64,000 nt of DNA from Erysipelotrichaceae bacterium (GTDB lineage Bacteria; Bacillota_I; Bacilli_A; Erysipelotrichales; Erysipelotrichaceae), in contig JAAZCQ010000024.1 of the NCBI GenBank assembly GCA_012513225.1, forward strand, positions 1 through 64,000, read 5' to 3'. Position numbers and translations under genes: made by a program. The notes below the pieces were generated by a model. That model had not been told where the DNA came from. It worked only from the letters and a program-made list of their open reading frames with translations, and did not search any database. Position 1 is the first letter of the stretch. Each line of letters opens with the position of its first letter. Below are positions 1-64,000 of this stretch, piece by piece.

Positions 1-1
1 A

Positions 2-1024
2 CCCTTATTTAATCCAGATGGAGATATTGATGTAATCTCTAGAAGAATTGTAAATGGTAACACTACTAACTTAAACGATTTCAACAACGTAAAATATACT
101 TGGATATCTGATTGGTATAGACAAGCAATGAATAACTTTTGGGTTCCAGAAGAAATAAATATGTCTACTGATGTAAAAGACTATCCTAATTTGCCTCATG
201 CAGAAAGAAGAGCTTATGATAAAATATTATCTTTCTTAATATTCTTAGATAGTATTCAAACTGCAAATCTTCCAAATGTTTCTAGTTATATAACAGCTAA
301 CGAAATTAATCTTTGTCTAGCAATTCAAACATTCCAAGAAGCTCTTCATTCACAAGCATATAGCTATATGCTTGATACAATTTGTGAACCACAAGAAAGA
401 ATTGATGTTTTATATCAATGGAAAAATGATGAACATCTACTAAAAAGAAATACTTTTATTGGAGAGCTTTATAATGACTTACAAAAAAGTCAAGATTCAT
501 TTACTTTTGCTAAAACATTAATTGCTAATTATATTTTAGAAGGAATTTATTTCTATTCTGGTTTTATGTTCTTCTATAATTTAGGAAGAAACGGTTTAAT
601 GCCTGGTTCAGTACAAGAAATTAGATATATTAATAGAGATGAAAATACTCATCTTTGGTTATTTAAAAATATATTATTAGAACTTAAAAAAGAAGAACCT
701 GAATTATTTACACCAGAAAGAATTGAAGTTTATAGAGCTATGATTAAAGAAGGCAGTGATCAAGAAATAGCTTGGGGTCATTATGTAATAGGTGATGATA
801 TTCAAGGTTTAAATAAGCAAATGATAACAGACTATATTGAATATTTAGGAAATCTAAGATGTACAAGTCTTGGATTTGAAAAGATATATGAAGGAAATGA
901 TGAAGAACCTGATAATATGAGTTGGGTTTCTCAATATTCAAATGCTAACCTTATAAAAACTGATTTCTTTGAAGCAAGATCTACTGCATATGCAAAAAGT
1001 AGTGCAATTGTTGATGATCTATAG
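2..1024 (+). CDS. nrdB: Ribonucleoside-diphosphate reductase, beta subunit (class I), 5'-truncated by window edge
   Basis: This is the radical-generating small subunit that makes deoxyribonucleotides together with NrdA. The reading frame is open from base 2, and residues upstream of the first internal Met (128) still match the family, so the gene starts outside the window. Counting from that Met, the expected ligands are present: Asp41, Glu71, His74, Glu138, Glu172 and His175. The radical tyrosine is Tyr78 in the HSQAY segment. A tyrosine rather than Phe or Leu at that site argues for a conventional tyrosyl-radical enzyme and against class Ic. The gene ends in TAG and is followed by a strong shared terminator. 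nrdA presumably lies upstream, outside the window. Confidence 0.93.
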   Translation, partial: PLFNPDGDIDVISRRIVNGNTTNLNDFNNVKYTWISDWYRQAMNNFWVPEEINMSTDVKDYPNLPHAERRAYDKILSFLIFLDSIQTANLPNVSSYITANEINLCLAIQTFQEALHSQAYSYMLDTICEPQERIDVLYQWKNDEHLLKRNTFIGELYNDLQKSQDSFTFAKTLIANYILEGIYFYSGFMFFYNLGRNGLMPGSVQEIRYINRDENTHLWLFKNILLELKKEEPELFTPERIEVYRAMIKEGSDQEIAWGHYVIGDDIQGLNKQMITDYIEYLGNLRCTSLGFEKIYEGNDEEPDNMSWVSQYSNANLIKTDFFEARSTAYAKSSAIVDDL

Positions 1025-1069
1025 GAATAACTAATATATTGTTAGCGAAAAATATATTATAAAAATATA

Positions 1070-1107
1070 ATACCAACATTCCATAATAAAGAATGTTGGT
1101 ATTTTTA
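1070..1107. terminator. Bidirectional intrinsic terminator between nrdB and the ABC exporter
   Basis: A perfect 12-bp inverted repeat (1070-1081 with 1091-1102, ATACCAACATTC arm) encloses a 9-nt loop. It has a T run on the plus side and an A run on the minus side. It sits between two converging genes and can serve both. Confidence 0.9.
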
Positions 1108-1112
1108 TCTAT

Positions 1113-3005
1113 TTAGTCATTTTCAATCAATCCAGTATAAAGCTTATAGTAAGTTCCTTTCTTTTCAAGAAGAGATTTATGATTTCCTCTTTCTATAATT
1201 TCACCATTATCAAGAACCATAATTACATTTGAATTTTTAATTGTACTTAGTCTGTGTGCTATTACAAAAGTAGTTCTACCAGACATAAGTTTATCCATAC
1301 CTTCTTGAACCAAACGTTCTGTTTGTGAGTCAATAGATGATGTTGCTTCATCAAGAATTAATACAGGAGAATTAGCAAGAGCTGCTCTTGCAATAGAAAG
1401 AAGTTGTCTTTGACCCTGTGATAAAGAAGCCCCACTACGAGTAAGAACAGTATCATAACCATGTTCTAAGTGTTTTATAAAGTAATGAGCATTGGCAAGT
1501 TTTGCTGCTTCAATGACTTCTTCAAACGTAGCATTAGGACGAGCATATTTAATGTTTTCTTCAATAGTTCCAGTAAAAAGATTAGTATCCTGAAGAACAA
1601 TTCCTAGAGATCTTCTTAAATCATCTTTTTTAATAAGTTTTATATCAATACCATCGTAAGTAATACTTCCATGATTAATATCATAAAAACGATTTATTAA
1701 ATTAGTAATAGTTGTTTTACCAGCACCAGTTGCACCAACAAAAGCAATTTTCTCACCTGGCTCTGCATATAGATTAATTCCTTTTAATACGGGCTTATTT
1801 TCTATATATGAGAAATTAACATCATAAAATCTAACATCACCTCTTAAGCGAACATATTCTGTTTGACCTTTTTCTCTTTTATGTTTCCATGCCCAAATAT
1901 TAGTTACTTTTTCCACTTCACTTAATGAACCATCTTCATTTTCTTTCGCATTCACTAAAGTTACAAAACCATTATCAACTTCAACTTCTTCATCCAATAA
2001 TTTAAATATACGTTCAGCTCCAGCCATCGCCATAATAACTGAGTTCAATTGTTGTGAAATTTGATTTAATGGCCCGTTAAAAGAACGATTAAGTGTTAAA
2101 AATGAAGCTAATCCACCAATAGTTAAATTTCCCCATCCATTAACCGCCATAGCTCCACCTATAAGTGCTACCAAAACATAGGAAATATGTCCCAGGTTTC
2201 CTACCACTGGCATTAAAATATTCGCATATTTATTTGCTTGAAATGAAGCATCAAAAAGATCTTTATTAATTTTATTAAAGTTGTTAATAGCTTTATTTTC
2301 ATAATTAAAAACTTTAACAACACGTGCTCCTTCCATCATTTCTTCAATATAACCATTTTCCAATCCTAACATTTTTTGTTGCTTGCTAAAGTATCTTCCA
2401 GATTTGCTCATTATTTTTTTAAGTACAAATTGCATAACAACAACCATTGATAAAGTTATCAATGTTAATGGAACACTTAAAATAATCATAGAAATAAAGA
2501 CAGATATAATTGTAAAAAACGAAACTAAAAATTGTGGAATACTTTGAGAAATTACTTGTCTTAGTGTATCAGTATCATTTGTATAAATACTCATTATATC
2601 TCCATGAGAATGAGTATCAAAGTAAGAAATCGGCAGTTTTTGCATGTGAGAAAATAAATCCCTACGTATATTTTCCAATGTTCCTTGAGAAATTATTACA
2701 AGAAGCTTTTGATAAATAAAATTAGTAATAACTCCAATTAAGTAAATAGAAGCCATAACCATTAACGCAGTTATTAAAGGTGTAAAATCCTTTTCTACAG
2801 TAAATATTAAAGGAGTAATATAATCATCTATAAGTATCTTCATAAATAAAGAAGCAGAAACTTGTGCAAGCGATGAAATAACAATACAAATAAAAACAAA
2901 TATATAATGAATTTTATATCTAGACAATATGTAGATTAAAAGACGCTTTAAAACATTAATGTCTAGTTTTTTTCCATCAGTTCCAACATTTTTTGGTCTA
3001 CTCAT
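1113..3005 (-). CDS. ABC exporter half-transporter (permease-ATPase), catalytic-site partner
   Basis: A 630-residue fused membrane domain and ATPase of the multidrug/lipid exporter type. Six membrane segments fill roughly residues 20-330. The ATPase follows, with Walker A GATGAGKTT near 421, Q-loop LQDTNLF, signature LSQGQ near 525, Walker B LILDEATSSID near 547 and switch histidine in AHRLSTI near 581. The catalytic Glu and His are present. It is translationally coupled (4-bp overlap) to the upstream half-transporter, whose own ATP site is degenerate, so the two most likely form a heterodimer. Residues about 355-395 between the membrane domain and the ATPase form an unusually long charged linker. 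The substrate cannot be read from the sequence. Confidence 0.92.
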   Translation of the reverse strand: MSRPKNVGTDGKKLDINVLKRLLIYILSRYKIHYIFVFICIVISSLAQVSASLFMKILIDDYITPLIFTVEKDFTPLITALMVMASIYLIGVITNFIYQKLLVIISQGTLENIRRDLFSHMQKLPISYFDTHSHGDIMSIYTNDTDTLRQVISQSIPQFLVSFFTIISVFISMIILSVPLTLITLSMVVVMQFVLKKIMSKSGRYFSKQQKMLGLENGYIEEMMEGARVVKVFNYENKAINNFNKINKDLFDASFQANKYANILMPVVGNLGHISYVLVALIGGAMAVNGWGNLTIGGLASFLTLNRSFNGPLNQISQQLNSVIMAMAGAERIFKLLDEEVEVDNGFVTLVNAKENEDGSLSEVEKVTNIWAWKHKREKGQTEYVRLRGDVRFYDVNFSYIENKPVLKGINLYAEPGEKIAFVGATGAGKTTITNLINRFYDINHGSITYDGIDIKLIKKDDLRRSLGIVLQDTNLFTGTIEENIKYARPNATFEEVIEAAKLANAHYFIKHLEHGYDTVLTRSGASLSQGQRQLLSIARAALANSPVLILDEATSSIDSQTERLVQEGMDKLMSGRTTFVIAHRLSTIKNSNVIMVLDNGEIIERGNHKSLLEKKGTYYKLYTGLIEND

Positions 3006-4729
3006 TCTTCATCACCCCTTTTCTGTGTTTCATATACTTCTTGATACAGCTTATTAAAGGCTAGTAATTCTTCATGTGTTCCTATTCCTGTTATATGACT
3101 TTCATCCATAACTATGATACGATCAGCATCTTGAATGGAAGAAATTCGTTGTGAAATTATTAATTTTGTAGTTTCTGGCCTTGTTGTTTTTAAAGCTTCT
3201 CTAATTTTTTGATCAGTTGCAGTATCAACAGCACTAGTACTATCATCAAGAATTAAGATCTTCGGATTTTTAAGCAAAGCCCTAGCAATTGTTAATCTTT
3301 GTTTTTGTCCACCTGAAAAATTAGTGCCTCCTTGTTCAACAATGCTATCATATCCTTTTGGCATTTCCTCTATAAAGTCATGTGCAGATGCTAAACGTGC
3401 GGCATTTTGTACTTCTTCTAAGCTAGCAAACTCATTGCCCCATCGTAAATTTTCAATAACAGTTCCAGAAAAAAGTACATTCTTTTGAAGCACCATTGAA
3501 ACTGCATCTCTTAAAGTAACTAGATCATAATCTCTAACATCAATACCTCCAACCTTAACAGAGCCTTCATTGACATCATACAGTCTTGGAATAAGACTAG
3601 TTAAAGTGGTTTTAGATGCACCGGTTGAACCTATAATACCAATAGTTTCTCCTGATTCTATCTTTAAATTAATGTTTTGCAAAACATACTTTTCTTCACC
3701 TTCATAGTATCCAAAAGAAACATTTTCAAATTCAATCGTTCCATTTTTTATTTCTGTAATTGGATTTTCAGGATTAGTAATAGATGGTTTTTCATCTAAA
3801 ACTTCAACAATACGTTTTGCAGAAGCAACTGACATACTTAACATTACAAATATCATTGATAACATCATTAAACTCATTAAAATATTTATTGTATATGTAA
3901 ACATACTCATCAGTTCACCAGTAGTCATATTTCCATATGCGATATACTTTGCACCAAACCAGCTTAAAGCTAACATTGATGAGTACATAGTTAATTGCAT
4001 TATTGGTGAATTAAATACAAGATAATTTTCCGCACGTCTAAATGTTTTTCTTAAAGCACTTGCAGCATTAAAGAATTTTTCTTTTTCATCTTCCTCTTTA
4101 ACATAAGCTTTAACAACACGAATATTAGAAATATTTTCTTGAACACTAGCATTCATATCGTCATACTTTTTAAATCCTTCTGTAAAAATTGGATTTACTT
4201 TTAATATTAAAAACCCTAGAAGAAATGCAAGAAAAATTGCTGCCACCAGAAAAATAACTGCTAATTCACTATTTATATAAAAGGTCATAAACATTGCTAC
4301 AATAAGCATCAATGGCGCTCTAACCATCATTCTTAGTGACATTTGATAAGCATTTTGTACATTGGTCGCATCTGTCATCATTCTTGTTACAAGACCTGAT
4401 GTTGAATATTTATCAATATTCGCAAATGAAAATGTTTGAATATTTTCAAACATTGAACGACGTAAATTCATAACAAAACCTGAAGAAGCATAAGCAGCAA
4501 AATGCCCACTTAAAAAACCACAAATTAAAGATATAAAAGCAACTAAAAGCATTAAACTTCCATATGTAATAACAGCTTTTAAATCTCCTTTATTTACTCC
4601 TTGATCAATAATAAAACTCATTAAAAAAGGAAGCATTAATTCCATTATAACCTCCCCAACCATAAATAAAGGAGCAAGTATAGAAGCTTTTTTATATTCT
4701 TTAACTTCTTGTAGCAATCGTTTTATCAT
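3002..4729 (-). CDS. ABC exporter half-transporter (permease-ATPase), degenerate-site partner
   Basis: A 575-residue half-transporter with an N-terminal six-helix membrane domain and a C-terminal ATPase. Walker A reads GSTGASKTT (Ser in place of the last Gly), the signature is FSGGQ, Walker B is LILDDSTSAVD (Asp in place of the catalytic Glu) and the switch histidine is Gln (ISQRISS). These changes are typical of the degenerate site of heterodimeric exporters, so the protein should pair with the next gene rather than act alone. I chose ATG 4729 because AGAGG lies at proper spacing; the frame could be extended to a GTG at 4750. It is the first gene of the pair. Confidence 0.9.
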   Translation of the reverse strand: MIKRLLQEVKEYKKASILAPLFMVGEVIMELMLPFLMSFIIDQGVNKGDLKAVITYGSLMLLVAFISLICGFLSGHFAAYASSGFVMNLRRSMFENIQTFSFANIDKYSTSGLVTRMMTDATNVQNAYQMSLRMMVRAPLMLIVAMFMTFYINSELAVIFLVAAIFLAFLLGFLILKVNPIFTEGFKKYDDMNASVQENISNIRVVKAYVKEEDEKEKFFNAASALRKTFRRAENYLVFNSPIMQLTMYSSMLALSWFGAKYIAYGNMTTGELMSMFTYTINILMSLMMLSMIFVMLSMSVASAKRIVEVLDEKPSITNPENPITEIKNGTIEFENVSFGYYEGEEKYVLQNINLKIESGETIGIIGSTGASKTTLTSLIPRLYDVNEGSVKVGGIDVRDYDLVTLRDAVSMVLQKNVLFSGTVIENLRWGNEFASLEEVQNAARLASAHDFIEEMPKGYDSIVEQGGTNFSGGQKQRLTIARALLKNPKILILDDSTSAVDTATDQKIREALKTTRPETTKLIISQRISSIQDADRIIVMDESHITGIGTHEELLAFNKLYQEVYETQKRGDEE

Positions 4730-4778
4730 AATATCATCCTCTTCTAACACTTTTTATTTCACTTTTATTATCTTAAAT

Positions 4779-4824
4779 AAAAGCGTTAAATCTTGCTATA
4801 TTTTAATATTTATTTAACGCTTTT
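4779..4824 (-). terminator. Terminator-like hairpin downstream of the clostripain gene
   Basis: A 13-bp perfect inverted repeat (4779-4791 with 4812-4824, AAAAGCGTTAAAT arm) with a 20-nt loop. The T run is part of the arm. It lies between the minus-strand peptidase and the minus-strand ABC pair, separating the two units. Confidence 0.7.
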
Positions 4825-4863
4825 TATTATAAATAATCACTCTTTAAAAACCAATTATTAGTT

Positions 4864-7140
4864 TCAATATGTTTTTTGTACAGGTAACCAAAATGAATTG
4901 TTATATATATCAGTTAATCTATAACTATATACTATTTTAGTATTTGTTAAAGTAATGTTAGAAAGATTTAAGTCACCACTTACTATATAAGGATCAGATA
5001 TAAAGTATCTATCTGTTATACTTCCATCATAGCTATGATATTCTGCAGTAAATTCTAATTTATCACCATCTTGAATTTCTATCATTCCTTTAGCTTCTAA
5101 ATCAACATCATCATAAACTTTTTTAGCCTTTAAAACTTCTCCACTTGGATTGATATCACTAAATTCTACCATGATATGTACAAATTCATCATTTAAATAT
5201 GCAGGTATATAACCGCTTATTTTATAAGTATCACCACTTACTTCATCACTTAAAAACTTATATGATACTACATTATCATTTAAAGCTAGCCAAGTATTAT
5301 CATAGTCTACTATTAAATCATTATCTTCATTAAATTCAAATACATTATCTAAACCTAAATCAATATATCCTTCTCCATCATCAACAAATACATTAAATTC
5401 AATTGTTGATATTAATTCCCATTGTTCTTCACTTAATATTAATACTTGTTGATCATTTACATTTGTTAATTCTAATTGAGTTGTATCAACTTGATTTCTT
5501 CCAATAAATTGAGAAATTGTATTTAAGTCTATTCCACTATTCCAATCTCCTCCACCTAATAAAGACATGATGGTATTCATACCTACACCTGAATTTTGAT
5601 TACTCATAGAATTAGTTAATAAACTTAAAATATCATTACTGCTACTTGTACTACCAGAAGAATAGTTACCCAAAAGAGTGTCGATTAAGGATGTTGAACT
5701 AGAGCCATTATTTTGTGCAACTATTTGACCAGAAGAAGATAAGGTCGCATAAGATTTTACAGCATCACTAAAATCAGTATTCATATCAATATTATCATAT
5801 ATTTTTACCATACTATTCATCTTACTTAAACTAGAGTATGGAAAATATATACTTAAACCATAAGCATTTGTAACATTATTTGTTCTATTATATTTAACCG
5901 CTTCACTAATAGCACTTGCCAATTCTTTAGATTCTGTAGTTCCAATTTTATTTGCAAAGTCAACTAGATCTACTTGATCTAGTTTTTGTGATTGTGCAAA
6001 CTCTCTAGATGTACTTCGTGCATTAGATACAACTTTATAATCGTCTCCTTTAACAAGCTCTGATAAATTCACAGAGAAAGAAGGAAGATGTTTTTTCATT
6101 ACTCCATTTAATTCAGCTAAGTCAACTATAGATAAAGTAAGCTTATCTCTTCTAGATGCTTTACTTGATTCACTTATAAAATCGTCAATTATAATTTTAC
6201 CCAAATCTACACTATGAATTGAAGTGTTTTCAGATAGTTTTGTAATCCAATTTGTATAATACCAACCATTTCCAGGCTCTAATTCTTCTGATGCTAGTAA
6301 ATAATCACTATAGGGCTCTAATGCAACTGCAGTCTCTAGTGTAGCCATTAAACAAGCATCAAAGCCTATTATGTCAAATTTGACATTAGCATCTTTTAAA
6401 CTTTGAGAAATTTGATCTATAGTCATAGTATTTTTCGGGAAATATTGATCATATCCAAATCCACTTACTGAACCACCACCATGGTCCCACATTATCAACA
6501 TATATCTATTTGCAGGATAATTACTCACAGAATATTTTACAAAATCTGTTAAAGTCTTTGGATCTGTCATACTTTTTAAACCAACATTTTTATCTAAAGT
6601 CATCATACCTTGATTACTTATCAAATATCTTTGATTACTTTTTGCACTTATAACATTATTATTCCACTTTTTAGCTCCACCTGTTTCTAAAATAATATTT
6701 ACATTTTCTCCTATGGTAGCATATAACATTTCATTTATATCTTTTGTGGCCATACCATAATTAGATTCTAAATCTGAACCAATCATATAAACCATTATAG
6801 TTACTTCATCATCACTACCTAATATATTAGTATATTTTTTCCTTGCATCAGAACTAACATTCTTATTTGCAGTTAAACTATTAACATTTTCATAACTTGT
6901 TGATGTTTGTTGAGAAGGGTTTATAGTTTGCGTTGTTTGATTTCCACTATTGCCTATACCAAAAAATATCATTAACAAAAAAATGATTATACTACCAATT
7001 CCTCCTGTATTTCGCATAGTTCTTGATACATTTGATGAACTACCTACTCTTTGATTAAAACCACCTGCTTTTTCTCTTTTATATACAGTAGTTTGTTTTC
7101 CAGACTTTTGTTTTTCTCTTGAATGTGGTCTGTTGCTCAT
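4864..7140 (-). CDS. Membrane-anchored clostripain-family (C11) cysteine peptidase
   Basis: A 758-residue protein. Residues 1-46 are basic and presumably cytoplasmic, residues 47-63 form one membrane segment, and the rest would lie outside the cell. A Ser/Asn/Thr-rich spacer precedes the peptidase domain (about 110-460). The His-Cys dyad of family C11 is visible as His220 in MWDHGGGS and Cys263 in FDACLMA. These enzymes usually cleave after Arg or Lys and mature by self-cleavage. After a low-complexity Ser/Gly/Asn stretch (about 470-555), the C-terminal 200 residues look beta-rich and acidic and match nothing I recognise; they may bind a partner or the wall. The ribosome site AAGGGGG precedes ATG 7140. 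Confidence 0.85.
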   Translation of the reverse strand: MSNRPHSREKQKSGKQTTVYKREKAGGFNQRVGSSSNVSRTMRNTGGIGSIIIFLLMIFFGIGNSGNQTTQTINPSQQTSTSYENVNSLTANKNVSSDARKKYTNILGSDDEVTIMVYMIGSDLESNYGMATKDINEMLYATIGENVNIILETGGAKKWNNNVISAKSNQRYLISNQGMMTLDKNVGLKSMTDPKTLTDFVKYSVSNYPANRYMLIMWDHGGGSVSGFGYDQYFPKNTMTIDQISQSLKDANVKFDIIGFDACLMATLETAVALEPYSDYLLASEELEPGNGWYYTNWITKLSENTSIHSVDLGKIIIDDFISESSKASRRDKLTLSIVDLAELNGVMKKHLPSFSVNLSELVKGDDYKVVSNARSTSREFAQSQKLDQVDLVDFANKIGTTESKELASAISEAVKYNRTNNVTNAYGLSIYFPYSSLSKMNSMVKIYDNIDMNTDFSDAVKSYATLSSSGQIVAQNNGSSSTSLIDTLLGNYSSGSTSSSNDILSLLTNSMSNQNSGVGMNTIMSLLGGGDWNSGIDLNTISQFIGRNQVDTTQLELTNVNDQQVLILSEEQWELISTIEFNVFVDDGEGYIDLGLDNVFEFNEDNDLIVDYDNTWLALNDNVVSYKFLSDEVSGDTYKISGYIPAYLNDEFVHIMVEFSDINPSGEVLKAKKVYDDVDLEAKGMIEIQDGDKLEFTAEYHSYDGSITDRYFISDPYIVSGDLNLSNITLTNTKIVYSYRLTDIYNNSFWLPVQKTY

Positions 7141-7202
7141 ATATAAATCCCCCTTTATTTTTCTTCTATGTTTATAAATTATATTTTCGCATAAATTTTA
7201 AA

Positions 7203-7736
7203 TTAATAATAATATCCCCCTGAAAAAAATGCAGTTGGAATCATAAATAAGATTGGAGCAGTAAATATTGCTAGTGATAAAGATAATTTATGTTTAATAC
7301 CATCTTCTAAATCTAATTTTTTAAATACATATTTAATATTAAAAACATATATTAAATAAGAGCTAAGCACTAAACAAGCTAAAGCATATATAAAAGAATA
7401 TGGATTTAAAAATGGATTCATACTTAAACCAGCAACAACATTATCATGCCAAAAGTTATATAAATTTGAATTATAATTAAATTCAACAAATATCGGTAAA
7501 AGCATTACTATAACACCAATAATATCTGCAACAAATCCAAAAATCCAAGTTTTTAAAATAGCTTTTTTTAATATATTTATTTTTTCTTCTACTTTTAAAT
7601 ATTTAAGTGTAAAGTATATAACTAAAGAATCTATAAGTAAATTAATCGGTAAAACAATTAACCATGCTGGTGGAAATAGTAATAAAAGCCATATAGGAAA
7701 GAATACATTATGCAATTTATAATTATTATTTTTCAT
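7203..7736 (-). CDS. Uncharacterised multi-pass membrane protein
   Basis: A 177-residue protein with about four hydrophobic segments (near 10-45, 60-85, 115-140 and 150-170). I do not recognise the family. ATG 7736 is preferred because GGAG lies 7 bases upstream; the open frame extends only to a TTG at 7748. It is the gene immediately upstream of the clostripain gene on the same strand (63-base gap), so the two may be co-transcribed. Confidence 0.65.
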   Translation of the reverse strand: MKNNNYKLHNVFFPIWLLLLFPPAWLIVLPINLLIDSLVIYFTLKYLKVEEKINILKKAILKTWIFGFVADIIGVIVMLLPIFVEFNYNSNLYNFWHDNVVAGLSMNPFLNPYSFIYALACLVLSSYLIYVFNIKYVFKKLDLEDGIKHKLSLSLAIFTAPILFMIPTAFFSGGYYY

Positions 7737-7833
7737 ATTATTCTCCAATTTATAATAAAATTATATATCTTTAGACATAAATGTTTCAATTGAATTGATA
7801 TGTCCATACGTAAGTAATATCTAAAAATCAATA

Positions 7834-8649
7834 CTAATTATTAAATATAAATTTTTCTATTACTTCTGATACAGCACTTTCATTATGTGTTGCTTCAGTA
7901 ATAAAGTCACAATATTCAATCATATCAGGCACAGTATTTTTTACACCAATTCCTAAACCTGCTTCTTTAATCATAGATAAATCATTTAAATTATCTCCAA
8001 TTGCTATTATTTCTTTAACATCTACTTTTAATATTTCAGCTAATTTATGTAATCCTTCTCCTTTATTAACGCCTTTGTGATTAAACTCTATATATCTATT
8101 ACTTGAATAACTTACATCCATATCAAATAATACATCTGATAAATCTTTTTCAATTCTTTGAAGATAATTTCTATCTTGATTCATATATAATGCCTTAACA
8201 AATTCTTTTCCTTTTAGAAAATCTATAGTATTATCACTCATCACTATTTTATTATCCATATTTGTTAAAAAGCCTCTTTCAATATCATTAAACCTAAAAA
8301 GATAGACATTTTCCATAGTATAAACATGGATGCAAACATCATAGTCTAGTCCTCTACTTAATAATTCTCTAGCTTTTTCAAATGGTATTCCTTCAAAATG
8401 AATAATCCTATTATTTTTATTTTCGCTTATAACACCACCATTAAAGGAAATTACATATTCATTAGGTTCATCATAAAGATTTAATGATTTTAAAATATCA
8501 TTTATTTGAAAAAAACCTCTACCTGTAGCTGGTACAAACTTTATTCCCTTATTTTTTGCTTTTGTAATAGTTTCTATATCTTTTGTTGATATAGTTTTAT
8601 CACTTCTAATTAATGTATCATCTAAATCACAAACTATAACTTTATACAT
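7834..8649 (-). CDS. HAD-superfamily phosphatase, Cof type (IIB)
   Basis: A 271-residue sugar-phosphate or nucleotide phosphatase-like enzyme. Motif I is DLDDTL near residue 8. The IIB cap occupies about residues 85-190. The C-terminal motif IAIGDNLNDLSMI carries the Mg-binding acids. Start at ATG 8649 is supported by GGGAGGG 5 bases upstream; the frame extends to 8667 without a comparable site. The substrate is unknown, since this family is promiscuous. A paralogue lies across the tRNA gene on the opposite strand. Confidence 0.88.
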   Translation of the reverse strand: MYKVIVCDLDDTLIRSDKTISTKDIETITKAKNKGIKFVPATGRGFFQINDILKSLNLYDEPNEYVISFNGGVISENKNNRIIHFEGIPFEKARELLSRGLDYDVCIHVYTMENVYLFRFNDIERGFLTNMDNKIVMSDNTIDFLKGKEFVKALYMNQDRNYLQRIEKDLSDVLFDMDVSYSSNRYIEFNHKGVNKGEGLHKLAEILKVDVKEIIAIGDNLNDLSMIKEAGLGIGVKNTVPDMIEYCDFITEATHNESAVSEVIEKFIFNN

Positions 8650-8708
8650 AATACCCTCCCTTATCAAAATATATCTATCTAAAACTAATTGGTAATTAAC
8701 ATTTTAAC

Positions 8709-8785
8709 TGGTATGCTCGACAGGATTTGAACCTGTAACCTTCTGAATCGGAATCAGATGCGCTATCCAATTGCGCCACGAGCAC
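8709..8785 (-). tRNA. tRNA-Arg (anticodon CCG)
   Basis: A complete cloverleaf of 77 bases on the minus strand, including an encoded CCA at 8709-8711. The acceptor pairs GTGCTCG with CGAGCAT (one G-T pair). The anticodon stem TCTGA/TCAGA carries loop TTCCGAT, so the anticodon is CCG, reading CGG. The T arm is ACAGG/CCTGT with TTCAAAT. The usual D-arm GCGC/GCGC pairing is present. Confidence 0.95.
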
Positions 8786-8811
8786 ATTTTCATATGTATT
8801 CTATCATATAA

Positions 8812-8820
8812 TGATATAAT
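8812..8820 (+). promoter_or_regulatory. Extended -10 promoter placed to give a leaderless mRNA
   Basis: TGATATAAT is a perfect extended -10 (TGnTATAAT). It ends 6 bases before ATG 8827, so transcription would begin at or next to the start codon. No Shine-Dalgarno sequence fits between them and no clear -35 is visible. Confidence 0.7.
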
Positions 8821-8826
8821 ACTTAT

Positions 8827-9642
8827 ATGATGAAAAATATTAAAGATATTAAATTACTTGTTTTTGATATAGATGGTACTATATTAATTGCTGGTAATGA
8901 TACCGTAACTCCTGCTTTGAAAAAAGCCTTAAAAAAAGCAAAAGAAAATGGCTTTGATGTAATGATTGCAACTGGAAGACACTATAAGTTTATTCCAAAG
9001 CTTTTATTAGAAGACGTTGATCCAAACTACTTAGTTACTATAAATGGAGGTTGTTTAGTAGATAGGAATGGTTTAGTAATTGAGCAACATGAAATGGATC
9101 AAACAGAAATAGATAGATTAACAACGGTTTGTGATGAAAATGGAGTTTCAATTGCGTTAAAATGTAAAGATGATATTGTTGTTTATACATATTTTGATCA
9201 ATATGCTGAGGGTTATTTAGGTTTAGATTCACCTTTATCTAAACTTTTAGTAGATGATACTATAAATAGAGATTATCATCTTAGAGTGGGTCCTCCTTTA
9301 GGTGGATTCTTAATTGGAGATCACCCTACAATATTTAAAATAAAAGAAGATTTTCCTAAGTTAGAATTTGCAAGATCACATTCAGTTGGTTTTGATATTT
9401 ATATGTCTGAAACAACAAAAGCAACTACTATTGAATCATTTTTAAATCACAGAGGATTAAATTGGAATAATGTAATTGCATTTGGAGATGCTGGTAATGA
9501 TACAGAAATGATTAAAAGAGCAACAATTGGAGTTGCGCTAGGAAATGCTCCTGATTATGTAAAAAAACATGCTGATTATGTTAGTGATACCGTTGAAAAT
9601 GATGGTGCACTAAAAGCCTTAGAGTATTTCAAAATAATTTAA
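8827..9642 (+). CDS. HAD-superfamily phosphatase, Cof type (IIB)
   Basis: A 271-residue Cof-like phosphatase. Motif I is DIDGTI near residue 14, motif II ATGR lies near 50, and the C-terminal motif is IAFGDAGNDTEMI. It is a paralogue of the HAD gene at 7834-8649. The start codon follows an extended -10 by 6 bases and has no ribosome site, suggesting leaderless translation; ATG 8830 is an equally possible start. Its last 24 bases overlap the 3' end of the converging rluA-type gene, and its terminator lies inside that gene. Confidence 0.88.
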   Translation: MMKNIKDIKLLVFDIDGTILIAGNDTVTPALKKALKKAKENGFDVMIATGRHYKFIPKLLLEDVDPNYLVTINGGCLVDRNGLVIEQHEMDQTEIDRLTTVCDENGVSIALKCKDDIVVYTYFDQYAEGYLGLDSPLSKLLVDDTINRDYHLRVGPPLGGFLIGDHPTIFKIKEDFPKLEFARSHSVGFDIYMSETTKATTIESFLNHRGLNWNNVIAFGDAGNDTEMIKRATIGVALGNAPDYVKKHADYVSDTVENDGALKALEYFKII

Positions 9643-10467
9643 ATCATTATTAGGTGGTAAAACAACCACCTTTTTTTTATTAGTTATAATGTCATTCCAT
9701 TCTAACTTATATGCATATAGACCCATGCTTTTAAAATCTTTGGACTTTTTCCCATATAATTCATCATTTACAATAAAAAGATTTTTATATTGTAAATGTA
9801 CTCTAATCTGGTGTGTTCTACCTGTTTCTAAAACACAATTTAATAAAGTATAGTTATTCTTTTTTTTAAGTATACTCACTTTTGTTACAGCACTTTTTCC
9901 TGTTTTAGAAACTCTATATTTTTTTGAATTATGTCTATCTCTTCCAATAGGCTCATTTATAATTATATTTTCATTAATATTGCCCATTACAATTGCTTTA
10001 TAATATCTTTTTATCATTTTATTTGAAAGTAAAAAATCTAAATATGGTTGAAAAAAAGTACTTTTGCTATACATTACTAATCCTTGAGTTTGATTATCTA
10101 ATCTATGTAAATGTCTTATAGGAATATTTAAATTATTATTAAAATAATATCTTGCAACTCTATTACCTAAACTATTAGTTTCATTATGTACAATTATTCC
10201 TTCAGGCTTATTTACAACTAATATATATTCATCTTCATATATTACATCACATTCTAAATCATCTAATTCATAATCTATTCCAGCTTTTTCTTCAATTATT
10301 AACTCATCATTTAATTGCATGACTGTATTTAGATTAACTTTATTATTATTTAAAGTTATATTATTACTAGATAAAAGTAAGTATTTATTTTTCTTAGATT
10401 GTTTATAGTAATCTAAAAAATACTCTATTGTTTTATTTTCAAATTGTTTGCTTATAATCAATTTCAT
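9619..10467 (-). CDS. RluA-family pseudouridine synthase
   Basis: A 282-residue enzyme predicted to convert uridine to pseudouridine in rRNA or tRNA. Residues about 1-75 resemble a weak S4-like RNA-binding domain. The catalytic domain starts at VVNKPEGIIVH, has the catalytic Asp in HRLDNQTQGL and the late motif GRTHQIRVHLQ. Which RNA position it modifies is not clear. Its start codon overlaps the stop of the upstream dehydrogenase gene by one base (TAATG), so translation is coupled. Its 3' end encodes the opposing gene's terminator in the KKKVVVLPP segment. Confidence 0.87.
   Translation of the reverse strand: MKLIISKQFENKTIEYFLDYYKQSKKNKYLLLSSNNITLNNNKVNLNTVMQLNDELIIEEKAGIDYELDDLECDVIYEDEYILVVNKPEGIIVHNETNSLGNRVARYYFNNNLNIPIRHLHRLDNQTQGLVMYSKSTFFQPYLDFLLSNKMIKRYYKAIVMGNINENIIINEPIGRDRHNSKKYRVSKTGKSAVTKVSILKKKNNYTLLNCVLETGRTHQIRVHLQYKNLFIVNDELYGKKSKDFKSMGLYAYKLEWNDIITNKKKVVVLPPNNDLNYFEIL
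9652..9679 (+). terminator. Intrinsic terminator embedded in the 3' coding end of the rluA-type gene
   Basis: AGGTGGT (9652-9658) pairs perfectly with ACCACCT (9665-9671) around a 6-base loop, followed directly by a T run. It terminates the plus-strand HAD gene ending at 9642 and lies wholly inside the coding sequence of the opposing gene. Confidence 0.88.
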
Positions 10468-11576
10468 TATTCAAAATCAAATTTATAATCTAGATTTAAT
10501 TCATTTCTAATTAAAATTATTTCTTTTTGTACCTCTAAAGATATAGGCACTCCTTTATCTTTTCTTTCTAACCATGTTAGATATTCTTTTTCTCCTGCTG
10601 TATATATTCTTTCACACCCTGGCGCTTTTTTTGCATTCCTTAATTCTCTAAGTATATCACCAGTAGTTTTCTTAAACTCTTTTAGTCCTATAAAATTTTC
10701 TGGGTTTATAACTATGAAAAAATGTCCAAGTGGAATTCTTATATTTTTACCATCTTTATCAACATCTACTACACCACTTAAAAAAGCTGCAGATGATAAT
10801 GCGGTGGATAATATTTCTACAACACTCGCAAATCCATAACCCTTATAGCCACCTAATTCTTCACCTATACCTCCTAAAGGAGCTAAAGCTGCTTTTCCTA
10901 AAGTTAAATCTTTAAGAATTTGATTGCTATCAGTTAATGGTTCTCCATTTTCTGATATAACAGTTCCTTTTGGTGTAGGTATATTATTTCTTGCATAAAA
11001 TTCTATCTTTCCTCTTTGTGTTATTGATGTTGCAGCATCAAAACAAAAATCAAACTCTTCATCAGTAGGCATACTAAATGTTAATGGATTAGTACCAAGT
11101 TTATTTTCTACACTGAATGTTGGTGCAATAGAAGGTCTTGCATTTGTTCCAGTAATACCAATTAACCCTTCTTTACTAGCCATACTACTCCAATATCCAG
11201 CTATACCATAATGCGTAGAATTTCTAACTGTAATCATTGCAAGTCCATATTTTTTTGCCTTTTCTATAGCCATCTGCATGGCTTTATAGCTTGCTACCAT
11301 TCCCATTCCATCATGTGCATCTAGTACTGCAGTAGTCATAGTTTCCTTTATTACTTCTATGTTTGTTATTGGATTTTGTATTTTATTTTTTATTCTATCT
11401 AAATAAATAGGTTTGAATCTATTACAGCCATGTGATTCAATTCCCCTTCTATCACTTTCTAATAGTACATCTGCAATTATAACTGCATCTTCTTTTGGTA
11501 CTCCATACCCTTTAAATGCATCAATTAAAAAATTATTCATTACTTCCCATTTTATAAACGGTCTATCATCTATCAT
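10467..11576 (-). CDS. Malate/L-lactate dehydrogenase family oxidoreductase (type-2, YlbC/AllD/ComC-like)
   Basis: A 369-residue NAD(P)-dependent 2-hydroxyacid dehydrogenase of the family unrelated to classical LDH/MDH. Recognisable parts are DRRGIESHGCNRF near residue 42, the conserved NSTHYGIAGYW stretch near 118 and GGYKGYGFA near 245. Members oxidise malate, lactate, ureidoglycolate or sulfolactate, and the sequence alone does not tell which. The ribosome site GGAGG precedes ATG 11576. It is coupled to the downstream pseudouridine synthase gene by a one-base overlap, though no functional link is obvious. Confidence 0.87.
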   Translation of the reverse strand: MIDDRPFIKWEVMNNFLIDAFKGYGVPKEDAVIIADVLLESDRRGIESHGCNRFKPIYLDRIKNKIQNPITNIEVIKETMTTAVLDAHDGMGMVASYKAMQMAIEKAKKYGLAMITVRNSTHYGIAGYWSSMASKEGLIGITGTNARPSIAPTFSVENKLGTNPLTFSMPTDEEFDFCFDAATSITQRGKIEFYARNNIPTPKGTVISENGEPLTDSNQILKDLTLGKAALAPLGGIGEELGGYKGYGFASVVEILSTALSSAAFLSGVVDVDKDGKNIRIPLGHFFIVINPENFIGLKEFKKTTGDILRELRNAKKAPGCERIYTAGEKEYLTWLERKDKGVPISLEVQKEIILIRNELNLDYKFDFE

Positions 11577-11636
11577 TTTAAGCCTCCACAGTTTTTTATT
11601 GTTATATCTAAAATATTATGATGATCTATTATTTAT

Positions 11637-12290
11637 TTACTTTATTTCCCAAATAAAGGTTACTGTATCACTTACATTTATATCTTCCGGTTCAATAGTT
11701 GGTGAAAAAGACATCTCTTTAACCATAGCTCTATTTTCCACATCATACATTGTAGGTGAATAAAGATTTAATTGATCTAAGTTATAATCTATTTTGACTA
11801 ATTTTCCCAAATCTACATTTGAGCTTTCAGCAAGTATTTTTGCAGTACTTTTTGCATTTTTAGTTGCTTGGATTAGTAATTCTTCATTAACTCCTACTTT
11901 ATCTTTAATTGAAAATTGTATATTTAATTTAGGATTTGCATTAGTATTAGTAATTGCCGTTAAAACTTTTGACATTAAATTTGAATCAAAGTCAAACTCT
12001 AAATTTAATCCTTGTTCACATACATATCCATCAAATTTACTTTTATAATTATTTTCTTCATCTCTATAATTTTCATAATGTGTTCTAACATTAAAACTTG
12101 TTGTTTTTAAATCTTTCTTATCAAAACCTACTGATTCAATTGCAGATGTTATTTTATCCACTGAATTAGTTGCTAATTCCATCATTTCATCGTAATCTAA
12201 CTTATGGCTTTCTAAAATCATATTTATAATAACTAAATCAACTTTAACACTTACTTTTGCTTTTGCTTTTACTGTAATTAAACGATCCAT
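11637..12290 (-). CDS. SIMPL (DUF541) domain protein
   Basis: A 217-residue protein of the SIMPL/DUF541 family, a fold found in bacterial periplasmic or surface proteins and in a signalling adaptor-binding protein of animals. The whole length fits one domain, with a typical start around VKAKAKVSVKVDLVIINM and the conserved middle NTNANPKLNIQFSI. No signal peptide is visible, so it is predicted to be cytosolic, unlike many members. The ribosome site AAGGAG precedes ATG 12290. Its role is unknown. Confidence 0.8.
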   Translation of the reverse strand: MDRLITVKAKAKVSVKVDLVIINMILESHKLDYDEMMELATNSVDKITSAIESVGFDKKDLKTTSFNVRTHYENYRDEENNYKSKFDGYVCEQGLNLEFDFDSNLMSKVLTAITNTNANPKLNIQFSIKDKVGVNEELLIQATKNAKSTAKILAESSNVDLGKLVKIDYNLDQLNLYSPTMYDVENRAMVKEMSFSPTIEPEDINVSDTVTFIWEIK

Positions 12291-12353
12291 TTTTTCTCCT
12301 TACTTTTTACTTATAAAATTATTCTAGCATACTATGATACTTATTAATTGGAT

Positions 12354-13340
12354 TTAGATTCTTTCTTTTTCTTTTAACCAAGTGATAGTATCAGTTATCG
12401 TATCTTTCATATCTCTAGTTTTATATCCTAATTCTTTTGTTGCCTTTTTATGAGAAAAATTAGCATTTGAACTTAAAGTATATATTGAATATGGAGTAAA
12501 TAAAGGTGTTTGATTTAGCATTTTATAATAAAATTCAGTTAAAGGAGCAATTATTTTAATAAACCATATTGGTAAGTAAATACTTACTTTCTTTTTACCC
12601 GATATATCATGTAATAAAGTTAAAATTTCTTCTACTTTAAAATATTTGTTTGAAAGAATATAACATTCTCCACATATTCCTTTATCACAAATTAATATTA
12701 TTCCATTAGCTACATCTCTAACATCAACAAAATCATATCCTCCATTTACTCCAGCTGGAAGTCTTCCTTTATAATAATCAATTATTAAAGTTGTTAGATG
12801 CCCATTTCCATAATCATATGGTCCAATTATTCCTGATGGATGTACAATACAAGCGTTTAAACCTTGTTTAACTGCTTCCATAACATAAGCACTTGCCTCT
12901 GACTTAGTCTTAGCATAAAGACCTATTACTTCTTCAGCATTAAATTTTGTTATTTCAGTTATTACTTTATTATTTTTTAATTCAGGAAGCGCATGAACTG
13001 AGCTAACATAAATTAGTTTTAATACATTATATTCTTTACATAAATCAACAATATTCTTTGTTCCATTTACATTTACATCATAAACTTTTTGATTAAATTT
13101 TGATGTTATTGACACAATACCTGCACAGTGAATAACAATCATTTTTTTACCATTTAAATTTTCAAAGCATTCTCTAATACTTTCTTTATCACATATATCT
13201 CCATAGTATAATTCCACATCCTTTGGAGCATGTTTTTCATTTGGTAAAACAAGAGCACGAACCTGCTTTTTTTTCTTAATTAAGTCCTTAACAATAACAC
13301 TTCCCAAATGACCTGCAGCTCCAGTTATTAAATAAATCAT
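12354..13340 (-). CDS. NAD-dependent epimerase/dehydratase (extended SDR family)
   Basis: A 328-residue Rossmann oxidoreductase. The nucleotide-binding motif GAAGHLG lies at residues 7-13, the CAG-type strand HCAGIVSI near 77, and the catalytic-type YAKTKSEA (Tyr-x3-Lys) near 147-151. The layout is that of 3-beta-HSD/dihydroflavonol reductase-like SDRs acting on sugars or lipids. GGAGG lies 8 bases before ATG 13340; the frame extends to 13355 but lacks a ribosome site there. Neighbours do not point to a substrate. Confidence 0.84.
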   Translation of the reverse strand: MIYLITGAAGHLGSVIVKDLIKKKKQVRALVLPNEKHAPKDVELYYGDICDKESIRECFENLNGKKMIVIHCAGIVSITSKFNQKVYDVNVNGTKNIVDLCKEYNVLKLIYVSSVHALPELKNNKVITEITKFNAEEVIGLYAKTKSEASAYVMEAVKQGLNACIVHPSGIIGPYDYGNGHLTTLIIDYYKGRLPAGVNGGYDFVDVRDVANGIILICDKGICGECYILSNKYFKVEEILTLLHDISGKKKVSIYLPIWFIKIIAPLTEFYYKMLNQTPLFTPYSIYTLSSNANFSHKKATKELGYKTRDMKDTITDTITWLKEKERI

Positions 13341-13491
13341 TTTAATATCCTCCATTAGATCAATCTCTATAATCTTTTTTAAAATATTAGTATTATTTAT
13401 AAAAATTTTAATCTTTTCTACTATCTTTAGTATACTAAAATGTACAACGTTATAGTTTATAAAATGGTAATTTCAAATTTAATTTAATAAT

Positions 13492-13531
13492 AAAAAATGT
13501 TTGAACTATAAATTTAGTACAAACATTTTTT
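13492..13531 (-). terminator. Terminator of the NifX/MinD-like operon
   Basis: A perfect 12-bp inverted repeat (AAAAAATGTTTG at 13492-13503 with its complement at 13520-13531) and 16-base loop. It ends in a T run when read on the minus strand, just after the last gene of the operon. Confidence 0.85.
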
Positions 13532-13548
13532 ATTAATTTATATTTTAT

Positions 13549-13905
13549 TTATTCACCACACTCATCATGGTGTTTATGTTCATGACAAACAGAGCCTGTA
13601 GATTTTAATAAACCTTTTAGATAAGCATCTACTGCTATTTTAACATCACCAGTTGCACCAACAATCACTTCAATATTTTTTTCATTAAAAATATCAATAG
13701 CTCCACTTCCCATACCTCCAGAAATGATAACATTTACACCCAAATCATTTAAGAAATTTGGTAAAAAACCAGGTTTATGTCCAGGGTTTGGTATGGCTTC
13801 ACTTTTATTAACTTGTCCATTTTCTGTATCAAAAATTACAAAATCTTTACAATGTCCAAAATGCTCACTTACTTTACCATTTTCACTTGCTACAGCTATT
13901 CTCAT
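13549..13905 (-). CDS. NifX/NifB-fold (dinitrogenase Fe-Mo cofactor family) protein with His/Cys tail
   Basis: A 118-residue protein of the ribonuclease H-like fold used to carry Fe-Mo cofactor precursors in nitrogenase assembly, also found in the orange protein of anaerobes. It begins MRIAVASENGKVSEHFGHC, the family hallmark, and has the Gly-rich GGMGSGAI stretch. The tail carries many His and Cys residues (VCHEHKHHDEC), which suggests metal binding. GGAGG precedes ATG 13905. It is the last gene of the six-gene operon; no nitrogenase genes are in view, so a nif role is unlikely. Confidence 0.85.
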   Translation of the reverse strand: MRIAVASENGKVSEHFGHCKDFVIFDTENGQVNKSEAIPNPGHKPGFLPNFLNDLGVNVIISGGMGSGAIDIFNEKNIEVIVGATGDVKIAVDAYLKGLLKSTGSVCHEHKHHDECGE

Positions 13906-13952
13906 TATTATATCCTCCATTTTTATAATTTATTAGCTTATTAATAATTCTT

Positions 13953-14816
13953 TCAATCAAATAGTATATCTAATACTTCCTTATAAATTACCTCAACTGC
14001 TTTTTTAGAAATACAATCTACATCAACTATACTCATTCCACTATTTATTGCCTTTATTGCAGCAGTATCAAATGGAATTTTACCAGCAAAATTTATTTTG
14101 TTTTTTTCACAAAACTCTTCAATTTTTTCTGTTTTCTCAATATTAGTATCATACTTATTTACACATACTGCAATCTTAACTTGAAATTTTTGTGCAGTCT
14201 TTATAATTCTATCCATATCACTTATTCCCGATAGAGAAGGTTCAGTAACTATTAAAACCATATCAACACCGCTCAAAGATGCAATTACAGGACAGCCTAT
14301 TCCTGGTGAACCATCAATTATTGCCAGTTTTGTTTCAATCGCTTCATTCTTCATTTGTTTTTTCACTTCACTAACTAACATTCCAGAAGTTCCACTTCCC
14401 ATTTTTAATTGTGCTGTTGAAAATACTTTTTCATTATCTGAATAAAGCATTAATTCACCATCTACCGATTGAACTAAAGATATAGCTTTTACAGGACAAA
14501 CAAATTCGCAAACTCCACACCCTTCACAAGCATATTGATCAACTTTATAATATGGACTAGATGTTATTGCATCAAACCTACAATTTTCTATACATTTATT
14601 GCAACTAATACAAATATTCGTATCAATACTAGCTTTTGGTAATCCATAATAATCACTAATTATAGGCCTGTTTTCATGTTTTGTTACAAGATGCAAATTA
14701 GGAGCATCAATATCACAATCTGCGTAAACTTTAGCATTAAAAAGTTTTATAAAAGCACTTGCAACAGTTGTTTTTCCAGTGCCTCCCTTTCCACTAAGGA
14801 TTAACAGTTGTTTCAT
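13953..14816 (-). CDS. MinD-superfamily P-loop ATPase with inserted 2x[4Fe-4S] ferredoxin domain
   Basis: A 287-residue ATPase. The deviant Walker A is KGGTGKTT at 10-17. A ferredoxin insert holds two full cluster motifs: Cys69, 72, 75, 79 and Cys97, 100, 103, 107. The switch region IDGSPGIGCPV follows. This architecture matches the ATPases of the orange-protein (Orp) complex in sulfate reducers and similar uncharacterised operons of clostridia and archaea. It overlaps its paralogue upstream by 23 bases, implying coupled synthesis and perhaps a heterodimer. Ribosome site AAAGGAGG fits ATG 14816. Confidence 0.88.
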   Translation of the reverse strand: MKQLLILSGKGGTGKTTVASAFIKLFNAKVYADCDIDAPNLHLVTKHENRPIISDYYGLPKASIDTNICISCNKCIENCRFDAITSSPYYKVDQYACEGCGVCEFVCPVKAISLVQSVDGELMLYSDNEKVFSTAQLKMGSGTSGMLVSEVKKQMKNEAIETKLAIIDGSPGIGCPVIASLSGVDMVLIVTEPSLSGISDMDRIIKTAQKFQVKIAVCVNKYDTNIEKTEKIEEFCEKNKINFAGKIPFDTAAIKAINSGMSIVDVDCISKKAVEVIYKEVLDILFD

Positions 14817-15651
14817 TTCCTGCCTCCTTTATAACTTTATCTAGTAAATTAGAAAATAATTGATTATATTTTCCACTTTTTTCAACAGCTATTTCCCCAT
14901 TTGAGTTAATTTTTCCTAATTCTGTATCAAACGGTATTTTTTCAATTATTTTTATATTATTTTTTACACAAAATTTTTTTACTGGATTTTCTTCTTCTAA
15001 ATACTTATTTATTATTACTCCAAAAGGTTTATTAAACAATCTTACCAGTTCATATACCATATTAAGATTATGTACTCCAAATATAGTTGGTTCTGCTACT
15101 AATATACAGTAATCAACATCTCTAATTGTCTCCATTACTATACAAGCACTGCCTGGAGGACAATCTATAATTGTCAATTTATCCTTATTTTTATTTTCAT
15201 CAATCAACTTTTTTACTATTGGTATACCTGAAGCTTCTCCGATATTTAAGATTCCAGTATATATAGATATATTATTGTAATATCCTTTTTCAACTTTTCC
15301 AATTACTTTTTCAGTTTCAAAAAGGGCATCTTCAGGGCAAACTAGCATGCATCCTCCACAGGAATGACAAATTTCATCAAATATAAATAATTTATTTTTT
15401 ATATAAGCTAGTGCATTAAACTTACAAAATTCAACACATTTCCTGCATCCATTACATTTTTCATTATCTACTTTAGGAATTTTAACTGTCACATCTTCTT
15501 TTTGAATATTTTTTGGTTTGAAATATAAGTGCCCATTAGGCTCTTCAACATCACAATCAATATATATTGATTCTTTTGCTACAGTAGACAAATTCACTGA
15601 AACAAGAGTTTTCCCTGTGCCTCCTTTTCCACTTAGTACAGCAATTTTCAT
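14794..15651 (-). CDS. MinD-superfamily P-loop ATPase with inserted 2x[4Fe-4S] ferredoxin domain (paralogue)
   Basis: A 285-residue paralogue of the following gene. The Walker A KGGTGKT begins at residue 9. Cluster motifs are Cys66, 69, 72, 76 and Cys95, 98, 101, 105, and the switch motif is IDCPPGSACIV. I chose ATG 15651, one base after the stop of the upstream NifX-like gene, because the ATPase fold starts exactly there (MKIAVLSGKGG). The open frame runs on to 15693 but that part only shadows the upstream gene. There is no good ribosome site, so re-initiation from the upstream gene is likely. Confidence 0.87.
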   Translation of the reverse strand: MKIAVLSGKGGTGKTLVSVNLSTVAKESIYIDCDVEEPNGHLYFKPKNIQKEDVTVKIPKVDNEKCNGCRKCVEFCKFNALAYIKNKLFIFDEICHSCGGCMLVCPEDALFETEKVIGKVEKGYYNNISIYTGILNIGEASGIPIVKKLIDENKNKDKLTIIDCPPGSACIVMETIRDVDYCILVAEPTIFGVHNLNMVYELVRLFNKPFGVIINKYLEEENPVKKFCVKNNIKIIEKIPFDTELGKINSNGEIAVEKSGKYNQLFSNLLDKVIKEAGNETTVNP

Positions 15652-15652
15652 A

Positions 15653-16021
15653 TTAGTTTTCGTTGTGTCCATGAAATCCTGCATGTATTTCATCTAACAA
15701 ATTTAGTTTTTTATCAATAAATCCTTGAATATTCTCTTTTGCAGATGGATAAACTGTTTTAAATATTTTTATATCTGCAGAATTTAAAACTTCAGCTGCT
15801 TTCTCTCCACAACGAGGTGTTAATAAAGCTTCTACTTCATTATCTACAATTATCTGAGCTGCTTTAATACCTGCACCACCAACATCAGATGCAGCAAAAT
15901 TATCTATAAAGTTACTTTCTTGTGTTTCAATATCATAAATAAGAAAATATGGTGATCTTCCAAATGAAGCACATACATTTGTTTCAATATTTTTCTCATT
16001 TACAGGAATTGCGATTTTCAT
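15653..16021 (-). CDS. NifX/NifB-fold (dinitrogenase Fe-Mo cofactor family) protein
   Basis: A 122-residue cofactor-carrier-like protein starting MKIAIPVNEKNIETNVCASFG and containing the conserved DVGGAGIKAAQ and a late TPRCGEKA. It ends in a short His-containing tail (GFHGHNEN). It is a paralogue of the last gene of the operon, so the operon holds two carriers and two ATPases. GGAG precedes ATG 16021. By analogy with orange protein, it may hold a metal-sulfur cluster; that is inference. Confidence 0.84.
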   Translation of the reverse strand: MKIAIPVNEKNIETNVCASFGRSPYFLIYDIETQESNFIDNFAASDVGGAGIKAAQIIVDNEVEALLTPRCGEKAAEVLNSADIKIFKTVYPSAKENIQGFIDKKLNLLDEIHAGFHGHNEN

Positions 16022-16044
16022 TATTATACTCCATTCTATTACTG

Positions 16045-16413
16045 TTATTTTATATTTAAATTTTCAAAATGCTTTCTTCTATGTTTATGACATCCTCTAC
16101 CACAACTTTCTTCATCATTATCACAAAGTTTATAATCCCCACCCTTTATGATTAGTATTTTTCCATTAACTAATGAATCAGCTATCTTTTTTCTTGCCAT
16201 TACATAAATTCCTTGAACAGTACTACGTGCAATATTCATTTGAGTTGCACACTCTTCTTGTGTAAAACCATTCAAGTCAATTAATCTAATTGTTTCATAT
16301 TCATCTACACTCATAATAATATGATTATCAATATTTTCTGATGCATCAAGAGGACCAAATCTATTACTTATAGGTAAACAACAAACCTTTCTCCATTTTC
16401 TAGGTCTTGCCAT
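16045..16413 (-). CDS. DUF134 family DNA-binding protein
   Basis: A 122-residue protein of the DUF134 family, small helix-turn-helix proteins that accompany NifX/MinD-like genes in anaerobes. The start [14 protein letters not shown] is typical. The helix-turn-helix spans about residues 50-85 ([19 protein letters not shown]). The C-terminus is Cys/His-rich ([19 protein letters not shown]), possibly a metal sensor. It is the obvious candidate to regulate this operon through the inverted repeat around the promoter. TGGAGG precedes the ATG. Confidence 0.88.
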
Positions 16414-16441
16414 ATTTTATACCTCCATTTTAACCATAAAT

Positions 16442-16461
16442 AGCCAGAGCGTCCTCTGGCT
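16442..16461. other. Intra-operon hairpin
   Basis: A perfect 8-bp stem (AGCCAGAG with CTCTGGCT) and 4-base loop lie between the first and second genes of the operon. It is GC-rich against a very AT-rich background, but neither side carries a T run. It may be an mRNA processing or stabilising structure rather than a terminator. Confidence 0.6.
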
Positions 16462-16476
16462 TAAATTAATGAAAAA

Positions 16477-16740
16477 TTATAAATTATTTAATTGATTGTC
16501 AATAAAATCTAGTTTATTTTGAAGTTCGATTTTTTTATTTTTAAGTAATTCTCTATCATTTAGAGTAATATCTTGTTCAAAGCCATTACCTCTATTAAAT
16601 CTACATCCTACTTCATTTCTACAATTTAATCTACGGCCTGGTCTTCTTCCTTGTCCAAACATATTCATTTCTTCATTAAAGCGTCCTAGTCCTCTTCTAG
16701 ATTCTACTTTATTATTGCCCATACCTCTTCCTCTTTTCAC
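16477..16740 (-). CDS. Small Arg/Gly-rich DUF5320-like protein
   Basis: An 87-residue protein. The N-terminal half is rich in Arg, Gly and Asn (GQGRRPGRRLNCRNEVGC) with two Cys. The C-terminal third is a predicted coiled coil (about residues 60-87). It resembles the small DUF5320-type proteins that lead NifX/DUF134 operons in other anaerobes; this match is by pattern only. The start is GTG 16740, 8 bases after AGGAGG; the next GTG upstream (16749) is too close to that site. It is the first gene of the operon. Confidence 0.68.
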   Translation of the reverse strand: MKRGRGMGNNKVESRRGLGRFNEEMNMFGQGRRPGRRLNCRNEVGCRFNRGNGFEQDITLNDRELLKNKKIELQNKLDFIDNQLNNL

Positions 16741-16757
16741 TAATTTCACCTCCTAAC

Positions 16758-16815
16758 GTTAATGACATATGCCATCTATCTATATTATACACTATTTGTG
16801 GCATATGTCATTAAC
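16758..16815 (-). promoter_or_regulatory. Promoter inside a perfect 17-bp inverted repeat (operator candidate) of the NifX/MinD operon
   Basis: GTTAATGACATATGCCA at 16758-16774 is exactly repeated inverted at 16799-16815, separated by 24 bases. The spacer carries a minus-strand TATAAT (16789-16784), and the right arm covers the -35 position. Each arm contains CATATG, itself a palindrome. The placement suggests two operator half-sites that bracket RNA polymerase. Confidence 0.65.
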
Positions 16816-16846
16816 TATTTTCTTAAAAGTATAATTAATTAAACAA

Positions 16847-16855
16847 TGATATAAT
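16847..16855 (+). promoter_or_regulatory. Extended -10 promoter of the small lipoprotein gene
   Basis: TGATATAAT is a perfect extended -10 followed by about 58 bases of leader before the AAAGGAG site and ATG 16920. No -35 stands out. Confidence 0.55.
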
Positions 16856-16919
16856 AAAATTAAGAATAGATAGTTTATTATATAAATAATAATATTTCAT
16901 TATAAAAGGAGATAATTAC

Positions 16920-17561
16920 ATGAAAATTAAAAAACTATTTTTTATTACCCTACTCATCTTTATATCTCTTACTTGTTTATTTGCATGTACAAAAAAAGAT
17001 GAAAGGGAGTTAGATGAAAAACCTGTAATATATTTATATCCTCAAGAAAAAACAAATGTTTCAATAAAAATAAAATATGAAGGAGAAATTTTTGTTAGTT
17101 ATCCAAAGTATAATGATGGATGGGAAGTAACAGCATATCCAGATGGTACAATTATTAATAGTACTGATAACGAAGAATATTCATATTTATTTTGGGAAGG
17201 AAAATCAAATACAAATTATGATACATCTTTTGGATTTGTTATAAAGGGAGAAGATACTGAACAATTTTTAAAAGAAAAGTTAAAATTTATCGGTCTAAAC
17301 TCTAAAGAATATAATGAGTTCATAGTATATTGGTTACCAAAAATGATTAATAATCCTTATAATTTGATAACATTCCAGCAAGATGCTTACACTGATTCAA
17401 CAATTTTACATATTAACCCTAAACCTGATAGTATTTTAAGAGTTTTTATGACTTTTAAACCATTAACTCACAAAATTGAAATTATTCCTCAAAATCTAGA
17501 ACCCTTTACAAGAGAAGGATTTACTGTGGTTGAATGGGGAGGCAGTGAAATATTGAAATAA
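16920..17561 (+). CDS. Conserved hypothetical lipoprotein
   Basis: A 213-residue protein with a lipoprotein signal peptide (basic start, hydrophobic core, lipobox LFAC with Cys at 23). The mature part begins with a KPVIYLYP motif and contains YPKYNDGWEVTAYPDG and YLFWEGK. I associate this pattern with a conserved surface family without known function. No catalytic motif is evident. AAAGGAG precedes the ATG, and the gene is transcribed alone. Confidence 0.75.
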   Translation: MKIKKLFFITLLIFISLTCLFACTKKDERELDEKPVIYLYPQEKTNVSIKIKYEGEIFVSYPKYNDGWEVTAYPDGTIINSTDNEEYSYLFWEGKSNTNYDTSFGFVIKGEDTEQFLKEKLKFIGLNSKEYNEFIVYWLPKMINNPYNLITFQQDAYTDSTILHINPKPDSILRVFMTFKPLTHKIEIIPQNLEPFTREGFTVVEWGGSEILK

Positions 17562-17590
17562 TATTCACAAATTTTGAAATCTAAATATAT

Positions 17591-17623
17591 AAAAAAAGCT
17601 TTTGATAAACAATAGCTTTTTTT
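17591..17623. terminator. Bidirectional terminator between converging genes
   Basis: AAAAAAAGCT (17591-17600) pairs with AGCTTTTTTT (17614-17623), with further inner pairing of TTG and CAA. It serves the lipoprotein gene on the plus strand and the dioxygenase-like gene on the minus strand, whose stop codon lies in the right arm. Confidence 0.82.
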
Positions 17624-18392
17624 ACTCCCATAGATATGAAGTCATTGATAAAGAACCTAATTCACATGACTTATTATAAACACTTACTTTATCATCGTCA
17701 TCTACTGCACCAAGTGAATATAAAAGTGGATAAAAATGATCTGGAGTAGGTATTGCTAATCTAGCAATATCTTTTTGATTCTTATAGTTAACTATATCTT
17801 CATAATTTTTATTCATTATATTATCAAAAACAAAATCATCAAATTTATAAGCCCAATCATAACCTTTGTCTGACATATTCCAATCCACAAGTCTTAAATT
17901 ATGTACAATATTTCCAGTAGAAAATAAAAGCACTCCTTGATTTCTTAAACTTTTTAATTGCTTGCCAATTTTATAATGCTCTATAGCAGGTGCATCAGCA
18001 TCAATACTTATTTGAAATACTGGAATATCCACATTTGGATACATATGAATTAGTACAGACCATGTTCCATGATCTATTCCCCAACTGTTATCAAATTTTG
18101 ATTTTTTTAAAATAAGTTCTTTTGATAATTCTGCTATTTTAGGTGATCCAATTGTATCATATTTTACTTCGTATAATTCTTGTGGAAATCCATACATATC
18201 ATATATTGTCTTTAATTTTTCATCATTATTTATTCTTGTATTATGAGTATACCAGTGTGCTGAAATAGATAATATTACTTTTGGTTTTAAAATTTTATTA
18301 GCAATATTCTTCCATTGTTTTGTATATTTATTATCTTCAATTGCATTCATTGGTGAGCCATGTCCAATAAATAAAACAGGCATTTTTTCCAT
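17622..18392 (-). CDS. LigB-family extradiol dioxygenase-like protein (YgiD/DODA type)
   Basis: A 256-residue protein of the class III extradiol ring-cleavage fold. The metal-binding signatures are GHGSPMN near residue 11, SAHWYT near 45, DHGTWSVL near 109 and TPDHFYPLLY near 215. Bacterial relatives such as YgiD cleave 4,5-DOPA in vitro, but the natural substrate is unknown; in an anaerobe an oxygen-dependent reaction is doubtful. The ribosome site is weak for either ATG 18392 or ATG 18383. Confidence 0.83.
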   Translation of the reverse strand: MEKMPVLFIGHGSPMNAIEDNKYTKQWKNIANKILKPKVILSISAHWYTHNTRINNDEKLKTIYDMYGFPQELYEVKYDTIGSPKIAELSKELILKKSKFDNSWGIDHGTWSVLIHMYPNVDIPVFQISIDADAPAIEHYKIGKQLKSLRNQGVLLFSTGNIVHNLRLVDWNMSDKGYDWAYKFDDFVFDNIMNKNYEDIVNYKNQKDIARLAIPTPDHFYPLLYSLGAVDDDDKVSVYNKSCELGSLSMTSYLWE

Positions 18393-18508
18393 ATAATTTA
18401 ATTTACTCCTTTATATTTTTTCTAAATTATAAATTTTATTTAAACTTACTATATTATAAATTAAATATTTATTTATGTGTCATTATATACTTTAATAAAA
18501 TAACTAAA

Positions 18509-18532
18509 AAAAGATGAAATATTTCATCTTTT
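18509..18532. terminator. Palindromic terminator downstream of the large lipoprotein gene
   Basis: AAAAGATGAAAT followed directly by its exact complement forms a 24-base perfect palindrome that folds with a small AT loop and ends in T runs on both strands. Confidence 0.75.
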
Positions 18533-18562
18533 AAATTATAAAGTTTTTTAATCAAGTTAAAA

Positions 18563-20701
18563 TTATTGTGAATTTACTTCTGATTGTTTATCTAAAGTTA
18601 AACTAAATGATGCATTGAAAGAGTCATTAAATCCTCCTACATTACTTAAAGGAATATCTATATTTGTCCTTCCAACAATTGTTAAAGATTCTCCGCTAAC
18701 TTTTACAATGACGCTTTCTAATCTACTATTTAAATATGTTGGAGAAATATCCCAACTACGATTTTTTGACATATCCTCATGCCCATAATATGTATAATCT
18801 CCAAGTACGCTCTTAAACTCACTAACAGCACCTGGATTCATATTTATTTGCATTCCAGAATAACTTTCAGTTATCGTGTATGTTCCATAATCATACTCCA
18901 CTATCGGTACCTCATAAGCAACTGTATTCATTTGAGATGAATTTACATTCACTGAATAATAGATAGACATTATTCCACTTGGTGTTATAGATATTGTAGC
19001 TTCTGATTCACCTATTGTTGCATTTCCTACAACTGTAACCATACCTCCTCCTGCAATCCATGAATTACTTAGGGCTGTATTATCAAAATATAACGGAGTT
19101 GTATATGTCCCTGATATAGAATTCATATCTAATTCTTTTACTAGCTTTAATTCAACTAACATTTCATTGTATTTCTCTTCACCTTGTCCAAGATATTCAG
19201 ATAATAGTTTCCAAACAGTATATACATTTATTTCTGTTTCAGTATCATCTCCATTAATATTCATTTTTCTATTAGTATCTTTAAGGACCTTTTCTTGTAA
19301 ATTAAGTATCATTTTTACACGATCTTTATAACTCATTAAATCTGTATCATAACCATACCTGTGTGCTGTTAAAAGATTTCCTTCTTCCATATATTTTAAA
19401 AACTCAAGAGTTTTCTTTTCTGCATCTGCAATTGCAGCTTCTTTTTCTTTTCTATTTTTAAACTCATTTTCTAATGTTTCCTTAGCATCTAATTCAATCT
19501 GAGCTCTTTCTTCATCAGTAGGATTTCTTTTTTCTACTTTTTTAAAATCAGCTACGGCGTCAATTATTATTTGTCTACCTACACCTCGCATTTGATTCCA
19601 TATTTCATCAAAGTCTCCAGGTTCTATGCTTCCATATCCCCAAAAAGGTATTTTTGGTTCTTTTCCATTAATATATATCTTATATGCAGCTTCTATCTCT
19701 TCATTTTTCCATCTTGAGATTTGTCTTTCAGTAACTTTAACTGCAGAAGTTAATAGCTTTCCAACAGGATGAGTTGATATCACACCTCTAGCAAGTTCTT
19801 TTGCAACCTCGTCATAATTACTATTCAAAAAATGAGAAGAACTTTTACCAAAGGATCCTACTAACCCAAGATTTGCTCCTAAATCTCCTAAATTATTTGC
19901 GTTTTTTGCATAGGCAGATAAATTACTTGCAACTACCTGTGTATAACTCGCTATAAATTTTTCTTCAATTTCTTCAGAATCATAATTTACCGCTGCTTTA
20001 GCAAGTTGAGTGAAATCATTTTGATCCATTATCCCTTCAACAATATCTTGTAATAATGATTTATCTATTTCAGGGCCCATTACACTTTTAACAAGAGATT
20101 CTGTAGTTTTTTTAAGCTCTGCATCTTTATCAATAGTGACACTTTCAATTGCTAGACTTTTTGCAACAGCCCTTTTCATTTCTTCCTTTTCTACACTTGA
20201 AGGAAAAAATTCACTACAATGGTATGTTAGAAACATAACTGTTTTTGCTTGTTCATCTATTGAGGTTGGCGAAAGATATACCCAATTATACCCATCAAAA
20301 TATCCTATGTGTATATCATTAGGATTCTCAAATAAATTCCATTGTTTTTCAGTGAGCTTAAAACTAATTGTAATTGGCTCATCAAATCTTTTGATATCTC
20401 CTTCTATGTCTATTTCTATTGGAGCCCCAATTGGATTTCCTACAGTTTTATCAATTGTAGGACTATTTTCCGCTAATTTTAGTGTGAATATACTGTCTGT
20501 TTCTAAAGCATTTGCAGGGATTATAATTTCAACCCCGTTTTTTTCAATGTCACCTAGCTTTACCTCTTCACCCTTAACAGTAGCTGTTATAGGCTCATCA
20601 AGTGTTATTCCTGATATATCTTTTGTTTTATTACAGGAAGATAAGAAAATGAAAATAACTAGTAGAAAGATAATTGTAATATTCTTTATTACCGTATTCA
20701 T
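18563..20701 (-). CDS. Large uncharacterised lipoprotein with ZU5-like N-terminal region
   Basis: A 712-residue lipoprotein (lipobox FLSSC, Cys23). Residues about 30-165 look like a beta-sandwich of the ZU5/GPS-associated type: IIIPANAL, PIGAPIEIDI and a final TYHCSEFF. A long alpha-helical, charged central region follows (about 170-480, including a Glu/Lys-rich segment near 370-430). The last 200 residues are Ser/Thr/Gly-rich and beta-type. No enzyme motif is visible. AGGAGG fits ATG 20701. It is a single-gene unit. A role in surface sensing or binding would be a guess. Confidence 0.7.
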   Translation of the reverse strand: MNTVIKNITIIFLLVIFIFLSSCNKTKDISGITLDEPITATVKGEEVKLGDIEKNGVEIIIPANALETDSIFTLKLAENSPTIDKTVGNPIGAPIEIDIEGDIKRFDEPITISFKLTEKQWNLFENPNDIHIGYFDGYNWVYLSPTSIDEQAKTVMFLTYHCSEFFPSSVEKEEMKRAVAKSLAIESVTIDKDAELKKTTESLVKSVMGPEIDKSLLQDIVEGIMDQNDFTQLAKAAVNYDSEEIEEKFIASYTQVVASNLSAYAKNANNLGDLGANLGLVGSFGKSSSHFLNSNYDEVAKELARGVISTHPVGKLLTSAVKVTERQISRWKNEEIEAAYKIYINGKEPKIPFWGYGSIEPGDFDEIWNQMRGVGRQIIIDAVADFKKVEKRNPTDEERAQIELDAKETLENEFKNRKEKEAAIADAEKKTLEFLKYMEEGNLLTAHRYGYDTDLMSYKDRVKMILNLQEKVLKDTNRKMNINGDDTETEINVYTVWKLLSEYLGQGEEKYNEMLVELKLVKELDMNSISGTYTTPLYFDNTALSNSWIAGGGMVTVVGNATIGESEATISITPSGIMSIYYSVNVNSSQMNTVAYEVPIVEYDYGTYTITESYSGMQINMNPGAVSEFKSVLGDYTYYGHEDMSKNRSWDISPTYLNSRLESVIVKVSGESLTIVGRTNIDIPLSNVGGFNDSFNASFSLTLDKQSEVNSQ

Positions 20702-20820
20702 ATAGATTCCTCCTAGAAAAATTATGTATTTATAAACCCTTCTTCAATTAAATTGTATATGCTATATTACAACCTAACAAGCTATTATTATAATTTTAAC
20801 TTTAAATAGGAAATTTCAAT

Positions 20821-21903
20821 CTATTTTAACTTATATAAGCTAGTATCATTCACAAAACCTTCTAAACTATAAACAAATAAAATATCAGTATTTTTATTTT
20901 TTAATTCATGTATATTTTGATTATAATACCTTAAATCAACCATAGTAATTGTTTCATAATTAGACATTAAATAAGGCATGAGAATATGTGCATATGAATC
21001 CTTTATCAATAATAAATGCTTACCATTATTAATATCACTCTCTATTTGCACCAAAGCATGATTTCCATCTAAATAATATGAGTATTTATCTTTAGTATCT
21101 AATCTTTCATCAAAATATATAGAGTTACTTTCTTTATCATCTATTAAAAGGCTTCTTAATCCATTATTTAATTTAATTTTGTATAAATCTTCTCCTTGTA
21201 ACCAAAATGCACCTGATTTAGAATATGTTGTTCCCTTAAAGTCATTTGAAACTAGTTCATATTGAAAATTGTCTACCTCTTCATTTAACATTTCTTTAAT
21301 AATTGTTTTATATCCAATATATGATCCTAAATGATTCCAGTGATGATCTAATTTATAATATATATTTTCTTGATTTTCCAATTTATTATATAAATTAACA
21401 TTATTTGTATTAAGTTTAGAATAAATATAATCTATAATTATTTCTTCATCAAAACTATATGCATACTTTGGCAATTTATCAACAATACCACCTGATGAAG
21501 GCACTAGTGTAAAATATACATTCTTATCTTTTACAAAATCATTAACATATTCTATGTTCTTATTTAAATATTTATTATAAGAATAATCATATTTGTTAAA
21601 CAAATATCCATCTTCTCCAAAATACACATCATTTATTTCAAAATATCCAATTCTTAGTTTAGTCCATGTATTTAAAGATACAAAACTATCCCTAAAGATA
21701 AATTGATCACTCAAGTATTTTTCAACTTTTTCATCTATTTCACCATCAAATATATCATTTATTTTTATGTCACCAAATTTTGTAAGAACTCTATTTTCAT
21801 TATCTGAAAAGCTCACTTCACTTTTTAATAAATTTAAAACACTAAGTAAAGTAAGTATTGTATAGAATATAATAACTGTTATTTTTTCTATATTTTTATT
21901 CAT
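20821..21903 (-). CDS. DHHW-family (AlgX/AlgJ-like) membrane-anchored SGNH-type protein
   Basis: A 360-residue protein with one N-terminal membrane anchor (about residues 7-25) and an extracytoplasmic domain. It contains the family hallmark KLDHHWNHLGSY near residue 185, the LVPSSGG segment near 140 and a late IKDSYAH, the Ser-bearing block expected in AlgJ/AlgX proteins. Such proteins work with MBOAT acyltransferases to O-acetylate polysaccharides. It starts one base after the stop of the MBOAT gene, which supports that pairing. The polymer target is not shown by the neighbours. Confidence 0.82.
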   Translation of the reverse strand: MNKNIEKITVIIFYTILTLLSVLNLLKSEVSFSDNENRVLTKFGDIKINDIFDGEIDEKVEKYLSDQFIFRDSFVSLNTWTKLRIGYFEINDVYFGEDGYLFNKYDYSYNKYLNKNIEYVNDFVKDKNVYFTLVPSSGGIVDKLPKYAYSFDEEIIIDYIYSKLNTNNVNLYNKLENQENIYYKLDHHWNHLGSYIGYKTIIKEMLNEEVDNFQYELVSNDFKGTTYSKSGAFWLQGEDLYKIKLNNGLRSLLIDDKESNSIYFDERLDTKDKYSYYLDGNHALVQIESDINNGKHLLLIKDSYAHILMPYLMSNYETITMVDLRYYNQNIHELKNKNTDILFVYSLEGFVNDTSLYKLK

Positions 21904-21904
21904 A

Positions 21905-23269
21905 TTAAAACCTAAAATATAAGAATGGATTATAACTAGAACTAATTATATTTGCAATACATAAAATTAAACTACCTGCAACTAAAAAAGGATAAATCCA
22001 TTCATATTTTTCTAATATTTTTGTTGTTTTTTCTTTTATAAAAGGAAAACTTCCAATTATTCCAATTAATATAATAAACCAGTAATTCATAATATTTGAA
22101 ATTGCTCTTTTATCTATTACATTATTAAAATTAAACATAGCTCTTAAATATTTAAACATCAAATCAAAATCTGTAATCGCAAATAATACCCATCCAATTA
22201 AAACAATAAATAATGTATATATATGAGAAATAATATTTTCTTTTAAATATTTTCTTAAAAAAACTTTTTCAATTATTAAAACTATTCCATAATATAGTCC
22301 CCATAATACAAAATTAAAACTAGCACCATGCCATAGTCCTGTAAGAGTCCATACTATTAATAAATTTCTAATAGTAACAAATTGTGAAATCCTACTTCCT
22401 CCTAGTGGAATGTATAAATAATCTTTAAACCAAGAACTTAGTGATATATGCCATCTTCTCCAAAACTCTGTAACAGAACTACTAATATATGGATAATTAA
22501 AATTTTCTAAAAACTCAAAACCAAACATTTTTCCTAAACCTATTGCCATATCACTATAGCCACTAAAATCAAAATATATTTGTAATGAAAAAGCGATAAT
22601 TCCTAACCATGCATTAAGCATACTAATTTCACCAATTGGAGTAACAATTATAGAATCCCAAATATATCCAATATTATTTGCTAATAAAACTTTTTTTGAT
22701 AGTCCAACCATAAATCTTTTAATTCCATCATACATTTTAGTTAAGGATTCTTCTCTATTTTCAAGTTGTAATGCTATATCTTTATATCTTACTATTGGTC
22801 CAGCAATAAGCTGAGGAAACATAGTAACATAAGCTCCAAAATTAACAATGCTCCTTTGAGTATCTGCTTCATTTCTATATACATCTATTGGATAAGACAT
22901 CATTTGAAAAGTATAAAAAGAAATACCAATAGGTAGCTGAATAGTTGATACATTTATATTAAAACCAATACTATTAATTATAGAAACAATAAAATTTGTG
23001 TACTTAAAAAAACCTAATAAACTTAAATTAAAAATAATAGAAAGTATTAAATATTTTTTTCCTTTTTCATCCTTTACTTTATACCCAAAAAAATAATTGC
23101 AAATAATGCTAAAAACCATTATTAATATATATTTTGGTTCACCCCAACCATAAAAAAATAAACTAACTATAAAAAGCCACAAATTTCTAAATTTAAAAGG
23201 TAGAATTTTGTATATTAGCATCACTATAAGAAAATATAAAAATAGAAATGTAAGACTACTAAAAACCAT
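21905..23269 (-). CDS. MBOAT O-acyltransferase (AlgI family)
   Basis: A 454-residue polytopic membrane protein with about 10-11 membrane segments. The MBOAT active-site features are EFWRRWHISLSSWFKDYLYIPLG near 270 and TGLWHGASFNFV near 310, with the essential His in the latter. AlgI-type proteins move acetyl groups across the membrane for polymer O-acetylation, usually handing them to a DHHW/AlgJ-type partner, here the next gene. A TATACT (23277-23282) lies 7 bases upstream of ATG 23269 and no ribosome site is seen. Confidence 0.9.
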   Translation of the reverse strand: MVFSSLTFLFLYFLIVMLIYKILPFKFRNLWLFIVSLFFYGWGEPKYILIMVFSIICNYFFGYKVKDEKGKKYLILSIIFNLSLLGFFKYTNFIVSIINSIGFNINVSTIQLPIGISFYTFQMMSYPIDVYRNEADTQRSIVNFGAYVTMFPQLIAGPIVRYKDIALQLENREESLTKMYDGIKRFMVGLSKKVLLANNIGYIWDSIIVTPIGEISMLNAWLGIIAFSLQIYFDFSGYSDMAIGLGKMFGFEFLENFNYPYISSSVTEFWRRWHISLSSWFKDYLYIPLGGSRISQFVTIRNLLIVWTLTGLWHGASFNFVLWGLYYGIVLIIEKVFLRKYLKENIISHIYTLFIVLIGWVLFAITDFDLMFKYLRAMFNFNNVIDKRAISNIMNYWFIILIGIIGSFPFIKEKTTKILEKYEWIYPFLVAGSLILCIANIISSSYNPFLYFRF

Positions 23270-23293
23270 AATATAAAGTATACATTACAATTC

Positions 23294-23322
23294 ATAAAAA
23301 AACAGCCACTAATATGACTGTT
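23294..23322 (-). terminator. Terminator of the pyrophosphatase-like gene
   Basis: On the minus strand AACAGTCA pairs with TGGCTGTT (one G-T pair) and is followed by seven T. It separates this gene from the MBOAT promoter. Confidence 0.78.
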
Positions 23323-23713
23323 ATTCTGTAAAGGCCCAACTAGGAAGTTCTACTCCCCTTCTTACAATAATTGTTTTTTGAAAATCGGTTTGATTTAAAA
23401 ATCTAAGAACTGCTGCTTCTTCTATTTCACTACAACCAGAAATTAATTTAGTATCCATGTCTTTCTTTAGAATATCAACTGAAACTACTACTGCATCAAT
23501 TCTATTAGTATCTATAGACCCTTTATATACACATATTAAACCTGATTCAGAATTACCACTAGTGCCCTCTAAATGACAATAATCAACAGGATATATTAAG
23601 TTATTATAAATAGGATGTCTTTCTCCCTTTTGTCTTGTTACTTTTAATTCAGTAGATAAAAATAAAGTATCCATTTTCTGCCAAAAAAATGCATTATTTT
23701 CAAATGATTTCAT
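23321..23713 (-). CDS. Small inorganic pyrophosphatase-like protein
   Basis: A 130-residue protein resembling the short family I pyrophosphatase-like proteins of Firmicutes: KGERHPIYNNLIYPVDYCHLEGT matches the core strand region, and DAVVVSVDILKKD and GCSEIEE follow. It is much shorter than true family I enzymes (about 175 residues) and lacks most of the catalytic acidic residues, so activity is doubtful. GAGGTGA precedes ATG 23713. It has its own promoter overlapped by a palindrome. Confidence 0.62.
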   Translation of the reverse strand: MKSFENNAFFWQKMDTLFLSTELKVTRQKGERHPIYNNLIYPVDYCHLEGTSGNSESGLICVYKGSIDTNRIDAVVVSVDILKKDMDTKLISGCSEIEEAAVLRFLNQTDFQKTIIVRRGVELPSWAFTE

Positions 23714-23734
23714 GTATTCACCTCATGCTATTAA

Positions 23735-23763
23735 ATTATATCAAAGTTTACTTAAATGTAAAC
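23735..23763 (-). promoter_or_regulatory. Promoter with overlapping palindromic operator upstream of the pyrophosphatase-like gene
   Basis: On the minus strand TTTACA (23762-23757) is 16 bases from TATAAT (23740-23735), which also has an extended TGA. A dyad GTTTAC-N6-GTAAAC (23746-23763) covers the -35 and part of the spacer, a repressor-like position. Confidence 0.6.
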
Positions 23764-23787
23764 ATTTCACTAATTATGAAATATTTT

Positions 23788-24810
23788 TCATTTTGTTATA
23801 GTTATACAACTTCTACTTATATCTGTTATCTTATGACAACCTGTCATTTTCATAGCTTGAATTAACTCTTTTTTATACTCACTAAGTAAATCATATAAGC
23901 CCTGTTTTCCATCACCAATAGTTGCTAAAGCACATGGTCTTCCAATTAAAACTCCATCTGCACCTAAAGCTAAACATTTAAATATATCATTACCATTTCT
24001 AATTCCACCATCAACTAGTATTGTCATCTTGCCTTTAACCACACTTGAAATATTAGATAAAACCTCAATAGGAGCAAGTGTATCATCTAGAACTCGACCT
24101 CCATGATTACTAACTACAATTGCATCAGCCTTTGCCTCAAGTGCATCTAACGCAGCAGGAACACTCATTACTCCTTTAATTATAAGTTTTTGATTAGTTT
24201 TATTTTTAACATATCTTAGACCAGCTAGATCTTTGGTTTCAACTAAAATATCATTACCAGATAATAGTGGTAAACCTGCACTATCAACATCCATTGCGAG
24301 CATTTTAAATTTTTTATCTTTTAAAAGTTTAGCCCTGGCATCTATACCTTCATTAACCCAAGGTTTCATTGTCACAATTCCATGTCCATCATTTTCATCT
24401 ATTGCTTTTAATGGACCATTAAAATGTTTCTCTATATCTATACCGTCTCCAGTAAAAGACATTACACCAAATTCTTTACAAGCTTCTATTACCATCTTAT
24501 TGTACTCATAGTCACTTAACTCACATCCGTAGTTTTGAGCTACACTTGCAATAGGAGCCACAAAAACAGGAATACTAAATTTTTCATTAAAAATATGACA
24601 CTCTGTTGAAATAGGACTACTCATTGTTAAAACATCCATGTTTAACTTAATTTTTTTAATCATAGTTCTATTTCTAATAAAACTATCTCCGCTATCTTTA
24701 CCACCTAAACCTGGAATCTCTCCACGACAAGCTACTCCATTACAATCGTTACAAATCCTACAGTTTTTGACTTTTCCTTTTGCTTTAAGAAATATTGATT
24801 GTTTATCCAT
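23788..24810 (-). CDS. FMN-dependent alpha-hydroxyacid dehydrogenase/oxidase family protein
   Basis: A 340-residue TIM-barrel flavoprotein related to lactate oxidase and LldD. The flavin/substrate motifs are VVSNHGGRVLDD near 233 (catalytic His) and VDGGIRNGNDIFKCLALGADGVLIGRP near 267. The N-terminus carries a Cys cluster (CRICNDCNGVACRG) typical of a subgroup in anaerobic Firmicutes and not of the classical enzymes; it may be a redox or metal site. It follows the exonuclease gene after 3 bases and ends the operon that starts at 26148. Confidence 0.85.
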   Translation of the reverse strand: MDKQSIFLKAKGKVKNCRICNDCNGVACRGEIPGLGGKDSGDSFIRNRTMIKKIKLNMDVLTMSSPISTECHIFNEKFSIPVFVAPIASVAQNYGCELSDYEYNKMVIEACKEFGVMSFTGDGIDIEKHFNGPLKAIDENDGHGIVTMKPWVNEGIDARAKLLKDKKFKMLAMDVDSAGLPLLSGNDILVETKDLAGLRYVKNKTNQKLIIKGVMSVPAALDALEAKADAIVVSNHGGRVLDDTLAPIEVLSNISSVVKGKMTILVDGGIRNGNDIFKCLALGADGVLIGRPCALATIGDGKQGLYDLLSEYKKELIQAMKMTGCHKITDISRSCITITK

Positions 24811-24813
24811 TTT

Positions 24814-25392
24814 TTATACCCCCAAGTATTTATACTGAATATTATAACCTTTAAGTAATTCGTTTATATTGTATTCATTATTTATATTCATAATATTTAT
24901 TACTGCATATAAGCAGGCACGAGCATCACTTAAAGCTTCATGATGATTAAGTTCTATATCAAATAAATCGCTAACACTAGAAAGATTAAATTTGTTAACA
25001 CCATTAACACTTCTTCTCAATAATAATATTGAATCAAAATAAGGATTATTAAATATAGGTAAATCATAAAATTCACACAGACTTTTAAGAACTTTCATAT
25101 CAAAGCTAGCATTATGTGCAACTAAAACTCCATCTTTAATTAAATCATATATTTCTTTGTACAACATCTCAAATGTTTTACTATAAATTACATCTTCATA
25201 AGTAATTCCATGTATTTTAACATTATAATAATTAAAATAATCATAGCCTTTACAAGGTTTAATCAAACTACTATACTCTTCTACTATTTCTCCATCTTGA
25301 TAAACACTTATTCCAATACTACAAGCACTATAATAGCTTTCATTTGCAGTTTCAAAATCAATTGAAACAAGTTTATTCCCTGATATGCTCAT
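24814..25392 (-). CDS. DnaQ-like 3'-5' exonuclease (DEDDh)
   Basis: A 192-residue exonuclease of the DNA polymerase III epsilon type. Motif Exo I is SIDFETAN near residue 11, Exo II VAHNASFDMKVL near 92, and Exo III HHEALSDARACL near 150 with the DEDDh His. It overlaps the ArsR gene by 20 bases. No polymerase or helicase domain is attached, so this is a stand-alone proofreading- or repair-type nuclease. Confidence 0.88.
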   Translation of the reverse strand: MSISGNKLVSIDFETANESYYSACSIGISVYQDGEIVEEYSSLIKPCKGYDYFNYYNVKIHGITYEDVIYSKTFEMLYKEIYDLIKDGVLVAHNASFDMKVLKSLCEFYDLPIFNNPYFDSILLLRRSVNGVNKFNLSSVSDLFDIELNHHEALSDARACLYAVINIMNINNEYNINELLKGYNIQYKYLGV

Positions 25393-25699
25393 AAGCCATT
25401 TGAAAGATGCTTTTCACATGATCATCAGCTAAAGAATAGTAAACCATCTTACCCTTTTTCCTAGACCTCACAAGTTTAGTTTTTTTAAGTGAAGATAATT
25501 GATGAGAAATTGCAGAATGAGACATTTGAAGTATTTCTGCAATCTCACTCACATTTAATTCACTAGTAGTAAATAAAGCATTCATTATTTTTAACCTAGT
25601 ACTATCAGAAAACATAGTAAATATCATGCTCATATCGTCAAATTGCTCTTCAGTAGCCATACTATTAATTATTTTTTGATATAATTTATCTTTTTCCAT
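25373..25699 (-). CDS. ArsR/SmtB-family transcriptional regulator, predicted zinc sensor
   Basis: A 108-residue winged-helix repressor. The recognition helix region is HSAISHQLSSLKK (about 61-73). The last helix carries Asp92, His94, His105 and Glu108, the same spacing as the alpha-5 zinc site of SmtB (Asp104, His106, His117, Glu120). There is no Cys pair of the arsenic type. Zinc-dependent derepression is therefore predicted from known members. The usual metal exporter is absent next door; the genes downstream are an exonuclease and a flavin dehydrogenase. It overlaps the preceding gene by one base. Confidence 0.85.
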   Translation of the reverse strand: MEKDKLYQKIINSMATEEQFDDMSMIFTMFSDSTRLKIMNALFTTSELNVSEIAEILQMSHSAISHQLSSLKKTKLVRSRKKGKMVYYSLADDHVKSIFQMAYEHIRE

Positions 25700-26148
25700 T
25701 ATTTAATCCTTCTATTAGCTTTCTCTTTACCTGCTGCATATTTTTTAAAATAAGGAATCATAGTTGATCTTTTATAAGTTTCAATTACTTCTAAACTTAA
25801 ATCAACCATTTCAATAATCATTTCATCTTTATCTGTATGCCATTTATATTGCCAACTTAATATTTCATCCCAATAGATGAGTTTACACTCATCCCTGTCA
25901 ATACAATTATAAATGATTGCATACTCATTTGTATAATCAATTATTTTAGAATCAGGTAAAACTAACAAACTAAATGAACTAATTGAAATAATTAAGACAC
26001 CAATCATCGCAAAATCTCTATTTGAAAATAATAAAATAAAACCTATAATAATCATTAACATTAATATTCCAGTTGGTTTAACTCTAATTGATTTTATTAT
26101 ATAAGGATATGGTGGTATATTTCTTTGTTTAATTGTTTTACTTTTCAT
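25699..26148 (-). CDS. Hypothetical two-helix membrane protein
   Basis: A 149-residue protein with two close membrane segments (about 27-45 and 47-65) and a soluble C-terminal part of about 80 residues that looks like a small beta domain, followed by a basic tail. I do not recognise it. It is the first gene of the operon with the ArsR regulator. ATG 26148 lies 6 bases after an extended -10 and has no ribosome site, so it appears to be leaderless. Confidence 0.65.
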   Translation of the reverse strand: MKSKTIKQRNIPPYPYIIKSIRVKPTGILMLMIIIGFILLFSNRDFAMIGVLIISISSFSLLVLPDSKIIDYTNEYAIIYNCIDRDECKLIYWDEILSWQYKWHTDKDEMIIEMVDLSLEVIETYKRSTMIPYFKKYAAGKEKANRRIK

Positions 26149-26150
26149 AG

Positions 26151-27349
<1,199 letters not shown>

Positions 27350-27350
<1 letters not shown>

Positions 27351-28378
27351 TGAAAACAAGTGAATTTGATTTTTCTCTTCCAGAGAATTTAATTGCACAA
27401 CATCCAGTTGAAGATAGAAAATCAAGTAGAATGTTAGTAGTACATAAAAATACTAACGTTTTAGAGCACAAACATTTTTACGATATAATTGACTATTTAA
27501 AACCTGGAGATGTACTAGTAAGAAATAATACTAGGGTAATTCCTGCTAGATTATTTGGAATAAAAGAAATTACAAATGCTCATGTAGAATTACTATTATT
27601 AAAAAATGAAGGTGATATTTGGGAATGCCTTGTAGGAAATGCAAAAGTTGTAAAACTTGGAACTATAATAAATTTCAATAATGGAGAACTCAAAGCAAAA
27701 TGTATAAAAGTAAAAGATCAAGGTATTAGAATTATGGAAATGATATATGAAGGGGTCTTTCTAGAAGTTTTAGAAAAACTAGGAAATGTTCCATTACCTC
27801 CATATATAAAAGAAAAATTAGAAGACCCTGAAAAATATCAAACTGTTTATGCAAAAATAAATGGAAGTGCGGCTGCACCTACTGCAGGATTACATTTTAC
27901 AGAAGAAATTTTTAATAAGTTAGAAAAAAAAGATGTAATTATTGTTGATGTTACATTACATGTAGGACTTGGTACATTTAAACCAATGGATACAGAATAT
28001 GTTGAAGAACATATAATGCACTCAGAATATTATCAAATGTCTAAAGAAACTGCGGATATATTAAATTGTGCAGTTAATGAAAAAAGAAGAATAATAACAG
28101 TAGGTACTACTTCAACAAGAACAATTGAATCTATTTATACAAAATATAATACCTTCAAAGAGTGTAGTGGTAATACAAATATTTTTATATATCCAGGATA
28201 TAAATGGAAGGTTACTAATTGTATTATTACAAACTTCCATCTACCTAAATCAACATTAATTATGATGATATCCTCATTTGCTTCAAAACAATTAATATTT
28301 AAAGCATATGAAGAAGCAATAAAAGAAAGGTATAGATTTTTCTCTTTTGGAGATTCTATGTTTATTACAAATGAATAA
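27350..28378 (+). CDS. queA: S-adenosylmethionine:tRNA ribosyltransferase-isomerase
   Basis: A 342-residue enzyme that adds the epoxycyclopentane ring from the ribosyl part of SAM to preQ1 in tRNA. Recognisable family blocks are LPENLIAQHPVEDRKSSRM at the N-terminus, DVLVRNNTRVIPARLFG, AAPTAGLHFT near 175 and the C-terminal NFHLPKSTLIMMISSF. Full family length. The TAATG overlap with tgt and the 8-base overlap with queH indicate tight translational coupling. Confidence 0.96.
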
Positions 28379-29012
28379 AATTAATTATTATAAAAAAAGT
28401 TTAGAAGAAATAGAAATAATAAAAAAATTAGATTATAAACCTAGTATTTTATTACATTCATGTTGTGGTCCCTGTTCAACATTTCCACTAACTTTTTTAA
28501 ATGAATACTTTAATATTACTATTTATTATAATAATTCTAATATTTATCCTGAATCTGAATTTAATAGACGTTTAAATGAGCTTAAAGAATATATAAATAA
28601 AGAATTTAAAGACATTAAATTAATTGTTCCAAAATATGATAATGAAAGCTATAACAAGTTTTTAGGTGTATTTAAAGAAATGCCCGAAGGAAAAGAAAGA
28701 TGCTTTGCTTGTTATGCAAAAAGAATGGATGAAGGCTTTAAATACGCAGCTGAAAATAATTTTGATTACTATACAACTGTTATGAGTATATCTAGACAAA
28801 AAAACAGCCAAAAATTAAATGTAATAGGATCAACTTTAGAAAAAAAATATAATAAAGTTAAATATTTTTATAGTGATTTCAAGAAAAAAGATGGAAACTT
28901 AAAATCAAATCAAATTGCTAAAGAAAATGATATGTATAGACAAGATTACTGTGGTTGCATTTACTCTTATAATAGTAGAAATAAAAAACATAAAGGAGAT
29001 TTATATGAATGA
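28371..29012 (+). CDS. queH: Epoxyqueuosine reductase QueH (DUF208 family)
   Basis: A 213-residue enzyme that reduces epoxyqueuosine to queuosine, the non-orthologous replacement of QueG. The cysteine sets expected for its iron-sulfur cluster and metal site are present: HSCCGPCST near residue 30, RCFACYAKRM near 105 and DYCGCIYS near 190. Start at ATG 28371 overlaps the queA stop by 8 bases (ATGAATAA); the open frame begins earlier at 28347 but inside queA. With tgt and queA it completes the last three steps of the pathway. Confidence 0.93.
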   Translation: MNKINYYKKSLEEIEIIKKLDYKPSILLHSCCGPCSTFPLTFLNEYFNITIYYNNSNIYPESEFNRRLNELKEYINKEFKDIKLIVPKYDNESYNKFLGVFKEMPEGKERCFACYAKRMDEGFKYAAENNFDYYTTVMSISRQKNSQKLNVIGSTLEKKYNKVKYFYSDFKKKDGNLKSNQIAKENDMYRQDYCGCIYSYNSRNKKHKGDLYE

Positions 29013-29622
29013 GATTGTATACTTAATAGATCAAGCAGAAAGATATTTTGAAAAAAAACAATATGAAATAGGATCTGGTTATTACTTAGATGCTTGGATT
29101 ACTCTAAAAGAACATATGCTAGAAAATGATATAACTAAAAGTGAAGATATTTTCTTTGCAAGTATAAAAGATACTGATTTTGTTAAAAAATGGGTTAATG
29201 ATTTTTATATATATGCTAATGAAGAAAACCAATTTAAAACAAATATAGAAATACTAGAATCAATGTTAAATTTTCTAGAATTAAGTAATGAAGAATTTAT
29301 AATTAAAAATAGAGCACTTTGTGATTCATATTACCATCTAAAAGAATACGATATTAGTGATAAATTATACAAAAGATTAATAGAAAAATATCCAAATGTA
29401 ATGGAGTATTACTATGGATATGGATTAACTCTATATGATAGAGAACAATTTATGAATGCTATAACTATTTTAGAAGAAGGAATTAATAAAAGTAAAGATT
29501 TACACGATATGTATATTCAATCTGCATTTGAAGTAATATTACAAATATATGAAAACTTAAATGATATTGAAAACATTGAAATTATAAAAGAAAAAATAAA
29601 TAAACTTAGAAATTTATCCTAA
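29005..29622 (+). CDS. TPR-like alpha-helical protein
   Basis: A 205-residue helical protein. Tetratricopeptide-like repeats are visible around residues 105-180 (ALCDSYYHLKEYDISDKLYK and YGYGLTLYDREQFMNAITIL). The N-terminal third is also helical, with an AERYFEKKQYEIGSGYYLDAW stretch. ATG 29005 overlaps the queH stop by 8 bases and has AAAGGAG, so it is the fourth gene of the queuosine operon. Its link to tRNA modification is unknown; a protein-binding role is the default guess. Confidence 0.75.
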   Translation: MNEIVYLIDQAERYFEKKQYEIGSGYYLDAWITLKEHMLENDITKSEDIFFASIKDTDFVKKWVNDFYIYANEENQFKTNIEILESMLNFLELSNEEFIIKNRALCDSYYHLKEYDISDKLYKRLIEKYPNVMEYYYGYGLTLYDREQFMNAITILEEGINKSKDLHDMYIQSAFEVILQIYENLNDIENIEIIKEKINKLRNLS

Positions 29623-29633
29623 CTTATACTATA

Positions 29634-29667
29634 AAAAAAGAGATTATCACCAATTAATCTCTTTTTT
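29634..29667. terminator. Bidirectional terminator between the queuosine operon and the surface reductase
   Basis: AAAAAAGAGATTA (29634-29646) and its exact complement (29655-29667) form a perfect 13-bp stem with an 8-base loop and T runs on both strands. Confidence 0.9.
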
Positions 29668-29673
29668 CTTAAT

Positions 29674-31491
29674 CTATTGTGCTATTGATTCAGCTGCTAA
29701 CTTACCAGATGTTAGTGCCCAACCATTATTTGCCCCAGATGGTGAATCATCACCCATAACACCACCAACAACTTCTCCAGCAGCAAATAAACCTTGAATT
29801 ACATCTCCATTTTTATTAATGACTTCTAAAGATTCATTCACTACCAAACCACCCATGGTTGTAGCAAAGCGAGGTTTTTGTTCAATTAAATAATATGGTC
29901 CTTCACCAATGGTTTCATTCATGAAATCTTTAGGTCTATCAAAATCTAAATCTTTTCCATTGGTTACATAACTATTATACTTTTCTACAGTTGCAATTAA
30001 TGTTGTTGGATCCATATCTACAACTTTAGCAACTTCCTCTAAAGTATTTCCATTAGCAAAAACCGGTGTAGTTTTTCCATTTTCGCTAACATATCTTTCT
30101 ATATCTTCCTCAGTAATTCCTGCCTCTTTTAATTTTGTTTTCCAAATATCAAATGTTTTTGAATCAAGTAGAAGATATAACATACCATTTGTTTGCTCAA
30201 TTTCCGTTTCAAGAATTGTCCTGTTACTAGCTTTCTCATTTACAACTCTTTCACCCTCAGCATTAACAAGTATAGCACTCATAGTCCATCCAACAATATT
30301 TCCAGCAATTGTTGATTTTGCCTTTCCTTCTGAAACTTCAATTCCATTAGGATATCTCTTTCCATATTCCATTAATCTTGTATCTGCATCAATACCCTCA
30401 ACAGTTGCCATAATTACCCCATCACCTGTACTAGTTTCTGGGCCATAATATAAAGCACTTTGTAATTCTGGTGTTAATAGTTCATCACTAAACCCATATC
30501 CACCTGTTGCAAGTATTACATTTGAAGAAGTGATTATATATTCATTTCCATCAATATCTTTTGCCTTTACACCCACCACTATTCCATTTTCTTCAATCAA
30601 TTCATAAGCACGTGTATTTAGATAAACTTCAGCTCCACTTTCTTCAACTGCTAATTTAATTGTTTTTGTAAAACCAGGTCCTCCATCAACATAAGCTAAT
30701 TCTCTATCATAAGAGTATTCACCTAATTTATGTAGTCCACCTTCCATATCGTACTCTACTTTACAATATTCATTTAACCAATCTGTTGTTTCACCAATAT
30801 TTTCTGCATATAAAGTAATTAATTCTGGTACATTTAAATTTGCACCATTTTTATAAAAATCATCTACCATTGATTCAACTGAATCATCAGTAACTCCCGC
30901 TTCTTTTTGAAGCTTGCTTCCCATAACAACTTGATTACCTCCAGAAACGGAAATTGCACCACCTAAATAAGACGCTTTTTCAAGTAATATTACTTTTTTG
31001 CCTAATTCCCCTAAACGTATAGTTGCAGCCATTCCAGCACCGCCACCTCCAACTACAACAACATCAGTATCTAATTCAATTGTTTTAGTTGGCTCTTTGT
31101 TTACAACAACATTTTTAAGTGCTTCAGGATCTCCTCCAGCTTGTTTCACTGCATCTGCAACAGCTTCAATAATTGCTTCACTAGTTATAGTAGCTCCAGA
31201 GACACTATCTATTCCTAATGACTGATTGTTAACTATCATCTCAGGTATTGTTTCAATAGCTAAATCAGCAATGTTCTCTGTTTCACTTTGACTAACTATT
31301 ACTATTTCAGTTATTTTTTCAGTATCAAATGTAACATCTACTTTAATTTCACCATTTCTTCCATTACCGACTCCAGTATATGTTCCTGCAGTATAGGTAG
31401 TTTCAGTAGTTGGCTGTTTATTAGTTGTAGAACATGCAAATAAAGTTAAACTTAACAACACAATTAAAATTCCCCTTATTTTTTTAACCAT
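29674..31491 (-). CDS. Flavinylated surface flavoprotein reductase (fumarate/urocanate reductase-like lipoprotein)
   Basis: A 605-residue lipoprotein (lipobox LFAC, Cys20). Residues about 35-118 are an FMN-binding domain with the ApbE target DSVSGAT at 95-101, so FMN should be attached covalently to Thr101. An FAD-binding domain follows (VVVGGGGAGMAATIRLG at about 145-161, EKASYLGGA), with a C-terminal FAD block ending PSGANNGWALTSGKLAAESI. The order FMN domain plus FrdA-like domain on a lipid anchor matches extracellular reductases that use fumarate, urocanate or similar acceptors. The acceptor is not identifiable; the ApbE enzyme that flavinylates it is not in the window. Confidence 0.9.
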   Translation of the reverse strand: MVKKIRGILIVLLSLTLFACSTTNKQPTTETTYTAGTYTGVGNGRNGEIKVDVTFDTEKITEIVIVSQSETENIADLAIETIPEMIVNNQSLGIDSVSGATITSEAIIEAVADAVKQAGGDPEALKNVVVNKEPTKTIELDTDVVVVGGGGAGMAATIRLGELGKKVILLEKASYLGGAISVSGGNQVVMGSKLQKEAGVTDDSVESMVDDFYKNGANLNVPELITLYAENIGETTDWLNEYCKVEYDMEGGLHKLGEYSYDRELAYVDGGPGFTKTIKLAVEESGAEVYLNTRAYELIEENGIVVGVKAKDIDGNEYIITSSNVILATGGYGFSDELLTPELQSALYYGPETSTGDGVIMATVEGIDADTRLMEYGKRYPNGIEVSEGKAKSTIAGNIVGWTMSAILVNAEGERVVNEKASNRTILETEIEQTNGMLYLLLDSKTFDIWKTKLKEAGITEEDIERYVSENGKTTPVFANGNTLEEVAKVVDMDPTTLIATVEKYNSYVTNGKDLDFDRPKDFMNETIGEGPYYLIEQKPRFATTMGGLVVNESLEVINKNGDVIQGLFAAGEVVGGVMGDDSPSGANNGWALTSGKLAAESIAQ

Positions 31492-31673
31492 AACAATTCC
31501 TCCTTAAATTCATTTTACTATAAAATAATATTCATGTTAATATTTGAACAATTGTTTTTTATTTTAGAAAAAAATACCAATAATAAATTTTAATATGCAT
31601 CACAATAAATATTCTAAAAACTTAATTACAATTATCATATATAATATAAGTGAGTAATAAAGGAGATAATAAT

Positions 31674-32375
31674 ATGAAAAATAATGCTAGCAAAATGTCA
31701 ATAAAAGAATTAGCAAAATATATTGACTACTCTGTTTTAAAACCTGAATTCACTGAAGAAGAAATTATAGATCTTACTAAAGATGGTGTTAGTTTAGGAT
31801 GTGCAACAATCTGTATCAACCCTGGTTATATAAGTCTTTGTGAACCATATGTAAAAGATAGTGAAACTACACTATGTCCAGTTGTAGATTTTCCTTTTGG
31901 AACAAGTTCAACTAATTCTAGACTTAAGCAAATAGAAGATGTTGCAAAATACAATAGTGTAAAAGAAATCGATATTGTAGCAAACTATGGCTTAATAAGG
32001 TCAAACAACTATGAAGCAGTAGAAAAAGACTTAAAAGCCTGTGTAGATAAAGTACATGAATATGGTAAAGAAATAAAAATTATATTTGAAACAGACGCTT
32101 TAAATGAAAAACAAATTAGAGATATTTGTAAAATATGTGTAAATATTAATGCTGACTTTGTAAAAACAAGCACTGGTTTTCTAACTGGTTTTGAATTAAA
32201 GGGAGCTTCTATAGAAACTATCAAAATTTTAATGGAAGAAGTAAGTGGTAAATGCAAAATAAAAGGAAGTGGTTCAATTAGAACTAGAGAACACTTCCTA
32301 CAACTTATAGATATGGGCATAGACAGAATGGGAATAGGATACAAATCAGTTCCTGTTGTTTTAGATATCAAATAA
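31674..32375 (+). CDS. deoC: Deoxyribose-phosphate aldolase
   Basis: A 233-residue class I aldolase that splits 2-deoxyribose-5-phosphate into glyceraldehyde-3-phosphate and acetaldehyde. The Schiff-base lysine is in FVKTSTGF near 160, and the proton-relay region KEIDIVANYG lies near 97. The C-terminal phosphate site is KIKGSGSIRTREH. AAGGAG precedes ATG 31674, and a TATAAT at 31640-31645 is the likely -10. It converges on the hxl pair with only 6 bases between stops. Confidence 0.93.
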   Translation: MKNNASKMSIKELAKYIDYSVLKPEFTEEEIIDLTKDGVSLGCATICINPGYISLCEPYVKDSETTLCPVVDFPFGTSSTNSRLKQIEDVAKYNSVKEIDIVANYGLIRSNNYEAVEKDLKACVDKVHEYGKEIKIIFETDALNEKQIRDICKICVNINADFVKTSTGFLTGFELKGASIETIKILMEEVSGKCKIKGSGSIRTREHFLQLIDMGIDRMGIGYKSVPVVLDIK

Positions 32376-32381
32376 ATCTAA

Positions 32382-32939
32382 TTATTCAAGATTAGCATGT
32401 CTTTTAAACATTTCATCTGAAGTTTGATTCATTTTTTTCATTAACTCAATTATTATAGAATCATAAGCAATTAAACACATTTGTTCAAATGCAGATCCCA
32501 TTGGTTGAATTGAGGTAATTTCAAATGTTTCAGTATTTAATTTTGGAGAAACCCCAGGTAATACAATAACTACATCAGAAAGTTTAGCAATACTTGAATC
32601 TTTATCCATTGTTATTAAAGCAATTTTAAGATTCAATTTTTTTGCTTTTTTAGCAAGAATCACTAAACTATCTGTTTCTCCAGAACCAGAACCAATTATT
32701 AAAAGATTATTATCACTTGTTGCTGGGTTACTTACATCACCTATAATACTTACACTTTTACCTAAGTGCATTAATCTATTCGCAAAAGCTTTAATCATTA
32801 ATCCTGATCTTCCAGCTCCTGAAATATAAATATGTTTAGCATTTATTATTTCTGTTAATAATTCTTCAAAACTTGTATCAATCATTTCACTATTATTAAG
32901 TAATTCATTTAAAACTGATTTAATTGTTTCTTTGACCAT
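32382..32939 (-). CDS. hxlB: 6-phospho-3-hexuloisomerase
   Basis: A 185-residue SIS-domain isomerase that interconverts 3-hexulose-6-phosphate and fructose-6-phosphate. SIS features are HIYISGAGRSGLMIKAFANRL near 35-56 and the LLIIGSGSGETDSLV phosphate site near 77-92. It starts one base after the stop of the hexulose-phosphate synthase gene, its pathway partner, which makes the assignment firm compared with other SIS proteins. Confidence 0.92.
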   Translation of the reverse strand: MVKETIKSVLNELLNNSEMIDTSFEELLTEIINAKHIYISGAGRSGLMIKAFANRLMHLGKSVSIIGDVSNPATSDNNLLIIGSGSGETDSLVILAKKAKKLNLKIALITMDKDSSIAKLSDVVIVLPGVSPKLNTETFEITSIQPMGSAFEQMCLIAYDSIIIELMKKMNQTSDEMFKRHANLE

Positions 32940-32940
32940 A

Positions 32941-33579
32941 CTATTCTCCCTTCAAAATCTTATTAATTGTTTTTGCTGCCAGTACTGGGTTTTCACTACC
33001 TAGTATCCCACCTCCAACAATAACGATATCAGGATTATATTCTAAGTAATCTTTAATATTATTTTGATTTAATCCTCCTGCTACAGCAACTTGTGATTTT
33101 TTTGCATATTTTTTCATTTCTTTCAAATCATCTAATGGAGTTCTACCTGATGCTTGTTGATCAACTCCAGTGTGCACCGCAATTATATCAACACCTAATT
33201 CTTCAATGGTTTCAATTCTTTCTTTTAAATTTTCTACACAAATCATATCAACCATTACTTGTTTATTATTAGCATGTGCTTCTTTAACAACATCTATAAT
33301 AGTTAAATCATCAGTTACACCTAAAACAGTAACTATATCTGCTCCATAATCAAATGTTAATTTAGATTCTAATTTTCCAGCATCCATAATTTTAGCATCA
33401 CAAAGAACTAATTTTTGAGGAAAATTTGTTTTAAATGTTTCAACTGCTTTCATTCCATAAAGCATCATAAAAGGAGTTCCAATTTCAATAATATCTACAA
33501 CATCTTCAATTTGTTTTACTACTTCTAAAGCACTTTCTAAATCAATATCATCTAATGCAATTTGTAATTTTATATCCAT
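32941..33579 (-). CDS. hxlA: 3-hexulose-6-phosphate synthase
   Basis: A 212-residue (beta/alpha)8 enzyme of the OMP decarboxylase superfamily. It joins formaldehyde and ribulose-5-phosphate, or in reverse makes ribulose-5-phosphate from hexose phosphate. LQIALDDID near the start, the metal site LCDAKIMDAG near 60, HTGVDQQASGRTPL near 136 and VAGGLNQNNI near 166 agree with the family. Related KGPDC enzymes share the fold, but pairing with hxlB decides. GGAGA precedes ATG 33579. Palindromes with repeated TGATATT lie just upstream. Confidence 0.92.
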   Translation of the reverse strand: MDIKLQIALDDIDLESALEVVKQIEDVVDIIEIGTPFMMLYGMKAVETFKTNFPQKLVLCDAKIMDAGKLESKLTFDYGADIVTVLGVTDDLTIIDVVKEAHANNKQVMVDMICVENLKERIETIEELGVDIIAVHTGVDQQASGRTPLDDLKEMKKYAKKSQVAVAGGLNQNNIKDYLEYNPDIVIVGGGILGSENPVLAAKTINKILKGE

Positions 33580-33591
33580 AAATACTCTCCT

Positions 33592-33612
33592 ATTAATATC
33601 ATTGATATTAAT
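33592..33612 (-). promoter_or_regulatory. 21-bp perfect palindrome upstream of hxlA
   Basis: ATTAATATCA, one central T, then the exact complement TGATATTAAT. It ends 12 bases before the hxlA start, just upstream of the ribosome site, and is a strong operator candidate. Confidence 0.6.
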
Positions 33613-33638
33613 ATTTTACTTTCTAGGCTATTAATTAA

Positions 33639-33668
33639 AGAAATATCATATAGCCATTTGATATTTCT
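33639..33668. promoter_or_regulatory. Second dyad with the same core in the hxlA/GT14 intergenic region
   Basis: AGAAATATCA (33639-33648) is repeated inverted at 33659-33668 around 10 bases. It shares the AATATCA/TGATATT core with the palindrome at 33592-33612. A further AATATCA lies at 33680-33686. Confidence 0.5.
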
Positions 33669-33767
33669 CTTATATATATAATATCAGTAATTCTATCTGT
33701 TGATAACAAGAATACAAAAACATTCTTTTTTATAAATTTAATGTATAATTATAACGAGGTAATTAAT

Positions 33768-34688
33768 ATGAAATTTGCTTATTTAATGTATACTGATAGA
33801 GATTTTTTTGAAATATCAGAAACTATTAGTCAATTAACAAAACAAGATGATCATGTATTTATTATGATTAATGATAATTCTTTAAGAGATAAAATTACAA
33901 TCGCCTTTTCAAGAAATAAAAATGTACATGTTTCTACTTCTCAAGATTATGCAAGTGTTGGAGATTTATCTATGTCTAGAGGAACTATTTTACAACTTAA
34001 AGAATCTTATGAAAGAAATGATGTTTTCTTTGATTACTATATTAATCTTTCAGATGCAATGATACCAATTAAAACTAGAGAAGAAATTGTAGAATATTTA
34101 AGTAATAATCCAAAAGACCATTATTACATTGATTCTAGTGAAACTGAAAATCCTCATTTAAGAGAAGTTTTTGAAGGATATTATACATTAACAAATATCG
34201 CAAACTTTCCTACTAGTAAACTTACACGTAATTTAACAAAAGGAATTTCAAAACTCTTGAAAACTTTTAATATACAAAGAAAAATAAAAGATAAAGTTTT
34301 TATTGGTAGTCCCTTCTTTATCTTAAAAGATGATACTGTAGAAAAGTTAGCTAAGCATTATGATTATGTATCATCCACTTTTTCAATGTCTTGGTATTCA
34401 GAAGAAATGTACTTATTTATGATGATAAATAAATTTATATCTGAAGATTTTGACCATATTAATGATGATATGCGTTTGTTAGGACCAAATGGTAAGTGGG
34501 AAACTTCAGTAAATATACAAAATGTAACTAGAGAACAAATTTTAAGTACTGAAGCTTTATTTGCCGCAAAAATTATTGCTGAAGATAATCCAAGTCTTTA
34601 CCAAGATTACTATGATATATACAATAAAAATTATGTTGAAGAAGAAGAAAAAGAAAAAGAATTTGATTTTAAACCAATAATTACTTGA
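33768..34688 (+). CDS. Glycosyltransferase family 14-like (core-2/I-branching beta-1,6-GlcNAc transferase type)
   Basis: A 306-residue protein matching the bacterial GT14-like pattern: MKFAYLMYTDRDF at the start, a FDYYINLSDAMIPI segment near 100 (the ISGDDYPL equivalent), a GSPFFIL segment near 190 and SWYSEEMYLFMMI near 215 (the DE-type catalytic region). Such enzymes transfer a GlcNAc-like sugar to surface glycans. No membrane segment is present. ATG 33768 follows GAGGT by 7 bases; the frame extends to 33741. The stop TGA abuts the stop of the converging gene exactly. Confidence 0.72.
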   Translation: MKFAYLMYTDRDFFEISETISQLTKQDDHVFIMINDNSLRDKITIAFSRNKNVHVSTSQDYASVGDLSMSRGTILQLKESYERNDVFFDYYINLSDAMIPIKTREEIVEYLSNNPKDHYYIDSSETENPHLREVFEGYYTLTNIANFPTSKLTRNLTKGISKLLKTFNIQRKIKDKVFIGSPFFILKDDTVEKLAKHYDYVSSTFSMSWYSEEMYLFMMINKFISEDFDHINDDMRLLGPNGKWETSVNIQNVTREQILSTEALFAAKIIAEDNPSLYQDYYDIYNKNYVEEEEKEKEFDFKPIIT

Positions 34689-35000
34689 TTATGAATCTAA
34701 TTCTTTTATAAGCTCTAAAAGTTGTTTTTTGCTATTTCTATGACTTATGAAAGAAAGTACTGAAATAACTAATGTTACCAAAAAAATAACAAGAAATATC
34801 CATTTTAGTACCCCTCTTACATTATTAGAAACTTTTAGAAACGGATCATTCATATTTGAAAATCCCCAAAAAGTTAATAACGCAAATACAACTGAGATAA
34901 ATGAGTAGGTTTTCAATAGTTTACCTACTTTTTTTGTCATTAAATTATTATAATGAATCTCTTTTTTTAGTTCTTCTTTTTCTCTTCTACTTTTTTTCAT
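34689..35000 (-). CDS. Small hypothetical two-helix membrane protein
   Basis: A 103-residue protein with a highly charged N-terminus (about 1-25) and two membrane segments (about 33-52 and 65-87) followed by a short charged tail. Not recognised. AGAGGT precedes ATG 35000; the open frame to 35027 runs into the PTS terminator and is unlikely to be used. No promoter is obvious between the terminator and the start, so expression may depend on read-through. Confidence 0.6.
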   Translation of the reverse strand: MKKSRREKEELKKEIHYNNLMTKKVGKLLKTYSFISVVFALLTFWGFSNMNDPFLKVSNNVRGVLKWIFLVIFLVTLVISVLSFISHRNSKKQLLELIKELDS

Positions 35001-35014
35001 AATACCTCTAAGAA

Positions 35015-35047
35015 AAATAATCCTCACTTGGGAGATGAGGATTATTT
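35015..35047 (-). terminator. Terminator of the mannose-family PTS operon
   Basis: A perfect 12-bp stem (AAATAATCCTCA with TGAGGATTATTT) and a 9-base loop, followed on the minus strand by TTCTT. It lies 10 bases after the IID stop codon. Confidence 0.88.
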
Positions 35048-35056
35048 ATATTGTTT

Positions 35057-35902
35057 TTAGTAACTTAATCCTGGATCGAAGAATCCTATTAGAACACCAA
35101 CAAATGCTAATATAACCATAAGTAACATAACCTTAACTGGACTAACTTTCTTCTTAGACATTAGCCACCAGCAAAGTAATACAAATACCATAGTTAATAC
35201 ACCTGGGAATGCTCCATCAAGTTTTTCTTGTAAGAAAACTGGAATCTTATCACCTGTCTCTGGATCTAGTCCATAAGTTAAAATAACTGATGTATTAATA
35301 CTAACCCAAGAACCTGCCATAGCACCAACTATAATTCTTCCTAGAACAATAATTGATTCTCTAAATGCCATTGCTTGTTCTCCAACAATCATTTCAACAG
35401 CGTTACCACCAAGTTCATATCCCTTATCGTAAATGAACTTTTGGAACCAAATACTAGTAATATTCCATACAATTATATAGAAGATAGGACCTAATACACT
35501 TCCACCTTCTGATAATCCTAAAGCAATACCTAGTAATACTGGAATATAAGTTCCAACAATTAATGAGTCACCAATACCTGCTAAAGGTCCCATAAGACCA
35601 GCACGAATACCGTTGATCATTTCATCATCTATTCCTTCAGCACCATTTGCACGAGCTTCTTCAAGACCTGCAGTGATACCAACAACTATACAACCAATTT
35701 GTGGTTCTGTATTAAAGAACGGATAATATGTTCTAAGTTTTTCAGCTTGTTCTTCCTTTGTAGGATATAACTCTTGGATAATTGGAAGCATACTCCACAT
35801 ATACCCAAATGTTTGCATGTGCTCATGAGTAAAGCAAGTTAAGTTTCCATACCACCAACGCCAAAATGATTTACTTAGAGAAGCTTTTGAAATTTTCTTC
35901 AT
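35057..35902 (-). CDS. PTS system mannose/fructose/sorbose-family IID component
   Basis: A 281-residue membrane component of a mannose-family PTS permease. The N-terminal FWRWWYGNLTCFTHEHMQTFGYMW block, the IRAGLMGPLAGIGDSLIVGTYIPVLL core near 88-115 and the hydrophobic C-terminus (about 235-280) are characteristic. It starts 2 bases after the IIC stop. The sugar cannot be decided; mannose, glucose, fructose and amino sugars are all known for this family. Confidence 0.94.
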   Translation of the reverse strand: MKKISKASLSKSFWRWWYGNLTCFTHEHMQTFGYMWSMLPIIQELYPTKEEQAEKLRTYYPFFNTEPQIGCIVVGITAGLEEARANGAEGIDDEMINGIRAGLMGPLAGIGDSLIVGTYIPVLLGIALGLSEGGSVLGPIFYIIVWNITSIWFQKFIYDKGYELGGNAVEMIVGEQAMAFRESIIVLGRIIVGAMAGSWVSINTSVILTYGLDPETGDKIPVFLQEKLDGAFPGVLTMVFVLLCWWLMSKKKVSPVKVMLLMVILAFVGVLIGFFDPGLSY

Positions 35903-35904
35903 AA

Positions 35905-36738
35905 TTAAATATCCTCCTCATCATCGGCACCAGAAGATGCACCCTTATAGCTTGCCATAGCAATTTGGAAATTAACAAATGCGAACATTCCACCAATTGC
36001 AGTTGCAGCTAATAATGAAAGTCCAAGTGATTTAGCTAAAGCAAATCCACCAACAAAATAAATTAAATCTGTTGTTTTATTAATAACTGATTTTAATAAT
36101 ATTGCAATTCCAACTGCTGGCAATAATGAACCTAATGTAAATAATGCCTTCATATACCAAGCTTCCATTGGCAATGCAGATTTAAAGTTTTCTACAGCTC
36201 CTGCACCATAATAAACAAGAATAGTTACAGGAATAAATGAAATAACGATATGTGTAACGATTGGTAGGAAAACTTCAACTTTTGTTAAAACATTAAAATC
36301 TCCCTTATCTAATCTTGCCCAACCATAATGTTGCCAAAATAAGTTCATCATAGCTGTACCATAAAACATAACTGTTCCAACGGTTCCTACTAAAGCCCCT
36401 AATGCTCCAGCAATACCTTGAGCCTCAGCACCTGCTAGGTCCAATCCTTGAGATACACATGTTACATAAGCTAATGGAATACCTATATAAGAAACAGCAC
36501 GTAAGTCTGCTGCTACTGTTCCACCAGGGGTAACTAGTGCAATGTAGATTATTTGCATGGGTATAGCTATTGTAATAGCACCTGGAACATCTCCAAGTAT
36601 TAGCCCAACAAATAATGATGCAACAAGAGGTCTATTTAAAGTGTAGTTTCCTACAGTTGTTCCTAGTGCAGCTGGTGTAGATGCAGCTAGAACAGACATA
36701 AATCCTAAAAGTCCTGCTTGTAACCATGAAATACTCAT
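35905..36738 (-). CDS. PTS system mannose/fructose/sorbose-family IIC component
   Basis: A 277-residue polytopic component that forms the sugar path together with IID. The N-terminal stretch near STPAALGTTVGNYTLNRPL and the IALVTPGGTVAADLRAVSYIG segment near 65-85 are typical. About seven to eight membrane segments are visible. AAAGGAG precedes ATG 36738. Third gene of the IIA-IIB-IIC-IID operon. Confidence 0.94.
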   Translation of the reverse strand: MSISWLQAGLLGFMSVLAASTPAALGTTVGNYTLNRPLVASLFVGLILGDVPGAITIAIPMQIIYIALVTPGGTVAADLRAVSYIGIPLAYVTCVSQGLDLAGAEAQGIAGALGALVGTVGTVMFYGTAMMNLFWQHYGWARLDKGDFNVLTKVEVFLPIVTHIVISFIPVTILVYYGAGAVENFKSALPMEAWYMKALFTLGSLLPAVGIAILLKSVINKTTDLIYFVGGFALAKSLGLSLLAATAIGGMFAFVNFQIAMASYKGASSGADDEEDI

Positions 36739-36797
36739 AAAAATCTATCTCCTTTCGGGTTTCTATTTATCAAATTTAGCTACTAGCTTCCCAAAAA

Positions 36798-37289
36798 CTA
36801 ATATCCAAATTTAGATCTAAATTTAGGCCATGAACCAATTGCTGTTTCTTCAAGCAATGCGAAGTAAACGTCATAGCCAGCGTTTGTCATTTTTTCACAT
36901 GCTTCTGCTTCTTCAGGAGTTATTGATTGGTTTTGTCCAAGTTTAATTGCTCCAGGTCTATCATTTGCTGGTCCAATTACTACTCTTTTTACATTTCCTG
37001 GAACAAATCCATCATCTACAAGAATTTTTGCCATATCTACTGGATTCTTTGTAATCAAGAAATAATTCTTGTCGCTTTCAAGAACTTTTTGTTTTTTTGC
37101 ATCCCATTCAGCATTAGTCCAAATAAATACTTTTTTATCTGTACTAGCAACAAAAGATTGTTTAAGAACAGGTGTTGTTGCTGCCTTATCATTAATTGCT
37201 ACAATACCATCACAAGGGAATTCTTTAGCCCAACGTGTAACAATTTGACCGTGTATAATACGATCATCTACTCTAACAAAAGTGATCAT
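36798..37289 (-). CDS. PTS system mannose/fructose/sorbose-family IIB component
   Basis: A 163-residue cytosolic phosphocarrier. The phosphorylated His of the family is His14 in VDDRIIHGQIVTRW. The conserved C-terminal NVKRVVIGPANDRPGA block is present. It receives phosphate from IIA (gene upstream, 11-base gap) and passes it to the sugar at IIC/IID. GGAGGAG precedes ATG 37289. Confidence 0.94.
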   Translation of the reverse strand: MITFVRVDDRIIHGQIVTRWAKEFPCDGIVAINDKAATTPVLKQSFVASTDKKVFIWTNAEWDAKKQKVLESDKNYFLITKNPVDMAKILVDDGFVPGNVKRVVIGPANDRPGAIKLGQNQSITPEEAEACEKMTNAGYDVYFALLEETAIGSWPKFRSKFGY

Positions 37290-37300
37290 AATTTCTCCTC

Positions 37301-37732
37301 CTATATGTCATCTTCATTATCATCTGTTTCAATAACTGGTTCATAAACTAGCAGTCCTTCTTTACCTTCAGAAACTAATGTAGTTTTTAAGCTCTCAAGG
37401 TCCATATTATCTTTCATTAAGACTGCAGTAATTGCTAAAGGCATATTCATCCCTGCAAATACAACTGTTTTATCCATAAAGCCTGCTTCATCTAAAACTT
37501 GTAATGAAGTAGTGAAAGGTGAACCACTCAAAATATCCGCAAGAAGAACAATCTCATCTTCAACTTCAAGTGTTGAAACAATTGCTTTTAATTTTTCAGC
37601 AAATTCCGGAGTCCCCATTCCATCTTTAAGACCAATACTTAAGACATCATCACGTTCTCCAGTCATCATCTTAACTGCAGAGTGTAAACCTTCCGCAAAG
37701 TCACCATGACTTACCATTAATACATATCTCAT
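37301..37732 (-). CDS. PTS system mannose/fructose/sorbose-family IIA component
   Basis: A 143-residue phosphocarrier whose active-site His is His9 in MVSHGDFAEGLHSA. The LLADILSGSPFTTSL stretch near 62 and the Met/Ala-rich AGMNMPLAITAVLM near 93 match the EIIA-Man fold. It is separate rather than fused to IIB. First gene of the operon, behind a promoter with a cre box, so it is expected to be switched off by preferred sugars. Confidence 0.94.
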   Translation of the reverse strand: MRYVLMVSHGDFAEGLHSAVKMMTGERDDVLSIGLKDGMGTPEFAEKLKAIVSTLEVEDEIVLLADILSGSPFTTSLQVLDEAGFMDKTVVFAGMNMPLAITAVLMKDNMDLESLKTTLVSEGKEGLLVYEPVIETDDNEDDI

Positions 37733-37748
37733 ATCTATCCTCCAATTG

Positions 37749-37762
37749 TGTTAGCGTTTACA
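37749..37762 (-). promoter_or_regulatory. Catabolite-responsive element (cre, CcpA site)
   Basis: On the minus strand TGTAAACGCTAACA matches every fixed position of the consensus TGWNANCGNTNWCA. It lies at about +1 to +14 of the PTS operon transcript, a position where CcpA blocks transcription. Confidence 0.75.
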
Positions 37763-37768
37763 TATATA

Positions 37769-37797
37769 ATTCTATTATTTATGAAACTTTTTTTCAA
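37769..37797 (-). promoter_or_regulatory. Sigma-A-type promoter of the PTS operon
   Basis: On the minus strand TTGAAA (37797-37792) and TAGAAT (37774-37769) are separated by exactly 17 bases, with a predicted transcription start near 37762. Confidence 0.72.
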
Positions 37798-37868
37798 GTT
37801 AAAACAGCCCAAAACACTACTACAAGAATAATAATTTCTAAAGTTAAGTAAATTTATATATTTATAGG

Positions 37869-38219
37869 CTAAAATAACTTATTAAAAAATCTCATTACCT
37901 TATCATAATTCAATATAAACCAAAAAATTAACATAACAACTATAGGAATAATTAACAATATTGAGTAACCAGCTCCAACTTTTTTCTTTAATTTTTCATA
38001 ATTCTCATTAGAAAAATAAAACTTATTATCTTCAGTTTGAATTACAATATTTTCTTTCATAAAATTCCCAATAGTATATCCTATTATTTCACTGCTTAAT
38101 TTAATATTTTTAAAAGAATCAACTGGAATAGCAGTTGCTTCTGTATATGCATTTGATTTTCTAAATACATCAACAATCATTTTAGATGCAGTTTCTTGTG
38201 TATTTTGATTTTTCATCAT
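37869..38219 (-). CDS. Hypothetical protein with winged-helix-like N-terminus and C-terminal membrane helix
   Basis: A 116-residue protein. Residues about 5-75 could form a small helix-turn-helix/winged-helix-like domain (two helices, ending in a KFYFSNENYEKL hairpin). Residues about 82-105 are one membrane segment, and the tail is short and basic. I do not recognise the family. It is the last gene of the isomerase operon, 8 bases after the HAD gene. GGTGA precedes the start (ATG 38219 or 38216). Confidence 0.6.
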   Translation of the reverse strand: MMKNQNTQETASKMIVDVFRKSNAYTEATAIPVDSFKNIKLSSEIIGYTIGNFMKENIVIQTEDNKFYFSNENYEKLKKKVGAGYSILLIIPIVVMLIFWFILNYDKVMRFFNKLF

Positions 38220-38227
38220 TATTTCAC

Positions 38228-39016
38228 CTATATTATCTTATATTTTTCTAAACATTTGTAAACACCATCATTATCATTACTATCTGTTATATAGTCCGCT
38301 ATATTTTTAACCTTGTCAACAGCATTTGACATCGCAATTCCAATTCCAGAATCTCTTATCATTTCATAATCATTATAATGATCTCCAAACGACATAACAT
38401 TATCCATTTTAATTCCTATAATATCACAAATTATTTTTATACCACTTGCTTTACTATACCCTGTATGAAACACATCATACTCATTATCTCTAAAAGGAAT
38501 AAAATCAATTTCTTTATATTTACTTTTATATTTTGTTGCACTATTATTTTTATCAATTAGTATTGCAGCCCATGAAGAATCTATTAAATGCCTTTTTCTA
38601 TTTTTTGTATCATCTATTAAAACTCTTTCTTTTCCAACAGTATTTAATAGCATCCTATCCATAATATCATAGTTTACATAACTATAATTTCCATCTATAA
38701 AACTAAATAAAAGAGAGTTTTGATCTTTTTCACAATCATTAGTAAACTCTTCTATAAAATCATTATCAAAAACACTTTTGAAAATAACTTTATCATTGTT
38801 ATCTACCACTATAGTTCCATTACTACAAATATAGTAATCAAACTCAATGTCATTTAATTGTTTTATTTTTGTTGCAATTGGTGGTCTACCACTAGCTATC
38901 GCAATTTTATATCCTTTATCTTTTAAACTTTGAAAAGCTTTTCTAGTATTTTCTAAAACTTGTTTCTTACTATTTAAAATAGTTCCATCTATATCAAACA
39001 CAATTAATTTAATCAT
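38228..39016 (-). CDS. HAD-superfamily phosphatase, Cof type (IIB)
   Basis: A 262-residue Cof-like phosphatase with motif I FDIDGTI near residue 8, motif II SGRPP near 42 and the C-terminal MSFGDHYNDYEMI. It overlaps the upstream membrane-protein gene by 4 bases (ATGA). Being inside a sugar-phosphate isomerase operon suggests it dephosphorylates a sugar phosphate, perhaps to relieve sugar-phosphate stress; this is inference. Confidence 0.87.
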   Translation of the reverse strand: MIKLIVFDIDGTILNSKKQVLENTRKAFQSLKDKGYKIAIASGRPPIATKIKQLNDIEFDYYICSNGTIVVDNNDKVIFKSVFDNDFIEEFTNDCEKDQNSLLFSFIDGNYSYVNYDIMDRMLLNTVGKERVLIDDTKNRKRHLIDSSWAAILIDKNNSATKYKSKYKEIDFIPFRDNEYDVFHTGYSKASGIKIICDIIGIKMDNVMSFGDHYNDYEMIRDSGIGIAMSNAVDKVKNIADYITDSNDNDGVYKCLEKYKII

Positions 39017-39531
39017 TTTTTCTTTCCTTTAATTTTTCTTCGAGATATTAATTCTAATCCCAATTTATGAGGAATATTTAATGTTATATTAGAGTATGTT
39101 TTTAACTCATAATTTTTAATAAATTTTCCTTTTAAATATATATCTTTTATATCTTTATATCTAATAACTTTATTATCAAACAAAAAGTTTTCATTTCCAA
39201 AAACAATTGTTCTACGAATAAATACTTCTATCATAAGTGAACAAGTAAATAATATAATAAAAATGTAAGTTGCTATTATATAATAATCATCACCTTTTAA
39301 ACTTTTCACAAACATAACTATTAATAATACTAATAAAGCACTATAAATGATTAACCAATCTTTTATATCTTTATAATGGTATGCATTAGAATAATTAAAT
39401 TTCTCGCTTTTTATTTTTTTAAATTCCAATAATCTTTTTATATTTAAATAAATTAAATAAAATCCATATGCAACAAAAGCAATGATAATCACAAAAGTTA
39501 AAACATTAGAATAATTATTTGTATTTCCCAT
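39013..39531 (-). CDS. Hypothetical membrane protein with PH-like C-terminal part
   Basis: A 172-residue protein with three hydrophobic segments (about 9-28, 57-72 and 82-100) and a soluble C-terminal part that resembles small bacterial PH-like domains (NENFLFDNKVIRYKDIKDIYLK). Not recognised as a named family. AGAGGT precedes ATG 39531. It sits between the GntR regulator and the HAD phosphatase in the isomerase operon. Confidence 0.62.
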   Translation of the reverse strand: MGNTNNYSNVLTFVIIIAFVAYGFYLIYLNIKRLLEFKKIKSEKFNYSNAYHYKDIKDWLIIYSALLVLLIVMFVKSLKGDDYYIIATYIFIILFTCSLMIEVFIRRTIVFGNENFLFDNKVIRYKDIKDIYLKGKFIKNYELKTYSNITLNIPHKLGLELISRRKIKGKKK

Positions 39532-39543
39532 ATTTACCTCTTT

Positions 39544-40275
39544 TTATATTTTACTACTAATAGTATACACATATCTTGAAGCAGGATAGTACCCAATTGT
39601 ATATTCTAGCACATTTCCATCTTCTAAAAAACTCGTCTTATATCTCACTAAAATAGGATCTTTTATATCCACTTCTAGTAAGCTAGCCAATTTTTTATCT
39701 GCACATATAGCACTTATTTTTTCTTTATATGAATATGGGTATATATTTCTTGAGTTAAAAAATTCATAAAGACTGTTTTTATAGTATTCACCTTCCATCG
39801 GCAAATTTAAATCCTTCAATAAAAATGTCTCAAGATAAACAATAACTTTATCATTACTAGTTCTTAATCTATTTATATTTATTAGTTCTTCGTTAAACTT
39901 TATACCAAATATTTTAGCTATCGACTCTGTTGCTTTTACTGTTTTAACTTCAACAAATTTAGTTCCCGGCTTATTACCCTGTTCAATCATTTCCGATGTG
40001 AAACTTACACTATTAATTAAGTTCTCCTCTATTTTCTTTTGGTATATTACTATAGTTCCTTTGCCTCTTTTTCTTAAAACATATCCTTCATTTTCCAGCT
40101 CAAGGATTGCTTGTCTAGCAGTAATTCTACTTATTTCATATTCTTTTTGAATTTGAAGCTCTGTAGGTATTAAATCACCATAATTATATTTACCTTCAAT
40201 TATATCTGCTTTAATAATATGTTTAATTTGAATATATAAAGGCAATGATCCTTTTGAAAACTCTAAGTTACTCAT
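39544..40275 (-). CDS. GntR-family regulator with UTRA ligand domain
   Basis: A 243-residue repressor-type regulator. The winged helix is at about 10-78 (LPLYIQIKHIIKADIIEGKYNYGD, PTELQIQKEYEISRITARQA, LRKRGKGTIV). The UTRA domain (about 95-240) usually binds a sugar phosphate or amino-sugar phosphate. It overlaps the upstream isomerase gene by one base, so it likely controls its own operon; the dyad at 43358-43373 is the best site candidate. Confidence 0.92.
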   Translation of the reverse strand: MSNLEFSKGSLPLYIQIKHIIKADIIEGKYNYGDLIPTELQIQKEYEISRITARQAILELENEGYVLRKRGKGTIVIYQKKIEENLINSVSFTSEMIEQGNKPGTKFVEVKTVKATESIAKIFGIKFNEELININRLRTSNDKVIVYLETFLLKDLNLPMEGEYYKNSLYEFFNSRNIYPYSYKEKISAICADKKLASLLEVDIKDPILVRYKTSFLEDGNVLEYTIGYYPASRYVYTISSKI

Positions 40276-42011
40276 TAACTTTTATCTTTATCAAAGCTAT
40301 TCTTTACAAAAGCTTTAATAACTCCATATTTACTTCTATTTCCATATGGTTTTATTGTATATTTTCCAACATTTGCTGGAACTACAAAAGTTTCCCCATA
40401 ATTAACAACATAAGGCTCAAACTCATTATTTATTGCTTCAACTAAAATACTATCTCCTTCTACAAGATTTAATACATTTAGTGTCCCTCTTGTATCATGA
40501 TTTATTTTTTTATCAAACCAATATCTTCTTGTCTCAATAAACTCTAAGTCATGAAGACCTGTAATTTCTTCTTCACACTCATCATTTTCTACTTTAACAA
40601 TATTATTTATAAGGTTTTCTTTAACCCACTTTGTATCTCTATTCCATTGAATCACCTTTTCACCATGTTCTATATGAACTGGCCTTGGTTTTCCATCCAA
40701 ACCTAATCTTCCCCAATCCCAAAGTTTAAATGTAAAAATATATGGTGTTGCACTGATTTCTAAAACAACACTATTTTTTCCAGAACAATGTATTGTTCCA
40801 GGAGGAATTAAAAAATGATCATGTTTTTTTGCAGGAAATTTATTCACATATTTTTCTGCATCAAATTGTTTTTTACCTTTATTTGCTTCTTTTAATTCTT
40901 TAAGCATTTCATTAGAATCAATATTTTCTTTTAATCCTAAGTAAACACTTGCATCTTCTTTTGCATCAAGTAAATAATAGCTCTCCTCTTGTGTATAATT
41001 CATTCCAAATGTTTTATATATATAATCAGTTAAAGGATGTACTTGTAAGCTTAAATTTTGACCTTCCACTGTATCTAACAAGTCAAATCTTATTGGAAAT
41101 TCAGCACCAAATCTTGAGTAAACTTTCTCACCTAATAATTCTTTTGGCCTATATAAAACTAAGTTAATACCTGGAAATTCAAATATATTATCTTCTATTT
41201 CAAAATAAAGTGAATTTTCTTCTAGTACTCCATCAAATGACCATGCATAATTAGATTCTTTTGGATCAAGATCAAATTTTTCTTTCATCCATTGTCCACC
41301 CCAAACACCCTTGTCAAAATATGGAACAGTTCTAAAAGGCGTATTACAAAACTCTATTAAGCCTTTTCTAAATAAGTCTCCACTTATTAATTTAGGTTGA
41401 TTTTTTTTATTTGTATCTAAAACATAATCAATATCATCAAATAATCTTCTTTTATGTTTATCAGCAATTCTCCACTCAACAAAAAAACCTCTTTTAATTT
41501 TCTTTAAAGTATCTTCATCATAATTATCACATTTGTAATTAGGCATTTTATTTCTATATCTTTGTTGTATTTCCCATCTTGCCAAATCTGCGTATATCAA
41601 TAAATCACCTTTACTTACAAGTTGAGCACCAAATCCATATACAATCGTAAGACCTTCATTTTCTTTCACTTTATTTTTTGCTTCTTCTAATTTTCTTAAA
41701 TCTAACAAATCAATTATTTCGCCAAAAAACATTTTTCCAAATACACGGTCTTCACCTAAAAAAGGATATAAAAATATATTTAGCTCTTCTTTTATTTTAA
41801 ATATGTCATACATATTAATTACTAAATTTGGATTAAGCTTTAAAAAATTATTTAGAACCTCTTCATCATCAACTCCAGGATAAGAATCAATTATTAAAGT
41901 GAAATTTGAATTATAATTTATATCTTTTTTAATTAATTCAATTATATTATCATAACCAACTATACAACTTCCATCTAATTTTAAAGCAGGTTTTAAATTA
42001 TAACTGCTCAC
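40275..42011 (-). CDS. Class I mannose-6-phosphate isomerase-like protein with large N-terminal extension
   Basis: A 578-residue protein. The C-terminal about 360 residues form a ManA-type double cupin: FDLLDTVEGQNLSLQVHP near 318 (zinc His), the acidic YLLDAKEDASVYLG, and HDHFLIPPGTIHCSG near 405. This part would interconvert mannose-6-phosphate and fructose-6-phosphate. The N-terminal about 210 residues look like an alpha/beta nucleotide-kinase-type fold (FTLIIDSYPGVDDEEVL, VYGFGAQLV, YADLARWEIQQRY) without an obvious P-loop. GTG 42011 is favoured because GGAGG lies 7 bases upstream; ATG 42017 is too close. It overlaps the cupin gene upstream by 14 bases. Confidence 0.8.
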   Translation of the reverse strand: MSSYNLKPALKLDGSCIVGYDNIIELIKKDINYNSNFTLIIDSYPGVDDEEVLNNFLKLNPNLVINMYDIFKIKEELNIFLYPFLGEDRVFGKMFFGEIIDLLDLRKLEEAKNKVKENEGLTIVYGFGAQLVSKGDLLIYADLARWEIQQRYRNKMPNYKCDNYDEDTLKKIKRGFFVEWRIADKHKRRLFDDIDYVLDTNKKNQPKLISGDLFRKGLIEFCNTPFRTVPYFDKGVWGGQWMKEKFDLDPKESNYAWSFDGVLEENSLYFEIEDNIFEFPGINLVLYRPKELLGEKVYSRFGAEFPIRFDLLDTVEGQNLSLQVHPLTDYIYKTFGMNYTQEESYYLLDAKEDASVYLGLKENIDSNEMLKELKEANKGKKQFDAEKYVNKFPAKKHDHFLIPPGTIHCSGKNSVVLEISATPYIFTFKLWDWGRLGLDGKPRPVHIEHGEKVIQWNRDTKWVKENLINNIVKVENDECEEEITGLHDLEFIETRRYWFDKKINHDTRGTLNVLNLVEGDSILVEAINNEFEPYVVNYGETFVVPANVGKYTIKPYGNRSKYGVIKAFVKNSFDKDKS

Positions 42012-42573
42012 TAACATCCCTCCTTATTTTTTCTAATACATTATTATTTTCATCTGCAAATACAATAGAATCATCTTCTTTTAAGACTCTTATATTAAAA
42101 GGCATATTTGTAACACTATCATAATCATGACCTGCTTCTTTTGAAAAATAAGCATGAGTAATAAACTCTTCATCACCTATATTAATAAGTCTATGAGCAT
42201 ATTTGCCACTTATATAATTAATTGAACCAGGATAAACATAAGTAAAACTCACTTTTTGATTTTCATCCATAAGAGCTAATAAACCTTCACCTTTATAGCC
42301 AATATAATATTCGCCCTTATTTCTGTTCTCATGAAAATGCCCTCTAGTAAAATTAAATTCATTTTGTATTAAAATAGGATAAATAATAGTTGTTCCAAAT
42401 ACTAACTCATCTTCACTACTTTCATCTAAAAAAACTTCATACATCTTACAAGAATCATCAATATCATCATTTAAATATAAATTTTTTAAATCTTTAAAGT
42501 ACTTAATTGAATGACTTACATTACCTATAAATCTACCTTTTTTATTTATAAATGTTTCTGGATAATTTATCAT
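41998..42573 (-). CDS. Cupin-type glucose-6-phosphate isomerase (PGI cupin family)
   Basis: A 191-residue single cupin of the archaeal-type phosphoglucose isomerase family. The metal motif TRGHFHENRNKGEYYIGYKG near 86-105 supplies two His and a Glu, with a later His in YAHRLIN near 130. It would interconvert glucose-6-phosphate and fructose-6-phosphate. ATG 42573 follows GGAGGG; the frame begins at 42591. It begins 2 bases after the upstream cupin gene. Confidence 0.85.
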   Translation of the reverse strand: MINYPETFINKKGRFIGNVSHSIKYFKDLKNLYLNDDIDDSCKMYEVFLDESSEDELVFGTTIIYPILIQNEFNFTRGHFHENRNKGEYYIGYKGEGLLALMDENQKVSFTYVYPGSINYISGKYAHRLINIGDEEFITHAYFSKEAGHDYDSVTNMPFNIRVLKEDDSIVFADENNNVLEKIRRDVSEQL

Positions 42574-42575
42574 TA

Positions 42576-43343
42576 TTAAAATTCCCTCCATAAATGATCT
42601 GCAACATCGGGATTTGCAACAAAATCAAAATTATCTGGATTATTTATAAATTGTGTATATATACGTTCTTTATTAGTAATATTAAATTCTGGATATTCTT
42701 TTGCTTTAACTTTAATTAAAGAACCATCTGAATAATTATCATTTTTAATCCATTCAATATCTCCATCTTTAACTATGGGATAAAACGCAATTCCTTTATG
42801 CTCTCTAACTTCCTTATATTCAAATTTATAATCAGAAACACTCCAAGAACCAAAAGCCATATTATTATTAATATCTGCGTTAATTGTTGCATGCACCCAA
42901 TTTGGAGGCACTATTACAACATCATTTTCTTCTGCATAAACTGCATAACATCTTCCAGCATCATCACTTCCACTTTCTTGCATATATATAATTGCCTTCC
43001 CTAGTAAAATTTCATAAACTTCACAAGTACTTTTATTTGAAAATTTTGATATCGCATGTATATGCCCTTGAGACCTTATTGGTTCATTTCCAATTTGCCC
43101 CTTATTATAAACAACAATAGCGTAAACTGCATTTTTTTCTTCAATAATTTGTTTGTCTTTTTTATCACCAACATGCATTGCAATTCCATACAAGACATCT
43201 GGTCCTTTCGCATTATAATCTAGTAAAGATTCTCTAATGTCATCTAATCTTCTTTTTTCAATAACTGGACCAAAAGTATTCTCTCCGTATATTAATTCTA
43301 AATTCTTTGTATCTATTTTTACATCAAATCCTGGATTACTCAT
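42576..43343 (-). CDS. Second PGI-type cupin protein
   Basis: A 255-residue protein of the same cupin family, with SQGHIHAISKFSNKSTCEVYEILLG near 87-111 (His, His, Glu) and a later His in VPPNWVHATIN near 145. It is longer than its neighbour by a C-terminal extension of about 60 residues. Whether both act on glucose-6-phosphate or on different hexose phosphates is unclear. ATG 43343 follows GGAGG; an ATG at 43355 lies upstream of that site. First gene of the isomerase operon. Confidence 0.8.
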   Translation of the reverse strand: MSNPGFDVKIDTKNLELIYGENTFGPVIEKRRLDDIRESLLDYNAKGPDVLYGIAMHVGDKKDKQIIEEKNAVYAIVVYNKGQIGNEPIRSQGHIHAISKFSNKSTCEVYEILLGKAIIYMQESGSDDAGRCYAVYAEENDVVIVPPNWVHATINADINNNMAFGSWSVSDYKFEYKEVREHKGIAFYPIVKDGDIEWIKNDNYSDGSLIKVKAKEYPEFNITNKERIYTQFINNPDNFDFVANPDVADHLWREF

Positions 43344-43357
43344 AAACACCTCCATAT

Positions 43358-43373
43358 GTTATATCATTATAAC
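43358..43373 (-). promoter_or_regulatory. Dyad over the -10 of the isomerase operon (GntR operator candidate)
   Basis: GTTATA-N4-TATAAC forms a 16-base palindrome that contains the minus-strand TATAAT (43371-43366). A repressor bound there would cover the -10. The -35 is weak. Confidence 0.5.
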
Positions 43374-43447
43374 TTATATCTTAAAAATATAAAAGTTTTA
43401 TGAAGTAAAACTTAGAATATTATATATATTTATAATAAAATTGCTCA

Positions 43448-43471
43448 AAATAAAAAAGGCAATTATGCCTT
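43448..43471 (-). terminator. Terminator of the cyclophilin/HAD unit
   Basis: On the minus strand AAGGCA, loop TAAT and TGCCTT are followed by TTTTATTTT. The HAD stop codon is within the loop. Confidence 0.85.
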
Positions 43472-44176
43472 ATTTTTTGTAAAATCAACTAATTCTTTTA
43501 AAGTTCCTTTAAATAGTACATCTTCAATCTCTTTATTATTTCTATTTATTAAATTATCAGTAACAATACAAATATCAATTCCTAAATTTTTAGCAATAAA
43601 ATCTTCATCCATATCATTGCCAATCATAATACACTCTTCAGCTTTTAAATTAAATTTATCTAAAATCTCTTGATAATACATTGTATTAGGTTTGCAATAA
43701 CTATAATTTTCATATGTAGTTATTTCTTTAAAAACTTTAGGATCTAAGCCAGCCCATTTTACTCTTTTATGTGTAGCAATACTTGGAAACATTGGATTAG
43801 TTGCAACAATTATGTCATGACCTTTTTCAAGTAAATTATCAATTAACTCTTTAGCATATGGAGTCTTAGATGTAGCATTTTTTGTAATATCAAAATCTAA
43901 TTTATAAAATTCATCAAAAAAATCAAAAGTTTCTTCTTTTGTAAATCCTGATAAACTCTCAAAAACATTCCAAAATTTATCCTCATTACTCATAGAACCA
44001 TCATTTTCAATCATAGCACCTGTACTCTTAAATAGTGCATCTTTAAAATTATCAACTTTGAATTCTTCATTAAATTTTTTAATAATAGTACCAAAATAAT
44101 ATTTTGCAAAAAGCTCAAGATCCATATGTAGTAAAGTACCATCTAAGTCAATTAATATAGTTTTCATTTTACTCAT
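43463..44176 (-). CDS. HAD-superfamily hydrolase (subfamily IA-like)
   Basis: A 237-residue hydrolase with motif I LIDLDGTL near 7-14, a helical cap (about 20-105), motif II VATNP near 122, a Lys in YCKPNTMYYQEIL near 155 and motif IV MIGNDMDEDF near 175. Its substrate is unknown. ATG 44176 overlaps the cyclophilin stop by 8 bases and has GGTGG upstream; ATG 44167 is an alternative. Confidence 0.85.
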   Translation of the reverse strand: MSKMKTILIDLDGTLLHMDLELFAKYYFGTIIKKFNEEFKVDNFKDALFKSTGAMIENDGSMSNEDKFWNVFESLSGFTKEETFDFFDEFYKLDFDITKNATSKTPYAKELIDNLLEKGHDIIVATNPMFPSIATHKRVKWAGLDPKVFKEITTYENYSYCKPNTMYYQEILDKFNLKAEECIMIGNDMDEDFIAKNLGIDICIVTDNLINRNNKEIEDVLFKGTLKELVDFTKNKA

Positions 44177-44609
44177 TTGTAATTTCCACCTTTTTCATGA
44201 CATCATGATTTTTCATGTTTAATACCGCTTCCAAATTATCTGTGACTTGTCCAAAAACAGTATGAACTCCATCTAAATGAGGTTGTGGTAAATGACAAAT
44301 AAAGAACTGACAACACCCTGTATCTTTACCTGCATGAGCCATACTTAAAGTACCCGCAATATGCTTATGCACATTTTTTTCAGTTTCACATGGAATAGTA
44401 TATCCTAATCCTCCAGTACCAGTACCATAGGGACATCCACCTTGAGATACAAATCCAGGTATTACCCTATGAAATGTTTTCCCATCATAGTATCCTTCAT
44501 TTATTAATTTAACAAAGTTATCAACTGTTATAGGTGCTTCTTCTGGATATAGTTCAAACAATATTTCTTCACCATTTTCCATTGTAATTTTTCCGTTTAT
44601 TAATTTCAT
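44169..44609 (-). CDS. Peptidyl-prolyl cis-trans isomerase, cyclophilin type
   Basis: A 146-residue cyclophilin that speeds proline isomerisation during protein folding. Active-site residues are in KTFHRVIPGFVSQGG near 44-58 and the SMAHAGKDTGCCQFFIC core near 89-105 (Gln-Phe-Phe). No signal peptide, so it is cytosolic. AGGAGA precedes ATG 44609. It is translationally coupled to the HAD gene. Confidence 0.94.
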   Translation of the reverse strand: MKLINGKITMENGEEILFELYPEEAPITVDNFVKLINEGYYDGKTFHRVIPGFVSQGGCPYGTGTGGLGYTIPCETEKNVHKHIAGTLSMAHAGKDTGCCQFFICHLPQPHLDGVHTVFGQVTDNLEAVLNMKNHDVMKKVEITNE

Positions 44610-44691
44610 GTAATCTCTCCTATTCTTTACATAATATCAAATTTAATAAATAAATGTATTAAAGTATTATAACAAAAATTAAAGCAATAAT

Positions 44692-44720
44692 AAAAGCTCA
44701 TATTTTTGATATGAGCTTTT
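44692..44720 (-). terminator. Terminator of the tetR operon
   Basis: A perfect 12-bp stem AAAAGCTCATAT/ATATGAGCTTTT with a 5-base loop and T runs on both sides. Confidence 0.85.
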
Positions 44721-44729
44721 AGCATTACT

Positions 44730-45029
44730 TTAATCTAAATCATCTAATTGTTTTTTTAGCAACTCTACTACTTTTAAATTAGCTTTAATAGAATCTACAA
44801 TTATATCAACTTGTGTCATTGATTCATTATTTTCTAGATTGTTATAATATGCTTTTCCAAGTTTTGTGTAATTTTGTCTTATTTTTCTTTCATGATTTCC
44901 TATTTGTGATTTTATATCTAATTTTTTTGATTCTTTATCAATTTTTTCGCCTAATTTATTTAGATTTTTTTCTACATCTTTTACAACATCACTAACTACA
45001 TCTTCTAAATCTTTAAATATATCACTCAT
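44730..45029 (-). CDS. Small coiled-coil protein
   Basis: A 99-residue, highly charged, predicted helical protein rich in Lys, Asp and Glu, without Cys, membrane segment or known motif. Heptad-like patterning spans most of its length. ATG 45029 overlaps the tetR stop by 8 bases and is served by AAGGAG. As the only gene co-transcribed with tetR, it may be its target or effector, but its function is unknown. Confidence 0.68.
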   Translation of the reverse strand: MSDIFKDLEDVVSDVVKDVEKNLNKLGEKIDKESKKLDIKSQIGNHERKIRQNYTKLGKAYYNNLENNESMTQVDIIVDSIKANLKVVELLKKQLDDLD

Positions 45030-45591
45030 CTTCATTCTCCTTCTTTAGTACATTAGAAATAATTTCTTTTATTTGTTCCATATCATCTAAACCTTGTTCA
45101 ATTAAATCACTTATCCCTGCAACAATTACTTTTGCATAATATTCAGGACTTTTTATGTTTAATTTTTCATCTTCAATTCCTTTATTTATAATCTTTGTAA
45201 GTTCTTCACTCGCTGTTTTTTTAGTTTCTTCAAGAGTTTTTGTTGTAATCTGAATTATATCCTTTGAGTTTTCTTCATTACCCCATTTTTTCCAAATATC
45301 TTTAAATCCACTACTACATGTTTCAACAAAATCATCAAGTTGTTTCTCAAAATCAGCTTCTTCTATATTATCTTCAAAATATCTTTTAAAATCTTTATTA
45401 TATTTTTTTACTATTTCATCAATAACATCATCTTTTGATTTAAAGTAATAATAGAATAACCCTTGGGCAACATTTAATTCTTTTACTATTGCGCTTACTG
45501 CTGTTTTACCTATACCATTTTCTGAAAATAGTTTTTCAGCAACTTCAACTATTTCACTTTTTCTTTCTTCACTATCCTTAGTTACACGCAT
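45022..45591 (-). CDS. TetR-family transcriptional regulator
   Basis: A 189-residue repressor-type protein. The helix-turn-helix occupies about residues 10-55 (RKSEIVEVAEKLFSENGIGKT, SAIVKELNVAQGLFYYYFKSKDD), the standard TetR layout. The C-terminal ligand-binding half is helical and diverse, so the ligand is unknown. AGGAGG fits ATG 45591. A consensus promoter with a repeated TGAC operator upstream suggests autoregulation and possibly control of the divergent methyltransferase gene. Confidence 0.93.
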   Translation of the reverse strand: MRVTKDSEERKSEIVEVAEKLFSENGIGKTAVSAIVKELNVAQGLFYYYFKSKDDVIDEIVKKYNKDFKRYFEDNIEEADFEKQLDDFVETCSSGFKDIWKKWGNEENSKDIIQITTKTLEETKKTASEELTKIINKGIEDEKLNIKSPEYYAKVIVAGISDLIEQGLDDMEQIKEIISNVLKKENEDE

Positions 45592-45609
45592 ATATTACCT
45601 CCTGAAATT

Positions 45610-45638
45610 AATATATCAAATGACTGACTGACTGTCAA
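45610..45638 (-). promoter_or_regulatory. tetR promoter with TetR-type operator
   Basis: On the minus strand TTGACA (45638-45633) and TATATT (45615-45610) are separated by 17 bases. The spacer and -35 hold TGACTGACTGACTGTCA (45621-45637), which contains the dyad TGAC-N5-GTCA, the usual form of TetR-family operators. Confidence 0.72.
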
Positions 45639-45650
45639 TCATATATTATT

Positions 45651-45680
45651 TTGTTAATTTTATTTTTTTTAAGTTATTAT
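45651..45680 (+). promoter_or_regulatory. Promoter of the rRNA methyltransferase gene, leaderless geometry
   Basis: TTGTTA (45651-45656), 18 bases, then TATTAT (45675-45680), which ends 6 bases before ATG 45687. No ribosome site exists between. Confidence 0.55.
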
Positions 45681-45686
45681 ATTAGT

Positions 45687-46463
45687 ATGATATTATTATG
45701 TCCTATATGTAAAAAAGAATTATTACTTTACTCTAAATCTTATAAATGTTTAAATAATCATAATTTTGATTTGTCAAAATATGGATATCTTAATTTAAGC
45801 TTAAATAAGTTTAAATCTGGAGATAATAAAGAAATGATTAAATCAAGAACTTTATTTCTTGAAGGTAATTATTACTTACCTTTAAAAAACAAATTAAATG
45901 AAATTATACAATCTTTTAATTTAAACTCTTTACTTGATTTAGCTTGTGGAGAAGGCTATTACACAAAATCATTTAATATAAAAGAGAAATATGGAATAGA
46001 TTTATCAAAAGAAGGAATAATTCATGCAAGTAAAAATGATAAGTCTACAAAATATATTATTTCTTCAATATTTGATTTACCATTTTTAAATAATTCTTTT
46101 GATATTATAACTACTATATTTGCACCTATTTCTGACTTAGAAATTCAAAGAGTTTTAAAAAAGAATGGATTTTTTATTTTAGTTACTCCAGGAGAAAAAC
46201 ATCTTTTTGAATTAAAAGAAATAATATATGATGATATTTATTTAAATCCTGAAACAAATATAGATATTAATGGCTTAAGATTAATTAAACAAGAAAAACT
46301 AGAATTTAATTTTACATTAAATTCTAATGAGCTTATTAAAAGCCTTTTTACAATGACACCTTATTACTATAAAACAAGTAAAAAAGATGCTTCTAAATTA
46401 GATAGCATTGATTATTTATCAATACAAGCATCTTTTATAATACAAATATTTAAACATATTTAA
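45687..46463 (+). CDS. rlmA: 23S rRNA (guanine-N1)-methyltransferase, RlmA family
   Basis: A 258-residue SAM enzyme that methylates a guanine in the hairpin 35 loop of 23S rRNA (G745 or G748), a macrolide/tylosin-contact site. The N-terminal zinc knuckle is Cys5, Cys8, Cys21 and His25, the same layout as in characterised RlmA proteins. The SAM motif I is LLDLACGEGYYT near 85. I start at ATG 45687 because the zinc knuckle begins immediately after; the frame opens at 45651 but that lies in the promoter. The last 4 bases overlap nadD on the other strand. Confidence 0.86.
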   Translation: MILLCPICKKELLLYSKSYKCLNNHNFDLSKYGYLNLSLNKFKSGDNKEMIKSRTLFLEGNYYLPLKNKLNEIIQSFNLNSLLDLACGEGYYTKSFNIKEKYGIDLSKEGIIHASKNDKSTKYIISSIFDLPFLNNSFDIITTIFAPISDLEIQRVLKKNGFFILVTPGEKHLFELKEIIYDDIYLNPETNIDINGLRLIKQEKLEFNFTLNSNELIKSLFTMTPYYYKTSKKDASKLDSIDYLSIQASFIIQIFKHI

Positions 46464-47035
46464 ATATATAATTTATTTTTTAAAATATATTCTAATACTT
46501 CAGGCTCAACCAAATCACTATATCTTAATCTTTTTAAATCATTTCTAATCTTAGTAGAAGAAATATCTTGAGGATGAATATTAGTAAAAACTATATTATC
46601 TAAATATTCTTGAAATTCATCTTGTAAATATTGAATATCTATATCATCTCTATCTACAACTAATAATTGATAAGTTTTAAGAATATATTCATAATTTCTC
46701 CAATTCTTAAAATTTTTTAAATTATCAAATCCTAGCACAAAAGATATGATTGAATTTGGATAAATTTTTTTAAAATGATCTAGAGTTTGATATGTATATT
46801 TTAATTCACCGTGAAGTTCATAATCACTTTCCTCAAGTCTTTCATCATACTCACAATAAATTTTAAGCATATTTAATCTATGCTTATTTTCAATTAAGTT
46901 TTCTTTGTTATATTTACTTCCAGTAGGAACAAATATAACTTTATCTACATATTTGTTATTTACAAGACTTAGTGCAATTTGTTTATGCATAATATGAGGT
47001 GGATTAAAACTCCCTCCAAAAATAGCTATTTTCAT
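46460..47035 (-). CDS. nadD: Nicotinate-nucleotide adenylyltransferase
   Basis: A 191-residue nucleotidyltransferase that makes deamido-NAD from nicotinate mononucleotide and ATP. The HxGH-type motif appears as GGSFNPPHIMHKQ near residue 7-19 (HIMH in place of the usual HxGH), and the C-terminal ISSTKIRND near 158-166 is typical. It overlaps nadE by 4 bases (ATGA) and is the last gene of the NAD operon. Confidence 0.93.
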   Translation of the reverse strand: MKIAIFGGSFNPPHIMHKQIALSLVNNKYVDKVIFVPTGSKYNKENLIENKHRLNMLKIYCEYDERLEESDYELHGELKYTYQTLDHFKKIYPNSIISFVLGFDNLKNFKNWRNYEYILKTYQLLVVDRDDIDIQYLQDEFQEYLDNIVFTNIHPQDISSTKIRNDLKRLRYSDLVEPEVLEYILKNKLYI

Positions 47036-48948
47036 AATTTTATATTTTCCAAGTCCTTAATCCAAATATTACTTGAAGCATCAGAAGGCATTTTTAAATC
47101 CCCTCTAGGAGAAAGAGAAACACTTCCTACCTTAACTCCATCTGGCATGCAACTTCTTTTAAATTGTTGAGAAAAGAATCTGCGTATAAAGACATTTAAC
47201 CATTTTAATATTTCTGCATCACTATATTCATCACTAAAGGTTACTTTAGCAATTTCAAATATTTTACTTGGCTTAAATTTATTTCTTAAAAAATGATATA
47301 AAAAGAAATCATGAAGGATATATGGACCAACCTTATCCTCAGTTTTTTGTATAATGTCTCCTTTTTCATCTGGAGGTAATAATTCAGGAGAAATAGGTGT
47401 ATCTAAGATATCTTTTAATACTTCATAACTATTTTTATCATTATCTTTTACATATGCAACCAAATGTCTTACAAGTGTTTTAGGAATAGATGTATTTACT
47501 GCATACATACTCATATGATCACCATTATATGTGCACCATCCAAGTGCTAATTCACTTAAATCACCAGTTCCTATTACAAGTGCATTTTCTTTATTTGCAA
47601 TATCCATTAATATCTGAGTTCTCTCCCTAGCTTGTACATTTTCATAGGTCACATCAAAAATGCTAGGGTCATGATTTATATCTTTAAAATGAATTAAACA
47701 TGATTCTTTAATATCAATCTCTTTAAGAGTAACTCCATAAGCTTTCGCAAGTTTATAGGCATTATTATAAGTTCTACTAGTAGTTCCAAAGCCAGGCATT
47801 GTTATTGCGATAATATTTGAATTATCAATATTTAATTTTTCATTAGCTTTTATTATTACTAAAAAAGCTAACGTAGAATCTAATCCACCAGATAATCCAA
47901 TTACAGTCTTTTTTATATTTGTATGCTTCATACGCTTTGCAAGAGCACTACTTTGTATATTTAATATTTCTTCACATCTTTGAGCCCTTTTATTCTCATC
48001 TTTTACTACAAAAGGTGTTTTTTTATATTTTCTTGAAAGTGTTTGATTCTTATTTGAAATATTAACATCTATATAACGATATTCTTCATAATCAATTTTC
48101 AAATAATTTGTATCCATTAATCTATCACTATTTAATTTTTCAATATCAATATCTGTATAAATTAATTGTTCATTAAAGCTAAATCTTTCACCCTCTTTAA
48201 TTAATCTTCCATTTTCATAAATTATAATTGAGCCTCCAAAAACTAAATCTGTGCTACTTTCATTTATATTACTAGATGTATATATATAAGCACTCTTTGT
48301 TTTTATAGATTGAACCTTAATTAAATCATGCATATATTGATGCTTAGACACTAATTCATTACTTGCAGATAAATTGAAAATAATGTTTGCACCATTACTA
48401 CAATGTTTACTACTTATAGGGTTTATTCCCCATAAATCTTCACAAATTTCTATCCCAAAAATAATCTTTTCACTTTTAAAAAGAATATTATTTCCACATG
48501 GAACATTTTTATTAAATAATTCAAGAGTATTATTTTCTAAATCCTTACAACTATGAAACCATCTTTTTTCATTGAATTCATTATTATTTGGTATATATGT
48601 TTTAGGTATAACACCTAATACTTCTCCTTTATTTATTACAATTGCACAATTATATAATCCAGCTTCAATAACTAATGGTGCACCAATTATAAAAATAATA
48701 TCTTTATGATTTGAATATTCTACAAGTTCTTCAATACTATCTAAACTAGATTTTATTAGCGCATCTTGATAAAACATATCTGCACAAGTATATCCAGTTA
48801 TTGATAATTCACTAAAGCTTAAAATATCAACTTTTGATTCAACAGCTTTATCAATCATTTTAATTATTTCATTACAATTATATAAAGTGTCACAAACATT
48901 TAAAGAAGTATTGGCCCCAGCTACTCTAACATATCCAAATTTTTTCAT
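47032..48948 (-). CDS. nadE: Glutamine-dependent NAD synthetase
   Basis: A 638-residue two-domain enzyme. The N-terminal glutaminase (about 1-270) has the nitrilase triad in FSELSITGY (Glu), IPKTYIPN (Lys) and GIEICEDLWG (Cys). The C-terminal synthetase (about 310-638) has the ATP P-loop GLSGGLDSTLAF. It amidates deamido-NAD with glutamine nitrogen. ATG 48948 lies 4 bases after the pncB stop, with GAGGG upstream; the open frame reaches 48963. Confidence 0.95.
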   Translation of the reverse strand: MKKFGYVRVAGANTSLNVCDTLYNCNEIIKMIDKAVESKVDILSFSELSITGYTCADMFYQDALIKSSLDSIEELVEYSNHKDIIFIIGAPLVIEAGLYNCAIVINKGEVLGVIPKTYIPNNNEFNEKRWFHSCKDLENNTLELFNKNVPCGNNILFKSEKIIFGIEICEDLWGINPISSKHCSNGANIIFNLSASNELVSKHQYMHDLIKVQSIKTKSAYIYTSSNINESSTDLVFGGSIIIYENGRLIKEGERFSFNEQLIYTDIDIEKLNSDRLMDTNYLKIDYEEYRYIDVNISNKNQTLSRKYKKTPFVVKDENKRAQRCEEILNIQSSALAKRMKHTNIKKTVIGLSGGLDSTLAFLVIIKANEKLNIDNSNIIAITMPGFGTTSRTYNNAYKLAKAYGVTLKEIDIKESCLIHFKDINHDPSIFDVTYENVQARERTQILMDIANKENALVIGTGDLSELALGWCTYNGDHMSMYAVNTSIPKTLVRHLVAYVKDNDKNSYEVLKDILDTPISPELLPPDEKGDIIQKTEDKVGPYILHDFFLYHFLRNKFKPSKIFEIAKVTFSDEYSDAEILKWLNVFIRRFFSQQFKRSCMPDGVKVGSVSLSPRGDLKMPSDASSNIWIKDLENIKL

Positions 48949-48952
48949 ATTA

Positions 48953-50392
48953 TTATCCCTCAAACTGTTTTTTATGTTCTAATATTAAATCTTTCTTTAA
49001 ATCTATTAATCTTTGAGTTTGATCCACATAATATTTATGTGGATATTCTAAACGTTTTACTTCAGGGTACATACTAGCCATTTGAGAATTACAATATTTT
49101 TGTTTTTCTCTTATATCAGGATCCTCATATACTAATTTCCCATTTATAAATAACGGAACTTGTAATTCTTTAAAAGTATAATTTGTAATTGTTGTCGTAT
49201 TAAATTCATTTAAAGGGTCTATTAAAGTAAATTCTTCACTTGGTATAACCTCATCATGTAAAGCCATAACATCACCAAGGGCATATCCTGTTTCTTTATC
49301 ATAAAATCTATATAACTTTTTATAGCCAGGATTTACAATTTTTAAAGCTTCATTACTTATTTTTATTCTAGGTACTATTTCTTGATTTTCTTCTATAGCT
49401 ACTAGCTTATACACAACTCCTACTCTAGCTTTTGGTGCAACAATATTATCTCCTGCACCAACTGAATCAAACTTAGCATTTTGAACTAATAAAGAAGTTA
49501 AAGTATAAGGATCAATTGAATTAGATAATACAATTTTTGTATCTTCCATTCCTTCTTCATCCAGTATTTTTCTAACCTGTTTAGATAAGTAAGATAAATC
49601 CCCACTATCAATTCTAACTGATTTTAATCTATATCCATTTGGTATTAAAAAATCTTTTGTAACCTTAATAGAATTTACGATACCACTTTTAATTGTGTCA
49701 TATGTATCTATTAAAAAGTTTGCATCATCAGGAAAAGACTTTGCATATTTCATAAATGCGTCATATTCTTCATCTTCAGCAGAAATCATTGAATGCGCCA
49801 TAGTTCCCATAACTGGAATATCATAGATTTTACCTGCCATTACATTAGATGTACCAACACATCCTGCTATAAAAGCACATTTACTAGCCAAAACTGCAGC
49901 CTCTGGTCCATCTGCACGTCTAGCCCCAAATTCCATTATCGGTTTTCCATTAGAAGCTTCTACTAATCTTCTTGCAGCAGTAGTATATTTTATACAACTA
50001 TTTAAATAAGATAATATTGTAGTTTCTATAATCTGTGCTTCTATTAAACTCGCTCTAACAGTAATTAATATTTCATTACCAAACACTACAGTTCCATCTG
50101 GAACAATCCATACATCTCCATTAAATTTAAATTTACTTAAATAATCTAAAAAATCTTCAGTAAACTTGTTTGTACTTCTTAAATATTCAATATCATCATT
50201 ATCAAAATTAATATTTTGAATATAATCTATTATATTATCTACACCAGACATTATTGCATATCCACTCTCAAGAGGAAGAACCCTAAAAAAACCATCAAAA
50301 TACACTATTTTATCAAATGCTTTATCGTCAAAATAAGTTTGAGCCATAGTTATTTCATATAAATCAGTCATCATCGTTTTATTTAATTTCAT
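48953..50392 (-). CDS. pncB: Nicotinate phosphoribosyltransferase
   Basis: A 479-residue enzyme that joins nicotinate and PRPP into nicotinate mononucleotide. Start MTDLYEITMAQTYF, the FGARRADGPEAA block near 155, the substrate motif VRIDSGDL near 255, and GAGDNIVAPKARVGVVYKL near 315 match the family. It begins 3 bases after the malic enzyme stop. With nadE and nadD it gives a complete route from nicotinate to NAD. Confidence 0.95.
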   Translation of the reverse strand: MKLNKTMMTDLYEITMAQTYFDDKAFDKIVYFDGFFRVLPLESGYAIMSGVDNIIDYIQNINFDNDDIEYLRSTNKFTEDFLDYLSKFKFNGDVWIVPDGTVVFGNEILITVRASLIEAQIIETTILSYLNSCIKYTTAARRLVEASNGKPIMEFGARRADGPEAAVLASKCAFIAGCVGTSNVMAGKIYDIPVMGTMAHSMISAEDEEYDAFMKYAKSFPDDANFLIDTYDTIKSGIVNSIKVTKDFLIPNGYRLKSVRIDSGDLSYLSKQVRKILDEEGMEDTKIVLSNSIDPYTLTSLLVQNAKFDSVGAGDNIVAPKARVGVVYKLVAIEENQEIVPRIKISNEALKIVNPGYKKLYRFYDKETGYALGDVMALHDEVIPSEEFTLIDPLNEFNTTTITNYTFKELQVPLFINGKLVYEDPDIREKQKYCNSQMASMYPEVKRLEYPHKYYVDQTQRLIDLKKDLILEHKKQFEG

Positions 50393-50395
50393 ACT

Positions 50396-51574
50396 TTACC
50401 CCCTAATATTCCCAGATTTTATACACGCTTTTTTAACTGCTTCACTTACATATTTAACAACTCTTTCATCAAATGGTGATACAACTACATATTCTGGATT
50501 TAACTTCTCATCGCTAATTAAATTTGCCAATGCTATACTTGCTGCAATTTTCGCATTATCATCAATCTTTGTAGCCTTAGCATCTAATGCTCCCCTAAAT
50601 ATTCCAGGAAAAGCTAGTAAATTATTAACTTGGTTAAAACTATCACTTCTCCCTGTACCCACAATATATGCTCCAGCACTTTTAGCATCTTCATAAGATA
50701 TTTCAGGTTCAGGATTAGCCATCGCAAGAACAATGTTTTTTTCATTCATAGAACTAACCATTTCTTTACTAACTAAATTTTTAACACTTACTCCAATAAA
50801 TATATCTGCATTTACCATTGCTTCTTCAATACTATTATAATCTTTGTTATCTAAATTTACATAATTTAACAATTCTTTTTTATACTTATCATAACTTTGC
50901 ATGTTTTGTTTTGAAACAAAACCATTTTTGTCAAATGCATAAATATTTTTAAAACCGTAATTATGTATCATTTTTATAATTGCACTTCCTGCAGCACCAG
51001 TACCACTTATTACAACCTTACATTCTTCAGGCTTTTTTGATATAAGCTTCACACTATTTATTAAAGTTGCCAGTACCACTATTGCAGTACCTTGTTGATC
51101 ATCATGAAATACTGGAATATCCATTTCTTCCACTAATTTTCTTTCAATTTCTATACATCTTGGAGCACTTATATCTTCAAGATTAATTCCACCTAAATTA
51201 GGCTCTAAAGCCTTACAAATCGAAACAATTTCGTTAACATCATTTGTATTTAAGCATAATGGAATTGCATCTATATCCGCAAATTTCTTCATTAATACAG
51301 CTTTGCCTTCCATTACAGGTAAAGCAGCACTAGGACCAATATTTCCCAATCCTAAAACAGCGCTACCATCACTAATTATACCTACTGTATTCCCTTTATT
51401 TGTATAAACATATGCATTTTCTTTATCATCATCAATCTTTAAACAACATGCCGCAACTCCAGGGGTATAAGCCAAAGCTAAATCTTCTTTTGTATCACAA
51501 GGAACTTTAACACTAATTTCTAATTTACCTTGATGTTCTTTATGAAGCTCAAGTGACTTTTCATATACATCCAT
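50396..51574 (-). CDS. NAD(P)-dependent malic enzyme
   Basis: A 392-residue enzyme that oxidatively decarboxylates malate to pyruvate. The malate-binding YTPGVAACC near 33, the metal-binding NLEDISAP and PVFHDDQQGTAIV near 140-152, and the Rossmann GTGAAGSAI near 187 are clear. The short length matches the bacterial, PTA-free class. GAGGG precedes ATG 51574. Sharing an operon with NAD salvage genes may tie cofactor supply to pyruvate and NAD(P)H production. Confidence 0.94.
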   Translation of the reverse strand: MDVYEKSLELHKEHQGKLEISVKVPCDTKEDLALAYTPGVAACCLKIDDDKENAYVYTNKGNTVGIISDGSAVLGLGNIGPSAALPVMEGKAVLMKKFADIDAIPLCLNTNDVNEIVSICKALEPNLGGINLEDISAPRCIEIERKLVEEMDIPVFHDDQQGTAIVVLATLINSVKLISKKPEECKVVISGTGAAGSAIIKMIHNYGFKNIYAFDKNGFVSKQNMQSYDKYKKELLNYVNLDNKDYNSIEEAMVNADIFIGVSVKNLVSKEMVSSMNEKNIVLAMANPEPEISYEDAKSAGAYIVGTGRSDSFNQVNNLLAFPGIFRGALDAKATKIDDNAKIAASIALANLISDEKLNPEYVVVSPFDERVVKYVSEAVKKACIKSGNIRG

Positions 51575-51608
51575 TTATTCACCCTCTTTTTATAAATCTG
51601 CATTCAAA

Positions 51609-52025
51609 TTATTCTTCTTTTAAATATGTTTTTTCATCTACACACTCTATATTATTTTCTTTTAACATCCTTGTAAATATTCCATCACCTTCAATAATTG
51701 TATGAGTAAAAGTACCATCATAAATACCATTACATCCACAAGATGGACTATTAGCTTTTAATATTGCAAAATCCACACCATTTTCAATACATATTTCAAG
51801 TGCTTTTTGAGCTCCAAGATAAAATTCATTTGTAACATCAACATTATTAACTGTAATTACCCTATCGCTTATTATCTCGCAAGAATCCCTAGGAATACTT
51901 AATCCTCCCAATACTTCAGGACAAACACTAACTACATTATCTAACTCCAAAAGTTTTTCTTTTAAATTATTTTTCCCATCGTATTTACAATTTTCACCAA
52001 GTAAGCAAGCACTTATTACTATCAT
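51609..52025 (-). CDS. DUF523 family protein
   Basis: A 138-residue Cys-rich protein beginning VISACLLGENCKYDG, with VCPEVLGGLSIPRDSCEI near 34 and ILKANSPSCGC near 90. These Cys blocks define DUF523, a widespread family without established function that may hold a metal or iron-sulfur centre. It precedes the malic enzyme gene by 34 bases and may be the first gene of the NAD operon. AAGGA precedes ATG 52025. Confidence 0.88.
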   Translation of the reverse strand: MIVISACLLGENCKYDGKNNLKEKLLELDNVVSVCPEVLGGLSIPRDSCEIISDRVITVNNVDVTNEFYLGAQKALEICIENGVDFAILKANSPSCGCNGIYDGTFTHTIIEGDGIFTRMLKENNIECVDEKTYLKEE

Positions 52026-52101
52026 CTACATCATTCCTTCACTATCTTATTTTAACATTCTTTTCTTATAAGTCGTGATAAAATTGAATAAGGAGGTAAT
52101 A

Positions 52102-52611
52102 ATGATGTTTAAAGAAATAAAACCTGAACAACTTGATAGAAATATATTTGATTTAATTAAAAATAATTGGGGAGTACTTACTGTAGATTGTGACAATAAA
52201 ATTAATGCTATGACAGTAAGTTGGGTACAAATGGGACAGCTTTGGAATAAAGATGTTATTACTGTTTATGTTAGACCTCAAAGATATACATACAACCACA
52301 TAATAGAAAAAGAAGATTTTTCTCTAGCATTTTTTGATGGATACAAAAAAGAACTTGGTTATCTAGGGAAAGAATCAGGTAGAGATTTTGATAAATTAAA
52401 AAAATGTGGTTTTACAATATCAAAAGATGGAAGTACTCCATATATAAATGAAGCAAATATTATATTTATTATAAAAAAATTGTATTCAAACACTATTAAA
52501 AAAGACAATTTTATTGATAAATCAATTATTGACTATACATACCAAGAAGAAGATTTCCATATGGGATTTGTTGGAGAAATAGTAAAAATTTTAATAAAAA
52601 GCGATGACTAA
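52102..52611 (+). CDS. Flavin reductase-like (FMN-binding split barrel) protein
   Basis: A 169-residue protein that looks like the flavin reductase/split-barrel family: NWGVLTVDCDNKINAMTVSWVQMGQLWNKDVITVYVRP near 20-57 covers the FMN-binding strands. A conserved EIVKILIK ending follows. Reduction of free flavin or a bound role in electron transfer would be expected. AGGAGG stands 5 bases before ATG 52102 and 8 before ATG 52105, so either is possible. Its last 4 bases overlap the converging regulator gene. Confidence 0.82.
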   Translation: MMFKEIKPEQLDRNIFDLIKNNWGVLTVDCDNKINAMTVSWVQMGQLWNKDVITVYVRPQRYTYNHIIEKEDFSLAFFDGYKKELGYLGKESGRDFDKLKKCGFTISKDGSTPYINEANIIFIIKKLYSNTIKKDNFIDKSIIDYTYQEEDFHMGFVGEIVKILIKSDD

Positions 52612-52994
52612 TCATCACTTTTTTCATGTATGTAAACTAATGCAGAATCTCTATCTATAGAATCATAATCACTATTTACTATATACCTAAGCATTTCCTC
52701 TATAAATTCTTTCTGTAAACTACTGCATCTATTCAATAGTAAATCAATTTCTTTATCTACTATTGAATCATTCTCACTTTTCTTATAAGTGCTTCTTTTA
52801 TATCCAAGCAAACTATTATAGTCTACATCATATAAATCAGAAAATTTAAAAATTAAGTTTAAATCTGGCTCAGCTTGATCATTTTCGTATCTAGAAATAA
52901 CTTTTGCACTAACTCCACATATTTTACCAACTTGAGATTGTGTTAAACTCTTTTTTATTCTAAGTCTTCTAATATTTTCTCCAAATGAAATCAA
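52608..52994 (-). CDS. XRE-family helix-turn-helix regulator, TTG start
   Basis: A 128-residue regulator with an N-terminal Cro/C1-type helix-turn-helix (about residues 6-63: RRLRIKKSLTQSQVGKICGV, SAKVISRYENDQAEPDLN) and a short helical tail. The start is TTG 52994 with AGGAGA 8 bases upstream; no in-frame ATG lies closer. It is divergent from htpG, with about 180 bases between the two genes. Target genes are unknown. Confidence 0.85.
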   Translation of the reverse strand: MISFGENIRRLRIKKSLTQSQVGKICGVSAKVISRYENDQAEPDLNLIFKFSDLYDVDYNSLLGYKRSTYKKSENDSIVDKEIDLLLNRCSSLQKEFIEEMLRYIVNSDYDSIDRDSALVYIHEKSDD

Positions 52995-53107
52995 TAAAAA
53001 TCTCTCCTATATAAAATATAGACTTATTTTTAATTTAAATATTTCAATTCTCGATAATGTAGATTTTAATTGTAATATTCTCATTTATAGAGATTTATTT
53101 ATCAAAC

Positions 53108-53136
53108 TTGAATATTTTTTAACTTAGTGATATATT
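53108..53136 (+). promoter_or_regulatory. Sigma-A-type promoter of htpG
   Basis: TTGAAT (53108-53113), 17 bases, TATATT (53131-53136), with a predicted start near 53143, immediately overlapped by CIRCE. Confidence 0.72.
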
Positions 53137-53141
53137 ATATT

Positions 53142-53168
53142 TTAGCAGTCACTTGTTAAGAGTGCTAA
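53142..53168 (+). promoter_or_regulatory. CIRCE element (HrcA operator)
   Basis: TTAGCAGTC-N9-GAGTGCTAA differs from the consensus TTAGCACTC-N9-GAGTGCTAA at a single base, with the exact 9-base spacer. It spans the start of transcription and reaches the ribosome site of htpG. Confidence 0.85.
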
Positions 53169-53177
53169 GGAGGAACT

Positions 53178-55073
53178 ATGGCTAAAAAACAATTTAAAAC
53201 AGAATCAAAAAGATTATTAGACTTGATGATTAATTCAATCTATACAAATAGAGAAATCTTTTTAAGAGAATTGGTTTCTAATGCATCTGATGCACTAGAT
53301 AAAAGATACTATTTATCCTTAACTAGCGAAGATAAAAAAGTAAAAAAGAAAGATCTAAAAATAACAATTGAAACAAACAAAGATTTAAGAACTCTTACTA
53401 TAAAAGATTCAGGTATAGGAATGAGTAAGGATGAATTAGAAAAAAATCTTGGAACTATCGCAAGAAGTGGATCACTTGAATTTAAAAAGGAATTAGATAA
53501 AGCTAGTAAAAACATTGATATCATAGGTCAATTTGGAGTTGGATTTTACTCTGCATTTATGGTTTCTAAAAGAGTTGAGGTTATCTCAAAAAGTATAAAT
53601 GAAAGCCAAGGTAATATTTGGGCAAGTAGTGGAGAAGATGGATACACTATTTCTGATTTTGATGTTGAAGATTATGGAACAACAATTACACTTTATTTAA
53701 AAGATGATACTACTGATGAAAATTATTCTGAATACTTAGACTCTTACAAAATAGAATCGTTAATAAAAAAATACTCTGATTATGTCAGATATCCTATTCA
53801 AATGATGGTTACTACATCTAAATTAAAAGAAGGCAGTGAAGATGAGTATGAAGATGTAGAAGAATTAAAAACATTAAATTCTATGATTCCGTTATGGAAG
53901 AAAAATAAAAAGAAAATAACTCAAGAAGAATATAATGAATTTTATAAGAGCACATTTAATGACTGGGAAAACCCACTAAAAGAAATACACTATAGTGTTG
54001 AAGGTAATCTATCATATACTGCTTTATTATATATTCCATCTAATGCACCATATAATTTCTATAATTCAGATTTTGAAGCAGGTTTAAGGCTTTATAGTAG
54101 TGGAGTATTTATCATGGATAAAGCTAATGACTTAATACCTGATTATTTCAAATTTATTAAAGGAATTATAGATAGTGATGACTTAAGTCTAAATATATCT
54201 AGAGAAATTCTTCAACAAGATAGACAAGTAAAATTACTAGCAACTTCTATTGAGAAAAAAATTAAATCCTATTTAGAAGACATAATTAAAAATGATAGAG
54301 AATCATATGAAACATTATTTGATAACTTTGGTTTAAATTTAAAATATGGTATTTATCAAGATTTTGGAGCTCATGTTGATATCTTAAAAGATTTATTACT
54401 ATTTAAATCAAGTAAAGAAGATAAATATGTTACATTAAAAGAATATTTAGAAAGAAAACCAGAAGATCAAAAATATATATACTATGTTACTGGTAATACA
54501 ATTGAAGATATTAAAAAATCCCCACAAATGGAAAAATTATTAGATAAAGAAATTGAAGTTTTATATTTTATAGATGATGTAGATGAATTTGCAATAAATA
54601 TAATGCGTACATATGATGATATAGAATTTAAGTCAGTAAATAAAGGTGATTTTGATTTAGAAAGTGAAGAAGAAAAGAAAGAAAAAGAAGAAAAAACTAA
54701 AGAAAATCAATCATTATTAAATTCTATGAAAGAAGCACTTTCAGATAAAGTTCAAGATGTTAGAGTATCTTCAAGACTTGTAGTAAACCCAGTTTGCTTA
54801 GTATCTGATGAAGGGCTATCTATTGAAATGGAAAAAGTATTATCTCAATCAGTAAATAGTGCTGGTATGAAAGCAAATAAAATTTTAGAAATTAATCCAA
54901 ACCATAAAATATTTGAAACATTACAAAATATACAAAATTCCAATCCAGAATTAATTAAAGAATACGCAGATGTATTATATGATCAAGCTTTATTAATTGA
55001 AGGATTACAAATTGAAAATCCAGTAGATTATGGAAATAAAGTTATTGATTTAATGATAAAAGCTAATCAATAA
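53178..55073 (+). CDS. htpG: Chaperone protein HtpG (Hsp90)
   Basis: A 631-residue Hsp90 chaperone. The ATP-binding domain has ELVSNASDALDK near 36, DSGIGMSKDEL near 95 and GQFGVGFYSAF near 124. The middle-domain catalytic Arg region is LNISREILQQD near 340. The C-terminal dimer domain ends without a eukaryotic MEEVD tail. AAGGAGG precedes ATG 53178. Repression by HrcA through CIRCE and induction by heat or unfolded protein is the expected control. Confidence 0.97.
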   Translation: MAKKQFKTESKRLLDLMINSIYTNREIFLRELVSNASDALDKRYYLSLTSEDKKVKKKDLKITIETNKDLRTLTIKDSGIGMSKDELEKNLGTIARSGSLEFKKELDKASKNIDIIGQFGVGFYSAFMVSKRVEVISKSINESQGNIWASSGEDGYTISDFDVEDYGTTITLYLKDDTTDENYSEYLDSYKIESLIKKYSDYVRYPIQMMVTTSKLKEGSEDEYEDVEELKTLNSMIPLWKKNKKKITQEEYNEFYKSTFNDWENPLKEIHYSVEGNLSYTALLYIPSNAPYNFYNSDFEAGLRLYSSGVFIMDKANDLIPDYFKFIKGIIDSDDLSLNISREILQQDRQVKLLATSIEKKIKSYLEDIIKNDRESYETLFDNFGLNLKYGIYQDFGAHVDILKDLLLFKSSKEDKYVTLKEYLERKPEDQKYIYYVTGNTIEDIKKSPQMEKLLDKEIEVLYFIDDVDEFAINIMRTYDDIEFKSVNKGDFDLESEEEKKEKEEKTKENQSLLNSMKEALSDKVQDVRVSSRLVVNPVCLVSDEGLSIEMEKVLSQSVNSAGMKANKILEINPNHKIFETLQNIQNSNPELIKEYADVLYDQALLIEGLQIENPVDYGNKVIDLMIKANQ

Positions 55074-55092
55074 TTAAATAACATATACCAAG

Positions 55093-55130
55093 AAAAAGTA
55101 GCAACTTCAAAAGAAGATACTACTTTTTTT
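55093..55130. terminator. Bidirectional terminator between htpG and the CDF transporter gene
   Basis: AAAAAGTAG (55093-55101) pairs with CTACTTTTT (55120-55128), and the interior CTTC/GAAG pair extends the fold. T runs flank both strands. Confidence 0.8.
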
Positions 55131-55131
55131 A

Positions 55132-56298
55132 TTATATATATTCATGTTCAATTGTTGGAACTATATAGATTTTATTAGGTTCATCCTTAAATCCTTCACT
55201 TATTATATCTTTAATTTCTTCATCCTTATATTCAAAATTGTAAGGTACCACTAAATCAAATATTAATTTTATATGTGTCTCCCCTAATACCATCCTAAAA
55301 TCATGAATATGGTTATTTGGATGTATAGATTTAACTATATTTAGCATCTTATTATAATAGTATTTTGTTTTTTCATCATCAAAATTTATAGGATCCATAT
55401 GTAAAGTCATCATAATTCCAGTTTCTTCTAAAAGTTTTTTCTCTATTAAATCAACAATGTCATGTACTGTAACAAAATCTGAATTACTATCAACTTCAAC
55501 ATGAACAGATCCAAAATGAGTCCCAGGTCCATAATTATGAACCATTAAATCATGGTAACCAATAATTATTTCATTTTCCATAATTATTTCTTTTATCTTA
55601 TCTACTATTTCCTTATCTAAAGTCATCCCTAATAATTCATCAATTGTATCTTTTATAATTTCATATCCACTTTTTAATACAAATAATGACACTATAATAC
55701 CCATAATTCCATCAAGTGGTAATGATGTAAAAGAAGAAAAAACCAAGGATATTAAAGTAGCACTTGTTGCAATTACATCATTTAAACTATCTTTAGATAT
55801 TGCAAGCATTGCACTATTATTTAATTTTTTTCCTAAAGTATTATTAAATATACTCATCCATATTTTAACAAGTATAGATATTAATACTACCACTACACTT
55901 ATTAAACTAAATGTAATACCGCTTGGATTAATTAATTCTAATACAGAATTTTTAATTAACTCAAATCCAACAAATAATATAATCAAAGATAAAATAAAGC
56001 TTAAAATATACTCCATTCTTCCATGACCAAATGGGTGTTCCTCATCTGCAGGTTTTGAGGCCATCTTAAATCCAAAAAAAGTAATTAATGATGTTGCACA
56101 ATCCGACAAATTGTTAAAGCCATCAGAAGTAATAGATATAGAATTAGATAAAGTACCAATTAATATTTTAAATAAGAATAAAATGATATTTAAAACAATA
56201 CCCACTAAACTACTTAAAGTTCCATAGCTTTCTCTTACTTTTAAATTATTTATATCTTCATTATTTTTGATAAAAGTGTCTATTAGAAATTGAGTCAT
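55132..56298 (-). CDS. Cation diffusion facilitator, predicted Mn2+ exporter (MntE/MneP type)
   Basis: A 388-residue CDF antiporter with about six membrane segments and a cytosolic C-terminal metal-sensing domain (about 215-388). The membrane metal site reads Asn62-x3-Asp66 in helix 2 and Asp170-x3-Asp174 in helix 5. The distance from Asp66 to His88 of HPFGHG equals that in YiiP, which fixes the alignment. An Asn-Asp/Asp-Asp site is known from pneumococcal MntE, whereas zinc exporters have His in these places; Mn2+ export is therefore predicted. AGAGGT precedes ATG 56298. Confidence 0.86.
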   Translation of the reverse strand: MTQFLIDTFIKNNEDINNLKVRESYGTLSSLVGIVLNIILFLFKILIGTLSNSISITSDGFNNLSDCATSLITFFGFKMASKPADEEHPFGHGRMEYILSFILSLIILFVGFELIKNSVLELINPSGITFSLISVVVVLISILVKIWMSIFNNTLGKKLNNSAMLAISKDSLNDVIATSATLISLVFSSFTSLPLDGIMGIIVSLFVLKSGYEIIKDTIDELLGMTLDKEIVDKIKEIIMENEIIIGYHDLMVHNYGPGTHFGSVHVEVDSNSDFVTVHDIVDLIEKKLLEETGIMMTLHMDPINFDDEKTKYYYNKMLNIVKSIHPNNHIHDFRMVLGETHIKLIFDLVVPYNFEYKDEEIKDIISEGFKDEPNKIYIVPTIEHEYI

Positions 56299-56557
56299 AC
56301 TTTACCTCTTTAATTAAACCAAAATAAGATTGGTAATTAAAATCTATTATCACAAAATAAATCAAAAAAGGCAAAAATAATGATGAAAATATAGCACATA
56401 TCACTAATCTATCACTACTAATAAAACTACTAGGAATACTAATAGTTAATAATAACACTACTAAATATAATGAAAACATTTTTATACTTATTTCTTTTAA
56501 TAAATCATTGTTTTTTATAGTATATATTATTTGGTGAGACACTATTATATTTATCAC
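56261..56557 (-). CDS. Possible small membrane protein overlapping the CDF gene
   Basis: A 98-residue open frame with two strong hydrophobic segments (about 27-45 and 51-72). It overlaps the CDF start by 38 bases, so its 3' part would carry the CDF ribosome site. The first codon is GTG without a good ribosome site; ATG 56479 is an alternative start giving a 72-residue product. Together with the next small gene it could form a pair. Hydrophobicity supports it, but the start does not. Confidence 0.45.
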   Translation of the reverse strand: MINIIVSHQIIYTIKNNDLLKEISIKMFSLYLVVLLLTISIPSSFISSDRLVICAIFSSLFLPFLIYFVIIDFNYQSYFGLIKEVKYDSISNRHFYQK

Positions 56558-56603
56558 ACTAACAATAGTGATACCATTATAAAAAGATTCAATGTTTAAA
56601 ATC

Positions 56604-56819
56604 TTAAATATTAATAAATATTAATAAACTAAAAACAATTAGAATTCCTTTCATGATATTCATTCTAACAATATATAATAATTCTATATTTATTGTTAAA
56701 CTAAATATTAATGCTGTTGTAGATAGAAACAAAGCTGGATTTACAAAATCATCAAATATATATGCATAAGAACCAATCATTAATCCAAAAAGGAATTGTA
56801 TTATTTGTTTACTTGTCAT
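56604..56819 (-). CDS. Small membrane protein
   Basis: A 71-residue protein with two hydrophobic segments (about 6-22 and 28-68, the latter possibly two helices). Not recognised. GGAGG stands 8 bases before ATG 56819, which supports expression. It lies upstream of the possible 98-residue protein and the CDF exporter on the same strand and is divergent from the WYL regulator gene. Confidence 0.62.
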   Translation of the reverse strand: MTSKQIIQFLFGLMIGSYAYIFDDFVNPALFLSTTALIFSLTINIELLYIVRMNIMKGILIVFSLLIFINI

Positions 56820-56889
56820 TTCAATATCCTCCCTAAGTAAATAAAATATACATTACTTTTAGTTTTTGATTGTCCCTTATTTGGGTAAA

Positions 56890-56898
56890 TGATAATAT
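56890..56898 (+). promoter_or_regulatory. Extended -10 promoter placed to give a leaderless mRNA (WYL regulator)
   Basis: TGATAATAT fits an extended -10 (TGn plus TAATAT) ending 6 bases before ATG 56905. No Shine-Dalgarno sequence is present. Confidence 0.55.
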
Positions 56899-56904
56899 TT
56901 ATAT

Positions 56905-57861
56905 ATGAATAAATCGAGATTATTAACATTAATTAACATCTTTACATTATATACAGATGAATATAATCATATTTCTATGCAAGAAATAATATCTTACTTA
57001 GAAAATGAAGATATTTATGTTTCTAGAAAAGCAATTTATAACGATATTAAAATATTAAGAGAAAATGGATATGAAATACAAATTATAAAAGGCAAACAAA
57101 TGAAATACTATTTATTAAATCACCCTTTAGAATTAGTTGATGCTAAGTTACTTTATGATTCTATTAATTCTATAGAATTTATTTCATCTAACAAAAGAAA
57201 AGAAATAATAGATAAATTATTTGAAAATATAAGTATATATCAAAAAGAATCTATATTAAAAACCTCTAAGACAAATTCTAAATCCTATTATAATAATGAA
57301 TTTTTATATATTTTAAATGATATACAAAATGCAATAAGTTCTAATAAATCAGTTACATTCAAATACTTTGATATCACTTTAAATAAAAAGAAGGTATATA
57401 GAAAGCAACAAAAAAAATATACATTAGTCCCTTATGCCTTAGTTTTAATAAATCAAAGATATTATTGTATTTTTTATTCAGATAAATATGATTCTTTTTC
57501 AAATTATAGAATAGATAAAATTGATAACCTAATAATTAATGAACAAACATATGAAAAAAAACCTTTTAATCTAGATGAATATTTATCAAAATCCTTTAAT
57601 ATGTTTGCTGGAAAAAAAGAAAACATAACAATTGAATTTCATAATGAATTGTTAAATATTGTATTAGATGAATTTGGTTTAGATATCCTAATTACTAACC
57701 AAAACGAAAATACATTTACTATAAATATTACAACTACTATCTCAAATAATTTTCTTTCTTGGTTAGCACAATTTGGTGAAAAAGCAAAAATAATTAATCC
57801 TTCTGAAATAATTGAGCGTTATAAAAAACATTTAAATCAAATTCTCCAACTATATGATTAA
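56905..57861 (+). CDS. HTH/WYL-domain transcriptional regulator
   Basis: A 318-residue regulator. The N-terminal winged helix spans about 1-70 (ISMQEIISYLENEDIYVSRK, AIYNDIKILRENGYEI). The WYL region is at about 140-220 (SVTFKYFDIT, KYTLVPYALVLINQRYYCIFY, FSNYRIDKIDNL), where the canonical W-Y-L triplet is replaced by Q-R-Y. The C-terminal extension domain follows. WYL proteins bind nucleic acid or nucleotide ligands. The start fits the family, yet there is no ribosome site. Confidence 0.88.
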   Translation: MNKSRLLTLINIFTLYTDEYNHISMQEIISYLENEDIYVSRKAIYNDIKILRENGYEIQIIKGKQMKYYLLNHPLELVDAKLLYDSINSIEFISSNKRKEIIDKLFENISIYQKESILKTSKTNSKSYYNNEFLYILNDIQNAISSNKSVTFKYFDITLNKKKVYRKQQKKYTLVPYALVLINQRYYCIFYSDKYDSFSNYRIDKIDNLIINEQTYEKKPFNLDEYLSKSFNMFAGKKENITIEFHNELLNIVLDEFGLDILITNQNENTFTINITTTISNNFLSWLAQFGEKAKIINPSEIIERYKKHLNQILQLYD

Positions 57862-58763
57862 TACTCTTCTTCCATTTTGCATATTGTTTTATATAGATAA
57901 TCATTAATTGGTGTATCTATTTCATATTGATTTCCTAAATCAACAACAGTCTTTGAAAAAAGATCTTTTTCTGTTTTTCTTTTTAATAACCCATCTTGTC
58001 TCATAGAAGGCATGCCATCAGGATTTAAAGTAGAAAGTATATCCAAATACATATTCAAATCACTATCACCTATATCAATCCCTTTTGCATTAGCTACTAA
58101 AATAGCTTCTTTCATAGCCTTTATCATCATATCTCTATAATGACCTTCTTCAATAACAGTTTTATACGTACCTTCACTAATCATTACAACTTGATTTACA
58201 CCTACATTAAGCATAAATTTCCCCCACATTCTTTTTAATATATCTTTTTCAAGAATATAGGGCATATTAACTCTTTTAAAAAAGTTAATAAGATTTTCTA
58301 ATTTATCCTTCATTTTATTATCAACTATTCCTATATTTAATGTACCTATATTTTTATATGTAAGCTCATTTTCAAGTTTAACTGCATCCATTCCTTGTGC
58401 AACACAGTGAATTACCTTGTCATCGTATACTTTAATTATTAAATCTTCACTTATTACACCATTTAATACAGAAATTATTATTGTATCTTCATAGACAAAA
58501 TTTTTTATATTTTTTATTGCCTCTTCTAGTGCGGTATACTTAACCGCAACTATAATTAAATCTAAAGGCTTTATTTCTTTTTTATTTAAAACAGAAAAAT
58601 CACATTTTTTACCATTAGAAAAAACACCTTCATTATTATATTTTTTAATTCTATTTTCATCTAAAATAAAAAATACATTTTCTTTTCCAAGTGAATTTGT
58701 AAGTATATCCCCATATAATATCCCTAAAGCACCCATGCCAATTATTCCAACATTATTTATCAT
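57858..58763 (-). CDS. panE: 2-dehydropantoate 2-reductase (ketopantoate reductase)
   Basis: A 301-residue NADPH enzyme with nucleotide motif GIIGMGALGILYGD at 6-19 and the catalytic-type KRMWGKFMLNVGVNQV near 178 (Lys, Asn). The substrate part VANAKGIDIGD and MRQDGLLKRKTE near 255 follow. It would reduce ketopantoate to pantoate for CoA synthesis, although relatives can act on other 2-ketoacids. It overlaps the flavodoxin gene by 11 bases. Confidence 0.85.
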   Translation of the reverse strand: MINNVGIIGMGALGILYGDILTNSLGKENVFFILDENRIKKYNNEGVFSNGKKCDFSVLNKKEIKPLDLIIVAVKYTALEEAIKNIKNFVYEDTIIISVLNGVISEDLIIKVYDDKVIHCVAQGMDAVKLENELTYKNIGTLNIGIVDNKMKDKLENLINFFKRVNMPYILEKDILKRMWGKFMLNVGVNQVVMISEGTYKTVIEEGHYRDMMIKAMKEAILVANAKGIDIGDSDLNMYLDILSTLNPDGMPSMRQDGLLKRKTEKDLFSKTVVDLGNQYEIDTPINDYLYKTICKMEEEY

Positions 58764-59325
58764 TCAGTATTTCATCCTCAATTCTTTTTTCCACTTTTTT
58801 AACATATTCAACTAAATCTTTAATGTTTTTTTCATCTACAAAATTAGTTTTAGTATTATATATTTCTAAAAATTCTTTTTCAAAACTATGAAGTTTATTT
58901 TCAGGCTTTTTTGTTAGATTTTTATACATTAAATTAATCAATGTTTTATCTACTATACTAAGTTTTTTATAATTAATATCTCCTCTAAAATTATAAATTT
59001 TAATATTATCAAAAATTTTATTTTTAGATAATTTTTTATTTAAAGCTATAAAGTTTTCTTTGTCGTTAGGATCTTTAGTGCCAACACTAAAAACTATAAT
59101 TTCTTTCTCTTTTATCGCATCATAATTATCAATTATTAAATTTAACCCATTTATTTTATCCATATATATTCCACCGCCATATATTATAATTTGATATCTA
59201 GTCATAATATAATAGCTAGTTTTTTTCTTAGGTAAGATATCTGCATTTAATGCAGTTGCAATCATTTTTGCATATTTTTCGCTATTTCCATATTTTGAAT
59301 CATAGACTACAAGAATATTAACCAC
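58753..59325 (-). CDS. Flavodoxin-domain protein (protoporphyrinogen oxidase HemG-like family)
   Basis: A 190-residue flavodoxin-fold protein with FMN phosphate loop VVYDSKYGNSEKYAKMI near 5-21 and IIYGGGIYM near 48. It has the low-similarity look of the Flavodoxin_5 family. The start is GTG 59325, 8 bases from GGAGG; the frame upstream to 59373 adds residues of no family resemblance. Its partner is unknown. It is coupled to the ketopantoate reductase gene. Confidence 0.8.
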   Translation of the reverse strand: MVNILVVYDSKYGNSEKYAKMIATALNADILPKKKTSYYIMTRYQIIIYGGGIYMDKINGLNLIIDNYDAIKEKEIIVFSVGTKDPNDKENFIALNKKLSKNKIFDNIKIYNFRGDINYKKLSIVDKTLINLMYKNLTKKPENKLHSFEKEFLEIYNTKTNFVDEKNIKDLVEYVKKVEKRIEDEILNDK

Positions 59326-59411
59326 TTTAATTTCCTCCCATCTCATTCTAATATTAATATTGCTATATAACAAATAAAGAATCCATGTTTTATAAACACT
59401 TAAAAATACCG

Positions 59412-59425
59412 TTGTAAATACAACC
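59412..59425 (+). promoter_or_regulatory. Palindrome at the class II activator position upstream of hcp
   Basis: GTTGTA-AA-TACAAC is a perfect dyad. With the TATAAT at 59448-59453 the transcript would start near 59460, which puts the dyad centre at -41.5, the standard place for CRP/FNR-type activators. No proper -35 exists, as expected for an activated promoter. Confidence 0.6.
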
Positions 59426-59447
59426 GTTTTTATTTAAATTTATTATT

Positions 59448-59453
59448 ATAATA
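59448..59453 (+). promoter_or_regulatory. -10 element of hcp
   Basis: A perfect TATAAT, about 23 bases before ATG 59476. The AAAGG and GGTAGG ribosome-site region follows. Confidence 0.6.
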
Positions 59454-59475
59454 CTATTGAAAGGTAGGTATTAAA

Positions 59476-61038
59476 ATGAGTCAAAACATGTTTTGTTTTC
59501 AATGTGAACAAACAGCTAAAAGTATTGCTTGTCAAACAGTAGGTGTTTGTGGGAAACAACCTTCAACATCTACATTACAAGATGAATTAACTGGTGCTTT
59601 AATAGCATTATCAAATGCGGTGGTAGATAATAAACCACTTGAAAGCACAAATAAAATTATTCTTGCAGGATTATTTACAACCATTACTAATGTTAGTTTT
59701 AACGATGAAACTTTAAAAGAATTAATAGAAAAAGTAATTGAAGAAACTAAAAAGATATCAAAAGATAATTATGAGCCTTATGATATGAACTCCTTATGGA
59801 ATGATAATGAAGATGTTAGATCATTAAAATCATTAACATTATTCGGTTTAAGAGGAATGGCTGCATATGCATATCATGCAATGGTATTAATTTATCATGA
59901 TGATACTGTAAATAACTTCTTCTATGAAGCTTTATCTACAATTTCAAGAAGCGATGATACAGAAGTATTACTTCCACTAGTATTAAAAGTAGGCGAAGTA
60001 AATCTAAAATGTATGGAACTATTAGATAAAGCTAATACTGAAACTTTTGGAACTCCTACTCCTACTAAAGTACCTTTAACAATTGAAAAAGGACCATTTA
60101 TAGTAATTACTGGACATGATTTATATGACTTAAAACTATTACTTGAACAAACAAAAGATAAAGGAATAAATATTTATACTCATGGTGAAATGTTACCTGC
60201 ACATGGATATCCAAAATTAAAAGAATATCCACATCTCAAAGGAAACTTTGGAACTGCATGGCAAAATCAACAAAAAGAATTTAAGGATATTCCAGGTGCT
60301 GTATTATTTACAACTAACTGTATTATGCCTGTAAAAGATAACTATGCTGATAGAATCTTTACAACAGAGGTTGTATCTTATCCTAATATGGTTCATATTG
60401 GTGAAGACAAAGACTTCACACCAGTAATTGAAAAAGCACTTGAACTTGGTGGATACAAAGAAGATACACTTATTCCTGGAATTAATGGTGGTAGTGAAGT
60501 AACAACTGGATTTGGCCATGGAACTGTTATTTCAGTTGCTGATAAAGTAGTTGAAGCAGTAAAAGCTGGAGAAATTAAACATTTCTACTTAGTTGGAGGC
60601 TGTGATGGAGCTAAACCAGGAAGAAATTATTATACGGATGTTGTTAAACAATCACCAGAAGATAGTATTATACTTACTCTTGCATGTGGAAAATTTAGAT
60701 TTAATGACCTAGATCTAGGAACAGTAGCTGGATTACCTAGGTTAATGGATATGGGACAATGTAATGACTCATATAGTGCTATAAAAGTAGCATTAGCTTT
60801 GTCTGAAGCATTTGATTGTTCTGTAAATGAACTACCATTATCAATTATATTATCTTGGTATGAACAAAAAGCAGTATGTGTACTACTTTCATTATTATAT
60901 TTAGGAATTAAAAATATTTATTTAGGGCCAACACTTCCTGCATTTGTTTCACCAAATATTTTAGATTTCTTAGTTAAGAATTATAATATAACTCCTATTT
61001 CAACTGCTGAAGAAGATCTAAAGAAAACATTAGCTTAA
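59476..61038 (+). CDS. hcp: Hybrid cluster protein (hydroxylamine reductase)
   Basis: A 520-residue iron-sulfur enzyme linked to nitrosative stress (NO and hydroxylamine reduction). The proximal cluster cysteines are Cys7, Cys10, Cys19 and Cys25 (C-x2-C-x8-C-x5-C). Hybrid-cluster ligands are in ITGHDLYDLK, FTTNCIMP, HFYLVGGCDGAKPGR, ILTLACGKFRF and LSWYEQKAVCVL. Its usual reductase Hcr is not adjacent; the divergent flavodoxin could be a donor, which is inference. A likely class II activator site precedes it. Confidence 0.96.
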   Translation: MSQNMFCFQCEQTAKSIACQTVGVCGKQPSTSTLQDELTGALIALSNAVVDNKPLESTNKIILAGLFTTITNVSFNDETLKELIEKVIEETKKISKDNYEPYDMNSLWNDNEDVRSLKSLTLFGLRGMAAYAYHAMVLIYHDDTVNNFFYEALSTISRSDDTEVLLPLVLKVGEVNLKCMELLDKANTETFGTPTPTKVPLTIEKGPFIVITGHDLYDLKLLLEQTKDKGINIYTHGEMLPAHGYPKLKEYPHLKGNFGTAWQNQQKEFKDIPGAVLFTTNCIMPVKDNYADRIFTTEVVSYPNMVHIGEDKDFTPVIEKALELGGYKEDTLIPGINGGSEVTTGFGHGTVISVADKVVEAVKAGEIKHFYLVGGCDGAKPGRNYYTDVVKQSPEDSIILTLACGKFRFNDLDLGTVAGLPRLMDMGQCNDSYSAIKVALALSEAFDCSVNELPLSIILSWYEQKAVCVLLSLLYLGIKNIYLGPTLPAFVSPNILDFLVKNYNITPISTAEEDLKKTLA

Positions 61039-61043
61039 CAAAC

Positions 61044-61077
61044 AAAAAAGTATTTCTAGAAAATGAAATACTTTTTT
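61044..61077. terminator. Bidirectional terminator between hcp and the PTS IIB-like gene
   Basis: AAAAAAGTATTTC (61044-61056) and its exact complement (61065-61077) make a perfect 13-bp stem with an 8-base loop. Confidence 0.88.
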
Positions 61078-61657
61078 AATGTTTTTCTAATAGAGATAAA
61101 ACATTTTGATAATTATTTGAAGCATAATCTTTTGTAGGTATTTTGATTATTTTTGTGCTAATTTCTTCCTTTAAAGATTTCTCTTTATAATGAATTTGAG
61201 GAGTAAGTACTACTAAATCATAATCTTCACTTTTTTTATTTAAAGAGCCAATATCACAGGCATCCATTAATATGTTTACTTTTTTATTATTCAAATACTC
61301 CTGCATTTTTGAAGCAAATAATGATGAAGTAATCCCACTTGTACAACAAAACAACGCTTTTTTTACTTCTTTATTGTTTTCATATGCGAAATCTAATAAG
61401 TCTTCTACTATACTTACTGTATTTATAAAATTTGAAAATTCAAAGTGAAGATAATATAAAACTTTACCATTATCATTTTCAATAATATGCTCAATAATAT
61501 AATTATCATAAAATATTATAGAAACATTAAAATCATTTATTTTTTTAGTAATAGACCTAGAATAATTATCACTTTTTTCAATAATGTTTTCACCAAACAT
61601 TTCCTTGGTCCAAAGGTAGTTTATTGAGTAGTTCATCTTTTTAACTATTTTACTCAT
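61076..61657 (-). CDS. Orphan PTS IIB-like (lactose/cellobiose type) protein with unknown N-terminal half
   Basis: A 193-residue protein. The C-terminal half (about 95-190) resembles the PTS IIB fold of the lactose/cellobiose or galactitol class, with the phosphocysteine loop FCCTSGITSS near 102-112 and TPQIHYKEKSL further on. The N-terminal about 95 residues are not recognised. No PTS permease, IIA or regulator domain neighbours it, so it is more likely a regulatory or orphan phosphoprotein. TAGGAGG precedes ATG 61657, and a TATAAT lies at 61688-61683 on the minus strand. Confidence 0.65.
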   Translation of the reverse strand: MSKIVKKMNYSINYLWTKEMFGENIIEKSDNYSRSITKKINDFNVSIIFYDNYIIEHIIENDNGKVLYYLHFEFSNFINTVSIVEDLLDFAYENNKEVKKALFCCTSGITSSLFASKMQEYLNNKKVNILMDACDIGSLNKKSEDYDLVVLTPQIHYKEKSLKEEISTKIIKIPTKDYASNNYQNVLSLLEKH

Positions 61658-61812
61658 AATATTATCCTCCTAACCTACTTTCATTATAAAAATAGATTAA
61701 GCATAAATTAAGTAATCATAGACATTAAGTATGAATCTTTCATTTTTAAAAATATATTTGGATAATAATGAAATATTCTTATCAATAATTATATAATTTT
61801 CAATAAAAATTA

Positions 61813-62424
61813 CTAAAAACTCTTATTTTCAATTTTTTGTAAAATTTTATCAGCAAATAAAGCTAATCCAGCAGATAAAATACTGCCCCATAATATCTTA
61901 TTAACATTCATTGTTCTTAAACCATCAAATAGTATCGTACCAAGACCACCTGCATTAATTAATGCTCCAATAGTAGCAATCCCTATAGTAGAAACAACTG
62001 CCAATCTAATTCCAGTAAATAAAGACTTTTTAGCTAAAGGTATTTTAACTTTAATTAACATTTGCATATTGCTCATTCCCATACCTTTTGCAGCTTCAAT
62101 TATATTTTCATCCACATTATCTAATCCTGCTATAAAATTTCTTAACAAAATATATTGATTATATAAAACTAAAACTATTATTGCAGTATCTTTTCCTAAA
62201 CCAGTAATTGGTATTAATAATGAAAATAAGGCTAAACTTGGTATTGAATAAATCATAGAAAAAAACCCTGTTAAAATTGTAGAAATAATTTTAGACAACT
62301 GAACAAAAACAGTTAAAATCATAGCTAAAATTAAAGATATAATTATTGTGATTAAAACTATTTCTAAATGCTCTAATAAAGCAATTAATAATTTATCATA
62401 ATATTTCAAAAAATATATAATCAT
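61813..62424 (-). CDS. ABC transporter permease, glycine betaine/choline (Opu/ProW) family
   Basis: A 203-residue permease with five to six membrane segments. The ABC-interaction loop is EAAKGMGMSNMQMLIKVKIPLA near 108-129, followed by the typical GTILFDGLRTM near 170. It would import glycine betaine, carnitine or choline as osmoprotectant. ATG 62424 overlaps the ATPase stop by 4 bases; the longer frame to 62439 begins with TTG. Only one permease is found, so it may be a homodimer or a second permease lies outside the window. Confidence 0.9.
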   Translation of the reverse strand: MIIYFLKYYDKLLIALLEHLEIVLITIIISLILAMILTVFVQLSKIISTILTGFFSMIYSIPSLALFSLLIPITGLGKDTAIIVLVLYNQYILLRNFIAGLDNVDENIIEAAKGMGMSNMQMLIKVKIPLAKKSLFTGIRLAVVSTIGIATIGALINAGGLGTILFDGLRTMNVNKILWGSILSAGLALFADKILQKIENKSF

Positions 62425-63188
62425 ATATATTTCTCCCAAAGTTTAGTTTTTTCTTTTGCTGAGTTCATTAGAGTTTTAACAAATTCATCTTTAGGATTTT
62501 TTATAATGTTTTCTGGAGTATCAAACTGAATAATCTTACCCTCATTCATTATCATAACTCTATTACCCATCTTAAAAGCTTCTTCAATATCATGAGTAAC
62601 AAATAAAAATGTCTTTTTTAAACCACCATGAATTGAAAGTAATTCATCTTGCAACTTTAACCTAGTAATTGAGTCTATTGCACCAAAAGGTTCATCTAGC
62701 AACATTATTTTTGGATCAATTGCCAAGGCTCTTGCAAGTCCAATTCTTTGTTGTTGACCCCCAGATAATTGTTTAGGAAATCTATATTTATACTCTTTAG
62801 GATCAAGGCCAACTAAATTTAACAATTCATCAACTCTTGCATCAATTCTAGATTCTTCCCATTTCATTAATTTACAAACAACAGAAATATTCTCTTTTAT
62901 GTTCATATGAGGAAACAATCCTATTTGTTGAATAACATATCCTATTCTTCTTCTAACCTTAATAACATCAACAGTTTTTATGTTTTCTCCAAACAAAATT
63001 ATTTCACCCTTATCAGGATCTATCAATCTATTTGTCAACCTTAAAAGTGTTGTTTTCCCACTTCCAGAAGAACCCAAAATGGTTACTAGTTCACCTTCAT
63101 TAACTGTAAAACTAATATCATCAACAGCATTATAATTAGCCTTATCAAATTTTTTACTTACATTTTTAAATTCTATAGCAACACTCAT
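62421..63188 (-). CDS. ABC transporter ATPase, glycine betaine/choline (Opu) family
   Basis: A 255-residue ATPase. Walker A GSSGSGKTT near 38, Q-loop VIQQIGLFPHM near 87, signature LSGGQQQRIGLARA near 142, Walker B IMLLDEPFGAID near 163 and switch His in FVTHDIEEAF near 197 are intact. Unlike OpuAA and OpuCA it lacks C-terminal CBS domains, so osmotic gating through CBS is absent. GAGGTT precedes ATG 63188. Confidence 0.93.
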   Translation of the reverse strand: MSVAIEFKNVSKKFDKANYNAVDDISFTVNEGELVTILGSSGSGKTTLLRLTNRLIDPDKGEIILFGENIKTVDVIKVRRRIGYVIQQIGLFPHMNIKENISVVCKLMKWEESRIDARVDELLNLVGLDPKEYKYRFPKQLSGGQQQRIGLARALAIDPKIMLLDEPFGAIDSITRLKLQDELLSIHGGLKKTFLFVTHDIEEAFKMGNRVMIMNEGKIIQFDTPENIIKNPKDEFVKTLMNSAKEKTKLWEKYI

Positions 63189-63197
63189 AATAACCTC

Positions 63198-64000
63198 TTA
63201 TTTAATCGAATTATAAAACTCTTTTGCTACCTCTTCATACTCTTCTTTATCTATATCAACTTTTGCATTTAAATTTATCATTGTTTCAGTATCAAGTTTT
63301 TCAGTAACCCTATTTAAAATTTCTTCAATTTCAGGATTTTTATCTAGAATTTCTGTATGAATAATAGGTGTTAAATAATATGGTGGCCAGAATTGTTTAT
63401 CATCTTCTAAAACAGTAAACTTTTCTTTTTCTACAAGTGGACCTTCAGTAGTATAAGCAGGAGAAACATCTCCTTCATTATTTTCTAAAATTTGATATTT
63501 TAATCCATTATCATAAACCTTTATAGATTTAAAATTAAATTCTCCATAAATTTTTTCTAAACCTGGAATTCCATCTTCTCTCTCTTCAAAGTCACCTTGT
63601 GAAACAAATCTAATTTGACTAGATTTTTCTTGCAAATCAGAAATTGTATATATTCCTAGTTCTTTAGCAAGCTCAGTCCTAATTACCAAACCTTGACTAT
63701 CATTTGCGTTAGATTGCTTTAACCAAGTAACATTAAATTTCTCTGCATATTCTTTCTTTACAATATTGTAAACCTCTTTTGGATCACTTACCAATTCCAT
63801 CTTTAAAATTGAAAGAAGTCCAGTACCAGTATATTCAGGAAACATATCAATTTCATCATTGATTAAAGCACTATGAACAACTGAACCAGCAATATTAAAT
63901 TTTCTTTCAACATTAAATCCAGCATCCTCAAGTGCTAATGCATAAAGCTCTCCAACTATTAGGCTTTCTGTAAATGTTTTTGTTCCAATTCTAATTGTAG
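63198..64000 (-). CDS. Glycine betaine/choline ABC substrate-binding protein (OpuC-like), 5' end cut by window
   Basis: The frame is open to base 64000, so the gene starts outside the window. The visible part starts around TIRIGTKTFTESLIVGELYA and has INDEIDMFPEYTGTG, typical for OpuCC/OsmX-like binding proteins with their quaternary-ammonium box. The signal peptide is not visible. It precedes the ATPase gene by 9 bases, giving the order binding protein, ATPase, permease. Confidence 0.92.
   Translation of the reverse strand, partial: TIRIGTKTFTESLIVGELYALALEDAGFNVERKFNIAGSVVHSALINDEIDMFPEYTGTGLLSILKMELVSDPKEVYNIVKKEYAEKFNVTWLKQSNANDSQGLVIRTELAKELGIYTISDLQEKSSQIRFVSQGDFEEREDGIPGLEKIYGEFNFKSIKVYDNGLKYQILENNEGDVSPAYTTEGPLVEKEKFTVLEDDKQFWPPYYLTPIIHTEILDKNPEIEEILNRVTEKLDTETMINLNAKVDIDKEEYEEVAKEFYNSIK

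What the first reader, a model, noticed from the sequence alone, without database searches (positions are those of the whole stretch)
16758..16815. Promoter enclosed by a perfect 17-bp inverted repeat
Two identical arms 41 bases apart (start to start) bracket the -10 and cover the -35 of the NifX/MinD-like operon. Each arm contains CATATG. The DUF134 protein encoded in the operon, with a Cys/His-rich tail, is the natural candidate to bind it. No binding site is established for DUF134 as far as I know.
Basis: partly seen in the sequence, partly recalled or inferred. Interest (0 to 1): 0.55.

Follow-up and report, generated by a model that had tools for sequence, protein, structure and literature searches.

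The report
Conserved operator pair of DUF134 operons
The repeated DNA around this promoter is very probably the docking site of a small, uncharacterised DNA-binding protein (DUF134) that switches its own metal-cluster operon, and the same site turns up next to DUF134 genes across many anaerobic bacteria.

Summary
In detail: a perfect 17-bp inverted repeat (16758-16774 / 16799-16815), absent from 40 shuffles of the window. Each arm holds a near-palindrome, TGRCATATGYCA, found exactly only at these two places in the 1.55-Mb genome. Of 80 DUF134 loci picked by protein similarity alone, 57 carry such a pair within 700 bp upstream. Among 321 genomes of another Bacillota class, 37 of 39 with a spaced pair encode DUF134, against 136 of 321 overall. 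The distal site carries the -35 (TTGACA in 79 of 87), TATAAT follows 16-17 bp on, and the second site mostly starts 11-12 bp later. A DUF134 clade with another recognition helix has GTGCATATGCAC instead (8 of 8). DUF134 proteins over 200 aa (NifX fusions) have a site in 19 of 20. Best reading: DUF134, a sigma-region-4-like protein, is a local autorepressor of NifX/MinD/Mrp-type metal- or Fe-S-cluster operons, competing with sigma for the -35. Binding, repression and signal are inferred. I found no published DUF134 operator in the open-access library searched.

The parts
16799..16815 (-). distal operator: 17-bp arm with near-palindrome TGGCATATGTCA (16799-16810); on the minus strand it overlaps the -35
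   Evidence: conserved in relatives
16806..16811 (-). -35 hexamer ATGACA (TTGACA in 79 of 87 related pairs), inside the distal operator
   Evidence: sequence; geometry in relatives
16784..16789 (-). -10 hexamer TATAAT, 16 bp from the -35
   Evidence: sequence; -10 of at least 5/6 in 84 of 87 related pairs, spacer 16 in 63 and 17 in 13 of those 84
16777..16777 (-). transcription start, inferred from the -10 only
   Evidence: inference
16758..16774 (-). proximal operator: 17-bp arm with near-palindrome TGACATATGCCA (16763-16774), about +4 to +20
   Evidence: conserved in relatives
16750..16755 (-). ribosome-binding site AGGAGG directly after the proximal operator; likely start codon GTG at 16741-16739
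   Evidence: sequence
16477..16749 (-). small DUF5320-like protein, first gene of the operon (weak match, 23.8 bits against a cut-off of 27); the listed start is probably three codons too early
16045..16413 (-). DUF134 protein (PF02001, 79.6 bits), sigma-70-region-4-like HTH, Cys/His-rich tail: predicted binder of the operators
15653..16021 (-). NifX/ORP-type protein (PF02579)
14794..15693 (-). MinD/Mrp-type ATPase with 4Fe-4S ferredoxin motifs
13953..14816 (-). second MinD/Mrp-type ATPase with 4Fe-4S ferredoxin motifs
13549..13920 (-). second NifX/ORP-type protein (PF02579)

Best explanation
The inverted repeat is a pair of operators for the DUF134 protein encoded 345 bp downstream in the same operon. 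Each operator is a 20- to 22-bp palindrome of the form TTATNNNCATATGNNNATAA, read by a dimer of the sigma-region-4-like helix-turn-helix. One operator is built over the -35 hexamer (its half-site TTGACA is itself a -35 sequence) and the other lies just past the transcription start. When bound, DUF134 keeps sigma-A region 4 off the -35 and blocks the start region, so the DUF5320-DUF134-NifX-MinD-MinD-NifX operon is repressed. Release follows a signal tied to the operon's products: a metal, a sulfide-bridged metal cluster or the Fe-S/redox state, sensed by conserved cysteines or, in fused relatives, by a NifX domain. Shown by computation: the site, its conservation, geometry, near-confinement to DUF134 genomes and change with the DUF134 clade. 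Inferred: binding, dimerisation, repression rather than activation, and the signal.
For: 57 of 80 loci picked by protein similarity have the pair. In 181 loci with dissimilar upstream DNA, 87 have a pair upstream and 5 downstream, none in 20 shuffles of each (36 of 38 pattern-selected loci inflate the 87, the split by source is). 37 of 39 genomes with a spaced pair have DUF134 against 136 of 321, Fisher p 2e-13. 30 of 41 pair places lie 20-796 bp upstream of a DUF134 gene and point at it. The outer triplet is GTG in 8 of 8 RGT[FL]-helix proteins; for the commonest helix (TTV) it is YGR in 78 of 116, other in 2, none recognised in 36. 19 of 20 DUF134 proteins over 200 aa have a site 22-68 bp upstream; six of six such proteins scanned have a C-terminal NifX domain. 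Several sites away from DUF134 lie before NifX, Mrp or NifU-like genes. A near-consensus -35/-10 lies under the operators, as expected for a strong promoter that needs repression. Sigma-region-4 resemblance by sequence and structure.
Against: No binding or expression data. The R[QPS]T[FY] clade rarely has the site (pairs in 3 of 32), so self-regulation through this site is not universal. The GTG switch is one clade plus one lone row, so residue-to-base mapping is weak; L020 and L203 keep TGA with an altered helix residue, and L015 and L262 have other triplets with an unaltered one. All 40 pair-bearing genomes scanned also have Crp/Fnr-type HTHs, whose sites (recalled) can resemble TTGAC-N4-GTCAA. 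The structural matches are weak by score (Foldseek E 0.13 or worse; Z at most 7.1). Spacing of 36-39 bp is not a whole number of helical turns, so same-face cooperation is not implied. 23 of 80 loci gave no pair (four had under 700 bp upstream; L059, L073 and L096 have one farther up).
Confidence: 0.74

Rival explanations
1. The sites are bound by a Crp/Fnr-family regulator (FNR- or HcpR-like), because TTGAC-ATAT-GTCAA resembles recalled sites of that family; DUF134 is only a passenger in the operon.
For: 40 of 40 pair-bearing genomes scanned have Crp/Fnr HTH matches; in G396 and G605 such a gene lies within 25 bp of the operator pair.
Against: The middle ATAT is as conserved as the half-sites (98-100%). 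There is usually one pair per genome, not a broad regulon. Crp/Fnr HTHs were found in all 14 control genomes, yet only 2 of 185 DUF134-less genomes had the pattern, both 24 bp apart and without a -10. The outer triplet follows the DUF134 clade. No Crp/Fnr family is among those conserved in the 81 loci clustered.
Confidence: 0.1
2. DUF134 binds here but activates: it sits at the -35 and recruits RNA polymerase, as a sigma-region-4 mimic.
For: The protein resembles sigma region 4, and the distal site lies where sigma region 4 binds.
Against: The -35 and -10 are already near consensus, and a second site sits just past the start, which fits blocking better than recruiting.
Confidence: 0.13
3. The repeat acts in RNA, as a hairpin or leader switch.
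For: A perfect inverted repeat could pair if transcription began upstream of both arms.
Against: The -10 lies between the arms, so only one arm is transcribed; what is conserved is two palindromes at promoter-linked positions with variable spacing (28-42 bp).
Confidence: 0.02
4. Chance repeat of an AT-rich genome.
For: The window is 73% A+T.
Against: 0 of 40 shuffles; conserved in relatives.
Confidence: 0.005

Closest known systems
orp1/orp2 operons of Desulfovibrio vulgaris (sigma-54, DVU2106 and IHF; PMC3897727 and PMC6345978, passages read)
   Same: Same kind of products: ORP-type protein and ATPases with two [4Fe-4S] motifs; palindromic regulator sites; DVU2106 is reported to repress its own sigma-70 promoter.
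   Different: There an enhancer-binding protein with sigma-54 activates two divergent operons; here a sigma-70-type promoter carries DUF134-linked palindromes over the -35 and past the start.
MrpORP of Desulfovibrio (PMC6345978, passages read)
   Same: An RGTF-type DUF134 gene (L197) precedes a protein with the same domains, ParA/Mrp ATPase plus NifX/ORP.
   Different: No DUF134 protein is mentioned in that paper's held text.
Sigma-70 region 4 bound to -35 DNA (for example 2h27)
   Same: Best sequence and structure resemblance of the DUF134 HTH; the operator half-site TTGACA is a -35 hexamer.
   Different: Sigma region 4 binds one asymmetric hexamer within a holoenzyme; here two half-sites face each other in a palindrome, which implies a free dimer.
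UPF0122-type sigma-4-like small proteins (1xsv; 1s7o)
   Same: Small stand-alone proteins with a sigma-4-like HTH; listed among the structural matches.
   Different: No operator or NifX link was examined for them here.

Membership tests
DUF134 / UPF0251 (PF02001) | match to the Pfam profile over its cut-off | tested here: met
   79.6 bits against 27, profile positions 5-96 of 98
DUF134 operator family (proposed here) | TTATNNNCATATGNNNATAA-type palindrome upstream of the DUF134 operon | tested here: met
   two copies in the window, the outer TTAT/ATAA reading TTAA in the window; relatives
DUF134 operator family (proposed here) | site bound by DUF134 protein | not testable with these tools
   needs a gel shift or footprint
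Sigma-70 region 4-like HTH | sequence and fold resemblance | tested here: met
   Sigma70_ECF 23.4 bits over its 21.1 cut-off; Sigma70_r4_2 23.0 bits, under its 25.7 cut-off; AlphaFold HTH pLDDT about 90, top PDB matches -35-binding domains but E 0.13 and Z at most 7.1
ORP-type NifX/MinD cluster | NifX/ORP protein with ferredoxin-bearing MinD-like ATPases in one operon | tested here: met
   NifX in 65 and MinD in 53 of 81 loci
ORP-type cluster of D. vulgaris | sigma-54 promoter with enhancer-binding protein | not tested
   a sigma-70-type -35/-10 is present; sigma-54 elements were not searched for
Crp/Fnr-type operator | conserved half-sites with an unconserved middle (recalled) | tested here: not met
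   middle ATAT 98-100% conserved in 87 pairs

The most novel reading that the evidence does not exclude
DUF134 proteins are a family of cluster-sensing repressors that turned a sigma-factor -35-reading domain into a palindrome-reading dimer. They compete with sigma for the -35 itself and release it when a NifX/ORP domain, fused or encoded next door, takes up or loses a metal-sulfide cluster. They would be the dedicated switch of NifX/ORP/Mrp cluster operons in anaerobic Bacillota.
Probability: 0.35. Interest if true: 0.78.

Novelty: new variant of a known kind. Interest (0 to 1): 0.6.

Why it matters
PF02001 is named as a family of unknown function, and the operons it sits in (ORP, NifX, MinD-ferredoxin, Mrp) are poorly understood in anaerobes. 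A family-wide operator gives the protein a testable job, a ready probe for binding assays, and a way to find its targets in any genome. The DUF134-NifX fusions point to what the signal may be.

Tried and rejected
Tried and dropped. RNA hairpin reading: the -10 lies between the arms. Chance repeat: 0 of 40 shuffles. Broad regulon in this genome: no other exact site; of the eight one-mismatch places six lie inside ORFs of at least 90 aa, and their matrix scores are 10.9 or less. De novo motif for the R[QP]T[FY] clade: k-mer counts over 32 loci gave nothing convincing. Excluding Crp/Fnr by absence: failed, all 40 genomes have matches. Control with NifX genes in DUF134-less genomes: 60 of the 185 were searched, 14 had NifX, giving 17 loci, of which 2 had a CATATG with at least 2 of 3 symmetric flanks, against 132 of 203 DUF134 upstream regions and 14 of 203 downstream regions. 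Tree: the careful search did not finish, so the quick tree was used. Literature: 'DUF134' gave 22 papers; of the five I looked into, four matched longer names or showed none of it in the passage (DUF1343, DUF1345, DUF1349) and one named a DUF134 protein as without known function (PMC7565180). 'UPF0251' gave 1, a mutation table; 'COG1342' 1, listing seen only. The site strings gave an E. coli CRP consensus table and listings unrelated by title. One wider search was seen as a listing only. The 2011 orp paper (PMC3133258) is not held.

Rows dropped before counts: one search dropped identical proteins (203 to 200) and loci sharing a 40-mer upstream (200 to 181). One search took 80 of the DUF134 places listed, skipping most that already had a pattern-selected locus and stopping before the weakest; the list itself was cut by the tool. 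In one search four loci (L069, L075, L078, L111) had under 700 bp upstream and are counted as misses. Of the 41 pair places, 11 were not near a listed DUF134: G469 has a DUF134-like ORF close by (L137), G637 and G385 precede NifX, and the other 8 were taken as chance by eye and not followed.

Full report
What is there. The window carries a perfect 17-bp inverted repeat at 16758-16774 and 16799-16815, 24 bp apart. It is the longest such repeat with a gap of 60 or less in the window, and 40 dinucleotide shuffles gave none as long. Each arm contains a near-palindrome, TGRCATATGYCA. In the whole genome held (1.55 Mb, 80% complete) exact matches occur only at these two places. On the minus strand the order is: distal operator with ATGACA as -35, 16 bp, TATAAT, inferred start near 16777, proximal operator, AGGAGG, GTG. 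The operon that follows encodes a small DUF5320-like protein, DUF134, NifX, two MinD-type ATPases with ferredoxin motifs, and a second NifX.

Conservation. From 80 loci found by similarity to the DUF134 protein alone, 57 have a pair of sites with at most four mismatches in total within 700 bp upstream. The consensus across 87 pairs is GTTATTGACATATGYCANWAAC for the distal site; the proximal site mirrors it, with its outer half better conserved. In 181 loci with dissimilar upstream DNA, pairs occur in 87 upstream regions, 5 downstream regions, and in none of 20 shuffled sets. The 87 include loci that had been fetched by the pattern itself; split by source the counts are 5 of 21, 48 of 76, 36 of 38 (pattern-selected) and 23 of 82.

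Geometry. The -35 position of the distal site reads TTGACA in 79 of 87; a -10 of at least five of six is present in 84 of 87; the spacer is 16 bp in 63 and 17 bp in 13 of those 84; the proximal site starts 11 or 12 bp after the -10 in 48 of those 84; site spacing is 38-39 bp in 53 of 87 and 36 in 9. So one site is welded to the -35 and the other lies just past the start. These are near-consensus promoter elements, which is why I prefer repression.

Who binds. Three lines point to DUF134. First, co-occurrence: in 321 genomes of the class of Anaerovirgula, 39 have a spaced pair (reversed control 1), and 37 of these 39 have a DUF134 gene against 136 of 321 overall; the two exceptions are spaced 24 bp and lack a -10. 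In 30 of 41 places the pair lies 20-796 bp upstream of a DUF134 gene and in its direction. In the window's own phylum the pattern is rare, 6 of 295 genomes. Second, the site follows DUF134 through different neighbourhoods. DUF134 proteins of over 200 aa carry a site within 400 bp in 19 of 20, and six of six scanned have a C-terminal NifX domain. DUF134 genes of the RGT[FL] type carry a GTGCATATGCAC version; in five of the six that I read an Mrp-type ATPase gene follows, and the one scanned is Mrp plus NifX (L197). Third, that outer-triplet change accompanies a change in the recognition helix: 8 of 8 RGT[FL] proteins have GTG, whereas of 116 proteins with the commonest helix (TTV) 78 have YGR, 2 another triplet and 36 no site recognised. 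On the tree this is one clade plus one lone row, so it counts as one or two events.

Results against. The R[QPS]T[FY] clade mostly lacks the site (pairs in 3 of 32), and k-mer counts found no substitute. 36 of 203 loci have no CATATG in the upstream stretch at all (167 of 203 have one). Crp/Fnr-type HTHs exist in all 40 pair-bearing genomes scanned, and in two genomes such a gene abuts the site, so this rival is argued down, not excluded. One NifX locus from a DUF134-less genome carries TGACATATGTCC (L275).

Targets. Most genomes with a pair have just one. Where a pair or single site lies away from DUF134, the genes behind it mostly belong to the same theme: NifX (L154, L054), NifX plus DUF5320 (L296), Mrp plus NifX (L297), a NifU N-domain protein and a cation-efflux protein with a NifX tail (L106), and a glutamate-synthase-like protein (L104) (Pfam was run on L106, L104, L054, L154 and L296, the rest are read by eye). 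DUF134 was found elsewhere in G195, G385 and G637, so it could act in trans there. G170, with a pair and no -10, has no DUF134.

The protein. DUF134 resembles sigma-70 region 4 by sequence. The AlphaFold model (mean pLDDT 73, HTH about 90) matches -35-binding domains among the first, but with modest scores. No solved DUF134 structure was found by sequence. In 141 short RTTV-type proteins cysteines at positions 11, 55 and 97 are present in 94-99% and at 104 and 108 in about 80%, which would suit a metal or cluster; this is inference.

Mechanism. Most likely DUF134 dimers occupy both palindromes, deny sigma its -35 and block the start, and are released by a signal linked to metal-sulfide or Fe-S clusters. 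That the half-site TTGACA is itself a -35 hexamer, and that the protein looks like the domain that reads -35 hexamers, makes direct competition the simplest picture. Binding, dimerisation, repression and the signal remain to be shown.

Known work. The Desulfovibrio orp operons encode similar proteins but are run by sigma-54, DVU2106 and IHF (PMC3897727, PMC6345978 and PMC4641369, passages read). My searches of the open-access library turned up no DUF134 binding site; most subscription papers and all bioRxiv preprints are not covered.

Noticed in passing
L106 2486-3637 (and L070): A cation-efflux (CDF) transporter with a C-terminal NifX-type domain, behind a NifU-like gene and the same operator pair.
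   Followed up: partly
L015 1498-3210 and L022: DUF134-NifX fusion followed by two ArsP_1-like permease genes (permeases scanned in L015 only), with operator variants GAACATATGTTC and GTGCATATGCCC.
   Followed up: partly
R[QPS]T[FY] clade, for example L234, L259: A clade of DUF134 proteins with longer Cys-rich tails and mostly no CATATG operator; its site, if any, is unknown.
   Followed up: partly
window 13488-13535: Perfect 16-bp A+T-rich inverted repeat just downstream of the last NifX gene, possibly a terminator.
   Followed up: no
window 16739-16749: The listed GTG start of the DUF5320-like ORF overlaps the ribosome-binding site; the in-frame GTG at 16741-16739 is the likelier start.
   Followed up: no
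G396:C70 and G605:C113: A Crp/Fnr-type gene lies within 25 bp of the operator pair on the same strand as DUF134.
   Followed up: no
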